This document shows, one piece after another, positions 1 through 43,694 of a stretch of 43,694 bases of DNA; within the stretch, counting starts at the first letter, position 1; each line of letters opens with the position of its first letter. Under the pieces are notes generated by a model. The model had not been told where the DNA came from, made no database searches, and saw only the letters and a list, made by a program, of their open reading frames with translations. The translations under genes were made by a program, and so were the position numbers. Source of the stretch: Candidatus Zixiibacteriota bacterium (GTDB lineage: Bacteria > Zixibacteria > MSB-5A5 > GN15 > FEB-12); NCBI GenBank assembly GCA_040752815.1, contig JBFMGC010000024.1, positions 1-43,694 on the forward strand, read 5' to 3'.

Positions 1-1
1 G

Positions 2-871
2 CACGGACAGACTGTGCGGCATCTTCCCAGAAAAACCAGGTTCGCCGGTTATCTTGTGAACGGCACAATGCAACTGGGATCGCTCGAACAGATCGCCGCG
101 CACACCCGCCGAATCGTGGTGGGGGATTTTCGTCAGGCCGATATCGCCCTTGGAAACGAGGGGGCGCCGATCACAGGTGCGGCCATGCATCGGCTTTTTG
201 CCGCCGTTGAAGAATCGCGGCTGATTGTCAATATCGGAGGGATGTCCAACTTCTTCTATTTTCCGGGTAGAAAAGCCCGCCGTGCGCCGGCAGCCGCGGA
301 TTGCGGTCCCGGTAACAGCCTGTGCGACATCCTGGCTTCACGACTGTTCGGCGTCCCGTTTGATCGCGGCGGTAAGCTGGCGCGCTCGGGGCGTACGAGC
401 CAGCGCCTGCTTACGCTGCTCCTGGGGCAGCCGTATTTCAAGAGAGGAGCACGGTCGACCGGCCGAGAGGAATTCGGACAGCGGTTAGCCGACCGCTTGA
501 TAGCAGCCGGCAGGAAGCTCCGTCTCGAAAAAGCAGATATCCTCGCCACCGCCGCGGAACTGACGGTGTGCGCGATCAGCCGCAGCCTTCGCCCGTTCAT
601 TCGGCGCGACCGCACCGTGCGGAGTTTGTATTTGACCGGCGGCGGCGTGCACAACAGATTCTTTGTAGAACGATTGCGCGGGTTGTCGGACAGCCTCGCG
701 GTAGAATCGATCGCGGCGCTGGGCTACGACTCTGACCTGGTGGAAGCCTCGGCATACGCGGTCATGGGCGAGGCCGCCCTGCGCGGCGAGGCGCTCCCGA
801 CTCGGTTTGGGTCCGGCATGAGAAAACCGCACCGACCGGTATTGGGACGAATTGTCCAGCCGCCACATTAA
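2..871 (+). CDS. anmK: Anhydro-N-acetylmuramic acid kinase, 5' end cut by window edge
   Basis: This is the C-terminal three quarters of AnmK, the cytoplasmic kinase that opens and phosphorylates 1,6-anhydro-MurNAc to MurNAc-6-phosphate in peptidoglycan recycling. The frame is open to the left edge, and its first visible residues read HGQTVRHLP, the family motif that normally lies 80-100 residues into the protein, so the true start is outside the window. The GTG at position 14 is an internal valine. Other family signatures are NIGGMSN, DCGPGNSLCD (usually D-T-G-P-G-N), the catalytic-loop region and the C-terminal LTGGGVHN glycine turn of the actin/hexokinase ATPase fold. About 289 residues are visible against a usual length near 370. 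The SpoIID/LytB gene begins 9 bases downstream, so the two peptidoglycan-related genes probably share a transcript. Confidence 0.93.
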   Translation, partial: HGQTVRHLPRKTRFAGYLVNGTMQLGSLEQIAAHTRRIVVGDFRQADIALGNEGAPITGAAMHRLFAAVEESRLIVNIGGMSNFFYFPGRKARRAPAAADCGPGNSLCDILASRLFGVPFDRGGKLARSGRTSQRLLTLLLGQPYFKRGARSTGREEFGQRLADRLIAAGRKLRLEKADILATAAELTVCAISRSLRPFIRRDRTVRSLYLTGGGVHNRFFVERLRGLSDSLAVESIAALGYDSDLVEASAYAVMGEAALRGEALPTRFGSGMRKPHRPVLGRIVQPPH

Positions 872-880
872 GGACTGATT

Positions 881-2170
881 TTGACACAGGAAGTGATTTA
901 TAGCGTATCGCTTAAGTGCGTCGGCCGATTGTCCATACGCATGGCTGCGGGACTTGCGCTGCTCGGTCTGCTCTGGGGATGCGGAGGCGTACCGGGATTG
1001 CAGGATGAATCCCTGGATTCGGTCATTCGGATTCCGTTTGTGCGTGTCCTTCTGGACGAGAAAGCCGAGGGTGTGCAGGCCGGTTCCGATGCCTCGTTCG
1101 CCATTGAGTGTCTTCGCGGCGGGCGACAAGAGGTGTTCTATTCCAGTCAACCGGTGACCGTCCAACCGGTAAGATCACTCCTTTCAGTCAGCAACGCGAG
1201 AGGCGATGCTATCCGGGCGGATCTCGACGAAGTAAATGTCATTCCGCGCGGTGCCGGAAACCGGGTCCGCTTCGGCGACCGGAAATACCGCGGGCTGCTT
1301 CGATTTCTTCCGCGCGGGGAAGTCGTGCGGGTGATCAATGTCATCTACATGGAAGACTACCTTCGCGGGGTGGTGCCGCCGGAAATCGGCCTTCGCGCCA
1401 AGACCGAAATGGAGGCCGTCAAGGCCCAGGCGGTGGCGGCGCGCACCTACGCCATGGCTCACCTGAAGCAGTATGAGGGCGAGCCATACGATATGAAGGC
1501 CAGCATCATGGATCAGGTCTACGAAGGTTTCACCGGCGAGAATGCACTGTCCAACAAGGCAATTGACCTGACCGCCGGCCAGGTGGCTACATATCAGGAC
1601 GACATGATCGATGCCTACTTTCATTCCACCTGCGGCGGGCGTACCGACAACATTGCCGACGTCTGGGACCGCAAGGAAGTGCCATACCTCAAATCGGTGG
1701 AAGATTTTGAAGCTTGCTCCTGGTCCAAGTATTACAACTGGCAAGAGGCCTTTACCGAGCAGCAATTGCGCGGTCGGATCGAGCAGTATCTGGCATCGGA
1801 TCGGGGACGCGATCTCAGGATCGGCACGATCACCGATGTCTCCGTTTCGGAGCGTACAGCCGGAGGGAGAGTGCGTCGGCTGCTGGTACGGACAGATCAG
1901 GATGTCTATCGCTTTGAAAAGGACCGCATCCGCTGGGTGATCGGGCGAACCTCCAATCCCGACCTGATACTGCCGTCGGACAGATTCGATATCGATATCG
2001 AGCGCGACGCCGCTCAGAACATCGTATCCGTGACCTTTCGCGGACAGGGGTACGGCCACGGGGTCGGCATGTGTCAGTGCGGCGCGATCGGCCATTCGCG
2101 AAACGGCTGGAATTACGAGCGTATCCTCAAGCACTACTACGCCAGCGTGGACATCAAGAAGCTCTATTAG
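881..2170 (+). CDS. SpoIID/LytB-domain lipoprotein
   Basis: Secreted lipoprotein of the SpoIID/LytB family. SpoIID itself is a lytic transglycosylase that cuts denuded glycan strands; other members modify or bind amidases. A TTG start at 881 is chosen because AAGGA at 870-874 is well spaced; an in-frame ATG at 941 would leave almost no charged region before the hydrophobic stretch. The signal ends in a lipobox, LLWGC, so the mature protein should be lipidated. The SpoIID domain fills about residues 150-425: GVVPPEIG (the Glu168 region aligns with the catalytic Glu of SpoIID), AVKAQAVAARTYA, the HSTCGGRT segment, and the closing YGHGVGMCQCGA motif, where a Cys replaces the common Ser/Tyr. It follows anmK by 9 bases and touches the next gene, consistent with an envelope-maintenance operon. 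No sporulation genes are nearby, so a vegetative cell-wall role is more likely. Confidence 0.88.
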   Translation: MTQEVIYSVSLKCVGRLSIRMAAGLALLGLLWGCGGVPGLQDESLDSVIRIPFVRVLLDEKAEGVQAGSDASFAIECLRGGRQEVFYSSQPVTVQPVRSLLSVSNARGDAIRADLDEVNVIPRGAGNRVRFGDRKYRGLLRFLPRGEVVRVINVIYMEDYLRGVVPPEIGLRAKTEMEAVKAQAVAARTYAMAHLKQYEGEPYDMKASIMDQVYEGFTGENALSNKAIDLTAGQVATYQDDMIDAYFHSTCGGRTDNIADVWDRKEVPYLKSVEDFEACSWSKYYNWQEAFTEQQLRGRIEQYLASDRGRDLRIGTITDVSVSERTAGGRVRRLLVRTDQDVYRFEKDRIRWVIGRTSNPDLILPSDRFDIDIERDAAQNIVSVTFRGQGYGHGVGMCQCGAIGHSRNGWNYERILKHYYASVDIKKLY

Positions 2171-2197
2171 GTGTTTAAGGTTGCTTTGGAGACGGTG

Positions 2198-3658
2198 GTG
2201 TGGCACCGTAGGATCATGCGGGTCGCAGGCGCAATCCTGGGTGTGCTGATAATCGCAACGCCGGCGGCGGCGGAGGACTACCGCTACGCTCTCGGCGGCG
2301 GGGCCGGACTTGTATCGATGTCGGGCGGCAAATTCTTCAGTTTCCCCGGCAAGGCGGCGTTCGAGGCGGCGCTCGCCCACCGGCTGTCGTCGCGCTGGCA
2401 GCTCGTACTCGATTACTCGGTGTACACACTTGCCAACGACGAAAACAAGCTGTCGGTGGATACGTCCGGATCGTTTCAAAACAACAGCCCGCTCGATTTC
2501 GCGGCCACCCGGTTGGGGATTCGTCTGGACCGAAAGCTCTCTGAACCCGACCGGCTGTTCAACCTCACCGCCGGTCTCGGCGGCGGCCTGCTTATCTGGA
2601 AAGGGATCGATCCGGATTCCAACACCACCTATGTCGTGCGAGGCGACCAGGACCAGCCTACAGATTTCTCAGCCACGGAGCTCTTTCTCGGCGGATCACT
2701 TGGAATCCTGGTACGACCGTCGCCGCGTGTTTCGCTTCATTTTGTCGGGCAGGCGGATCGCCTCACCGGCGCAGGGGCGGAGTTCGAGCCGGAAATATCC
2801 GATATCCGTGACAAACTGCTGCTCACCGCCTCGGCCAGAGTGTATTTCCACTTCGGGCAGGCAGATCGCACCGAGTGGGCCTCGGACAAGGCCTGGTCGA
2901 CAGCTTCGGAAAGGCCCGAATTACCACGCCAAGCCCGGCGCGACAGCGACGGTGACGGAATCGACGACACGCTAGATTCCTGTCTTAGCACGCCGCGCGG
3001 GGCCGATGTGGACGCGTCCGGCTGCCCGGTTGATTCCGATCGCGACGGTGTCCAGGACGGCCTCGACGACTGCCCATCTACTCCCACCCCGGCAAGAAAC
3101 CGGGTCGATATCCACGGATGTCCGGTCGATTCCGATTACGACGGCCTTCCTGATTATGCGGATAGCTGCGCGTTTGGTCTGGTGGGAGCGCAGGTCGATG
3201 AACGCGGCTGCCCGATCGACAGCGACAACGACGGCGTCCCGGAGGGCCTGGACGACTGCCCTTACACGCTGCCCGGGGTCGAGGTCGACAAACACGGCTG
3301 TATCGACCTGACCATGCTGTCAAAGCCGATGGTGCTGAACATCGACTACGCGCCTGGGTCATTCGAAGTTGATCCGCACAATCGGAAGCGAATCGAGCGC
3401 CTGGGGGGACTGCTGAATTTCGTCCCGGACATCAAAATCGACATTAACGGCTACACTGATGATATTGGCACCGACGCCGCCAACCGGGCGCTCTCGGAGA
3501 AGCGGGCCAACCGGGTGAAGGGAATTCTGCAGTCGCTTGGGATCGACGCTGACCGCATGAAAGCGTACGGCCGGGGTGAAACGAACTTTGTGGCATCGAA
3601 CCAGACCGCGGAGGGCCGTGCCCGCAACCGCCGGATCGAGATCGTATTCTACAAGTAG
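2198..3658 (+). CDS. OmpA-family outer-membrane protein with thrombospondin type 3 repeats
   Basis: Three-part envelope protein. A signal peptide ending ATPAAA is followed by about 210 residues of beta-barrel-like sequence with alternating hydrophobic strands and YFHFG-type aromatic ends. Next come four Asp-rich calcium-binding thrombospondin type 3 repeats (DSDGDGIDDTLDSC, then three similar units with paired Cys), and finally an OmpA C-terminal peptidoglycan-binding domain with INGYTDDIG and NRALSEKRANRV. Such proteins anchor the outer membrane to peptidoglycan through the last domain. The start is uncertain: the frame opens with GTG at 2171, but GTG at 2198 has GGAG at 2188-2191 and gives a good HRR n-region; ATG at 2216 is a third option. 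It directly follows the SpoIID lipoprotein gene. The presence of this protein supports a didermic envelope. Confidence 0.88.
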   Translation: MWHRRIMRVAGAILGVLIIATPAAAEDYRYALGGGAGLVSMSGGKFFSFPGKAAFEAALAHRLSSRWQLVLDYSVYTLANDENKLSVDTSGSFQNNSPLDFAATRLGIRLDRKLSEPDRLFNLTAGLGGGLLIWKGIDPDSNTTYVVRGDQDQPTDFSATELFLGGSLGILVRPSPRVSLHFVGQADRLTGAGAEFEPEISDIRDKLLLTASARVYFHFGQADRTEWASDKAWSTASERPELPRQARRDSDGDGIDDTLDSCLSTPRGADVDASGCPVDSDRDGVQDGLDDCPSTPTPARNRVDIHGCPVDSDYDGLPDYADSCAFGLVGAQVDERGCPIDSDNDGVPEGLDDCPYTLPGVEVDKHGCIDLTMLSKPMVLNIDYAPGSFEVDPHNRKRIERLGGLLNFVPDIKIDINGYTDDIGTDAANRALSEKRANRVKGILQSLGIDADRMKAYGRGETNFVASNQTAEGRARNRRIEIVFYK

Positions 3659-3676
3659 GACGGTGGGACAGATCAC

Positions 3677-4234
3677 ATGGGCTACAACTACACGGATGTC
3701 GAGATCGGCCAAACCACCCGCAAGAAGAAGTATGCGGTGGTGATCTACCTGCCCCAGAGGCTGGAGCGCTATGTGGCCTCAATTCGGGAGAGGTTCGACC
3801 CGGATTACGACGTGGTCGCCGCTCACATCACGCTGGTATTCCCGTGGGAGACCACGGTTCCCCTGGCAGAACTTTCTGCCGTAATAAACTCCGAGGCACG
3901 CAAGTGCCCGCCGGTGAAAGTGCGTCTTGAATCGGTAGGGGATTTTTATCCCGGCACGCCGATTATCTACTGGGGAGTCTCGCCAGTGGAGCCGCTGCGC
4001 TGTTTGTATCGCCAACTCTACGCGAATCTCGACCTCCCGCTGCCGTTCAAGGAGCTGATTCCGCATGTAACGGTGGCTAAGGAGATATCCCCTCACCGTG
4101 TGATGTTGGTTAAGGATCAGATTGCGTCGTACCTCCCCAGCGAATCGTTCGACGTAACCTCTATCGATCTCATTTCGCCGGTGGCGGATCATCACTGGGT
4201 CTCGGTCCGCACGTTTCCGCTTACCGGGGCGTAA
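3677..4234 (+). CDS. 2H phosphoesterase (2'-5' RNA ligase family)
   Basis: A 185-residue cytoplasmic protein of the 2H superfamily, whose members hydrolyse 2',3'- or 1'',2''-cyclic phosphates or ligate 2'-5' RNA. The two catalytic HxTx motifs are both present: HITL at residues 50-53 and HVTV at residues 130-133, about 80 residues apart as expected. The family length is typical. ATG at 3677 follows GGTGGGA at 3662-3668. The gene lies 18 bases after the OmpA-like gene and may be cotranscribed, but the biological substrate cannot be read from the sequence; ThpR, YjcG-like and AKAP-like members all look like this. Confidence 0.83.
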   Translation: MGYNYTDVEIGQTTRKKKYAVVIYLPQRLERYVASIRERFDPDYDVVAAHITLVFPWETTVPLAELSAVINSEARKCPPVKVRLESVGDFYPGTPIIYWGVSPVEPLRCLYRQLYANLDLPLPFKELIPHVTVAKEISPHRVMLVKDQIASYLPSESFDVTSIDLISPVADHHWVSVRTFPLTGA

Positions 4235-4280
4235 GACTGTCATTGGTCGGGACTCTCGCGTGCATTACATTCCCGGCAGT

Positions 4281-4691
4281 ATGAACGCATCACCACGTGG
4301 ACCGCACACGCTCGACAAGAATTGGTGGCGCAAGACCGGCCAACTGATGCTTGAACTGCGGGCCATATACCTTGCCTGCCGCGATCGCCGTGTCCGTTGG
4401 TATACCAAAGCGCCGGCGGTCTGTCTGGTGGGCTACGCTTTCAGCCCCATCGATCTGATACCCGACCCGATTCCAGTCCTGGGCCAGCTCGACGACCTGG
4501 TGCTCATCCCGCTTGGGATTGTGCTTATTCGGACAACCATTCCAGAGAGAGTACTCGCCGAGTACCGCCAGAAAGCGATGGAATGTACTTTCAGGCCTGA
4601 TACCAACGTGGCCACTGCCGTCATTATAGCTTTATGGCTCTTGACTTTGGGGGTATCGATTGCCATCCTGGTCCGGGTTGTGGGCAATTAA
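4281..4691 (+). CDS. DUF1232 (YkvA-like) membrane protein
   Basis: Small protein carrying the DUF1232 signature: WYTKAPAVCLVGYAFSPIDL followed by IPDPIPVLGQLDDLVLIPLG, a conserved hydrophobic hairpin of unknown function. A C-terminal membrane helix (residues about 110-132, rich in Ile/Leu/Val) follows. ATG at 4281 is preferred; an in-frame GTG at 4260 would add seven residues and neither has a clear Shine-Dalgarno. The family is widespread and uncharacterised. The gene sits between the 2H phosphoesterase and a glycosyltransferase with its own probable promoter. Confidence 0.75.
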   Translation: MNASPRGPHTLDKNWWRKTGQLMLELRAIYLACRDRRVRWYTKAPAVCLVGYAFSPIDLIPDPIPVLGQLDDLVLIPLGIVLIRTTIPERVLAEYRQKAMECTFRPDTNVATAVIIALWLLTLGVSIAILVRVVGN

Positions 4692-4710
4692 TCTGTGACC
4701 GATTATTAGC

Positions 4711-4739
4711 TTGCAATAGTGTTTGGAAACCGGTAGTAT
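4711..4739 (+). promoter_or_regulatory. Probable sigma70-type promoter of the GT4 gene
   Basis: TTGCAA at 4711-4716 and TAGTAT at 4734-4739 are separated by 17 bases, each matching four of six consensus bases. Transcription would start about 4746, only some 8 bases before the ATG at 4754, and there is no ribosome binding site between them. Confidence 0.4.
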
Positions 4740-4753
4740 TAACCTGCTCTATT

Positions 4754-5974
4754 ATGAGGATTCTGATTGTAACCCAACACTTTCCGCCGGAACGCGGGGC
4801 GGTCAGACGACTGTACGAATTTTCCCGGTACTTTGTGCGCCAGGGCAATGAAGTATCGGTCCTGACTGCGATTCCCAACTATCCTGACGGAGTAGTGCCG
4901 CCCAAATACCGCGGCAAGTTCTTTTATCGCGAAGAACTTGACGGGGTCAGGGTCTATCGAAGCTGGGTGCTGCCGGCCTCGAATCAGTATCCCGGCCGGC
5001 GGATGATCGGCTTTGTCATCTTCCTGTTCACCAGTCTTCTGAATTCGTTCCGCATCGGGTCCGGATTCGACGTTGTCCTGGCATCGACGCCGCCGGTCAA
5101 CACACCGGTGATCGGCTGGCTGATAAGCAAACTTCGCAGGGCTAAGTTTGTCATCGAGATTCGCGACTTGCAGCCGGAGTCAAGCGAAGACTTCGGCAAT
5201 CTGAACCGTACGTTTTTTACGCGGATGCTCAAGCGGCTGATGCACTGGCATTACCGTCGCGCCGACAAGATTGTTGCCGCCACCGACGGCATCGCCGAAT
5301 ACATCAAGTACCTCGGCATTCCAGCTGAAAAGGTCGCCACGATCAAATCCGGGTTCGGGCAGGAGTTTGCCACCGCCGGGCACAATGGTATTCGCAAAAA
5401 GTTCGGCTGGGAGGAAAAGTTTTTAGTGCTCTATTCGGGCACGCTCGGTTGGGCGCATTCGCTTGAGACGGTGATCGAGGCCGCCCGCCAGTTGACCGAT
5501 CAGCCCGATGTGCTTTTTGTGTTTGTCGGCGACGGCGAGAAGCGTTCCACGCTCGAGGGCATGGTGCGCGACTACGGCCTTCGCAACGTGGTCTTTATCG
5601 GCGCCCAGCCTTTGGAGACGATCCCGTATTTTCTCAAAACTTCTGACGTGCTGGTCGAGAGCCTGCGCGAGGTGCCGATCACCCAGGGCACGTTTCCGGC
5701 CAAGCTGTTCGAGTACATGGCCTCGGGCAGGCCGATCCTTTTCGGCGCCCGCGACGGCGAAGCGGTTCGCGAGCTTCGCGCCGCCGGCGGGGTGCTCTCG
5801 TTTGCCAGCGACGATGTCAACCGGCTGTGTGATCTGATCCTCCAGGTAAAATCGGGCAAGATTGACGGCGATGCTCTGGGCTATCGTTATTACCAGCATG
5901 CCGAGAGATTCCACCGCCGGGAACGCTGGGCGAAAGAGTATCTCTCGTTCCTGATCAGCCGGGAAGCTGACTGA
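4754..5974 (+). CDS. Glycosyltransferase family 4 (WbuB/WcaI-like)
   Basis: A 406-residue GT-B glycosyltransferase. The start is ATG at 4754 because MRILIVTQHFPPERGAVRRL is the standard N terminus of WbuB-like GT4 enzymes; the frame is open further upstream to 4634 but that part overlaps the DUF1232 gene and is not protein-like. The N-terminal acceptor half has IPNYPDG, AIPNYPDGVVPPKYRGKF-type spacing and DLQPES; the C-terminal donor half has LYSGTLGWAH, FVGDGEKR, FIGAQPLE, and the E-x7-E-like segment PAKLFEYMASGRPILFG that binds the nucleotide sugar. WbuB-type enzymes transfer GlcNAc or related sugars during O-antigen or capsule synthesis; the precise sugar is not deducible. No Wzx/Wzy or sugar-nucleotide genes adjoin it, so it is an isolated envelope glycosyltransferase. 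Confidence 0.9.
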   Translation: MRILIVTQHFPPERGAVRRLYEFSRYFVRQGNEVSVLTAIPNYPDGVVPPKYRGKFFYREELDGVRVYRSWVLPASNQYPGRRMIGFVIFLFTSLLNSFRIGSGFDVVLASTPPVNTPVIGWLISKLRRAKFVIEIRDLQPESSEDFGNLNRTFFTRMLKRLMHWHYRRADKIVAATDGIAEYIKYLGIPAEKVATIKSGFGQEFATAGHNGIRKKFGWEEKFLVLYSGTLGWAHSLETVIEAARQLTDQPDVLFVFVGDGEKRSTLEGMVRDYGLRNVVFIGAQPLETIPYFLKTSDVLVESLREVPITQGTFPAKLFEYMASGRPILFGARDGEAVRELRAAGGVLSFASDDVNRLCDLILQVKSGKIDGDALGYRYYQHAERFHRRERWAKEYLSFLISREAD

Positions 5975-6071
5975 CACTAGCCGGCTCCGCTGTTCCGTCT
6001 TTCCGATCCTCACTCCCTCTTAGGCTTATGGTATCGAAACGAGTAATAACCAAATACACGCGATAGACCGC

Positions 6072-7469
6072 ATGGCCCAGATTTCTATTTCCGCACTGCC
6101 GCGGCTGATAGTTGGCGCGGACACCCGTGTCCCCACGCTCAACGGCCCGCGCCGCTATGTGAATTTCGACAACGCCGCCTCGACACCGCCGTTTCAGCCG
6201 ATTGTCGATACTGTCAATTCCTTCCTCGAGTGGTACTCCAACGTGCATCGGGGCACCGGTTTCAAATCGCAGCTGTCGAGCTGGGCGTTCGAGGAGGCGC
6301 GTGACCTGGTGGCCCGATTTGTCGGGGCTGACTTGAACCGCGAGGTTGTCATATTCACCAAGAACACAACCGAGGCGATCAATAAGCTTGCCGGTCGTGC
6401 CTGTGGCGCCCCGGGAGACATCATTCTGACCACGTTGATGGAACATCACTCCAACGAGCTCCCTTGGCGGCGCGCCGGACGAGTGGTGCATGTCGGTCTG
6501 AACCCGGACGGTACGATCGACCGGGCAGATTTCGAGTCCAGGCTGAAACAGTATGCCGGCCGGGTCCGCCTGGTGGCGATAACCGGCGCCTCCAATGTCT
6601 CGGGATACATAAACGATCTGGGCTTCTTTGCCGCGCGGGCGCACCAGGCGGGCGCGAAGATCATGGTCGACGGCGCCCAGTTGGTGCCGCATCGCCCGGT
6701 AAACATGAATCCGGACGACCCCGGTCGCAAGATCGATTTCCTCGTGTTCTCTGCTCACAAGATGTACGCGCCGTACGGTGTGGGGGTGATAGTCGGCGAA
6801 AAGGAGTGTTTTGAGATGGGCGACCCCAGCGAGGTCGGCGGCGGGGTGGTTGACATCGTCACTCTCGAAGAAGCCTACTGGACGGATCTTCCGGAAAAAG
6901 AAGAAGCCGGCACGCCGGACATAGTCGGCGTCGTGGCGCTTGGGGCAGCGATACGGCTGTATCAGCAGCTCGGCTGGGACAATATCATCCGCCATGAGTC
7001 CGAGCTGACTGCGCACGCCCTGGAACGGCTGAAGACAATTCCAGGGGTTACTGTCTATGGCAGCGTCGATCCGCGCAATGCTTCTCAGAGGCTGGGAGTG
7101 ATATCTTTCAATGTCAACAGCGTCCCGCACGCGCTGACTGCGGCTATACTCAGTTACGAGGGGGCGATCGGCGTTCGCGCCGGCTGCTTCTGCGCCCACA
7201 CCTATGTCAAAGAGCTTATGGGTGTGACCGATGCACAGGCGCGCAAGTATGAGCTGGAGATTCTCAATCGCGATCGCTCCCACCTTCCCGGCGCGGTGCG
7301 GGCATCGTTCGGTCTTTACAATACGATTGAGGATGTCGACTGGTTCGCGACCATGGTCGCTAAGATAGCCACGCGCGAGTACTCCGCTGACTATGTTCTC
7401 GACAAGGAGCGCGGCGAATACCAACCGCGGGATTTCGTGTTCAAGTTCGACGAGTATTTCCGGTTCTGA
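6072..7469 (+). CDS. Class V aminotransferase, cysteine-desulfurase-like (SufS group)
   Basis: A 465-residue PLP enzyme of the aminotransferase class V/NifS-SufS fold. Key features: NFDNAASTPP at the N terminus, TKNTTEAIN, HHSN in the substrate loop, VDGAQLVPH, and the PLP lysine in SAHKMYAPYG (Lys230). The catalytic cysteine position of SufS (RAGxxCA) reads RAGCFCAH, giving Cys374 in the active-site place plus an extra Cys372. Cysteine desulfurases move sulfur from cysteine to a protein persulfide for Fe-S clusters or thio-cofactors. No sufBCD, iscU, tusA or thiI gene is nearby, so it may serve a specialised acceptor or be a selenocysteine-lyase/other class V enzyme. The protein is about 50 residues longer than SufS, mainly in an added segment before the C terminus. 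ATG at 6072 lacks an obvious ribosome binding site. Confidence 0.82.
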   Translation: MAQISISALPRLIVGADTRVPTLNGPRRYVNFDNAASTPPFQPIVDTVNSFLEWYSNVHRGTGFKSQLSSWAFEEARDLVARFVGADLNREVVIFTKNTTEAINKLAGRACGAPGDIILTTLMEHHSNELPWRRAGRVVHVGLNPDGTIDRADFESRLKQYAGRVRLVAITGASNVSGYINDLGFFAARAHQAGAKIMVDGAQLVPHRPVNMNPDDPGRKIDFLVFSAHKMYAPYGVGVIVGEKECFEMGDPSEVGGGVVDIVTLEEAYWTDLPEKEEAGTPDIVGVVALGAAIRLYQQLGWDNIIRHESELTAHALERLKTIPGVTVYGSVDPRNASQRLGVISFNVNSVPHALTAAILSYEGAIGVRAGCFCAHTYVKELMGVTDAQARKYELEILNRDRSHLPGAVRASFGLYNTIEDVDWFATMVAKIATREYSADYVLDKERGEYQPRDFVFKFDEYFRF

Positions 7470-7497
7470 ATGCCGTTGTCCTGGGGAGGGCCGACTG

Positions 7498-7519
7498 GTA
7501 GCCTACAGCTTGCTGAGGG
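7498..7519 (+). repeat. Solitary REP-like hairpin with GTAG boundary
   Basis: GTAG at 7498-7501 is followed by an imperfect hairpin CCTACAGC-TT-GCTGAGGG. The same element occurs twice near 17.55 kb with better pairing. It lies 28 bases after the stop of the aminotransferase gene. Confidence 0.55.
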
Positions 7520-7527
7520 ATTGTCGC

Positions 7528-7636
7528 GTCTCAAAACCTCGATCTGTTGCGTCAGGCAACGACCCCATTTGCCTTGCTCAACGGTCGAGGCAGAAGGGGC
7601 AAGCACCGGCGCAACAGTTTTGGCGTCTTTTGAGAC
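7528..7636. repeat. Long imperfect hairpin in the 307-base gap before rsmB
   Basis: Nested inverted repeats: GTCTCAAAA (7528-7536) with TTTTGAGAC (7628-7636), CTGTTGCG (7544-7551) with CGCAACAG (7610-7617), then CCCC/GGGG and GCC/GGC further in. Together with the REP-like element at 7498 this fills most of the 7470-7776 intergenic stretch; no protein-coding frame there is convincing. It could be a decayed miniature element or a folded leader. Confidence 0.5.
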
Positions 7637-7671
7637 AGGGTATCCGGACCTGCCGCTCTGGTGATTCGCCT

Positions 7672-7700
7672 TTGAAACGCCGGCCAAAAAGTGTTACTTA
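7672..7700 (+). promoter_or_regulatory. Possible promoter upstream of rsmB
   Basis: TTGAAA at 7672-7677 and TACTTA at 7695-7700 are 17 bases apart. This would leave a leader of about 70 bases before the rsmB start at 7777. The -10 match is weak. Confidence 0.25.
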
Positions 7701-7776
7701 TATCCCGACGCTGAAGCACAAACCCTGTAGTAAAACCTGCCGTGCGGATATGAGCGCCACTCGGCGGGCGGTTTAG

Positions 7777-9153
7777 ATGTTGATGAGTGACACCGGTAAC
7801 ACCATAACAACAACCACATCGCACGATCCTGTCCGCGCAGCGGCGCTGGAGGCGATCGGCCAGATCGAGGCCGGGCAGGAGGCCGATGCCGCCATCCGGA
7901 AAGTCGCTCAGGGTAAGTCGCTCAAGCCGCTCGACGTCCGGTTTCTAACTCAGCTCGTTAATGGGACGGTCAAGATGCGCCGCCGTCTCGACCACGAAAT
8001 CAAGTTCTACCTGGCACGGCCGTCGGTGCCGCTTCCGCCGGTTCTTGCCAACATCCTCCGACTCGGCTTCTACCAACTGATCTTCACAGATCGTGTGCCT
8101 GCCGCTGCGGCGGTTTCCGAGTCGGTCAACCTCGCCCGCAAGTTCACCGATGTCAGCCAGGCCAAACTGGTCAATGCGGTCATGCGCTCGCGGCTTCGCG
8201 AGCCCGAAAAAGTCAGCTTTGCCGACAAGGACGAAAATCCGTGGAAGTACCTCGGCGATTTGTACAGCTACCCGGACTACTTTGTGAGATACTGTCTGGA
8301 CGAGTTCGGCATAGAGAACACTGAACGACTGCTGGCCGCCTACAACCGCCCGCCGAGCGTGACGTATCGAGTGAACTATCTTAAGGCGAAACCGGACGAT
8401 GTCGCTGCGATACTGCGCCAGAACGGAATTGAATTCATACCCGGTAAATATCTGCCGGAGTATTTTCGGCTTCAGAGTTCAGGGCTGCCCCTGGAGAAGG
8501 AACTGATCGAGACCGGGCTGGTGTTCGTTCAGGACGAGTCCTCGGGCTTGCCGGTGCGCCTGCTCAACCCGAAACAAGGTGATAATGTGGTCGATCTCAC
8601 TGCCGCGCCGGGTGGGAAGGCGACTCATACCGCGGTACGAATGCGAAACAAAGGGATGGTGACAGCGGTCGATAAATCGCGCCAGCGGCTTGAGTTGGTG
8701 GTAGAGAACGCCCGGAGGCTCGGCATTAAAATCATTTCGCCGGTGGCGTGTGACATGACAGAGTTCACCGGCGGCCCGTTTGACCGGGTGCTACTCGATC
8801 CGCCCTGCAGCGGCTGGGGTACCGCGCGCAAGCATGCCGATCTGCGCTGGGCCAAGAGCGAGAGCGATATCGCCAACATGGCCAAGGTTCAGGCCAAGAT
8901 GATCGACCGTGCCGCTCGCCTGGTAAAACCCGGTGGGCTGCTTGTTTACTCGACCTGTACGATTATCCGGTCAGAGAACGATCAAATCGTCGAGAACTTC
9001 CTGCTCCGTAATGATCAGTTTGAGATCGATTCTGCTGCTCAATTCCTCCCGCACGAACTCGTGAATGAGCGCGGGTTTGTCAAAACATACCCGGAATTCG
9101 ACGAGCTCGATGGATCCTTTTGCGTTCGCTTAAAGAGAAAACTGAACTCCTGA
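7777..9153 (+). CDS. rsmB: 16S rRNA (cytosine(967)-C(5))-methyltransferase
   Basis: A 458-residue RsmB. An N-terminal NusB-like RNA-binding domain (about residues 10-150, with QLVNGTVKMRRRLDHEI and FYQLIFTDRVPAAAAVSESV) is followed by the SAM-dependent RNA methyltransferase domain: VQDESSGLPVRLLNP, DLTAAPGGKATHTA for SAM binding, then LLDPPCSGWG (Cys344) and VYSTCTI (Cys394, the nucleophile). Length and domain order match Escherichia coli RsmB, which makes m5C967 in 16S rRNA helix 31. ATG at 7777 or at 7783 could start it. It heads a + strand group with the PASTA gene downstream, though that gene has its own promoter. Confidence 0.93.
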   Translation: MLMSDTGNTITTTTSHDPVRAAALEAIGQIEAGQEADAAIRKVAQGKSLKPLDVRFLTQLVNGTVKMRRRLDHEIKFYLARPSVPLPPVLANILRLGFYQLIFTDRVPAAAAVSESVNLARKFTDVSQAKLVNAVMRSRLREPEKVSFADKDENPWKYLGDLYSYPDYFVRYCLDEFGIENTERLLAAYNRPPSVTYRVNYLKAKPDDVAAILRQNGIEFIPGKYLPEYFRLQSSGLPLEKELIETGLVFVQDESSGLPVRLLNPKQGDNVVDLTAAPGGKATHTAVRMRNKGMVTAVDKSRQRLELVVENARRLGIKIISPVACDMTEFTGGPFDRVLLDPPCSGWGTARKHADLRWAKSESDIANMAKVQAKMIDRAARLVKPGGLLVYSTCTIIRSENDQIVENFLLRNDQFEIDSAAQFLPHELVNERGFVKTYPEFDELDGSFCVRLKRKLNS

Positions 9154-9183
9154 CGTGGCCATGTCGGTCCGGGCTTTTTTAGA

Positions 9184-9213
9184 TTGATCTACCGCTCGGA
9201 AATGCCGTATAAG
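9184..9213 (+). promoter_or_regulatory. Promoter of the PASTA gene, near-leaderless
   Basis: TTGATC at 9184-9189 and TATAAG at 9208-9213 (five of six consensus bases) with an 18-base spacer. The ATG at 9222 lies eight bases after the -10, so transcription should begin almost at the start codon; there is no Shine-Dalgarno in between. Confidence 0.5.
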
Positions 9214-9221
9214 CAGACATT

Positions 9222-10031
9222 ATGGACAGACCCCGTGCCTCACGCCTGACCAAAGCCGCGTCCGCCCCGGCCGGATGGCTGGACCGCTGGCTCCCGCCCG
9301 GCACTCGCCAACGTCGGCTCCTCATGTGGATTGCCGTGCCGCTGGTCGCCTGTCTGATACTGGCGGTCGCACTTGATAAGATCGTGATGCCCATAGTAAC
9401 CCGTCAGGGCGCCGAGTTTCTTTTGCCCGACTACACCAACAAACCGGTTCTTGAGGCCCAGCTGGCGCTGGCCGATCTGGAACTCGCCCACGAGGTGGCC
9501 TCCGAAGAGTACGCACCCGGTGTACCGACCGGTGTGATTATTCGGCAGTTTCCCCGCGCCGGCACCAAAGTGAAGCCGGGCCGCATGATCAAATTTGTCG
9601 TTTCACTTGGCCAGAAAATGGTGCCGATTCCCGAGCTTGCCGGAAGATCTGTCCGCCAGGCGATGCTCGATCTCGAGACTGCCGGCCTGACCATGGGTGA
9701 GATTCAATGGGCGTTATCGGACACGCTGCCCGAGAGGGTTGTAGTCTTCTCTTATCCCGCCGCCGGATTCGAGGTGCCGCTGGGATCGATGGTCAACCTG
9801 ATGGTCAACCGCGGACGGGCGTCGACTTTCACATACATGCCGAAACTGATCGGGCTTACACTCGACGCCGCCAAAAAGGAGATCCAGGAAAAGGGACTAA
9901 AACTGGGCGTGGTATCGCGTCGCACCAACGAGAACTACCTGCCGGAGACGGTTCTGGATCAGTCGGAGCCGGAGGGCGCGGAGCTCGATATCGGCACCGA
10001 GGTCGATCTGGTCGTCTCCGTGATTAAGTGA
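9222..10031 (+). CDS. PASTA-domain single-pass membrane protein
   Basis: A 269-residue protein with a short basic cytoplasmic N terminus (RQRRLL before the helix), one membrane helix at about residues 34-55, and three extracytoplasmic PASTA domains of roughly 65-70 residues each. PASTA hallmarks are LPDYTNKPVLEAQLAL, VPIPELAGRSVRQAMLDLE and MPKLIGLTLDAAKKEIQEKG, each ending in a G-x-x-V/I-x-x-x-V-S strand. PASTA domains bind muropeptides or septal peptidoglycan in PknB-type kinases and PBP2x. Here no kinase or transpeptidase domain is attached, so it is more like a stand-alone sensor or divisome accessory. It follows rsmB, as PASTA kinases often do in other bacteria where the order is rsmB, phosphatase, kinase. 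Confidence 0.85.
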   Translation: MDRPRASRLTKAASAPAGWLDRWLPPGTRQRRLLMWIAVPLVACLILAVALDKIVMPIVTRQGAEFLLPDYTNKPVLEAQLALADLELAHEVASEEYAPGVPTGVIIRQFPRAGTKVKPGRMIKFVVSLGQKMVPIPELAGRSVRQAMLDLETAGLTMGEIQWALSDTLPERVVVFSYPAAGFEVPLGSMVNLMVNRGRASTFTYMPKLIGLTLDAAKKEIQEKGLKLGVVSRRTNENYLPETVLDQSEPEGAELDIGTEVDLVVSVIK

Positions 10032-10076
10032 AGCACGCGCAATTTGGGCCCGGACGATTTGACGGCGGCAACTGTC

Positions 10077-10772
10077 ATGCTCAGATACAACCAGTTTGAG
10101 GTTCTGTCATTCGATTGCTACGGTACCCTGGTTGACTGGGAGACCGGCATACTCCTGGCAGTAAAGCCGGTTCTAAGGGTGCACGGTGTGACTGTACCCG
10201 ATGACACAATACTCGAGACGTATGCGGCTATCGAATCGGATATCGAGGCGGGGCCGTACCAAAGTTATAGGAACGTATTGCGCCAGGCGATGGCCAAAAT
10301 GTGCGAGAGGTTTGGATTCGAGGCCGGCGACTCCGAACACATTGTAATTGCCAATTCGCTGACGGGCTGGCCCCCGTTCGAAGACACGATCTCTGCCCTG
10401 AAAGCACTCAAGAATAGATATCGTCTGGCAATCATATCCAATGTCGACGACGAATTGTTCGAAGGGACAAACAGGCGCCTGGGAGTGGATTTCGACCATA
10501 TCGTCACCGCAGCGCAGGCAGGGGCATACAAACCATCGTTGCATGTCTTCGATTTTGCGCTGAAGAGAATCGGCTGCCCGGCCGAACGGCTCTTGCACGT
10601 AGCCCAGTCCCTTTATCATGACCACGCTCCGGCCAAGAAACTGGGCTTGAGCACGGTCTGGATTGACCGCCGCCACGACCGTCCTGGCTCCGGCGCCACC
10701 CCGGAGGCGGTCGCGACTCCCGACGCTACATTCTCCGATTTGGCCTCGCTTGTACGTGAGATGGGTGTGTAG
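10077..10772 (+). CDS. HAD-superfamily hydrolase, haloacid-dehalogenase (type II) subgroup
   Basis: A 231-residue HAD hydrolase. ATG at 10077 is preferred over the TTG at 10044 because it places the nucleophile motif FDCYGTLVDWE at residues 12-22 (Asp13). Tyr rather than Asp two residues later is the pattern of L-2-haloacid dehalogenases, which hydrolyse C-halogen bonds rather than phosphates. Further motifs are IISNVDDELF (motif II), AGAYKPS (motif III Lys) and VAQSLYHDHAPAKKLGL (motif IV region), again as in the dehalogenase group. Many such annotated dehalogenases have unknown substrates. The gene sits between the PASTA and second GT4 genes without clear functional linkage. Confidence 0.82.
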   Translation: MLRYNQFEVLSFDCYGTLVDWETGILLAVKPVLRVHGVTVPDDTILETYAAIESDIEAGPYQSYRNVLRQAMAKMCERFGFEAGDSEHIVIANSLTGWPPFEDTISALKALKNRYRLAIISNVDDELFEGTNRRLGVDFDHIVTAAQAGAYKPSLHVFDFALKRIGCPAERLLHVAQSLYHDHAPAKKLGLSTVWIDRRHDRPGSGATPEAVATPDATFSDLASLVREMGV

Positions 10773-10789
10773 TAAATTACGAACTGGTC

Positions 10790-11752
10790 ATGATCGCAAT
10801 CATAACTCATAATTACCCCACAGACGACAACCCGGTCGCCGGTCTGTTTATCAAGGATCATGGCGAATTACTGGGGCAGCAAACCGGCAGCGAGGTTGTC
10901 GTACTCCACTATCCGTTCGGCGAGTACCCCATGACCCGCTCGATACGCAGGCCCTGGAAGTGGCCGAAATTTGCCTGGTATTTTCACCACACGTCAAGTC
11001 AGCTCAAGCGCGACATAGATCGGTTGACCGCCCAAAACCTGGGACAGCGGCCGGACATTCTGGCCCATTGGTGGTTCCCCAACGGAACGTTTGCGACTAA
11101 GTATTACGACAGGGTCGATGTCATCTGCCATGGCACCGATCTGTACCAGCTCCAGAAATTCCCTCTGGTAGCGCGATACTTTGCGTCGCGGGCGAGAAGA
11201 GTCCGCTCCTGGCAATGTGTGTCGTCGGATCTGAAACGAATCCTGCTCGAACTGTATCCGTTCCTGGAGGGGGCCCGTATCACTGTCGCGCCGATGCCGA
11301 TCGGTCCCATGTTTGTCAATCGCCATGAGCCGCGGGATCCCCGATTGTTGGTCACTGTTGGCTCACTGATTCCCCGAAAGCAATTCGACCTTGCCATCAG
11401 AGAAATCGCAAAGATCCCCGGCCTGAAACTCGAGATCTACGGAGAAGGACCGGACAAAGAAGACTTGCAGGCGCTTATCCGCCGGCTTGGCGTATCTGAT
11501 CGCATCACACTCCAAGGCCAGGCTACTCGCGAGCAATTGGCTGTTAGATTCAACAAGGCAATTCTGCTGATCATGCTATCTTATGGTGAGGGATTCGGGT
11601 TAGTCCTCAAAGAAGCTCAGGCCTGCGGGTGCAAGACCTTGGCGTTCAAAGGGGACGGTATGGAAGACACCCGGCCGGATTTTGTTGTCGGCCGGGATGA
11701 AAACGTCGCCGAGCGCATCAAGCAGGCCGTCGCATCCATCACAACATTGTGA
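10790..11752 (+). CDS. Glycosyltransferase family 4
   Basis: A 320-residue GT4-type glycosyltransferase. MIAIITHNYPTDDNPVAGLF is a typical GT-B N terminus; VICHGTDLYQL lies in the acceptor half; TVGSLIPRKQFDLAIREIAK, IYGEGPDKEDLQALIRRLG, ITLQGQATREQL and the nucleotide-sugar site SYGEGFGLVLKEAQACGCKT form the donor half with its E-x7-E motif. It is shorter than most family members, mostly in the N-terminal domain. ATG at 10790 has no Shine-Dalgarno; a TAAATT box at 10773-10778 is 11 bases upstream, hinting at another short-leader start. Substrate unknown. Confidence 0.87.
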   Translation: MIAIITHNYPTDDNPVAGLFIKDHGELLGQQTGSEVVVLHYPFGEYPMTRSIRRPWKWPKFAWYFHHTSSQLKRDIDRLTAQNLGQRPDILAHWWFPNGTFATKYYDRVDVICHGTDLYQLQKFPLVARYFASRARRVRSWQCVSSDLKRILLELYPFLEGARITVAPMPIGPMFVNRHEPRDPRLLVTVGSLIPRKQFDLAIREIAKIPGLKLEIYGEGPDKEDLQALIRRLGVSDRITLQGQATREQLAVRFNKAILLIMLSYGEGFGLVLKEAQACGCKTLAFKGDGMEDTRPDFVVGRDENVAERIKQAVASITTL

Positions 11753-11851
11753 ACCTCTCCCCCCTCGGTTGGCTGGTGTCGAGCGAAGCTTGACGGCGGC
11801 GTCTCTTCTCACTAACTTCTGGCGCGTCGGTTAGTTTCAGAGGAGTCTTAT

Positions 11852-13150
11852 GTGAAAGCGGTCTATCTGACACTTTTGGTGTCATCCCTGCTCTCGCCCA
11901 TAATGATTGTGGCCGATTCCGCTGTCCCGCCGGATACGATTCTGACGGATACGCAGGCTACAGAATCCGAAGATTCGGCAGCGCTGGGTGCATCCGTGTT
12001 CCCCGCCGACAGCACGGAACCAATTTACCCGATGTCACCCGAGAGGTACGAGCGATTGGTGTCGTACTCCAAGTTTGTCAACGTGTGGCGGTTCGCCGGG
12101 TTCTTTATCGGGCTGGCCGTGCTGGCGGTGATTCTGTTTACCGGCCTCTCGGCCCGGTTCCGCAACTGGAGCGCCAGGATCCCGTTTAAGTTTTTCGCTC
12201 TGTGGGTCTTTCTCTGCCTCTTTATGCTGGCGGATTATCTTCTGAATCTGCCGTTTTCCATCTATCGCGGCTTTCTTGTGGAGCGTAGCTACGGCTTCAT
12301 GAACCAGACCTTTGCGCAATGGTGGGCGGAGGACCTGCTTGCGCTTCTGGTCAGCGCCGTGCTCCTGATCGTCCCGGTCTGGTTTCTCTACTGGGTGCTG
12401 ACCCGGCTCAAGCGTTGGTGGCTCTGGTTCTCGGTGGGCGCGATTCCGTTAACGGTTGCGCTCGTTGTCATTGTTCCGGTGGTAGTCGCGCCTCTGTTCA
12501 ACGAGTTTGGCCCGTTGAAGGACAAACAGCTTGAGTCAGAGATTCTGGCGCTGGCCCATAGGTCGGGGATCGACGGCGCAGACGTATTCGAGGTGAACGG
12601 CTCGAAACAGTCGACCAAAGTCAATGCCTATGTCACCGGCCTGTTCGGAACGAAGCGCATCGTCCTCTATGACACCCTAATCAAGAACTTCACCACCGAC
12701 GAAATCAAGTTCGTCATGGCGCACGAGATGGGCCACTATCTGAAACACCACATCTGGTGGGGGCTGGGAGTCGCGATCCTGTTTATCCTGGCGGCGTTCT
12801 GGCTGGCGAGTCGGCTCTTACCGGTGACGATATCTCGATTGAAAGACAGCTTTCGCTTCGAGCGACTCGGTGATTATGCCTCGCTGCCGCTCATTGCCGC
12901 CTACCTGTCGATCTTCAGCTTTGTCTTTCAGCCGGTCACCAACGCTGCCAGCCGTTTCATGGAGCGGCAGTCCGACGAGTACGGCATGATTGCGAGCGGT
13001 GTCGATTGTGAGACTGCGGCGAGGACATTTGACAAGCTCTCGGTGCTGAATCTGTCCGACCCCGATCCAAGCGCACTGGTCGAGTTCTGGTTTTACGATC
13101 ATCCCTCGCTCAAAAAGCGGATGGAGTTCGCGCGCACCTGGAAACCGTAG
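11852..13150 (+). CDS. M48-family membrane metalloprotease (Ste24/CAAX protease-like)
   Basis: A 432-residue integral membrane zinc protease. GTG at 11852 has the strong site AGAGGAG at 11839-11845. After a signal-like first helix and an acidic linker come several membrane helices (about residues 72-95, 108-130, 152-180, 190-216), as in Ste24/ZMPSTE24. The zinc motif HEMGH is at residues 291-295 (MAHEMGHYLKHH) with the third ligand Glu376 in RQSDEYGM, and two more helices between. FEVNGSKQSTKVNAYVTGL-type sequence precedes the motif, as in Ste24p. Bacterial homologues degrade or mature membrane proteins; no prenylated substrates are known here. Confidence 0.9.
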   Translation: MKAVYLTLLVSSLLSPIMIVADSAVPPDTILTDTQATESEDSAALGASVFPADSTEPIYPMSPERYERLVSYSKFVNVWRFAGFFIGLAVLAVILFTGLSARFRNWSARIPFKFFALWVFLCLFMLADYLLNLPFSIYRGFLVERSYGFMNQTFAQWWAEDLLALLVSAVLLIVPVWFLYWVLTRLKRWWLWFSVGAIPLTVALVVIVPVVVAPLFNEFGPLKDKQLESEILALAHRSGIDGADVFEVNGSKQSTKVNAYVTGLFGTKRIVLYDTLIKNFTTDEIKFVMAHEMGHYLKHHIWWGLGVAILFILAAFWLASRLLPVTISRLKDSFRFERLGDYASLPLIAAYLSIFSFVFQPVTNAASRFMERQSDEYGMIASGVDCETAARTFDKLSVLNLSDPDPSALVEFWFYDHPSLKKRMEFARTWKP

Positions 13151-13229
13151 GCGAGATCGAATTGCGGTCGGCTACGGATGATCCGATGACGCCTCTCGCA
13201 GGCCGCACAGTTGCACCCGACCTGACGGG

Positions 13230-13265
13230 GTTGTGTCAAAACCTCATGTAGTTGTGTCAAAACCT
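13230..13265 (+). repeat. Two direct repeats of GTTGTGTCAAAACCT
   Basis: The 15-mer occurs at 13230-13244 and 13251-13265, a 21-base period, flanked on both sides by CCTGAC. Two helical turns between copies suits a protein-binding site. The core TCAAAACCTC also occurs in the hairpin at 7528. The rest of the 13151-13392 gap shows nothing. Confidence 0.55.
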
Positions 13266-13392
13266 GACATTACTCGGTTCCGCGCAGTAGAACCGAATGG
13301 AGTTGTGTACTCAGGCCACCTGTTTGGCGTGTTGGTGAGACTGCCCCCCGATCGTGTGATCCCTGGTGCGTCCACGCGGGGAACAATACTGC

Positions 13393-13860
13393 CTAATCCA
13401 ATTCCTCCGCCCAGAAACTGCCTTCGTCGCCGTCAGGAAAGATCAGCTTCCAGGCAGAGCCGGAGCTTTCCGCCCAGTACACACCCGGATCCGGCAGATT
13501 AGGTACAATTGATGGATCCAGCAGGAACAGGTCGTAGTTGTCCGAAACTAATATGTGCTTTTCATCCCAGACCGTGTCCACGACCACCGCGCCGATCACC
13601 TGCACCTGGCGCCAACCATGTCGCTTCAGATATGCCTCAGCCGCCGCCTGAGTGTACGACGCAACGGGAAACGATCCGATCACCCGGAACAGGTTGTTAC
13701 GCTCCTGGTCGGTGAGCTTTTCGATGCCGCACTGGGTCAGATTGGCGTTGCCCAGCGCGCTGATAATCGCCTGCCGCTTGTCGTCTGCGTCGATCACGAG
13801 CGCCGTCGTCAACACCGTGACAACCACCGCGACCGCAATGATGCCGATCTTATTCGACAT
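13393..13860 (-). CDS. Hypothetical exported or single-pass membrane protein
   Basis: A 155-residue protein that I do not recognise. MSNKIGIIAVAVVVTVLTTALVIDADD is a membrane anchor or uncleaved signal. The remainder is soluble: a helical segment about residues 28-75 (KRQAIISALGNANLTQCGIEKL, then LTDQERNNLFRVIGSFP), a helix YTQAAAEAYLKRHGWRQVQV, and a beta-rich acidic C-terminal half with several Trp residues. The start is well supported by AGGAGGTG just upstream of the ATG. A single Cys is present. It stands alone between the M48 gene (other strand) and the Nudix gene upstream of it. Confidence 0.65.
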   Translation of the reverse strand: MSNKIGIIAVAVVVTVLTTALVIDADDKRQAIISALGNANLTQCGIEKLTDQERNNLFRVIGSFPVASYTQAAAEAYLKRHGWRQVQVIGAVVVDTVWDEKHILVSDNYDLFLLDPSIVPNLPDPGVYWAESSGSAWKLIFPDGDEGSFWAEELD

Positions 13861-13935
13861 TATGCACCTCCTGGCCTCACGCCGCCATTTAGCTTTTTGT
13901 ACACGTAAATGGACGTAGATGATCCGTCGCGGCGC

Positions 13936-14388
13936 TCAAACCACTTTTGCGAGAAATTCTTCCACCTTGCGAACGGCCTCCCGATCATCCCACCAGTGCA
14001 GCAGCTCAAGCGCGTCGTGATACAAAAGCCACCGGTATTCGTCGTGCTCCACAGGATCGATTATCGGCTCGGACGCCGCCGGCACGCCGGCGACAAAGAC
14101 GTGCACAACAATCTCATCCGGCAGGGTCTCGTACACGTCTCTGAAAAACTCGTCGGGCGGGAAGGAATACGTGAACCCTATCGGGCGAATATAATCTGGC
14201 GCCAGGCTGGTCTCTTCTGTCAATTCGCGACGGGCGGTCTGTTCGATAGTCTCGCCCGATTCGGCACCGCCAGTAACCGGCTGCCAGAACGAGATGCGGG
14301 GGAGTACGCGGTGCAGGAGCAGGTACTCGTAGCCGCCCCGTGGGCCGGGTCTAACGACGAAGATGCTGACTTGGATAGGGAGGCGCAT
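13936..14388 (-). CDS. Nudix hydrolase
   Basis: A 150-residue Nudix protein. The Nudix box is complete: GGAESGETIEQTARRELTEE plus TSL (G-x5-E-x7-R-E-L-x-E-E), which binds Mg2+ and hydrolyses a nucleoside diphosphate linked to another group. The N terminus RLPIQVSIFVVRPGPRGGYEYLLLHR and the VEHDEYRWLLYHDALELL segment resemble NudB-like dihydroneopterin triphosphate/dATP pyrophosphatases, but folate genes are not adjacent and the substrate is uncertain. It is followed on the same strand by the hypothetical gene at 13393-13860. Confidence 0.86.
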   Translation of the reverse strand: MRLPIQVSIFVVRPGPRGGYEYLLLHRVLPRISFWQPVTGGAESGETIEQTARRELTEETSLAPDYIRPIGFTYSFPPDEFFRDVYETLPDEIVVHVFVAGVPAASEPIIDPVEHDEYRWLLYHDALELLHWWDDREAVRKVEEFLAKVV

Positions 14389-14403
14389 TTGGCAAACTAC
14401 CTG

Positions 14404-14549
14404 ATCGGCAGGCCTCCGTGCCTGCCGATGGTGGCAGGAGCACAGGGCTCCTGCCCTACGATTCGTGCATATCGGGTTTGCCGCTCCAATTGTCCATGCG
14501 GCGAACCCGACCTACCGGCGATGGCGGGTTCGAGGCGGACCCGCCCTAC
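14404..14549. repeat. Cluster of four REP-like hairpins between Nudix gene and fumC
   Basis: Four hairpins stand head to tail. 14404-14429: ATCGGCAGGC with GCCTGCCGAT, 10 bp perfect. 14433-14455: GGCAGGAGC with GCTCCTGCC, then CTAC. 14472-14510: 13-bp stem beginning TCGGGTTTGCCGC, then CCTAC. 14523-14545: GGCGGGTTC with GGACCCGCC, then CTAC. The last three share the boundary CTAC (GTAG on the other strand) although their arms differ. Confidence 0.8.
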
Positions 14550-14553
14550 AGAC

Positions 14554-15957
14554 CTACTTCTTCACCCCCAGATTCGGGGCGATCATCTTCTCCGGGCGGA
14601 CTTTCTGATCGAACTCCTTCTCGGTCAGCAAGCCCAGAGCCACGGCGGCCTCTTTGAGTGTCGTGCCTTCGGCGTGAGCTTTCTTGGCCACTTTTGCGGC
14701 GTTGTCATACCCGATATGCGGATTCAACGCGGTCACCAGCATCAACGAGCCGAATAGGTTCTTCTTAATGTTGGCCGTATTCGCCTCGATACCGACCGCG
14801 CAGTTGTCGTTGAACGACTCGCAGGCGTCGGCCAGCAGCTTGATCGACTGCAGCAGGTTGTAGATCATCACCGGCTTGAACACGTTTAGCTCGAAATGGC
14901 CGGTCGCCCCGCCCACATTGACCGCTACATCGTTGCCGATCACCTGCGCCGCCACCATGGTCATCGCTTCACACTGAGTCGGGTTGACCTTGCCGGGCAT
15001 GATCGACGATCCCGGCTCGTTCTCCGGCAGAAGCAGCTCGCCGATCCCACAGCGCGGGCCGGACCCGAGCAGGCGAATGTCGTTCGCAATCTTCATGCAC
15101 GAGCAGGCGATAGTCTTCATCACGCCCGACGCCTCAACAATCGCGTCATGCGCGGCGAGCGCCTCGAACTTGTTTGGAGCGGTCACAAACGGATAGCCGG
15201 TCTCTTTTGCAATAGCTGTAGCCACACGCTTGGCAAACTCCGGATGCGTGTTGAGGCCGGTGCCTACCGCCGTGCCGCCGAGCGCAATCGGATAGAGCCG
15301 CTTGAGGCAGTCCTTGAGCCGCGCCAGGCCGTTGGTCAACTGCTGGGTGTAGCCGGAGAATTCCTGGCCGAGGGTGAGCGGCGTGGCGTCCATCAGGTGC
15401 GTGCGGCCGATCTTGATGATCTTGCCAAACTCTTTCGACTTTTTGTTCAGCGTGTCGCGCAAGAGAGTCATCTTGGGGATCAGTTCAGCGTGAATCTGCA
15501 CCACCGCGGCGATATGCATCGCGGCCGGGAAGGTATCGTTCGATGACTGCGCCTTGTTGACATCGTCGTTAGGGTGAATCGGCTTCTTGCTGCCCCTCTC
15601 GCCGCCAGCCATCTCGATCGCGCGGTTGGAGATGACCTCGTTGGCGTTCATGTTGGTCTGGGTGCCGGAGCCGGTCTGCCAGACCACGAGCGGGAAGTGG
15701 CCGTCGAGCTTGCCGTCGATTACTTCCTGCGCCGCGGCGATAATCAGTTTGGCTTTGTCTTTGGGGAGCAGGCCGAGGTCCTGGTTGACCTGGGCGGCGC
15801 ATTTTTTGAGGACGCCGAACGCCCGGATGAGCGGGACCGGCATGGTTTCGCCGCCGATTTTGAAATTCATGAGGGAGCGGGCGGTCTGGGCGCCGTAGTA
15901 GCGGTCGACCGGCACCTCGATTTTGCCCATGGAATCGGTTTCAACGCGGTATTTCAT
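14554..15957 (-). CDS. fumC: Class II fumarate hydratase
   Basis: A 467-residue FumC, the oxygen-stable homotetrameric enzyme that interconverts fumarate and L-malate in the TCA cycle. [20 protein letters not shown] is the usual N terminus, preceded by AGGAG; the longer frame to 15984 is not needed. Family motifs are [54 protein letters not shown] and the signature loop [17 protein letters not shown] that carries the catalytic Ser. Length and motif order match FumC rather than aspartase: [17 protein letters not shown] fits fumarase. Nothing unusual in the protein. Its promoter region is notable for a G/C homopolymer spacer. Confidence 0.95.
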
Positions 15958-16000
15958 TGGTATCTCCTGTACATTCGCGAACACAGTTTCAACGGGACGG

Positions 16001-16028
16001 AATATAGGGGATTTGGGGGCGGGGGCAA
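16001..16028 (-). promoter_or_regulatory. Probable fumC promoter with C-tract spacer
   Basis: Read on the minus strand: TTGCCC (16028-16023), a 16-base spacer made almost only of C with one AAAT, then TATATT (16006-16001). The predicted start near 15994 leaves a leader of about 37 bases containing the AGGAG site. Confidence 0.45.
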
Positions 16029-16037
16029 GAGGGGGGG
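16007..16037 (+). other. Potential G-quadruplex (four G runs)
   Basis: The plus strand has G4, G5, G5 and G7 runs separated by loops of 4, 1 and 5 bases (16007-16010, 16015-16019, 16021-16025, 16031-16037), matching the standard quadruplex pattern. It coincides with the spacer and -35 of the fumC promoter, on the template strand. Confidence 0.55.
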
Positions 16038-16051
16038 CACGGCCGGTCGCC

Positions 16052-16421
16052 GTAGGGCAGAACCATTAACCATTGATCGGTTCTGCCGAATCGGAAACTC
16101 TCTTGTAGGTCAGAATCCCTGAGTCGGCCGCGGCAGGCGGGCGACGTGGTTTAGACATGACGGGGTCACACAAGTCGCAAGACGCCAGAATGTCGAAACC
16201 ACAGGGGTTTCGACCTACGAGGCTTCCCCGCCGTATTATCACCAATTTATCAGCGGCTTCATACTGCGCTAACACGATAACGGTAAACTGGCTGCGACTG
16301 CTCTACAGACGGTCCACATCCCCTCTACTATACCCCTCCTTCCCCAGGCCGAGGCCCCAACCCACCGGGGCCTTCTCTCTTCAGGATTGGAGATGGCGGG
16401 TCTGAAGCAGACCCGCCCCAC
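16052..16421. repeat. Cluster of REP-like hairpins between fumC and the DUF4440 gene
   Basis: 16052-16087: GTAG then GGCAGAACC with GGTTCTGCC (9 bp). 16105-16119: a lone left arm GTAGGTCAGAATCCC without a partner. 16192-16218: GTCGAAACC with GGTTTCGAC (9 bp) then CTAC. 16395-16421: GGCGGGTCT with AGACCCGCC (9 bp) then CCAC. A further hairpin at 16352-16373 (AGGCCCC with GGGGCCT, followed by TCTCTCTTC) looks like a weak + strand terminator. No gene is evident in 15958-16427. Confidence 0.75.
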
Positions 16422-16427
16422 TAGCGG

Positions 16428-16802
16428 TCAATCGGTCGTCCGCGTGCCTTGGTGGAACAGCATTTGCCAGTGACCGTCACGGAACACCCAGATCGAACTG
16501 CGCAGCGAGTTGACTATGTCCCCTGTGACGATAGTAGTGCGAGTTGCACGATATGTCGCCAGAGCGCACTCCGAAGAGAGTTCCGTCACCTCGAAATCCC
16601 GCAGTTCCCATCGGCAACCGGGTTCGTCCTGCAGAGCGTCGACTATCTGCTGCCTGTCGTAGATTTGACTAGAGGAGCCAAACTCGCGGAACTCATCGGC
16701 GAGAAGTTCTTCGAGTGCCTGCCGCGACCGGCGAACGTCGGGCTCGATCAGGCGCAATTCGAGTTCGAGCAGAAGATCGTGCAAGGACTTGACGGTGTGC
16801 AC
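16428..16802 (-). CDS. DUF4440 / NTF2-like protein
   Basis: A 124-residue protein of the SnoaL/NTF2-like DUF4440 group. HDLLLELELRLIEPDVRRSR, ELLADEFREFGSSSQIYDRQ, VALATYRATRTT-like strands and the ending IWVFRDGHWQMLFHQGT are typical of this cone-shaped alpha+beta fold. Members are small-ligand binders or weak enzymes and often have unassigned roles. The start is GTG at 16802 and the gene begins 13 bases after the UPF0149 gene stops, so the two are one operon behind the promoter at 17501-17529. Confidence 0.82.
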   Translation of the reverse strand: MHTVKSLHDLLLELELRLIEPDVRRSRQALEELLADEFREFGSSSQIYDRQQIVDALQDEPGCRWELRDFEVTELSSECALATYRATRTTIVTGDIVNSLRSSIWVFRDGHWQMLFHQGTRTTD

Positions 16803-16814
16803 GTTATACAGCCG

Positions 16815-17495
16815 TCACTTCCGCCGCTTGGGTTTCTTCACTTTGGAACCGGATCTGGAGATGTGCTTACCTGCAGCGGATCTGGGCGACGGAGCTTTCC
16901 ATTTCGACGGGCCGCCGCTCGTACGCATCGCTCGCCAATAGGCGAAAATGATTTGGACACAGGGCGCCAGTTGCCGTACCCAGTCAGCCCGTTCAGCGGC
17001 GGGGTCTGCAGCCTGCTCAATCTCCTCCAGGCCTGCCTTCGTGCCAAGAGTGATAAGCGGCGCTGCCATTATACCTTCCTCGCACTCGAGGAATCGAGTC
17101 CAGTCCTTTTGCCTCAGAAGCATTGCGGTCAGGAAACCAAGACACCAATCGTCCACGTCGAAATCAGATGCTTTGCCATCGTCGATCAGTTGCAGCATCC
17201 ATGGATACTCTGGACGCCCTTCCGTAAACGTCCGGGCAATTTGGTTCATGTGGCGGATCATCAGACCGGTGACTATCTCGGCTTGCTTGAGAGTCTCAAA
17301 CGTCGGACCCTTCGGATCCCCCCACACTACCGGCATCCATTCGCTTGGCATGATCGTATCGGGGCCGACAACCAGGCAGGTCATGAAGCCGTCGAGCATG
17401 GCCAAAGGCATGCACTCGTCCGGGACGGCATCCGACTCGAGGAAGTCTTCCAGTTCGTCGAGTTCCTCGCTGGAAAGCGGTGCATTAAGTTCCAT
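16815..17495 (-). CDS. UPF0149 (YecA/YgfB-like) family protein
   Basis: A 226-residue acidic protein of the UPF0149 family. LSSEELDELEDFLES, CMPLAMLDGFMTCLVVGPDT, IMPSEWMPVVWG, YPWMLQLIDDGKA and DDWCLGFLTAMLLR are the conserved helical repeats of YecA/YgfB. The C terminus (from about residue 195) is basic and ends KKPKRRK, replacing the SEC-C zinc motif found in many YecA proteins. The function of the family is poorly known; YgfB acts in regulation in Pseudomonas. A strong promoter lies only five bases upstream of the ATG, so the mRNA is probably leaderless; there is no good ribosome binding site in the available space. Confidence 0.82.
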   Translation of the reverse strand: MELNAPLSSEELDELEDFLESDAVPDECMPLAMLDGFMTCLVVGPDTIMPSEWMPVVWGDPKGPTFETLKQAEIVTGLMIRHMNQIARTFTEGRPEYPWMLQLIDDGKASDFDVDDWCLGFLTAMLLRQKDWTRFLECEEGIMAAPLITLGTKAGLEEIEQAADPAAERADWVRQLAPCVQIIFAYWRAMRTSGGPSKWKAPSPRSAAGKHISRSGSKVKKPKRRK

Positions 17496-17500
17496 CTTTC

Positions 17501-17529
17501 ATTATAGCCAGACCGACAATACGGGTCAA
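17501..17529 (-). promoter_or_regulatory. Strong sigma70-type promoter of the UPF0149-DUF4440 operon
   Basis: On the minus strand: TTGACC (17529-17524), 17-base spacer, TATAAT (17506-17501) preceded by TGGC. The -10 is a perfect match and ends five bases before the ATG at 17495, so the start of transcription should fall at or inside the start codon. Confidence 0.7.
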
Positions 17530-17534
17530 GCAGG

Positions 17535-17617
17535 GTAGCCAACAGCTTGCTGTAGGTTGTTCGACTGCCCTGCGACAAAGGGGCAGACGAAACCGGTAGC
17601 CCACAGCTTGCTGTGGG
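17535..17617 (+). repeat. Two REP-like hairpins of the CACAGC class
   Basis: GTAG at 17535-17538 followed by CCAACAGC-TT-GCTGTAGG, and GTAG at 17596-17599 followed by the perfect hairpin CCCACAGC-TT-GCTGTGGG. Both continue with TTGTTCGAC. A diverged inverted copy lies at 17866-17888 and a solitary one at 7498. Confidence 0.75.
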
Positions 17618-17648
17618 TTGTTCGACAATGATATGTACCAGACGAACT

Positions 17649-17718
17649 ACACAACTCTCGGTGCTCCGACGGCCCTAAGGGCCGTCACCCTCGGCCACGA
17701 CCGAGGGTCTAGTTGTGT
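17649..17718. repeat. Branched inverted-repeat element
   Basis: An outer stem ACACAACT (17649-17656) with AGTTGTGT (17711-17718) encloses two perfect 7-bp hairpins: ACGGCCC-TAA-GGGCCGT (17669-17685) and CCCTCGG-CCACGA-CCGAGGG (17688-17707). The arrangement folds as a three-way junction. Confidence 0.6.
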
Positions 17719-17805
17719 CGGCCGATCACCGGCCCGTATGCCTACACCCATTTACGCCGTGTTTCTTTCGACATCTTTGGGCCACCATAGCGATCACAAC
17801 TGGGC

Positions 17806-17986
17806 ACCCGCTTTCGCGGGTATGACGGGACTGGGGTCCCGTCTGTCCGAAAACGCTTGTGAAAACCCACAGCAAGCTGTGAGGTACCAAAACCGGGATG
17901 ACAGATCTCTATCCATCCCACCCAAAGGGTGGGCCACCCGGACGCACTTTGCCACCGTGGGGCAGACCAGGAGGTCTGCCGCCCAC
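17806..17986. repeat. Further intergenic hairpins before the dockerin-like gene
   Basis: 17806-17821: ACCCGC-TTTC-GCGGGT. 17824-17843: GACGGGAC-TGGG-GTCCCGTC. 17866-17884: inverted CACAGC-class REP. 17957-17986: GTGG then GGCAGACC-AGGA-GGTCTGCC then GCCCAC. Together with the elements at 17535-17718 they fill the 520-base gap 17496-18015, which shows no other gene. Confidence 0.65.
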
Positions 17987-18015
17987 GAAACATACGATGA
18001 TCATAGGAGTGCGAT

Positions 18016-18527
18016 ATGCACATGACACTTAATCCAATTCGAGCCATACTCCCGGCGGTGATTCTGACCGCGTTCGTGGTGTCGGCAGCCTCATCGCCGG
18101 CCATCGCGGAGGGTGAGAGAATCGACTGGCAGGTGATCTCCGGCGGCGGTGACCGGCAGAGTTCGGCCAGCTACATTCTGAACTTCACGGTCGGCCAGAC
18201 CGCGACCGGCACGGTGGCGTCATCGAACTTCAGGGTCAAGCAGGGCTACTGGCAGGATTTTGTCCAGAGCTGCTGCGTGGCGCGGGTCGTGACGCCAATC
18301 AATCGAATGAAGACGAGCCGACTATTGGCGATGTCACCACGATGATCGACGCCAAGTTTATTACCGGCACCTGCGACGGGATCCTGTTCTGCCTTGAGGA
18401 GGCCGACATCAACCAGTCGGGAGGGGCAGCTCCGGTGCGCGACGACGTCACAATTGGCGACATCACGATTCTGATTGATTATCTGTTCATCACGGGCCCG
18501 ACATTAGGCTTGCCGAACTGCCTGTGA
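18016..18527 (+). pseudogene. Secreted dockerin-like repeat protein interrupted by a -1 frameshift
   Basis: The first part (from ATG 18016, with AGGAG upstream) has a signal peptide ending SSPAIA and the segment SASYILNFTVGQTATGTVAS, then SNFRVKQGYWQDF, common in secreted Zixibacteria-like proteins. It should continue into a calcium-binding dockerin-type repeat but reads out of frame after CCVAR. In the frame two bases on, from 18285, the sequence reads GRDANQSNEDEPTIGDVTTM, then IDAKFITGTC, and later EADINQSGG with DDVTIGDITILIDYLFITG to the stop at 18527: two complete repeats. One G missing in the GGG run at 18284-18286 explains the break. The restored product would be about 170 residues. 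It may be a real pseudogene or a homopolymer sequencing error. Dockerin-like repeats bind Ca2+ and dock to partners; here the role is unknown. Confidence 0.75.
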
Positions 18528-18539
18528 CGTGCTGAAAGC

Positions 18540-18864
18540 GGCAGGGATGGAGCCCTGCCGATCAGCTCCGTGGGGCAGAACCCGCGTCGCTTCGACTGAG
18601 CGGTTCTGTCATCACGATCCCTAGCGTGCCCGGCAGAATCACCGATCGCACGCTATCGCACGCGATCCTGGGATTCTGCCCTACTCCCTCCGGAGTCTTG
18701 TAGGTCGAAACCAGTCCCGGCTTCGGGGGCGGTTTCGACACCTGGAACCGTAGGGTGGGCTTGCTTCAAGCCCGCCGCGCCGCGCCGGACACGGTATCCG
18801 TCTCGCAAGTAAGAACAATGTCGGGTTTCGCGCTCCATGGGATAACGCGCGGAACCCGACCTAC
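18540..18864. repeat. Cluster of six REP-like hairpins
   Basis: 18540-18559: GGCAGGG with CCCTGCC. 18570-18610: GTGG, then GGCAGAACC pairing with GGTTCTGTC. 18632-18684: GGCAGAATC with GATTCTGCC, then CTAC; the loop holds an inner GATCGC/GCGATC stem. 18700-18739: GTAG, then GTCGAAACC with GGTTTCGAC. 18750-18776: GTAG, then GGTGGGCTTG with CAAGCCCGCC. 18820-18864: 14-bp stem starting GTCGGGTTTCGCGC, then CTAC. Both orientations occur. The arms reuse the classes seen at 14.5 and 16.1 kb. Confidence 0.8.
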
Positions 18865-19112
18865 AAGACCGCCACCGCGGCTCAGGTGCGTGGCGGACCT
18901 CCCCATCCACCGCGAGGCCGTATTCGGCGTCAGGTCTCCAACCGACCGTGGCCCGGGAGGCGAATCGGACTCGGAGCAGGCCTTGCTGCAGCAGATCCAC
19001 CTGCCAGGCAACTCCGGGGGGCTACACAGTAACAAAACGAGCTTTGCCGGCAGGTTATCCACCGATTTTTCCGGGGCGGCACCGAAAACAGCCGGTTCTG
19101 GGCACTTATTCC

Positions 19113-19141
19113 TTGACAGAAACCCACGGGAGGCGTACTTT
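19113..19141 (+). promoter_or_regulatory. Promoter-like pair upstream of the possible RNA gene
   Basis: A perfect TTGACA at 19113-19118, a 17-base spacer, and TACTTT at 19136-19141 (three of six). No open frame that I trust starts downstream, and the next + strand signal is the terminator at 19552. Confidence 0.4.
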
Positions 19142-19207
19142 GGCATTAGTCGGAGACTGTAGATCCCGCTCTCCCGGGACGACAGGGTCCGGCAGGACGA
19201 TAAAAAA

Positions 19208-19328
19208 GGTAAACCGCTGAAGGAGTACTCTGGAAGATTGTTAAAGCTCCACCATCTTCGATTTGGCTCTTGGTTAATCCACCCACCTATCTATTAATCT
19301 TGGGTCAAGGTACTCCTTGCGGTTTACC
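19208..19328. repeat. Long inverted repeat closing a three-way fold
   Basis: GGTAAACCGC-TG-AAGGAGTAC (19208-19228) pairs with GTACTCCTTGCGGTTTACC (19310-19328): 19 bp with one 2-base bulge. Inside are GAAGAT/ATCTTC (19233-19238 with 19254-19259) and GGTTAAT/ATTAATC (19272-19278 with 19293-19299). The 121-base unit could also be a miniature transposon, but I see no target-site duplication. Confidence 0.65.
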
Positions 19329-19551
19329 TCGTCTGTTGTTTCGTCCGTAAAGCGATGCTGGCTGACGCGTTTCGGTACGCGATACGGAGTGAATTGGCTC
19401 CGACAGGACCGGACAGACCCCGCCTGCGGCGGGCCGTGCACATGTGTCTGCCGCGAATGGACACCGGGTATGCCGGGCGGACGTAAGAGTCTGCAGCGCA
19501 ACGAGATTTGAGTGGACGTCCGATGGCTGGGGTATTCGGCACCACCATTTA

Positions 19552-19585
19552 AGATGGCCCTGCTGCTGTGGGGCCGTCTTTTTTT
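19552..19585 (+). terminator. Intrinsic terminator
   Basis: AGATGGCCC (19552-19560) pairs with GGGCCGTCT (19571-19579) through a 10-base loop and runs into seven T. The T run is on the + strand only, so it ends rightward transcription and not the leftward CBS gene. Confidence 0.75.
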
Positions 19586-19681
19586 CGGGCAAGTTGATTG
19601 GGGGATACCGGGAAGGGTTGCCTGCCGCCTATGGGCATGGATGCCCCGGTCGAGCTGGGGCATGACAGTGGTAATACTCAT

Positions 19682-20212
19682 TCACACAATCTGCGCGAGG
19701 ACTTCGTGCAATACGTCCTCGGCGTAGATCAGGCCGGTCACCTGGCCGTCCTTCATGACTGGAACGAATATCAGGTTGCGGTCGATCATCAGGTGGATCG
19801 CCGAGAGAGCGGAGTCTTCGTAATCGACTGTAACCTGTATGGGCGTCATAAATTCGATTATTTGACGCTCCACCTGCTTCTTGAGCTGAGCGATGATATT
19901 CTCGGATGACGACTGCAGTGAGTAGAGGGCGCTGTCGGTAGTTACTTCGTATGGTACCTGATGATTGACGGAAAGCCGGTGCGGCAGGAGTGCCGTGCGG
20001 AGGCCGTCGAGGATGCTCCTTCGCCGCACGATGCCAAGCAAGCGGTTCTGGGCACTAAACACGAGCATAAGCCAGGGGATGGCTTTTTGGTCTTTTCGTT
20101 TGATTTCGAACTCCCCCAGTTCGGCGAGGGCCTGGCGCAGGGTAAACCAGTACGGAATCGACGGGAACATGTCCAGGGGGACCATGAAATCGCCGACACG
20201 TTTCACTGCCAT
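19682..20212 (-). CDS. CBS-pair domain protein
   Basis: A 176-residue protein made of a tandem CBS (Bateman) domain. The first half spans about residues 1-90 (VGDFMVPLDMFPSIPYWFTL, ALAELGEFEIKR, SAQNRLLGIVRRRSILDGL), and the second about 125-176 (VERQIIEFMTPIQVTVDYED, AIHLMIDRNLIFVPVMKDG, VTGLIYAEDVLHEVL). CBS pairs bind AMP, ATP or SAM and act as energy sensors. It starts two bases after the stop of the PEP-synthase-like gene, so the two are translationally coupled, which suggests it regulates that protein or the transporter. The linker is long and charged, unlike a simple tandem. Confidence 0.86.
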   Translation of the reverse strand: MAVKRVGDFMVPLDMFPSIPYWFTLRQALAELGEFEIKRKDQKAIPWLMLVFSAQNRLLGIVRRRSILDGLRTALLPHRLSVNHQVPYEVTTDSALYSLQSSSENIIAQLKKQVERQIIEFMTPIQVTVDYEDSALSAIHLMIDRNLIFVPVMKDGQVTGLIYAEDVLHEVLAQIV

Positions 20213-20214
20213 GA

Positions 20215-22761
20215 TCAGTCTTCCTTGTGGTCGAGGCCCAGTTTCTCGGCGAAAGCCTTCAGATACCAGGCGGCCCGGGCATCGCTGGTCAAGGTTATAT
20301 CGAGCTGCTTCGTCAAGATAGTGATCCGTCCCAGCAGGCGCAACCGCTCAAGGATGTCGGTCTGGGTCAGATAGGCGACCGATGAGTCGAGATAATCCCC
20401 CTCGCTGGTGTTTTCAAAACCGGCCAATCCGAGCAGGCGGCTGATCAACCATACCCGGCGGATACGCCTTTCCAGCGCTGCGCCGCCCAGCTTGAACTGC
20501 AAGCGCACGTAGTTCTTTTCCGGCTGCGGTGTGGCGATAGCCTCGATAGTCTGAAAGTGATACCCCATGCGTAGGTTCAGCAGCATGTAATCCTGGCTGA
20601 GAAAGGCGTAACTGTTTTCGGAGAATTCCGGACGGTGTCCCTCCTGTATACTTGTGCCCACGACCGCTAAGAACCCTTTTAGGTCCGACGGAACGGCCTG
20701 CTGGGTCCAGCCTTCTTCGAGCAGGCCGCCCCAGAATGCCCGCATCGGCATCGACTCCACGGTGGTTTCGTCCACCGATCGCCTCCCCCGGCTGACCAGG
20801 TACCCTTCCTGATCAAGGTAGATGATGTTTATCAGCAGCGGGATTTTCGTCTTGAGACGAAGGCCTATGGTGTCTTTGTCTTCGATCCGCGTGAGGGCCG
20901 AGAAGATTTCTTCGAGCGATTTTTGATGGACAAAGCGCAGGATATCGTGGAAGGAATTGCAATTGTCAGCGGTGAAATCGGGGTCACCGGCGTGGATAAC
21001 CTGAAGGCGCGCGATACGGGTCATGATGTCGTTTACGACCGGGTAACCAGTGGGGGCCGCTGCTTCCGTCGCTGGTCTTGCTTCAGCAACGGATGAAGCC
21101 TCTATAAGACCGTCGTAAATGACACAGTTGGTAGCGTCGATTGTCATCAGCTGCCCCGGTCGGATATGCTCCAAATCGGATAAGCCGCCGATCGTGGGCA
21201 ACGCCATCTCGCGCGCCAGCGTAGCCATGTGGCTGGCGCTGCCGCCGACTTTTGTTACCAGCGCTTTGATCTTGTGCATGGCCGCAATTAGTCGCGGCGA
21301 TGGATTCGGGGCGATGAGCACCGACCCCGGCGGCACAGTGGATACTTCCTCGACTGACTTGATAATCGCGGCCGGGCCGGAGCCGACTCCGGGACAGATG
21401 GTGGTTCCTCCGCGGGCAAGTACCTTCACGTTTCCGGTGACAGCAACACCGCCCGCGGACCGGCTTGTGATTACGCGCAGAGGTCTGGTTTGCAGGATGT
21501 AGAGTTCGCCGGTACGGCTGAGGGCCCACTCGATATCCTGCGGGCCGCCGTAGTGGCGTTCCACGCGCAGAGCGTAATCCGTCAGCCGGGCGAGTTGTTT
21601 GTGGTTAAGCGACGGGGTATCCCGCATCTCGCTCTCGACCGGTTTCTCGCTCGTGCCGCCGTCGGGGCAGAGAACCAGTTGCACCGGCTTGTGAGCGATT
21701 TGCGAGGCGATGACCTTCCCGGTTTCGCGCGAGACGTGAAACTGATCAGGCGTGATGATGCCGTCGACCAGATAAGTGCCGAGACCAAAAGTCGAGTTGA
21801 TCACGACATAGGGAGCGTCGGGATTGATCGGATCGCGGGTGTAGGCGACCCCGCTGGCCATCGAGTCGACCATCTCCATACATACGACACCCATCGCCAA
21901 ATCCATCTCAGCCAGACGGTGACTGAACAAGTAGTAGATTGCTGCCGGCGTGAACTTGCTGGAGAGGATGTCTTTGTAGCGCTCGAGGAGTTGCTCGCGG
22001 CGGACGTTGAGAAAGGTCACGTACTGGCCGGCGAAGGTGAACGCGGTGTCCTCGCCGACGGCGCTCGATCTCAGGGCGAACCCGCGGCTTTTAGTTCCGG
22101 ATGCGAGGCGGTCAAAGGCGGTCGTTATCGCCGCCGCGAGATCATCCGGGACCGAGCGGAAGGAGATCATCTCGCGGATGTCGTTGCTGATGATCTCGAG
22201 GTCGTCGTACTTTTGAATCTGCACGTTGCGGAGAAGGTTGTCGATCCGCTTTTGAAGCTGGTTAACCTCCATGAAGTGCTTGTAGGCCCAGGCGCTGACA
22301 GCGAAGCCGTCGGGCACAGGCAGCCCGATCACCGATTTCATTTCGCCGAGGTTGGCGTTCTTGGTGCCGACCGAGGGAGTGCGCTCGCGCCCCAGTTGCG
22401 CGAAAGGTATGACAAAATCGTCCCTCGGAGTCGGTTTGCTGGAGGGGAAAAGGCTGTCGATTTCATCGCTGCAAACCTGCAGTCGCTGGTTCAGCGGATT
22501 GTAGCGCTCGCCGCCCAATTGGATCATCAGGCCGATAAGCTGTTTCATCCCCTCTTTAATCCGAGTGAATTCGATCCAGACGGTGTTGAAATCGAGCAGC
22601 TCGCCGTAGCGGTGGCGCTCCTCGAGACGGCTGATTGTTTTCAGCAGTTGGTTGTGCTGGTCGAGCAGCACGCGGAAGACTGAATACCGGCTTTGAATCC
22701 GCTGAAGAACCGCCTGTCGCCGGGCGCTTGAATTCCCGAAGATGTTCTTCAGCCAGCTCAT
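20215..22761 (-). CDS. PEP/pyruvate-binding (PPDK_N) protein with phosphohistidine domain, no PEP-utilising barrel
   Basis: An 848-residue protein related to phosphoenolpyruvate synthase and pyruvate phosphate dikinase. Residues 1-120 are a helical, Arg/Glu-rich extension. Residues about 120-430 form the nucleotide-binding PPDK_N domain: GTKNANLGEMK, GFALRSSAVGEDTAFTFAGQ, DIEWALSRTGELYILQTRPL. Residues about 450-545 form the swivelling phosphohistidine domain with VGGSASHMATLAREMALPTI, His511 being the phosphorylated residue. The last 300 residues do not look like the PEP/pyruvate TIM barrel; they contain TKIPLLINIIYLDQEGYLVS and a mixed alpha/beta region of unknown role. So it can probably take phosphate from ATP onto His511 but must pass it to an unusual acceptor. 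Its ATG overlaps the TSUP stop by four bases, and the CBS gene follows two bases after its own stop. Confidence 0.85.
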   Translation of the reverse strand: MSWLKNIFGNSSARRQAVLQRIQSRYSVFRVLLDQHNQLLKTISRLEERHRYGELLDFNTVWIEFTRIKEGMKQLIGLMIQLGGERYNPLNQRLQVCSDEIDSLFPSSKPTPRDDFVIPFAQLGRERTPSVGTKNANLGEMKSVIGLPVPDGFAVSAWAYKHFMEVNQLQKRIDNLLRNVQIQKYDDLEIISNDIREMISFRSVPDDLAAAITTAFDRLASGTKSRGFALRSSAVGEDTAFTFAGQYVTFLNVRREQLLERYKDILSSKFTPAAIYYLFSHRLAEMDLAMGVVCMEMVDSMASGVAYTRDPINPDAPYVVINSTFGLGTYLVDGIITPDQFHVSRETGKVIASQIAHKPVQLVLCPDGGTSEKPVESEMRDTPSLNHKQLARLTDYALRVERHYGGPQDIEWALSRTGELYILQTRPLRVITSRSAGGVAVTGNVKVLARGGTTICPGVGSGPAAIIKSVEEVSTVPPGSVLIAPNPSPRLIAAMHKIKALVTKVGGSASHMATLAREMALPTIGGLSDLEHIRPGQLMTIDATNCVIYDGLIEASSVAEARPATEAAAPTGYPVVNDIMTRIARLQVIHAGDPDFTADNCNSFHDILRFVHQKSLEEIFSALTRIEDKDTIGLRLKTKIPLLINIIYLDQEGYLVSRGRRSVDETTVESMPMRAFWGGLLEEGWTQQAVPSDLKGFLAVVGTSIQEGHRPEFSENSYAFLSQDYMLLNLRMGYHFQTIEAIATPQPEKNYVRLQFKLGGAALERRIRRVWLISRLLGLAGFENTSEGDYLDSSVAYLTQTDILERLRLLGRITILTKQLDITLTSDARAAWYLKAFAEKLGLDHKED

Positions 22762-23795
22762 CGAGAGGTCGGTTTGCTCGCCGGTGCAGTCGCCATAAGA
22801 GCTTTTTCCTTACGGAAACCGCGCACCATGAGCACGATGATTATGGCGCACATGCTCAGCGCGGCGCCCATGACGGCGTACCCGGCCAGCCCGGACAGGT
22901 TGGCCTGTTTAAGTGCAACTGAGCCGCCCGCGAGAATGATCATGATGGCAAACAGCAGCCGGATCCCGTAGCCGTGGATATACTTCACGGCCGAGACGCC
23001 GATCTGTGCCCCCACGGCTGCGCCGCAGAGCATGATAAACGCGGCGATAATCTCCACCCGCGCCTTAAGCGCATAGGTAAAGCAGCCGTAAGCGCCAGTG
23101 AAGACGACACTGAAGAGATCGGTGCCGACCGCAATCGCCGTGGGACAGCCGATCAGGTAGATAAGCGCAGGCATGCGTATAAATCCGCCGCCGACTCCGA
23201 GAAAACCGGAGAGCCAGCCGGTAAGAAAGAAGACGGCCAGGACCACCCAGAGGGAGACCGTTACCCCCGAGACCGGGAAGTAGATCATAGGCGGGATGTC
23301 CCACTTCTTCTTTCTCTCGGGCATGGCGGCTCTGAGTTCGGCTTCGGCGATCTTTTTAGCCTGGCGTTTATCCTTGGTGAAGTAGTCATACAGCATGTAC
23401 GCGCCGAGTCCAAAGAGAAGCAGCATGTACGCATAACGGATCACCGGACCGGCCAGTCCCTTGCTGGTCAGCCACATGACGTTTTGGGCGCCGATCTCGA
23501 CCCCGATCACTGAGCCGATAATAGAGAGCAGCCCCATTTTGACGTCGACATTGCCCATCTTGCCATGCTTACGGGTGGCGACAATCGATTTGCCGAAAAT
23601 GTGCGCCAGATCGGTACCAATCGCATACGCCATGTTAAAGCCGAAGATATTCAGCGCGGGAGTGACTACCCAGGCGCCGCCTACGCCAAAAAAACCGCCC
23701 AGTACACCGACCGAAAAACCGATACCGAGCAGCACCAGCACGTTGAAATGGATGCCGGCGATCGGCAGATAGATATCAAAGAGACCTTCAGACAT
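22758..23795 (-). CDS. TauE/SafE (TSUP) family membrane transporter
   Basis: A 345-residue integral membrane protein of the TSUP family, which exports or imports small sulfur-containing or organic anions such as sulfite, sulfoacetate or taurine-derived products. The duplicated signature is visible: VGVLGGFFGVGGAWVVTPAL in the first half and GWLSGFLGVGGGFIRMPALI in the second, with about eight helices. A charged cytosolic loop of about 40 residues (KDKRQAKKIAEAELRAAMPE then RKKKW) lies between the halves. AGGA precedes the ATG. The coupling to a PEP-synthase-like protein and a CBS protein is the main clue to its regulation; the substrate is not evident. Confidence 0.88.
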   Translation of the reverse strand: MSEGLFDIYLPIAGIHFNVLVLLGIGFSVGVLGGFFGVGGAWVVTPALNIFGFNMAYAIGTDLAHIFGKSIVATRKHGKMGNVDVKMGLLSIIGSVIGVEIGAQNVMWLTSKGLAGPVIRYAYMLLLFGLGAYMLYDYFTKDKRQAKKIAEAELRAAMPERKKKWDIPPMIYFPVSGVTVSLWVVLAVFFLTGWLSGFLGVGGGFIRMPALIYLIGCPTAIAVGTDLFSVVFTGAYGCFTYALKARVEIIAAFIMLCGAAVGAQIGVSAVKYIHGYGIRLLFAIMIILAGGSVALKQANLSGLAGYAVMGAALSMCAIIIVLMVRGFRKEKALMATAPASKPTSR

Positions 23796-23819
23796 GATCT
23801 GTGTCCTGCCTTCCTGTGA

Positions 23820-24122
23820 CTATTCCTTGTGCTCGATCTTATGCACTTCCATGCCGATCGCTTTGAGAACCACGTCGGTCGCGAGCGCGATCAGCATACC
23901 CACTACCGCCATCATGACCGTGCAGTAGAGCGCATAGAGCCACAGGTTTTCGTTATAGGTGCGGGCAAAGAACAGGCTGATGCCGCTGAGGTTTTCGAGC
24001 GGGACCTTCTTTTCCAGCGCCTCGGGGATATCCAGACCCTCCGATGCCAGGAGCGACATCGCGGGCAGTTGGAGCAACATCGACAGCAGATACAGACGGA
24101 ACAGTTTCAGCCGTTTAACCAC
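23820..24122 (-). CDS. Small two-helix membrane protein upstream of TSUP
   Basis: About 100 residues, not recognised as a named family. Two hydrophobic segments: LFRLYLLSMLLQLPAMSLLA near the N terminus and LWLYALYCTVMMAVVGMLIA near the C terminus, joined by a loop with ALEKKVPLENLSGISLFFAR. GTG at 24122 is chosen since GGAG lies eight bases upstream; a TTG at 24155 would add eleven residues but has no ribosome site. It is the first gene of the transporter operon, 24 bases before TSUP, and may be an accessory subunit. Confidence 0.65.
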   Translation of the reverse strand: MVKRLKLFRLYLLSMLLQLPAMSLLASEGLDIPEALEKKVPLENLSGISLFFARTYNENLWLYALYCTVMMAVVGMLIALATDVVLKAIGMEVHKIEHKE

Positions 24123-24450
24123 ATTCGCACTCCGGTTCGAGTCATGATCAATCAAGCAATTTTCGGGGATAAATTCAAGAGGGAAGTGATGTTAGAGGGC
24201 GAGCCTCGTGGCATGTGCCCTGGGTTCTTGCATCCGTGACCGTGCATGATAGACCAGGCAGTTCGACAATCATGCTTCAGTAGTAATTGGACTATATTAC
24301 CTTCCAATGGCTTTTGGTTCGGGATCGGGATACGACGCAGCACGAGCTTGGCGTCTTGCGTGGACCTACCTGGATGGGTATAATCCCGCAAACGAGTATG
24401 GCTTTACGCCGGTGCCTGGGCGGCGCGGCTGAGATCGACACTCAAACCAA
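24123..24450. other. Intergenic region between divergent genes
   Basis: The 328-base gap between the leftward transporter operon and the rightward GNAT gene must hold both promoters. ACTATATTACC near 24291 is an A/T-rich -10-like site, but I cannot assign a matching -35. No repeat or small gene is evident. Confidence 0.3.
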
Positions 24451-25242
24451 ATGATAGACCACAAGACCCTTATAGAAGCGATTGAACGCTCCGACTGCCT
24501 GCTTCCCGCCATCAAAGGATACAATGAGTATCTCAACTTCCCCGGCGTGATAGTGTGCGAGACGCCTTCTAATCATGCCCTGGCAAACAAAGCCATGAAT
24601 GCCCGCTTGAGTGGGGAGGATGCCGGCGCTGCCATAAGCCAGGTATGTGCGTACTTTGACTCCAAAAAGAAGCCTTTCAGTTGGATTGTGGGGCCGAACA
24701 CCACGCCGGCGGACCTGGGCAGACTTCTGTTGGCATGCGGGTTCGAGAAACAGCTTGGCGCCGACGGGATGTATCTACCTGATCTCACGCTGCGAATCGA
24801 TGGGAATTCCGAGGTGACAATTCGCGAATTGCCGCCGGGCGATCATGAGGCAGCGGTCGAGATCATGGCGGTTGGTTTCGGGATGCCGACCGATGTCTCG
24901 CGGTTCTTCCACGAGATGATCGCGCTCAGTTTTCCGAAAGTCCGGAGCCGGGCTTACCTCGCCTATCTTGACGGTGTGAGTAAGCCGGTGGCCTGCGCCT
25001 ACATAGCCTATTATCCCGATCGGCCGATTGCTCTCCTCTGTGGCGGGGCTACGTTGCCGGGATATCGTGGCCGAGGCATCTACAGAGCGATGCTTGCGTA
25101 TCGTTTGAGCGATGTTGTTCGCGACGGTGTCGAGGCGGTAATTGTGCTCGCCGACCAGCGCACGTCGGCGCCCATATGCCGGAAGCTGGGGTTTAAGAAG
25201 CTGTGTGAGGTAGACTTCTATGTGTGGGATGGACAAAGGTGA
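24451..25242 (+). CDS. GNAT-family N-acetyltransferase
   Basis: A 263-residue protein whose C-terminal half (about residues 120-263) is a GNAT acetyltransferase: VTIRELPPGDHEAAVEIMAV, VACAYIAYYPDRPIALLCGG, then the acetyl-CoA loop LPGYRGRGIYRAML and the closing SAPICRKLGFKKLCEVDFYV. The first 115 residues look like a degenerate GNAT half (PFSWIVGPNTTPADLGRLLL, LACGFEKQLGADGMYL), the arrangement of tandem GNAT proteins. The acceptor is unknown. The ATG has no obvious ribosome site. It stands alone. Confidence 0.83.
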   Translation: MIDHKTLIEAIERSDCLLPAIKGYNEYLNFPGVIVCETPSNHALANKAMNARLSGEDAGAAISQVCAYFDSKKKPFSWIVGPNTTPADLGRLLLACGFEKQLGADGMYLPDLTLRIDGNSEVTIRELPPGDHEAAVEIMAVGFGMPTDVSRFFHEMIALSFPKVRSRAYLAYLDGVSKPVACAYIAYYPDRPIALLCGGATLPGYRGRGIYRAMLAYRLSDVVRDGVEAVIVLADQRTSAPICRKLGFKKLCEVDFYVWDGQR

Positions 25243-25362
25243 GTTGCCCCGTCTCTTATTCATCTCCCGATGTCACACAAGGTACTTTGCACTACCGGAA
25301 AACCCGATCCAAGACGCGCCGGCGCTTGGAAATCTAGGTGTGCTTCTCGCCTTTGTGGCGGC

Positions 25363-26025
25363 CTACATTTTAGCTGCAACTGCTGCAACTGCGTCCTCGC
25401 TTAGCCACGAGAACTTTCTCCAAACTTGAATTACCATCAAGAAGAACCAGATACTAATGAAATAGCCTCCTTCAAAGAGGCCCGCTTCGTGGGGAGGCAC
25501 AGGGAATGTGTAAAGCTTTGATGCGAAGTGATAGCCTGCCGCTGCCAGACCAGTGATTGTGAAGAACTTCCCGAACTTAGGGTGAGTCCACATCAGAATG
25601 GCAAACATGACTATGGTGAGGTCATAGAAAAGGTCGGCGATGTAGTTCATGCCGTTCTGGACCGTAAACACGCCGTTCAGGATATGTCTCCAGGTTTCCT
25701 GCACGGCAGGATCACTCTCCGCACGGATATATTTGCGAATGTAGATGATGTTTTCTAATTGGATAACCTGGAACATTGTTTGGCTGATGCCTCCAATCAC
25801 GCCAAATATCGTGCCCATCAGCGCATAAATGGTCAGCCTGGGCTTGGCCACGAATGGATACAGCCCGATAAAAGCTATGAGCGTAAGGGGGCCAAAGAAG
25901 ATCCATAGACCGGTGTGAAGCACTGCCGGGAGGGGGAGGAATGTCCAGGCGGGATACATTATCCCCACTGTCAGACCGGCTGCAATGCTCATGGTAGTGA
26001 GTTGTTTCTGTAGCTTAATGTCCAT
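25363..26025 (-). CDS. Six-helix membrane protein, probable PadR target
   Basis: A 220-residue membrane protein that I do not recognise. Six hydrophobic segments are visible, at about residues 10-30, 35-62, 66-90, 128-148, 150-175 and 190-212, with an extramembrane stretch (QLENIIYIRKYIRAESDPAV) between the third and fourth. It ends AVAAVAAKM. A strong AGGAGGT site precedes the ATG. It lies 170 bases downstream of the padR gene on the same strand, a frequent arrangement in which the regulator controls its own operon with a membrane or efflux protein. Confidence 0.7.
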   Translation of the reverse strand: MDIKLQKQLTTMSIAAGLTVGIMYPAWTFLPLPAVLHTGLWIFFGPLTLIAFIGLYPFVAKPRLTIYALMGTIFGVIGGISQTMFQVIQLENIIYIRKYIRAESDPAVQETWRHILNGVFTVQNGMNYIADLFYDLTIVMFAILMWTHPKFGKFFTITGLAAAGYHFASKLYTFPVPPHEAGLFEGGYFISIWFFLMVIQVWRKFSWLSEDAVAAVAAKM

Positions 26026-26194
26026 ACACGACCTCCTGAAAGTGACCTAAGTTCATTCGGGCATACAGTTCGGGCTCGAGTGCGTCTGCTCCGATATGAC
26101 AGTACTATCACCGCCTCCAGTCGCCCCAATGCGAACGAGACGGGACTCGGCGCCGGGAAATGAGCATTTGAAGTTCAAGCCGAGATTCTCCTGC

Positions 26195-26758
26195 TTACTT
26201 CTTCTTACTCCTCGGCTGGTCTTTAAGCCACGCCAGAGTCTGACGACACCAGCGCACTCTGGCACGCGTTATGTGTCTTCCGAATCGCAGCGTCGTAATC
26301 CAATAGTCGTAGACGTCCTGACGCTCGTATTCCTTCAGGATCGTCCGCTCCACATAGTTAAACTCTCTCAGACGCTCTGTTTGTTGTTCAAGAAGACTCC
26401 TCACATGTTCCGCGCAGGTGCTCCTGTCGGTGAACATCCCAAAAAACAGTTTGAGCAGAAGCTCGTTCCTTATGGGTTCGCTTTCAGTCGGGGTCTTAAG
26501 CCAGGCCAGTAGCTGGGCTCGACCGGCTTTGGTGATTTTATAGACGCGTCTTTCCGGGCGCCCCCCGGTCGTCTGTGATGATTCAGTGCTAAGACCCGAT
26601 GCAACCAGCCGTCTAAGCGTCGGGTAAAGCTGGCCATAACTTTCCTGCCAGAAGAAACCGATGCTCTGGGCAATGAAGGTCTTGATGTCATAGCCTGACA
26701 TCGGTCGCAGGCTGAGTAGTCCAAGAATCGCGAATTCGGTTTTGCTTGCACGAGGCAT
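26195..26758 (-). CDS. PadR-family transcriptional regulator
   Basis: A 187-residue PadR-type repressor. The N-terminal winged helix-turn-helix spans about residues 8-85: TEFAILGLLSLRPMSGYDIK, FFWQESYGQLYPTLRRLVAS, then the wing GGRPERRVYKITKAGRAQL. The C-terminal helical PF10400-type half (about 95-180) serves dimerisation and ligand sensing. It is of the longer VirR/AphA-like subfamily. GGAG lies seven bases before the ATG. A perfect palindrome sits 13-31 bases upstream of the start codon, so autorepression is likely. Confidence 0.9.
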   Translation of the reverse strand: MPRASKTEFAILGLLSLRPMSGYDIKTFIAQSIGFFWQESYGQLYPTLRRLVASGLSTESSQTTGGRPERRVYKITKAGRAQLLAWLKTPTESEPIRNELLLKLFFGMFTDRSTCAEHVRSLLEQQTERLREFNYVERTILKEYERQDVYDYWITTLRFGRHITRARVRWCRQTLAWLKDQPRSKKK

Positions 26759-26770
26759 TGCTCGCTCCAG

Positions 26771-26789
26771 ATATATCTAAAAGATATAT
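26771..26789. promoter_or_regulatory. Probable PadR operator (perfect palindrome)
   Basis: ATATATCT (26771-26778), AAA, AGATATAT (26782-26789). The 8-bp arms are exact and centred 22 bases upstream of the padR ATG, over the A/T-rich -10 region. In the rest of the 26759-27056 gap I see nothing certain. Confidence 0.65.
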
Positions 26790-27056
26790 AACTGTACGGT
26801 CCCGACCGGGGATGGTTTCACTTTCTTATGGGTGACGGCCATAAGGAACGGGTCTGGATCAGGGTGCAACTTGTAAGACGAGTAGCAGCCCCGTTACTTC
26901 TTGATTTGCAATGGGATATCTGAATTGCACGTATCCACCCGGGAGTCCTGCTTGGTTCTTAGTGGACCGGGAGGTACGAAAGCCTTAAGTTGGAATATAA
27001 GGTCAGCACCCCGGGACTTGCCCGTTGGCGACTGATGGTCGACAGGAGTAAGGCTG

Positions 27057-28391
27057 ATGATCAAGGTTGTAATTCTGGTAGGTTGGCTTGCTGCAAGCTC
27101 CTTCATCCCCGCAATGTCTTCGGCGCGAACAGAAAGTCGGGTTGATTCTCTCGCTCGCGATTATGTCAGGCTTGTACTGAGTGTGGGGGAGTATGTTCCT
27201 GACTATGTCGACGCTTATTTCGGGCCGCCTGAATTTCGCGAAGAAGCCTCGAAAGAAGCGGCCGGCAGGGAGTTCCCGTACCAGAAGCTGGTGCAAGAGG
27301 CCGAGCGATTGCTCGCGTATGCCGAGGAGCTCTTAGCCCATGCGGAAACTGACTCCCGAGGGCGGCGACTTGACTTCCTCCGGGGTCAGTTGAATTCCTT
27401 ACTTGCGGTGCTTGACTGGCGCAACGGTGTGAGACTCACATTCGATCAGGAAGCGCAGGCGATCTACGGCATAGTCGCCCCTCAACACGATTCAGCATAC
27501 TACGAGGATCTACTCATGCGGCTCGACTCGCTCGTGCCGGGACGCGGAGATCTGTTCGAGCGGTTCGAGAATTTGCAGAAGCAGTTCGTTGTGCCGAGAC
27601 AGTCGATCAACACCTTGATCAAACTATGTGTCGCCGAGTGTCGTGAGAGGACATGCCGCTTTATCGATCTGCCCGAGGGAGAGAACTGCCGTATCGAATT
27701 GGTCGGCGGGAAATCGTGGGGAGGGTACAACTGGTACCTGGGTAGCCTGCAAAGTCTGATCCAGGTGGATACAAGTGGGCCTGTATACGCCGGTTCGTTG
27801 ATTGGGATAGCGGCCCACGAGGGGTACCCCGGACATCATTGTGCCAACGTCATGAGAGAGAAAATCCTCGTGCAGGACAGCGGATGGGTGGAGTTTTCGG
27901 TTATTCCTCTCTATTGCCCCTCGTCGGTCCTGGACGAAGGCATGGCAAGCTATGCGTCCGCGCTCGTGTTTCCGCTCGAAGAGAGGGTGGCGTTTTACAA
28001 GCGGATCCTGCCACAGTTTATGAATCTCGACACGGCCATGATCGACACCTACTGTCGTGTTCTCCACGCACGCAAGGAGCTGAGTGAGTGTCATGTCGAC
28101 GCTGCCCGGGCGTATCTCGACGGAACCTGGGATTCACTGCGAGCAGCGAGGTGGGTTCGCCACTTCGACCTGGGCACCGATGAATCCGCCGCGAAGTCAC
28201 TTGCTTTTTCCAGGGATTACCGAAGCTACCGGGTGACATATGTTGTCGGGGAGCAACTCGTCGGAGACTTCATATTGAGGCATGGCGGGGCGCCTGAGAA
28301 GCCGGATCGACAGTGGGAACTGTTTCAAGGTCTGCTTGAGTTTCCGTTTCTGTCGGCGAACTTGAAGCAAGGGAACGCGACGGTACCCTAA
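27057..28391 (+). CDS. DUF885-like secreted putative metallopeptidase
   Basis: A 444-residue protein with a signal peptide ending FIPAMSSA. It resembles the DUF885 family through AAHEGYPGHH at residues 252-261; DUF885 proteins carry HExxPGHH and are thought to be zinc carboxypeptidase-like enzymes. Other family-like parts are RLVLSVGEYVPDYVDAYFGP near the N terminus and SSVLDEGMASYASALVFPLE after the zinc motif, where the Glu in LDEGMASY is likely the third metal ligand. It is shorter than the usual 550-600 residues. It lies 18 bases before a lipoprotein gene. Confidence 0.68.
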   Translation: MIKVVILVGWLAASSFIPAMSSARTESRVDSLARDYVRLVLSVGEYVPDYVDAYFGPPEFREEASKEAAGREFPYQKLVQEAERLLAYAEELLAHAETDSRGRRLDFLRGQLNSLLAVLDWRNGVRLTFDQEAQAIYGIVAPQHDSAYYEDLLMRLDSLVPGRGDLFERFENLQKQFVVPRQSINTLIKLCVAECRERTCRFIDLPEGENCRIELVGGKSWGGYNWYLGSLQSLIQVDTSGPVYAGSLIGIAAHEGYPGHHCANVMREKILVQDSGWVEFSVIPLYCPSSVLDEGMASYASALVFPLEERVAFYKRILPQFMNLDTAMIDTYCRVLHARKELSECHVDAARAYLDGTWDSLRAARWVRHFDLGTDESAAKSLAFSRDYRSYRVTYVVGEQLVGDFILRHGGAPEKPDRQWELFQGLLEFPFLSANLKQGNATVP

Positions 28392-28409
28392 AGCGTGAGG
28401 AGGTCGAGG

Positions 28410-28976
28410 ATGCGTAGATTTGATTGCTTCGTTCTTTCGTGGTTGGTCGGGACCTTGCTATGGGTCATAGGGTGCGGTGCCGAACCTGGTAGTCAGGGCT
28501 TGAAAACGCGATTGGAAACCTGGCGGCAGGGCGTGTGGATATCGGGCACAGCCACATATACGATATACACCGACAAACACTACTTTGTCATTTCCGATGA
28601 AGGTGATTCATCCGCCCCGAACCTGTATGTCGGAGCCTCACAGGTAGTTTTCCACGAGAAGGGGACAGCCCGGCGACAACTTATGCGGCTTCGCCGGTTA
28701 CCGGACGGGGCATTGAACGCATTTCGAGAGATCGATTTCGCGGCGGACCACGAGGAGCCGTCTATGGAAATTGACACGACACTATTTGTGCCCGGCACCT
28801 GCACAATTAAAGACGGCATCATATACGATGCTGTGACCGAAGTGACGGACACGTCGATTCTGCTCTCCACCTGCAATGGTGACACGGAAGTTATCTATTC
28901 AAACGGGGTGTCTGTCTACATGCCTGCGGGCGGCGGCGAGTTCTATTCATACAGGATTGAAGTGCTCTCATTTTGA
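28410..28976 (+). CDS. Hypothetical lipoprotein
   Basis: A 188-residue protein of unknown family. MRRFDCFVLSWLVGTLLWVIGC is a lipoprotein signal with lipobox VIGC. The mature part is mostly beta strand (TATYTIYTDKHYFVISDEGD, LYVGASQVVFHEKGTARRQL, TCTIKDGIIYDAVTEV, EVIYSNGVSVYMPAGG), suggesting a lipocalin- or beta-sandwich-like fold. ATG at 28410 has AGGAGG at 28398-28403; the GTG at 28395 is less likely. Probably cotranscribed with the DUF885-like gene. Confidence 0.65.
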   Translation: MRRFDCFVLSWLVGTLLWVIGCGAEPGSQGLKTRLETWRQGVWISGTATYTIYTDKHYFVISDEGDSSAPNLYVGASQVVFHEKGTARRQLMRLRRLPDGALNAFREIDFAADHEEPSMEIDTTLFVPGTCTIKDGIIYDAVTEVTDTSILLSTCNGDTEVIYSNGVSVYMPAGGGEFYSYRIEVLSF

Positions 28977-29020
28977 TAGCACGTCCGGCGTGTCACCGTA
29001 CGCCACGCGCCGATTCCAAC

Positions 29021-29048
29021 TTGACTCGATTGCTCTTCATGCTTTAAT
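29021..29048 (+). promoter_or_regulatory. Promoter of the YeiH-type transporter gene
   Basis: TTGACT (29021-29026) and TTTAAT (29043-29048), each five of six consensus bases, with a 16-base spacer. The leader would be about 90 bases and contains AAGGAGG at 29129-29135. Confidence 0.55.
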
Positions 29049-29144
29049 GTAATGTAGGACGCGCTTAGTGCGCGGTAAGCGATGTGGTGATGTCGAGCAA
29101 GAGATATCCGCCACGGTCAACCTCTCGCAAGGAGGGTATGGTCG

Positions 29145-30599
29145 GTGGCTGAAACGGCAGATGGTTTCCGCAGGTCCGGCATCTCGGAAGACTGGTTAGC
29201 GGTCATTCTGGGATTGTTCATATTCCTGCTGACACTGACGAAGTTTCTCGGGGGCGACGTGTGCGGTTGGGTGGTGACTACCAAAGTCTGGACCAGCCTG
29301 GCCGGCGCACTCAAACCGGTATCGGACAACTATGCCGGACTGCCCGGACTCGGGTCGCTTCTGTGCACTTACATGTTTCTTCTCCTGGTGCTGGGTGTCG
29401 GGGCGTGGCGGCTCCGGGCGAACGTGAAGAAGTTTGCCCTCGGCTTCACGCTGGTGTTCTTCATCAGTTATTTCTGCTGGATAATCGGCGCCTGGGCGCA
29501 TATTGCCGCGACACCGAACCAGCTCAATTCGTTCGGCATCTCCTGGTCGATGAACCTCACCTCGGAGGCGGGCTACATAGTCGCCTTGATAGTTGGGCTG
29601 ATGGTCGGCAACTTCACGCCCGGATTCGCAAAGCTGATGAGCGAGGCTATTCGCCCCGAGCTATACATCAAGACAGCCATAGTCATTCTGGGCGGTTTTC
29701 TCGGGATAACGGCGGCGGAGCAGCTCGGCCTGGCCACATCGGTGATGTTCCGCGGACTGTGCGCGATAGTCGAAGCGTATCTGATCTACTGGGCACTCGT
29801 GTATTTTGTCGCACGCAAGTATTTCAAGTTCAGCCGGGAGTGGTCTGTGCCGCTGGCCAGCGGGATATCGATCTGCGGGGTCTCAGCGGCGATAGCCACC
29901 GGCTCGGCGATCAAAGCGCGTCCGGTCGTGCCGATTATGGTTTCGTCGCTAGTGGTGATTTTCGCGGTTGTCGAGCTGGTGTTGCTGCCGTTTATCGCTC
30001 AGCGCTTTCTCTATAATGAACCGATGGTGGCCGGGGCATGGATGGGTTTGGCGGTCAAGACCGACGGCGCCGCGGTAGCCAGCGGGGCGATAGCCGAATC
30101 GCTCATTCTGGCCAAAGCGGCCGCGGAACAGGGGATCAATTATCAGTCGGGCTGGGTGATGGCGACGACCACAACTGTGAAGGTCTTTATCGACGTGTTT
30201 ATCGCTATCTGGGCGTTTATCCTGGCCTGGATCTGGTCGGCTAAGATTGAGAAAACCGGCGGAGAGAAGATGCGCGCGGGCGAGATCTGGCGGCGCTTCC
30301 CGAAATTCATCCTCGGCTACATGGCGACCTTTGCGGCGGTGATCCTGATCGCCGTGTCAGCATCGGAGTTGATCGGACCGGCTAAGGCGGCGATGGGGCA
30401 GGCGAATGTGTTTCGGGGGATATTTTTCGTGATGACGTTCTTTACGATCGGTGTCGTCTCCAACTTCCGCAAGCTGTGGGAAGAGGGAATTGGCAAACTG
30501 GCGCTGGTCTACGTGATCTGCCTGTTCGGGTTCATTATCTGGATCGGTCTGGTGATCTCCTGGCTGTTCTTTGCGGGAGTCAAGCCGCCGCTAGCGTGA
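29145..30599 (+). CDS. YeiH/UPF0324-type putative sulfate exporter
   Basis: A 484-residue membrane protein of the family annotated as putative sulfate exporter (conserved hypothetical 698). Signature parts are ILGGFLGITAAEQLGLATSV, PLASGISICGVSAAIATGSA, GAWMGLAVKTDGAAVASGAI and VFIDVFIAIWAFILAWIW, over about 11-12 helices. It is some 130 residues longer than Escherichia coli YeiH; the additional N-terminal part has three helices and a loop with CGWVVTTKVWTSLAGALKPV. GTG at 29145 has AAGGAGG nine bases upstream. The name rests on a weak functional history and transport of sulfate is unproven for most members. A 53-residue membrane protein follows seven bases after the stop. Confidence 0.85.
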   Translation: MAETADGFRRSGISEDWLAVILGLFIFLLTLTKFLGGDVCGWVVTTKVWTSLAGALKPVSDNYAGLPGLGSLLCTYMFLLLVLGVGAWRLRANVKKFALGFTLVFFISYFCWIIGAWAHIAATPNQLNSFGISWSMNLTSEAGYIVALIVGLMVGNFTPGFAKLMSEAIRPELYIKTAIVILGGFLGITAAEQLGLATSVMFRGLCAIVEAYLIYWALVYFVARKYFKFSREWSVPLASGISICGVSAAIATGSAIKARPVVPIMVSSLVVIFAVVELVLLPFIAQRFLYNEPMVAGAWMGLAVKTDGAAVASGAIAESLILAKAAAEQGINYQSGWVMATTTTVKVFIDVFIAIWAFILAWIWSAKIEKTGGEKMRAGEIWRRFPKFILGYMATFAAVILIAVSASELIGPAKAAMGQANVFRGIFFVMTFFTIGVVSNFRKLWEEGIGKLALVYVICLFGFIIWIGLVISWLFFAGVKPPLA

Positions 30600-30606
30600 G
30601 GCAGGT

Positions 30607-30768
30607 ATGAAAACGGTGAGTGAACCACGTTTGGTGGACGAACTTCAGAAGATGGCTTACGAGCCGCTTTTGCCGGTCGAAAAGAGAATGATCGTCTGGA
30701 GTATCGCGCTGGGGGTCGCGCTTATTGGAATACTGGTCTGGGTGAGCCGCACCTTCTTTGAAGTCTGA
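30607..30768 (+). CDS. Small (53-residue) single-helix membrane protein
   Basis: ATG at 30607 to TGA at 30768. The N-terminal half is soluble (MKTVSEPRLVDELQKMAYEP), then basic EKRM and one hydrophobic helix, IVWSIALGVALIGILVWVSR, near the C terminus. GAGG overlapping the transporter stop serves as ribosome site. Spacing of seven bases and the shared terminator at 30788 indicate it is the second gene of the transporter operon and may be a small regulatory subunit. Confidence 0.7.
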   Translation: MKTVSEPRLVDELQKMAYEPLLPVEKRMIVWSIALGVALIGILVWVSRTFFEV

Positions 30769-30787
30769 CACATACCCGCAAGTAAGA

Positions 30788-30810
30788 GAACCCCGAGAAT
30801 CTCGGGGTTC
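30788..30810. terminator. Bidirectional hairpin terminator
   Basis: GAACCCCGAG-AAT-CTCGGGGTTC, a perfect 10-bp stem between convergent genes. T-rich sequence follows on both sides (GTTTGG to the right, TCTTACTT on the minus strand). Confidence 0.7.
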
Positions 30811-30842
30811 GTTTGGTGATCAACATTTCGAGGCAGGGCGCA

Positions 30843-31535
30843 TCAATGCTTGAGCGATTCCGAGGGAGTGGTATCGGTGCGCGATTGAATGACCAGCCGC
30901 GGTTTCTGGCGAACCGGCTTGTGCTGCGAGAGCACTTTCGCGGTGAACAACGCCAGCGCCGCCGCCGAGGCCAGCGCAACCCAGAAGGCAGCAGCCCATT
31001 CGAGTGAGATCATGCCCATGAACTCGGAGGGCATATCGCCGCCGGCGTTGGCCCTGAAGATGAACAGCAAGATCGCCACGCCGCCCGAGCAGATGGCGGA
31101 AATAGTCATGGCCGGACGGTTCGCGCCGAAGGTACCGAGGAGCGCTATGATAGCGAGGGCCATCGCTGCCGCCGTCAACGGTTCGGTATCGACTCTCATT
31201 TCGCTGTCACCCATCTGGCTGTAGGGGTCGAAGGATTCCGTCCCGGCGGACTGATTGAAAGGAATAGTCGAGTCGCCGACCTGGACCTCCCACTGGCCCT
31301 GCCCCTTATCGGCTCCGCCTGACCAGTCGGCGCCGTACGGATTGTCGAATCCCGATGAGCCGGGGTTATCCTGGAGAAATGGCGGCGGCTCGATTGTCTT
31401 GCCCAGGACGAGATCAAGCCCGGTAATGGACACAATGGGCTGCCCGGCACAACTGATCTTGATAAACGGCATGAAAAAGCAGATCAGCACGATCGCCGCC
31501 AGGGCCGGCCGAATTGTCCGCTCATGTTCCTGCAT
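30843..31535 (-). CDS. Hypothetical four-helix membrane protein
   Basis: A 230-residue protein of unknown family. Helix 1 is ALAAIVLICFFMPFIKISCA, followed by an extracytoplasmic loop of about 85 residues rich in Gly, Pro, Asn and Gln (FDNPYGADWSGGADKGQGQW). Helices 2-4 are AAAMALAIIALLGTFG, MTISAICSGGVAILLFIF and AAAFWVALASAAALALFTAK. The tail is basic. AAGGAGG precedes the ATG, and a good promoter lies at 31586-31613. Confidence 0.7.
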   Translation of the reverse strand: MQEHERTIRPALAAIVLICFFMPFIKISCAGQPIVSITGLDLVLGKTIEPPPFLQDNPGSSGFDNPYGADWSGGADKGQGQWEVQVGDSTIPFNQSAGTESFDPYSQMGDSEMRVDTEPLTAAAMALAIIALLGTFGANRPAMTISAICSGGVAILLFIFRANAGGDMPSEFMGMISLEWAAAFWVALASAAALALFTAKVLSQHKPVRQKPRLVIQSRTDTTPSESLKH

Positions 31536-31585
31536 CGTTGCCTCCTTGCTGGATATTTACAGTCGCCTTGGATGTTCGCGGTTAC

Positions 31586-31613
31586 CTTATAGAGTGGATA
31601 TCGGCACTAACAA
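31586..31613 (-). promoter_or_regulatory. Promoter of the four-helix membrane protein gene
   Basis: On the minus strand: TTGTTA (31613-31608), 16-base spacer, TATAAG (31591-31586). Leader of about 44 bases with AAGGAGG. Confidence 0.45.
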
Positions 31614-31672
31614 ACCGGACCTCAAGGGGCTACGGACGAGCAGGATATGAGTAGGGAGGGGTCGGGGCTGTC

Positions 31673-31702
31673 AAAAAAAGAGACCGGCGCGGGCCGGTCT
31701 CT
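31673..31702 (-). terminator. Intrinsic terminator of the RRM gene
   Basis: On the minus strand a 10-bp stem AGAGACCGGC/GCCGGTCTCT is followed by TTTTTTT. It sits 39 bases after the RRM gene stop. Confidence 0.8.
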
Positions 31703-31740
31703 ATGGGAAGTTTTTATGTCTAGGTCGGTCTGGTGTTCAC

Positions 31741-32088
31741 TTACTCCTGGCCACGGCCCCGGCCGCCGCCGCCGCGATAATCGCCACGACCGCCACGGAA
31801 ACCACCCCGGTCGCCGCCGCGGCCGCCGCCACGGTCGCCCCGATCGGTCCGCGGACGGGCCTCGTTGATGTTCAGCTTGCGACCGTTCAGCTCCTGACCG
31901 TTCAGGCCGCTGATCGCCGCCGCCGCCGCTTCCTTGTCAGGCATCTCGACAAAGGCAAAACCACGGGACTCGCCCGTGAACTTGTCGGTGATGATGCTCA
32001 CGCTCTTGATCTCACCGAAACTCTCAAAGGCCTGACGTAACTGCTCTTCTGTCGTGTTGAACGACAGGTTTCCCACGTAGATGTTCAT
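31741..32088 (-). CDS. Glycine-rich RRM RNA-binding protein
   Basis: A 115-residue protein with one RNA recognition motif at residues 1-80: RNP2 is NIYVGNLSF and RNP1 is RGFAFVEM, separated as in eukaryotic glycine-rich and cyanobacterial Rbp proteins. The tail (about 82-115) is an RGG-type Arg/Gly region (GGRGGDRGGFRGGRGDYRGG) that aids RNA binding. The start is ATG 32088 with GGAG five bases upstream; the longer open frame to 32169 does not look like protein. Such proteins are often cold-induced RNA chaperones. The promoter lies about 180 bases upstream, giving a long leader. Confidence 0.92.
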   Translation of the reverse strand: MNIYVGNLSFNTTEEQLRQAFESFGEIKSVSIITDKFTGESRGFAFVEMPDKEAAAAAISGLNGQELNGRKLNINEARPRTDRGDRGGGRGGDRGGFRGGRGDYRGGGGRGRGQE

Positions 32089-32570
32089 CACACACTCCGG
32101 TCTTGTCTGTCCGCGGCCAGTAATTCTCCAGAGAAAACCCCGTACGAGGACAAACGCATTACAGCGCACTATTGCGCAAAGCTTCCGCCTCTACGCTTTT
32201 CAAGATATTTGTGGGGAAGGACAAACTCTCAACCAAAGCCGTTACGGAAACCAACACTGACAAATAATTATATCGGATTGGGTCATCAATGTCCAGAGTA
32301 TTTCTTTCGGTCGCTTACTCAGAAGACCTTGTGGATCTCAGCGAAGTGCTGTCTTGAATCGTGTAGACAACTCTCTAATCTATGATTCGGCCACACCCCG
32401 TATCATGGGTAAGTGATTGTGAATAAGGGAGTTGGGCGTAGAGTCCCGGGGGTCTCTTACGGGCACAGCGAGTGGCAACGCCCCAGCCCGTGATCGAAAC
32501 GTGAGATTCAGAGTAGGTGTCACTGGAGTATCCCGGAGAAGTTGCATGGCACTTGGTCGACAGTCGACGG
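32089..32570. other. Leader and promoter region of the RRM gene, plus empty gap
   Basis: From about 32260 to 32089 the sequence should be the 170-base leader of the RRM mRNA. The part from 32300 to 32570 downstream of the GT87 gene shows no gene, terminator or repeat that I can support. Confidence 0.35.
32267..32295 (-). promoter_or_regulatory. Strong promoter of the RRM gene
   Basis: On the minus strand: TGGACA (32295-32290), 17-base spacer, TATAAT (32272-32267). Expected start near 32260. Confidence 0.65.
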
Positions 32571-33818
32571 TCAAGCTTCCCCGGTACTTGAGGGGCGGTT
32601 CCAACGCAGTTTGAACATGGCACTGGCGAACAGAAAGAGCATGCCGAGGGGTTTGGTAGCATGATGGACTATCGACGTCCCCCCGTTCCAGTACCAGTCC
32701 GGATCGTGGATACCAGGACTGTCGATGTGCACGTCATAAAACGCCAGGCCGGTAGGCAGAGCCAGGAGGAGTGTACCGGCGAGCAGGATTCGTCTGTCGA
32801 TTTTGCCGGAGAGATAGACTAAGGGGAGAGCGCCAATCAGGATTGAGTAGCTGTGCTCCCAGACATCTTTATAGCCAAGCAGGTACGCGGATATTGATAA
32901 AAACACCATCATCTCTATACCAAGGCTTCGGCGGTGCAGCCATGTTACCCAGAGTACCAGCCCCCCGAGCAAAACCGGCCAGGCGTATACCAACGGCGCG
33001 TACCATTGGGGCAACTGGTTTACCGACTTCAGTGATGCCAGTGGTGTGTCTCCCAAGGCTGCCCCGATTCTCATCAAGAGCGCGCAAAGCCCCTGGTTGC
33101 CCGCATGCACCAGGAATCCGGCGGTTGATTTGTGGTCAGTTGCGTCGAGCAATATGAGATTGTCGAGATCCGCGCCATGTTGAATGAAATACGGCACACA
33201 CAGGCCAATCAGAATCACGACCGCGAGCAGCGCCGGTTTGAAGTGTCCTTTGAGGGCAATCACGGGAAGCAGGATGATCCCGACTGGCTTTATCAGACAG
33301 CTCGCCACAAAAGCGAGGAAGGCTGCGGTGGACCGGCTTCTCACATAGAGGAAGTAAGCAAAGAGCAAAAGACAGCCCGCCAAGGCTGAGGCATTCCCCA
33401 TGAAGATTTCGAGATACAACGGCGAGAAGAAGACTGCGATGGCAATCGTCACGGTGAAGTGGAGATCGTCTGCAATCAGCTTTCTCAGCAGTATCGCCGC
33501 AACAAGCAGCGTAAGCTCCGTTAGCGCTACCCAAACGTAATATGCCGTGTATGGTTTGAGTGCCGACAGCCAGGCGAAAACCGACATCGCCATGATGGGA
33601 TGGTGTCTGAACCCGAATCCGGGGCCGTGCCCGTAGACACCGTCCCCGACAGCCCAGTGCTTCCCGGCATTGTACAAGGCAAAAAAATCAGAGGCCGGTC
33701 CCATGCGGTGCGAGGCGTCGCTGAAGAGAAAATCCAACTGACGGGTCAGGACTAGATACAGGAGCCCGGCATGAACCACTGCCGAAATCAACAGAATCAG
33801 TCTGAATCTGACGCTCAC
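32571..33818 (-). CDS. GT87/DUF2029 multi-pass glycosyltransferase-like protein
   Basis: A 415-residue polytopic membrane protein of the DUF2029/GT87 family, polyprenol-phosphate-mannose-using GT-C enzymes in mycobacteria. SDFFALYNAGKHWAVGDGVYGHG is the family N-terminal loop carrying the D-F catalytic-type acidic residue after helix 1; FRHHPIMAMSV and SCLIKPVGIILLPVIALKGH, then helices to the C terminus, fit too. About ten helices. It may add a sugar to a lipid or a glycan on the periplasmic side; the acceptor is unknown and no other glycan genes are adjacent. Confidence 0.82.
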   Translation of the reverse strand: MSVRFRLILLISAVVHAGLLYLVLTRQLDFLFSDASHRMGPASDFFALYNAGKHWAVGDGVYGHGPGFGFRHHPIMAMSVFAWLSALKPYTAYYVWVALTELTLLVAAILLRKLIADDLHFTVTIAIAVFFSPLYLEIFMGNASALAGCLLLFAYFLYVRSRSTAAFLAFVASCLIKPVGIILLPVIALKGHFKPALLAVVILIGLCVPYFIQHGADLDNLILLDATDHKSTAGFLVHAGNQGLCALLMRIGAALGDTPLASLKSVNQLPQWYAPLVYAWPVLLGGLVLWVTWLHRRSLGIEMMVFLSISAYLLGYKDVWEHSYSILIGALPLVYLSGKIDRRILLAGTLLLALPTGLAFYDVHIDSPGIHDPDWYWNGGTSIVHHATKPLGMLFLFASAMFKLRWNRPSSTGEA

Positions 33819-33943
33819 GAGCGTCCTGACCTCCCTGGCTTACGGCCGCCGGCTATTCGCTGAAGCACGGCCGCGCACAATTATGTCACCGTGGCAGTTG
33901 CCGAAACTACTCCACAACCCGCCCTCCGCTTCCGGAGCCGCTT

Positions 33944-33964
33944 CCTGACACTACTGGTGTCAGG
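33944..33964. repeat. Short perfect palindrome between mscL and GT87
   Basis: CCTGACAC-TACTG-GTGTCAGG, 8-bp arms, 13 bases after the mscL stop. No T run follows on either strand, so it is not a classical terminator. Confidence 0.4.
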
Positions 33965-33976
33965 TGGCCACCCGGC

Positions 33977-34438
33977 CTACGCTCCTGCCACGCTCGACGT
34001 GCAGTTCGGGCAGCGCACCGCCTTGATGTGAATTGTCGAGAAGCAATGCGGGCACTCCTTGGTGGTCGGCGCCGCCGGCGCCACCTCTTTCTCGCGCTTC
34101 ATGCGATTGACGTTTTTCACGAGGATAAACACCGCGAAGGCGACGATTAGAAAGCTGATCACCGTGTTAATGAACATGCCGTAGTTGAGTGTGACTGCTC
34201 CCGCCGCCTTGGCGTCGGCCAGACTGGCGAACGGGCCCGCTGTCGTGCCATGCTTAAGGACGATGAACAGGTTGGAAAAGTCCACGTTACCCAGCAGCAG
34301 ACCGATCGGCGGCATGATGACATCATCGACGAGCGATCTGACAATTGCGCCAAACGCCGCGCCGATGATGATCCCAACGGCCATGTCGACCACGTTGCCT
34401 TTGACCGCAAACTCGCGAAACTCCTTGGCCATGCTCAT
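33977..34438 (-). CDS. mscL: Large-conductance mechanosensitive channel with C-terminal zinc ribbon
   Basis: A 153-residue MscL, the pentameric inner-membrane valve that opens on hypo-osmotic stress. [20 protein letters not shown] begins the first helix; [20 protein letters not shown] holds the pore gate; a periplasmic loop and a second helix [20 protein letters not shown] follow. After the usual cytoplasmic helix (NRMKREKE) the tail carries [18 protein letters not shown], a four-Cys zinc-ribbon replacing the end of the bundle. This zinc-ribbon version occurs in some bacteria. ATG at 34438 has AAGGGG upstream; the ATG at 34468 is less likely. Confidence 0.93.
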
Positions 34439-35019
34439 AGTTGTACCCCTTGGTTGAGAGTGGTTCAATCACGCACCGTTTGACCCATATCCACACGGTT
34501 CGACTGTGCGACAATACAAGCTATCATACTGTGTGGCGTGTGGCGATAAAAGAGAAATAATCACACTGGATCAGTCCTCCGCCTGCCGCTCCACAGCTGC
34601 GGGTGGGTGCTCTCTCTGAAGTCCTTGTAAGGTCATGCGAGAAAGAAAGTTGTCCATGGGGAATGTGTCACATACGGGAATGAGGATAACTGTTTGAGAA
34701 GATCAGAACATATAACGGTCTGGGCCAGCGATAGTTAGAGGAGCACTCGAGAGCATTCTCGCGCTGATTTCCGGGAATTATAGGTCCACAATCGAATCAG
34801 TCCTGTTTTTGGGCCGGCAAGCCCCTCTGGTGGGGTGGTTCGGATTTGTGTCACAACGCCGGTCGGCAGATTCAAGTCGGTAGGGGTGCGTAAGTGTAAT
34901 CGATTGAAACAAATGATGTTACAAGAGAATTACGGGCTCTCGAAAAGGTTCAAAACTTGTCTACCTTGCCCACGTTAAGACATTCCTGGAACCGCTCTGA
35001 AGTTTTTTTGTTTGAGGCC
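34439..35019. other. Intergenic region between mscL and tetR genes
   Basis: About 580 bases with no gene, terminator or repeat family that I can support. It must hold the mscL promoter (TATGAT on the minus strand near 34524 is a -10 candidate without a good -35). Confidence 0.3.
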
Positions 35020-35069
35020 TTGACAGCTTCGTCAGATTTGACGATAGTGTCCAAAACGATGATAGTGTC
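35020..35069 (+). promoter_or_regulatory. tetR promoter with possible operator repeats
   Basis: TTGACA (35020-35025), 17-base spacer, GATAGT (35043-35048). A direct repeat GATAGTGTC occurs at 35043-35051, over the -10, and again at 35061-35069, 18 bases on. This is where an autoregulating TetR would bind, although TetR sites are usually inverted repeats. Confidence 0.45.
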
Positions 35070-35748
35070 GAATAGTTTGGTGGCCATAGACTCAGATAAG
35101 CCCGCCGGAACCGGGCGAAGCCAGTCGCGTCGGGAACGGCGTTTTAGTAAAACTCGCGCCCGGCTGCTGGACGCGGCCCGTTCCGTTTTCTCGGAAAAAG
35201 GGCTGGATCTGACTACGATTGATGATATCACGCGCCGGGCCGACCTAGGGCGGGGCACGTTCTACTACCACTTCGGGACCAAGTCGAAACTGGTCAACGA
35301 GGTCATGAAGACGGTGATCGATGAGTTGACCGCCGAGCTGGTGCAGAAGTGCCAGGGTCACACCGAACTCCCGGAGATGCTCGACGCCATGATCGGCGCG
35401 CATGTCGAGTTTTTCAGTCGGCGCTGGCAGGATTTCGTGCTCTACTTCCAGGGTCGCGCCGATCTGACGCTGGAGCAGGGATACGAGGGTATCGAGACCC
35501 CGTTCCTGCAGTACATCAGGACGGTGGAGGAGCTGGTCGACGGGACAATAGAAGCCCCCATTCCGGCCGCTACCATTCGGCGTCTGGCTTGCGCCATTGT
35601 CGGGTTCATTTCCGGGTACTACTCGTTTGCGGTGGTCACGACCGACGGTGACGACGTGGATCGATCGTTCGCGTCGCTGAAGCAGGCATTCGTGGCGGGG
35701 CTGACTCGTTTCATTCGGGAAGCTATACCGGCAGATAAGGTGAATTAA
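35059..35748 (+). CDS. TetR/AcrR-family transcriptional regulator
   Basis: A regulator of about 229 residues. The DNA-binding domain is clear: RARLLDAARSVFSEKGLDLT, then TIDDITRRADLGRGTFYYHF and GTKSKLVNEV. The C-terminal helical domain (about residues 90-229) is the ligand pocket and dimer interface, too variable to name an inducer. The frame is open from 34957, but the promoter at 35020-35048 places the transcript start near 35055, so ATG 35059 or GTG 35080 is the likely start; neither has a Shine-Dalgarno. It is 200 bases before the fasciclin gene and 840 bases before the SpeD-like cluster, and is the only regulator there. Confidence 0.85.
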   Translation: MIVSNSLVAIDSDKPAGTGRSQSRRERRFSKTRARLLDAARSVFSEKGLDLTTIDDITRRADLGRGTFYYHFGTKSKLVNEVMKTVIDELTAELVQKCQGHTELPEMLDAMIGAHVEFFSRRWQDFVLYFQGRADLTLEQGYEGIETPFLQYIRTVEELVDGTIEAPIPAATIRRLACAIVGFISGYYSFAVVTTDGDDVDRSFASLKQAFVAGLTRFIREAIPADKVN

Positions 35749-35951
35749 CGACGGCAGGGCATGGGCCTCGTGATACGAGGAAGTTTCAAGAGGGCAGTAC
35801 TTGTCGTTGAAGCGATGGAACATAAGGAGAGGTGGTGACGGATACGGAGAGACGGAGCGGGCCCGGTGCCTGATTTCGTTATTTCCGCAGCCGCGGCGCA
35901 GGTTCGGTGACAGTTGACGATGGGCACAAGGACGAACTCGGAGGGTCGTTC

Positions 35952-36503
35952 GTGAAACGACTGTGGTACCCGACGATTGCTCTGCTGACAACGGCAGTGG
36001 CGGTTGTCGGTTTCTCTATGCCCGACAGTCGCCCGCTGGAGTCAATTCCGGTCGAGCTGGAGATCGCCGATTCGTCGGCTGCACGGAGCGACATCATGAC
36101 TACGCTCTCAAAGATCAGCGACCTGGCCCGGCTGGCCGAGTACCTTCGGATTACAGCGCTCTATCAGCTCTTGAGCGGCGAGGGAACGTTTACCTTGTTT
36201 GCTCCCAACAACTCGGTGTTCGCGGAATTGAATCTGTCAGACGGAAAGGAGGCGGCGCGGGACAGCGCCAGATTACGGCAGCTCCTGTCGCGACATATTG
36301 TCCGGGGGCGCGCAATTATTTTCGAACAAACCGGCGCAATGAGAGTATCCGGGCTGGCGGGAGAACCGCTGGTGATTGTGACGGACGGTGATGAAGTGAA
36401 AGTAGGTGATGCCGCGGTGGTCGAGGAGGGAATCCTCTGCGCCAATGGTGTCATCCATGTGATCGACGGAGTAATCGGGTCGGGAGTCGGCCCTCAAAGA
36501 TAG
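35952..36503 (+). CDS. Fasciclin-domain secreted protein
   Basis: A 183-residue protein. GTG at 35952 follows GGAGGG and starts the signal or anchor MKRLWYPTIALLTTAVAVVG; an upstream frame to 35907 is less likely. The fasciclin (FAS1) domain spans about residues 45-180 with GTFTLFAPNNSVFAEL, RLRQLLSRHIVRGR and the closing GVIHVIDGVI. FAS1 domains mediate adhesion or matrix contacts. The H-box and the usual NG-V-I-H-V-D-end are present. It lies 87 bases upstream of the SpeD-like gene. Confidence 0.83.
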   Translation: MKRLWYPTIALLTTAVAVVGFSMPDSRPLESIPVELEIADSSAARSDIMTTLSKISDLARLAEYLRITALYQLLSGEGTFTLFAPNNSVFAELNLSDGKEAARDSARLRQLLSRHIVRGRAIIFEQTGAMRVSGLAGEPLVIVTDGDEVKVGDAAVVEEGILCANGVIHVIDGVIGSGVGPQR

Positions 36504-36589
36504 ATTATTACCGCTCTGCGGAGGCGGGCCGGCTGGTGGCCGCGCCGCGAGCGACACAGGAAACCACACTTGATAAAGGACGGAACCAA

Positions 36590-37039
36590 GTGAAGACGAA
36601 ATTCCACCCCGGACAGGCCGCGAGCAACGCGGTATCGCGCCTCGTGGCCTATGACGAGCTCAGTCAGTATGACGCCAGCGATATCAGCGGCGCCTGGGGT
36701 CTGGCCTGCAGTTTTGACCTGTATAACTGCGACCCGGATACCATCAGGGACGCTGAGAAGATCCGCCAGTTCGTGTATCAGCTTTGTGATCTGATCGCGA
36801 TGAAGCGCTTCGGTGAGTGTCAGGTGGTTAATTTCGGCGAGGACGAAAGGGTGGCCGGGTTCTCGATGGTCCAGTTGATCGAGACCTCGCTGATCTCGGC
36901 TCATTTCGCCAATGCCAGCAACGCTGTTTACCTCGATGTATTCAGCTGCAAGCCCTACGACCCGGCCGTGGTCGAAAAGTTCGCGCTCGAGTATTTCGAC
37001 GGCAAGCGCTGCATCGCGCACGTGAATCTGAGGAAGTAA
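36590..37039 (+). CDS. SpeD-like pyruvoyl-dependent decarboxylase homologue
   Basis: A 149-residue relative of class 1B S-adenosylmethionine decarboxylase (SpeD). GTG at 36590 has AAAGGA at 36575-36580; the earlier in-frame GTG at 36536 is less likely. The core block LIETSLISAHFANAS and then NAVYLDVFSC aligns without gaps to SpeD LAESHISIHTWPE and VDxFTC. The residue that becomes the pyruvoyl group (Ser100), the His five on (His105) and the acid/base Cys twenty on (Cys120) are all kept, matching Ser63, His68 and Cys83 of Thermotoga SpeD. But the Glu before the Ser is Thr and the following His is Leu. SpeD homologues with altered substrate use, decarboxylating ornithine or arginine, are known. 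No spermidine synthase is present. It starts a run of tightly spaced genes: the next begins two bases after its stop. Confidence 0.75.
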   Translation: MKTKFHPGQAASNAVSRLVAYDELSQYDASDISGAWGLACSFDLYNCDPDTIRDAEKIRQFVYQLCDLIAMKRFGECQVVNFGEDERVAGFSMVQLIETSLISAHFANASNAVYLDVFSCKPYDPAVVEKFALEYFDGKRCIAHVNLRK

Positions 37040-37041
37040 CG

Positions 37042-38040
37042 GTGTATCGAATTCGAGTAGTTACCGATCCGGGTGAATGTCGTCGCCTGTGGGAGTCGCT
37101 CATCCCGCGAGAGTTCGTCTCGGATCTTTGGGAGGTGCGAACCTGTTTCGACCACAGCTATCGGCACGCCCCGTATTTCGTGGTGGCCGAGGAGCGGGGG
37201 GGCGTTCGCGGTTTCCTTCCTTTGAGTCGCAACGGCGATTCCGGCTTGTTCAACTTCTTCCCGGGCGAAACCTGGTCGGGCAAGACCTGGCTCGAACAAA
37301 ACCGGATCATCGCCGACCAACCGCGCCTGCTTCGGGAAATGCTGGCGGCGGTGCCGGGGTCGTACCATCTTCGATACCTGCGACCTTGTTCGCCGGCAGG
37401 CGAATTGTACGACCAGGTCGACGAAGTCGGGTATCTGTTCTGTCCTCCTCGGTACGGCTTCGACATGGAGCGGTATTATGAGGAATTCTCCCACAAGACA
37501 GCCAAGAAGCTCCGGCGCGAGCTGGCCGGCTGGGATGATCGTGGCGCGACCTGGCGTTTCGACAATCCCGAGGATTTCGAGACGCTGGTGGAGCTGAATC
37601 TCGGCCGCTACGCAGCGAACTCGTATTTTTATGACCGACGCTTTCTGGAAGGTTTCCGCGCCCTGCGGGATCTGCTTTCGGAACGCGGCTGGCTGCGCAT
37701 GGTCACTATCTTGGTCGGCGGAGAACCGGCGGCAGTCGATATGGGAGCGGTCTTCAACGGGACTATGACCATGCTGGCCGGCGGAACAAGCGCCAATCAT
37801 GTCGGTATCGCGAAACTGATCAATGTCCACCACATGACCTGGGCCTGCGAACAGAAGCTGGAGCGGGTTGACTTCCTGTGCGGTGATTTCAACTGGAAAG
37901 GGATATTCCATCTGACGCCGGCGCCGCTGTATCTTGTCCAGGAAGACAAGCAGACGGTCAGGCCGGAAGCCGGGCTTGTGCACCCGCAGCGGAAGTGGGC
38001 GCCCAGCAGCCTCGACGTGGGCGGGATCGCCAATGCCTGA
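37042..38040 (+). CDS. FemAB/BioF2-like GNAT acyltransferase
   Basis: A 332-residue protein of the Acetyltransf_6 (FemAB- and CelD-like) double-GNAT group. Marks are HSYRHAPYFVVAEERGGVRG, FPGETWSGKTWLEQNRII, the basic helix SHKTAKKLRRELAGWDDRG, RFLEGFRALRDLLSERGWLR, VTILVGGEPAAVDMGAVFNG and the end-piece LCGDFNWKGIFHLTP. Members transfer acyl groups from acyl-CoA or aminoacyl-tRNA to amines, for example in peptidoglycan bridges and exopolysaccharides. It overlaps the ATP-grasp gene by eight bases, so the two are coupled. Here it probably acylates an amine made by the neighbouring decarboxylases. Confidence 0.8.
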   Translation: MYRIRVVTDPGECRRLWESLIPREFVSDLWEVRTCFDHSYRHAPYFVVAEERGGVRGFLPLSRNGDSGLFNFFPGETWSGKTWLEQNRIIADQPRLLREMLAAVPGSYHLRYLRPCSPAGELYDQVDEVGYLFCPPRYGFDMERYYEEFSHKTAKKLRRELAGWDDRGATWRFDNPEDFETLVELNLGRYAANSYFYDRRFLEGFRALRDLLSERGWLRMVTILVGGEPAAVDMGAVFNGTMTMLAGGTSANHVGIAKLINVHHMTWACEQKLERVDFLCGDFNWKGIFHLTPAPLYLVQEDKQTVRPEAGLVHPQRKWAPSSLDVGGIANA

Positions 38041-39394
38041 CGGCCGAGTGCTGGTAGTCGGCACAACCTCCGACTATATCGACCTCATCAGCAGACGCTA
38101 CCCTGAACGGGCGCTGTTCGTGACCGATGCACTCGAGCGTCGGAAAGCCCGTGAACTTCCGCCCTCTCCGGGCAACGAGGTGCTCGTTGATTTGAGGCAG
38201 AGCGACGCGGTTTATCAGTCTCTGGTCGCTCACCTGTCGGAGTATCACTTGAAGCTCAACGGGGTGGCCTGTTACGACTGCGAGTCGATGGCGCTGGCGG
38301 CTGATCTCGCAGGGCGATTTGGGCTGGCGTACCCGTCAGTCGAATCCATCCACCTGCTTCGAGACAAGTTCCGGACTAAACAGATCTGGCAGGAGCGTGG
38401 GGTAAACTGTCCCCGGGCCGTGCTTGTCAGATCCGAAAGAGATGTCCTCCGTTTTGCCGACAGCGTCGGCTATCCGATCGTGCTCAAGCCGCTTACCGGC
38501 AGTGGGAGCGAGCTTACGTTCCGTTGCGACGACCGTAAACAATGCCTAAAGCACTACAGCCAGGTCAAATCTGGTTTGGGAAAACTCGCCGGATCTCGGA
38601 TGTATTCGATCGCGGATGCGGAGGTGGCAGCAGGGACCATGCAGCCGGCGATAGTTACAGAGAAGCTTGTCGAGGGGCCGGAATACAGTTGTGACTTCAT
38701 TATTGAGGGCGACACTGTCCGCATCATCAGGATCGCCGGAAAGATACGCTCCTGCCGACTGACTTTCGGCACCACGCTCGCCTATCTGTTGCCGGCGCGC
38801 CTGCCTGACGGCCTTGACACCTCGCATCTCGCCGGTAAGCTCCGTGACGCTTCGAAGGCGCTGGGGATCGACCGGGCGGTCTGTATGGTCGACTTCATCA
38901 TGCACAATAAGCGACCCTGTTTTCTCGAGCTGACCCCGCGACCGGGCGGCGACTGCCTGCCGCCGCTGATCATGCGCAGTTGTGGATTGGATATGCTGGG
39001 GGTGGCGCTGGATTTTGCCGAGAGCAGGCCAGTGTCGGCACCGCCGGAGGCAGAGTGGACCCGGTTAGTCGGAGCACGCATGTTTGCCCGCCAGGAGGGG
39101 ATGATCAGCCGTCTCGATACCGGGGCCGTGCAGGCGCACCCGGCGGTAGTCGAGTGCTGGCTGAAGCGTTCGCCCGGTCATGTGGTTACTCTGCCGCCCG
39201 AGGACTACGAATCCTGGTTGCTGGGGCATGTGATCTTTAAGCCATCGTCCCTCCATTACCACTTGCTCGAACGGGAGAGCGAGGCTATTGTTTCGCGTCT
39301 TGCCGTCGATTTTGAGACCCGCCATGAGCAAAAGCTCCGAGGACTACTCTCACCGCATCGCCGCGCTGCTGAAGCAGCCGATACCGCGGCTTGA
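38033..39394 (+). CDS. ATP-grasp carboxylate-amine ligase
   Basis: A 453-residue ATP-grasp enzyme. ATG at 38033 gives MPDGRVLVVGTTSDYIDLIS, a Rossmann-like N-terminal domain; the open frame reaches back to 37934 inside the upstream gene. ATP-grasp parts are RDKFRTKQIWQERGVNCPRA, YPIVLKPLTGSGSEL (phosphate loop Lys), IVTEKLVEGPEYSCDFII and FLELTPRPGGDCLPPLI, where the E-x-x-P-R metal-binding motif resembles BacD- and CarB-like dipeptide ligases. Such enzymes form an acyl phosphate and join it to an amine. It overlaps the next gene by 71 bases. With the decarboxylases it is the probable bond-forming step of a small-molecule pathway. Confidence 0.85.
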   Translation: MPDGRVLVVGTTSDYIDLISRRYPERALFVTDALERRKARELPPSPGNEVLVDLRQSDAVYQSLVAHLSEYHLKLNGVACYDCESMALAADLAGRFGLAYPSVESIHLLRDKFRTKQIWQERGVNCPRAVLVRSERDVLRFADSVGYPIVLKPLTGSGSELTFRCDDRKQCLKHYSQVKSGLGKLAGSRMYSIADAEVAAGTMQPAIVTEKLVEGPEYSCDFIIEGDTVRIIRIAGKIRSCRLTFGTTLAYLLPARLPDGLDTSHLAGKLRDASKALGIDRAVCMVDFIMHNKRPCFLELTPRPGGDCLPPLIMRSCGLDMLGVALDFAESRPVSAPPEAEWTRLVGARMFARQEGMISRLDTGAVQAHPAVVECWLKRSPGHVVTLPPEDYESWLLGHVIFKPSSLHYHLLERESEAIVSRLAVDFETRHEQKLRGLLSPHRRAAEAADTAA

Positions 39395-40667
39395 GCGCTC
39401 AGAACTTGAAGCCTATGTACGGGGGTTTATCGGGCGCCGTGACTCGTTTCTGCAATTAGTCCGCGGCCACGGCTCGCCGCTTTACGCGCTGGACAAGGAA
39501 GCGCTGATCTCGCGTGCGAGGGAGTTCCGGGCGGTTTTCCGCAGCCGATTTCCGTCGGTAACGCCTTTCTATGCGGTTAAGAGCAACAACTGCCCGGAGA
39601 TCGCCCGCCTGCTGGTAGCCGACGGTTACGGCCTGGATGTTTCCAGCGGCGAGGAACTGCAGTTGGCACTCGATTCGGGGGCGTCGGCGATCATCTTCAG
39701 CGGTCCCGGCAAGTCCGATACGGAGCTCGCCCTGGCTGTCAACAACGCGGACCGGGTAACGATCATGTTGGACAGCTTTGGCGAACTGCAGCGGCTGGAG
39801 CGGGTGGCCGGAGGGCTGGGCCGCGTGGTTCGAACGGGGGTCCGTGTCAGCACGGCAGAGTCGGGTATCTGGCGCAAATTCGGAACGCCGCTCGAAACAC
39901 TCGGCGAGTTTTTCGAGCAGGCAGTGCGATGTCGGTTCGTTCAGCTCAAAGGAATTCAGTTTCATATCAGTTGGAACATGAACCCGTCGAACCAGGTACT
40001 GTTCGTTATGCGACTGGGTCAGGCAATCAAGAGTTTGACAGCACAGCAGCAGGACGCAATCGAGTTTCTCGATATCGGCGGCGGGTACTGGCCGCCACGG
40101 GGTGAGTGGTTGCAGCCGGCGGCGACACCGGAAGGTATTATCGGCTCTGCAATTGGAGAGAGGGCCGGCAGCCCGCTCGATCATCGTGTGAGTCGGGCAT
40201 CGCCGCTCGATGATTTCGCCCGAAGTGTGGCCCAAGCCGTAGACGACCACATGCCGGCGGGCAAGAACATAACGCTGTACTTCGAGCCGGGGCGGTGGGT
40301 TTGCCATGAGGCCATGCATATACTTGTCAAAGTGGTAGATCGCAAGGCGGCTGACCTGGTAATAACCGATGCCGGCACCAACGCAGTGGGCTGGGAGCGG
40401 TACGAATCCGACTACTTCCCGGTGATAAACCTCACAAGGCCGTCACTGGAAGAGCGAGAGTGTCTGGTGGCCGGATCGCTGTGCACGCCGCACGACCTGT
40501 GGGGCTACACTTACTTTGGGGATGACATCCAGCCGGAGGATGTCCTCCTGATACCTGACCAGGGGGCATATACGTATAGCCTCCGTCAGCATTTCATTAA
40601 ACCGTTGCCGCCGGTGGTGGTCATGACCGGGCCGGGGCGGCCAGTTTCTAATCAGGGGAGTCGGTAG
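39324..40667 (+). CDS. Fold-III PLP-dependent decarboxylase (ornithine/diaminopimelate decarboxylase family)
   Basis: A 447-residue alanine-racemase-fold decarboxylase. ATG at 39324 is within the ATP-grasp gene; about 50 helical residues precede the catalytic domain. PLP lysine Lys86 is in PFYAVKSNN; SSGEELQLALDSGA, IQFHISWNMNPSN, FLDIGGGYWPP (phosphate-binding glycines), YFEPGRWVCHEAM and the C-terminal active-site Cys387 in GSLCTPHDLWGY are all present. The middle differs from LysA and SpeC, with WNMNPSN in place of the usual H-I/V-G-S loop, so the substrate is likely a modified or conjugated amino acid. Similar type III enzymes occur in vibrioferrin-like metallophore clusters with an ATP-grasp and an MFS gene. 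Confidence 0.87.
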   Translation: MSKSSEDYSHRIAALLKQPIPRLERSELEAYVRGFIGRRDSFLQLVRGHGSPLYALDKEALISRAREFRAVFRSRFPSVTPFYAVKSNNCPEIARLLVADGYGLDVSSGEELQLALDSGASAIIFSGPGKSDTELALAVNNADRVTIMLDSFGELQRLERVAGGLGRVVRTGVRVSTAESGIWRKFGTPLETLGEFFEQAVRCRFVQLKGIQFHISWNMNPSNQVLFVMRLGQAIKSLTAQQQDAIEFLDIGGGYWPPRGEWLQPAATPEGIIGSAIGERAGSPLDHRVSRASPLDDFARSVAQAVDDHMPAGKNITLYFEPGRWVCHEAMHILVKVVDRKAADLVITDAGTNAVGWERYESDYFPVINLTRPSLEERECLVAGSLCTPHDLWGYTYFGDDIQPEDVLLIPDQGAYTYSLRQHFIKPLPPVVVMTGPGRPVSNQGSR

Positions 40668-40698
40668 GTCCACACGGCCTTCCCACGGAAGCGCTCGC

Positions 40699-42159
40699 AT
40701 GAGTCTGCTGACCGGCCGCGTCTCGGCCGAAACAGGATACGCCGGATCCCCGCCGGGTTCGCGACGCGACGATCTACGGTACATCGTCTGGGAGGGTGCT
40801 CTCTCGAGTATATTCGTTGTTCTGACCGGAGGTGCTTTTGTAGCCGGGATGGCGCTGATGCTTGGCGCGGGTGATTTCGAGATCAGCCTGCTCGCCGCGC
40901 TGCCGCTGCTCGCGCAGGCGACCCAGCCGCTCTCGGTCCTGTTGCCGAAATTCGCCGAGGATCGCAGGCGGCTATCGGTGTGGGGCCTCACTTTGGGACG
41001 GCAGATCTGGTGGCTGGCCGTTCCGCTACTCTTTCTCAAAGGGCAATGGGAACTCTTCGCACTTCTCGTGTTGGTCGGGATGTCGAGTATAGCGACCATG
41101 TTGGTTACACCGGTCTGGCTGAGCTGGGTGTCGGATATCGTGCCGCGCGAGATCCGTGGACGATTTTTCGGCGCGCGCAGCGCCATGGTGGCGGGGTCAA
41201 CCTTGATGTTCGCCATTCTCGGGAGCCTGGTGCTCGATTGGACTAGAGACGCCGACCGCGAGTCGCTCGGCTATGCGGTTGTCGTCGCGATTGCGGCGAC
41301 GGCGGCCGGACTCGGTTCGACGGTGCTAAGCCGGGTTTCGGAAGCGCCGATGCCGGCACCGCTGTTACGCGACAAGACAGTTCACTGGGCCAGGCCAATC
41401 CGTGACCGGGAGTTTCGCCGCATACTAAGGGTGTTCAGTGCCTGGAATTTCGCCATCGGAATCTCGGCTCCGTTTTTTGCCCCCCACATGCTGGTCAATC
41501 TCAAGATGAGCTTTCTGCTGATCGGCCTCTACTCGGCTGGGGCAGCGGTAGTGGCGGTGGCCTCGAACCGATCCTGGGGTGCCTTGATAGACCGGTTCGG
41601 TTCGCGCGCAGTGCTTACGTTTTGTGCGGTGGGGATCGGACTGGTGCCGCTCATCTGGCTGATTCCCCGGGCCGGCTATCTCTGGATTCTGAGTTTCGAG
41701 GTGGTCTACGCCGGCTGGCTCTGGACAGGATTCAACCTGGCGGCGTTTACGCTGCCGATCGACAAGAGCCCCCGAAATGATCGCGCCTACTACCTGGCCT
41801 GGTTTGCAGCCGTAACGGGCGTGGCGTTCTTTGTGGCCTCGCTTTTGGGCGGGGTGTTGGCCGAAATTCTGAGCGACTTTTCCCTCAAGGCAGGCCGACA
41901 AACATTCTTGAATTATCACATATTATTTGTTATTTCGGCCCTGCTGAGATTAGCTTCGGCCGGACTAATGCTGGTTCTGACCGACCGGTCGGAACAAAGG
42001 CTGCCAGTGATGGTTCAGCAAATGAGTTACGCAGTATTGAGATGGCTGCTGATGGGGCGGCTGATAGTGCCCTGTCCGCCGGATATCATGGATAACAGCA
42101 AACCCGAGCATAAGGGACCAGACGATCACCTGTCACGGACTGACCGGACCACACAGTAA
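40699..42159 (+). CDS. MFS transporter
   Basis: A 486-residue major facilitator protein with 12 helices. SDIVPREIRGRFFGARSAMV is the cytoplasmic loop with the R-G-R-F-F-G motif seen in MFS exporters of the same group; WGALIDRFGSRAVLTFCAVG is its repeat-copy. The last 65 residues form a hydrophilic tail (KPEHKGPDDHLSRTDRTTQ). ATG at 40699 comes 31 bases after the decarboxylase stop. It is the likely exporter of whatever the four upstream enzymes make. It could also take up a precursor; direction cannot be read from sequence. Confidence 0.87.
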   Translation: MSLLTGRVSAETGYAGSPPGSRRDDLRYIVWEGALSSIFVVLTGGAFVAGMALMLGAGDFEISLLAALPLLAQATQPLSVLLPKFAEDRRRLSVWGLTLGRQIWWLAVPLLFLKGQWELFALLVLVGMSSIATMLVTPVWLSWVSDIVPREIRGRFFGARSAMVAGSTLMFAILGSLVLDWTRDADRESLGYAVVVAIAATAAGLGSTVLSRVSEAPMPAPLLRDKTVHWARPIRDREFRRILRVFSAWNFAIGISAPFFAPHMLVNLKMSFLLIGLYSAGAAVVAVASNRSWGALIDRFGSRAVLTFCAVGIGLVPLIWLIPRAGYLWILSFEVVYAGWLWTGFNLAAFTLPIDKSPRNDRAYYLAWFAAVTGVAFFVASLLGGVLAEILSDFSLKAGRQTFLNYHILFVISALLRLASAGLMLVLTDRSEQRLPVMVQQMSYAVLRWLLMGRLIVPCPPDIMDNSKPEHKGPDDHLSRTDRTTQ

Positions 42160-42170
42160 GGAGAAGCCAG

Positions 42171-42416
42171 ATGAAGAAGTGCCCGCATTGTGGGAGCAAA
42201 AACCTTGAAGTTGAGGACGCCTCCGGACACGACCTTCAGATAGTCTATTGTTTGGACTGCGACGCCGTATTCGAGTTGACGTCCAAAGGGAGCCGAAAGA
42301 CCGGTGCTGGAGGACGCGACCGTGATTTCGAGGATGTCGAGGAGGAACACTGGGATGACCTGGGGGGCGAGGAAGAGGTGGAGGAAGATCTGGATTTTGA
42401 CGAAGAAGACCGCTGA
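42171..42416 (+). CDS. Small acidic zinc-ribbon protein
   Basis: An 81-residue protein with a four-Cys zinc ribbon in the first 35 residues (KKCPHCGSKNLEVEDASGHD, then IVYCLDCDAVFEL) and a strongly acidic tail (EEEVEEDLDFDEEDR). AAGGAG overlaps the MFS stop codon, so it is coupled to the transporter gene. Function unknown; such proteins may bind nucleic acid or a partner protein. It is the last gene before the terminator. Confidence 0.75.
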   Translation: MKKCPHCGSKNLEVEDASGHDLQIVYCLDCDAVFELTSKGSRKTGAGGRDRDFEDVEEEHWDDLGGEEEVEEDLDFDEEDR

Positions 42417-42433
42417 ATAAATTTTCCATCACG

Positions 42434-42475
42434 AACCGGCAGGCAGGCGCATTGCGCCCGTGTGCCGGTTTTTTT
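42434..42475 (+). terminator. Intrinsic terminator of the SpeD-like cluster
   Basis: AACCGGCA (42434-42441) pairs with TGCCGGTT (42463-42470) and a second stem GGCGC-ATT-GCGCC lies inside; seven T follow at 42469-42475. Confidence 0.85.
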
Positions 42476-42549
42476 GTATCTGGCGGAGCTCCCGTCCAGC
42501 CGAGCACATTTCAAGAGGACACGTACCCCGCCCAACGGGTGGGATTTGA

Positions 42550-43694
42550 TTACTTCAGGATCACTAACTTCCCGATCTGTGTCCGCGTTGACGACTCGAC
42601 CACCCAGTAGTAAAGCCCGGATTCGACTGCAAGGCCGGAGCGGCTGACTAAGTTCCACCAGTCGTGCATCGCCTCAGGACCGCCCTCGGGGAAGTTGTGA
42701 TCTATCGAGCCGACCAGATCACCGTCAAGCGTGAAAATGCTGATCTTGCAGACGCGCGGCAGATTGCTGAAGTGGATGAGTCGGGCGCGGTCAGGAATGA
42801 TCGTCCCCTTGCGATTCTCGTAGCCTAACTCGTGATAATTGGCGTCGGCACGGTACGGGTTCGGATAGACGATGACATCGAGGTTCTGCTCTTCGACTAC
42901 ATCAGATGATGTTTGTGCGTAAACTTCGGTGATGTTGTTCAGCGGGTTGGTTTCATCGGGAGGGAGATTTCCCCTGCCACCGGCGTAACCAAAGTCAAAG
43001 ACTGTCACGCTGACAAAGTAAGGAACTGTCGGCAGCAGGTTGTCGATGATATACTCGTACTCGTAGAACTTGGGCAGGCGGCGGCCATGTTCCATAGTGA
43101 CATCGTCGTCTGTCCACAGAGTTGAGTCAGTACCGGGATTGACAGCGTCAGGATACGCCTTGTGGATGCCGGTAATAGAACTGAGATCAGCTAAGTTGGC
43201 ATCGACCGGGGCGAAGTAGAACGCGCTGTCGCCCTCAAATCGTGGCCGCTCGCGGGGATAGCGCAGCGGGTCGAATTCAGGATCGTTGTGGATGATACGC
43301 AGAGAGTCTAAGCTGTACGGCGGATCGTCGTTGATCCAACGATTCGCACCACTGCCAAGCTCATGATACTTGAACCGGAAGAAATCCTCTTTGTCATAGC
43401 TCGACAGTATCGCCAGACTCGTTCGCCTATTATCCAGCCCCGTATAGACGCGATACCCCTCGAAGTCAACCAGCCCTGAGAATCGGTCTTTGGTGGTCTC
43501 CGAAAAATACCCATTCCACCGAACGACTATTCTCCCCGGCTCGGTCTCGAACCTCGTGAACGGTATTGGCGGCGGGGTGTTGCCGCGAAAGTCTGGAACA
43601 CCGTCCCCTTTGTACCAGGTCGTCTCGCCCTCACAAACACGAAATTCACCGAAGTATCCGTCCGAATCCGTATCTACTCCCGGGTTGTCATACA
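42550..43694 (-). CDS. Large secreted protein with sorting-like C-terminal domain, 5' end outside window
   Basis: The minus-strand frame is open without stop from 42550 to the right edge, so at least 380 residues are visible and the start lies beyond the window; the ATG at 43095 is internal. The visible part includes PGVDTDSDGYFGEF, a fibronectin-like segment with LVDFEGYRVYTGLDNRR, an acidic region, FEYEYII-like strands, YFVSVTVFDFGYAGGRGNL, then a C-terminal domain of about 110 residues beginning VIVYPNPYRADANYHELGYE and ending GLYYWVVESSTRTQIGKLVI. This FlgD-like or type-A secretion-sorting-like end (PNP start, K-L-V-I end) is common in FCB-group exported proteins. The exact function is unknown. 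Confidence 0.75.
   Translation of the reverse strand, partial: YDNPGVDTDSDGYFGEFRVCEGETTWYKGDGVPDFRGNTPPPIPFTRFETEPGRIVVRWNGYFSETTKDRFSGLVDFEGYRVYTGLDNRRTSLAILSSYDKEDFFRFKYHELGSGANRWINDDPPYSLDSLRIIHNDPEFDPLRYPRERPRFEGDSAFYFAPVDANLADLSSITGIHKAYPDAVNPGTDSTLWTDDDVTMEHGRRLPKFYEYEYIIDNLLPTVPYFVSVTVFDFGYAGGRGNLPPDETNPLNNITEVYAQTSSDVVEEQNLDVIVYPNPYRADANYHELGYENRKGTIIPDRARLIHFSNLPRVCKISIFTLDGDLVGSIDHNFPEGGPEAMHDWWNLVSRSGLAVESGLYYWVVESSTRTQIGKLVILK

Follow-up and report, generated by a model that had tools for sequence, protein, structure and literature searches.

A putative decoy RNA family of Zixibacteria that shares both ends with giant secreted-protein genes

Bacterial RNAs that derive from mRNAs and serve as sponges or decoys are known as a kind. 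Two other described classes also resemble the locus reported here, namely leader-peptide attenuators together with translation-controlled leaders, and the structured bacterial RNAs collected in Rfam. The locus lies at positions 19113–19585 of a 43,694-nt stretch of DNA from a Candidatus Zixiibacteriota bacterium (the window). Like the Rfam families it appears to specify a structured bacterial RNA, but neither it nor its relatives match any of them: with Rfam release 15 (4227 models), neither the window nor 14 related loci gave a hit above the gathering threshold, and the window element found no match at a loose threshold either. A search of the Zixibacteria literature on small RNA or type IX secretion returned no relevant paper.

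The region 19113–19585 encodes no credible protein, in agreement with a preliminary description that had seen about 440 bases without a plausible one. On the + strand, the −35 box TTGACA (19113–19118) is followed, after the 17-base spacer given in that description, by a −10-like TACTTT (19136–19141), and the + strand terminator claimed there was found at 19551–19585 as an intrinsic terminator with a 13-bp stem and a T7 run. The promoter is absent from the list of a simple sigma-70 scan because, judged against E. coli promoters, its −10 is weak, and the terminator by itself is within chance (1 found vs 1.1 expected); both are convincing because they are conserved in relatives (see below). A CBS-domain gene lies 3' of the element on the other strand, also as described. 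Identical copies, named as a sign of a recent mobile insertion, were not seen: the element is single-copy, with no second copy in its own 3.19-Mb genome. The segment directly 5' of the element (18530–19000) is a nest of short dispersed REP-like repeats, several with inverted symmetry, which are matched at about 50 other places in the genome; 5' of this nest, 18016–18527 encodes a secreted protein whose C-terminal repeat is dockerin-like, apparently split into two ORFs by a frameshift.

The middle of the element had been described as a 19-bp long-range stem closing two inner hairpins. The stem is real, and its closure of two hairpins (19230–19308) was reproduced by folding, but its length had been understated: 21 pairs form between 19207–19217 plus 19220–19229 and the 3' arm at 19309–19329, the 5' arm (19207–19229) having a 2-nt bulge at 19218–19219. 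The 129-nt stem piece has a folding energy of −48.1 kcal/mol compared with −27.5 ± 3.5 for shuffled sequences (z −5.9; 0/200 shuffles as stable), and the entire 473 nt has a folding z of −3.8. Homologous stems are common to three genomes only, the window's (G000), G005 and G021; of these the window's is the most stable, and the ACCTATCT in the loop of the second hairpin is identical in all three. Covariation within these three sequences amounted to 2 pairs changed on both sides, a level matched by 251 of 500 shuffles.

Plain DNA similarity searches of 60 related genomes yielded nothing beyond short matches within coding sequence, attributable to chance. The covariance search in related genomes proposed in the preliminary description, carried out with a model from the window sequence alone, did yield two distant homologues over the full length, one in G005 (E 5.2e-10) and one in G021 (E 4.5e-7); a weak R2 match in G017 was dismissed since it overlaps a CDS start. 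A pattern scan of GTDB contigs gave the same two genomes and chance matches in Chitinilyticum and Paenibacillus only, and one of viral sequences gave no match. In G005 and G021 the RNA follows thyX (PF02511) on its strand at a distance of 180–270 nt; a search of the window's genome gave no thyX. All three genomes have TTGACA, 17 nt and TAnnnT located 75–135 nt upstream of the stem. The wider family was seen by reading the regions 3' of thyX in other genera. A sequence-only profile of the leader core (57 positions) detected about one copy per genome in the window's family, in roughly 25–30 genera, and weak matches only in the other families of the order; the element is missing from many good genomes. 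As far as seen, the candidate RNA family appears confined to one Zixibacteria family, from which a set of 36 elements was collected.

These elements share the order TTGAC promoter, AGGUAA, ribosome-binding site, start-like NUG and CGAUUGYUCA. TTGAC occurs within 170 nt upstream in 36/36 (control 23%), with a correctly spaced −10 (TAnnnT) in 32/36 (control 6%); a Shine-Dalgarno (SD)-like stretch is present in all 36, and the start position reads NTG (ATG, GTG, TTG or CTG) in 30. In the window, GGACGA (19195–19200), a leader motif that recurs in many relatives, lies 5' of the core. The core starts with AGGTAA (19207–19212), continues with the ribosome-binding-site-like AAGGAG (19220–19225) inside the long stem, and reaches the mini-ORF position CTG GAA GAT TGT TAA (19230–19244; conserved GATTGTTAA), where relatives read NTG nnC GAT TGY TCA. 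A core profile built without the three stem-bearing members placed its best window match at 19196–19248 (E 0.033), and the window core is eroded, with CTG at the start position and TAA in place of TCA.

Downstream sequence pairs significantly with AGGUAA and the ribosome-binding site in 8 of the 36 elements, the window included, which suggests that closing of the translation start is recurrent but not universal; a long stem universal to the family was dropped as a candidate on this count. Shared by three genomes only, the long stem is not the core of the RNA family. The structured element of the preliminary description holds, with the qualification that the conserved portions are the leader core and a 3' domain (19516–19564) that had been missed. 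On comparative evidence, the prediction that 19113–19585 specifies a new RNA, with a promoter and a terminator of its own, is well supported at the sequence level.

Two forms of the element can be told apart. In class A it forms the 5' leader of genes for giant Ig-repeat proteins, with ORFs of about 2900–3080 aa and a T9SS sorting signal; in the three proteins tested, Ig/PKD repeats accompany a type A sorting domain for T9SS (TIGR04183, PF18962). Class B, to which the window element belongs, has no long ORF; after its core come 150–380 nt, then a conserved 3' motif, then a terminator hairpin. Several class A genes and most class B elements sit between thyX and a Smr gene, a neighbourhood lost in the window, and both forms are present in G033, G026, G011 and G061.

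A profile of the class B 3' domain built without the window matched 19516–19551 (E 1.4e-5), clearly the best hit in the 43.7 kb. The same motif recurs at the 3' ends of giant ORFs, within the code for ...YRLTAGEFSATKKMVLLK, and a profile of the giant-gene C-terminus had its best window match at 19517–19564 (E 0.075), weak alone but at the expected place. The class B 3' domain is homologous to the last ~35 codons of the giant genes, and class B therefore consists of the leader and the gene end, with about 8.7 kb between them missing. The 3' end is in frame in G026, and the frame is broken in the window and in most other class B elements.

As for giant genes in the window's own genome, no leader of another giant gene matched the leader-core profile, and the only complete giant genes found there have at most partial leader resemblance. 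At one locus (L200; contig C10, about 64925–64700, minus strand) a giant-type frame of 2220 aa is preceded by TTGACA and GGACGAGAAAACAGGTAAC, which is partly like the leader core and below profile detection. At the thyX–Smr locus of relatives (L171, L172, L173, L174, L175 and L178), giant cargo genes have unrelated N-terminal parts and a common C-terminal end and leader, and this combination at one fixed locus suggests module exchange. Other giant secreted genes of several genomes (L199, L201–L204) have an upstream TTGAC, about 16–18 nt and TATATT, then a leader of about 170–220 nt with ACTAC and GAGGTC-like stretches; this pattern is possibly a second leader family.

Since both ends of the element are homologous to giant genes, the window copy might be a scar, i.e. 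the leader, last codons and terminator left behind when a giant T9SS cargo gene was deleted, perhaps transcribed but functionless. Its broken 3' coding frame, its start-like CTG and its TAA for TCA are consistent with this, as are the failure to find thyX in its genome, the changed neighbourhood, and the 3' end of G026, which has kept its frame, as a recent deletion would. The copy in the window may be a relic. For the congeneric pair G003/G031, however, class B is 96% identical in the leader, 90% in the core, 76% in the middle and 90% in the 3' domain, against 53% at thyX fourfold sites and 43% in the upstream flank. Ends conserved at 90–96% over such a background argue that class B is not merely a decaying scar in these two genomes, and a relic-only reading is disfavoured for them. 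The pair G061/G011 adds little contrast, since its 3' domain is 97% identical and its own upstream flank already 89%. Class B elements of different genera have also kept the same short 3' piece, and the stability of the window stem shows no decay. Start-like features are kept slightly less often in class B (7/13 elements) than in class A (17/21; Fisher p 0.10). We regard a functionless scar as a serious rival reading of the window copy, though less likely than not.

A translation-controlled 5' leader, in which the mini-ORF (MxDCS...) is the working part and stand-alone copies make a tiny peptide, would account for the SD-like stretch of every element, for the NTG with its GTG and TTG variants, and for the position of class A leaders upstream of giant ORFs. 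It would call for conserved amino acids with free third positions, and the mini-ORF has the reverse: codon 2 ends in C in about 30/36 elements and codon 3 in T in 36/36, and the residues vary. The tails are unrelated among elements (4–126 aa), and a stop codon replaces Ser in five of them. The constraint after the start thus acts on RNA rather than on a peptide. A same-strand gene directly downstream, as an attenuator has, is found in class A but not in the window or other class B elements, and we regard this explanation as unlikely. Still less probable, and in our view close to dismissal, is that the element is 6S RNA, or another known housekeeping RNA, in a diverged form. It does have its own promoter, a mostly single copy and a long stem, and the 6S model (RF00013) matched neither the window nor any of the order's 80 genomes although controls were positive, so that Zixibacteria may lack 6S RNA or have an unrecognised form. 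The absence of the element from many good genomes, the silence of Rfam even at a loose threshold and the homology to the ends of a protein-coding gene all speak against it.

The reading that we prefer is that class B elements are free-standing genes for a new family of non-coding RNA, which mimics the giant mRNA and works as a decoy; we put its chances at about even. According to this proposal, the locus would combine a giant T9SS Ig-repeat gene's promoter and 5' leader with a remnant of the last ~35 codons of that gene and a terminator, and a single transcript of about 430 nt would run from the TTGACA promoter to the terminator. This RNA would offer the leader of the giant mRNA (AGGUAA, ribosome-binding site and CGAUUGYUCA) together with its 3' end, and might draw off an RNA or protein that controls translation or decay of the giant mRNA. 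In the window, the 21-bp stem is predicted to keep the ribosome-binding site of the leader closed. As class B RNA has both ends in common with the giant mRNAs, an mRNA mimic is the most economical guess. The conserved promoter and terminator, the end homology, the presence of complete giant genes in some of the same genomes and the congeneric conservation agree with it at the sequence level, and on this reading the RNA would probably act as a decoy of the giant mRNA. Against it count the small contrast in G061/G011, the eroded core and changed neighbourhood of the window copy, which no close relative carries, the slightly rarer start-like features of class B, and the at most partial leader resemblance of the complete giant genes in the window's own genome. 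We advance more tentatively the evolutionary claim that a giant secreted-protein gene lost its interior and so gave rise to a conserved non-coding RNA gene, retained across many Zixibacteria genera as a decoy that acts in trans on the full-length mRNA, with which it shares promoter, leader and 3' end.

If true, this would be an RNA family not described before, from a phylum on which there is next to no RNA biology, and an example of a bacterial protein gene that becomes a regulatory RNA by losing its coding middle with both control ends kept. Since the same leader marks genes for T9SS-exported surface proteins of about 3000 aa, it also gives a handle on the control of these costly giant proteins.

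Compared with leader-peptide attenuators and translation-controlled leaders, the elements are alike in having a promoter, a long leader and a ribosome-binding site with a mini-ORF, a site that 8/36 mask. They differ in that the conserved part is RNA sequence, not peptide, and in that a stand-alone form exists without a downstream gene. There is also a likeness to mRNA-derived sponge and decoy RNAs, these being non-coding transcripts with the regulatory regions of a real mRNA which can in principle compete for its regulators. Class B has sequence in common with the regulatory ends of the real mRNA, namely the leader core and the C-terminal coding motif, and, at the sequence level only, its own promoter and terminator. 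Unlike these RNAs, it is a gene apart, at a conserved locus, in which the two ends of a giant mRNA are joined, and its competition for a regulator is putative.
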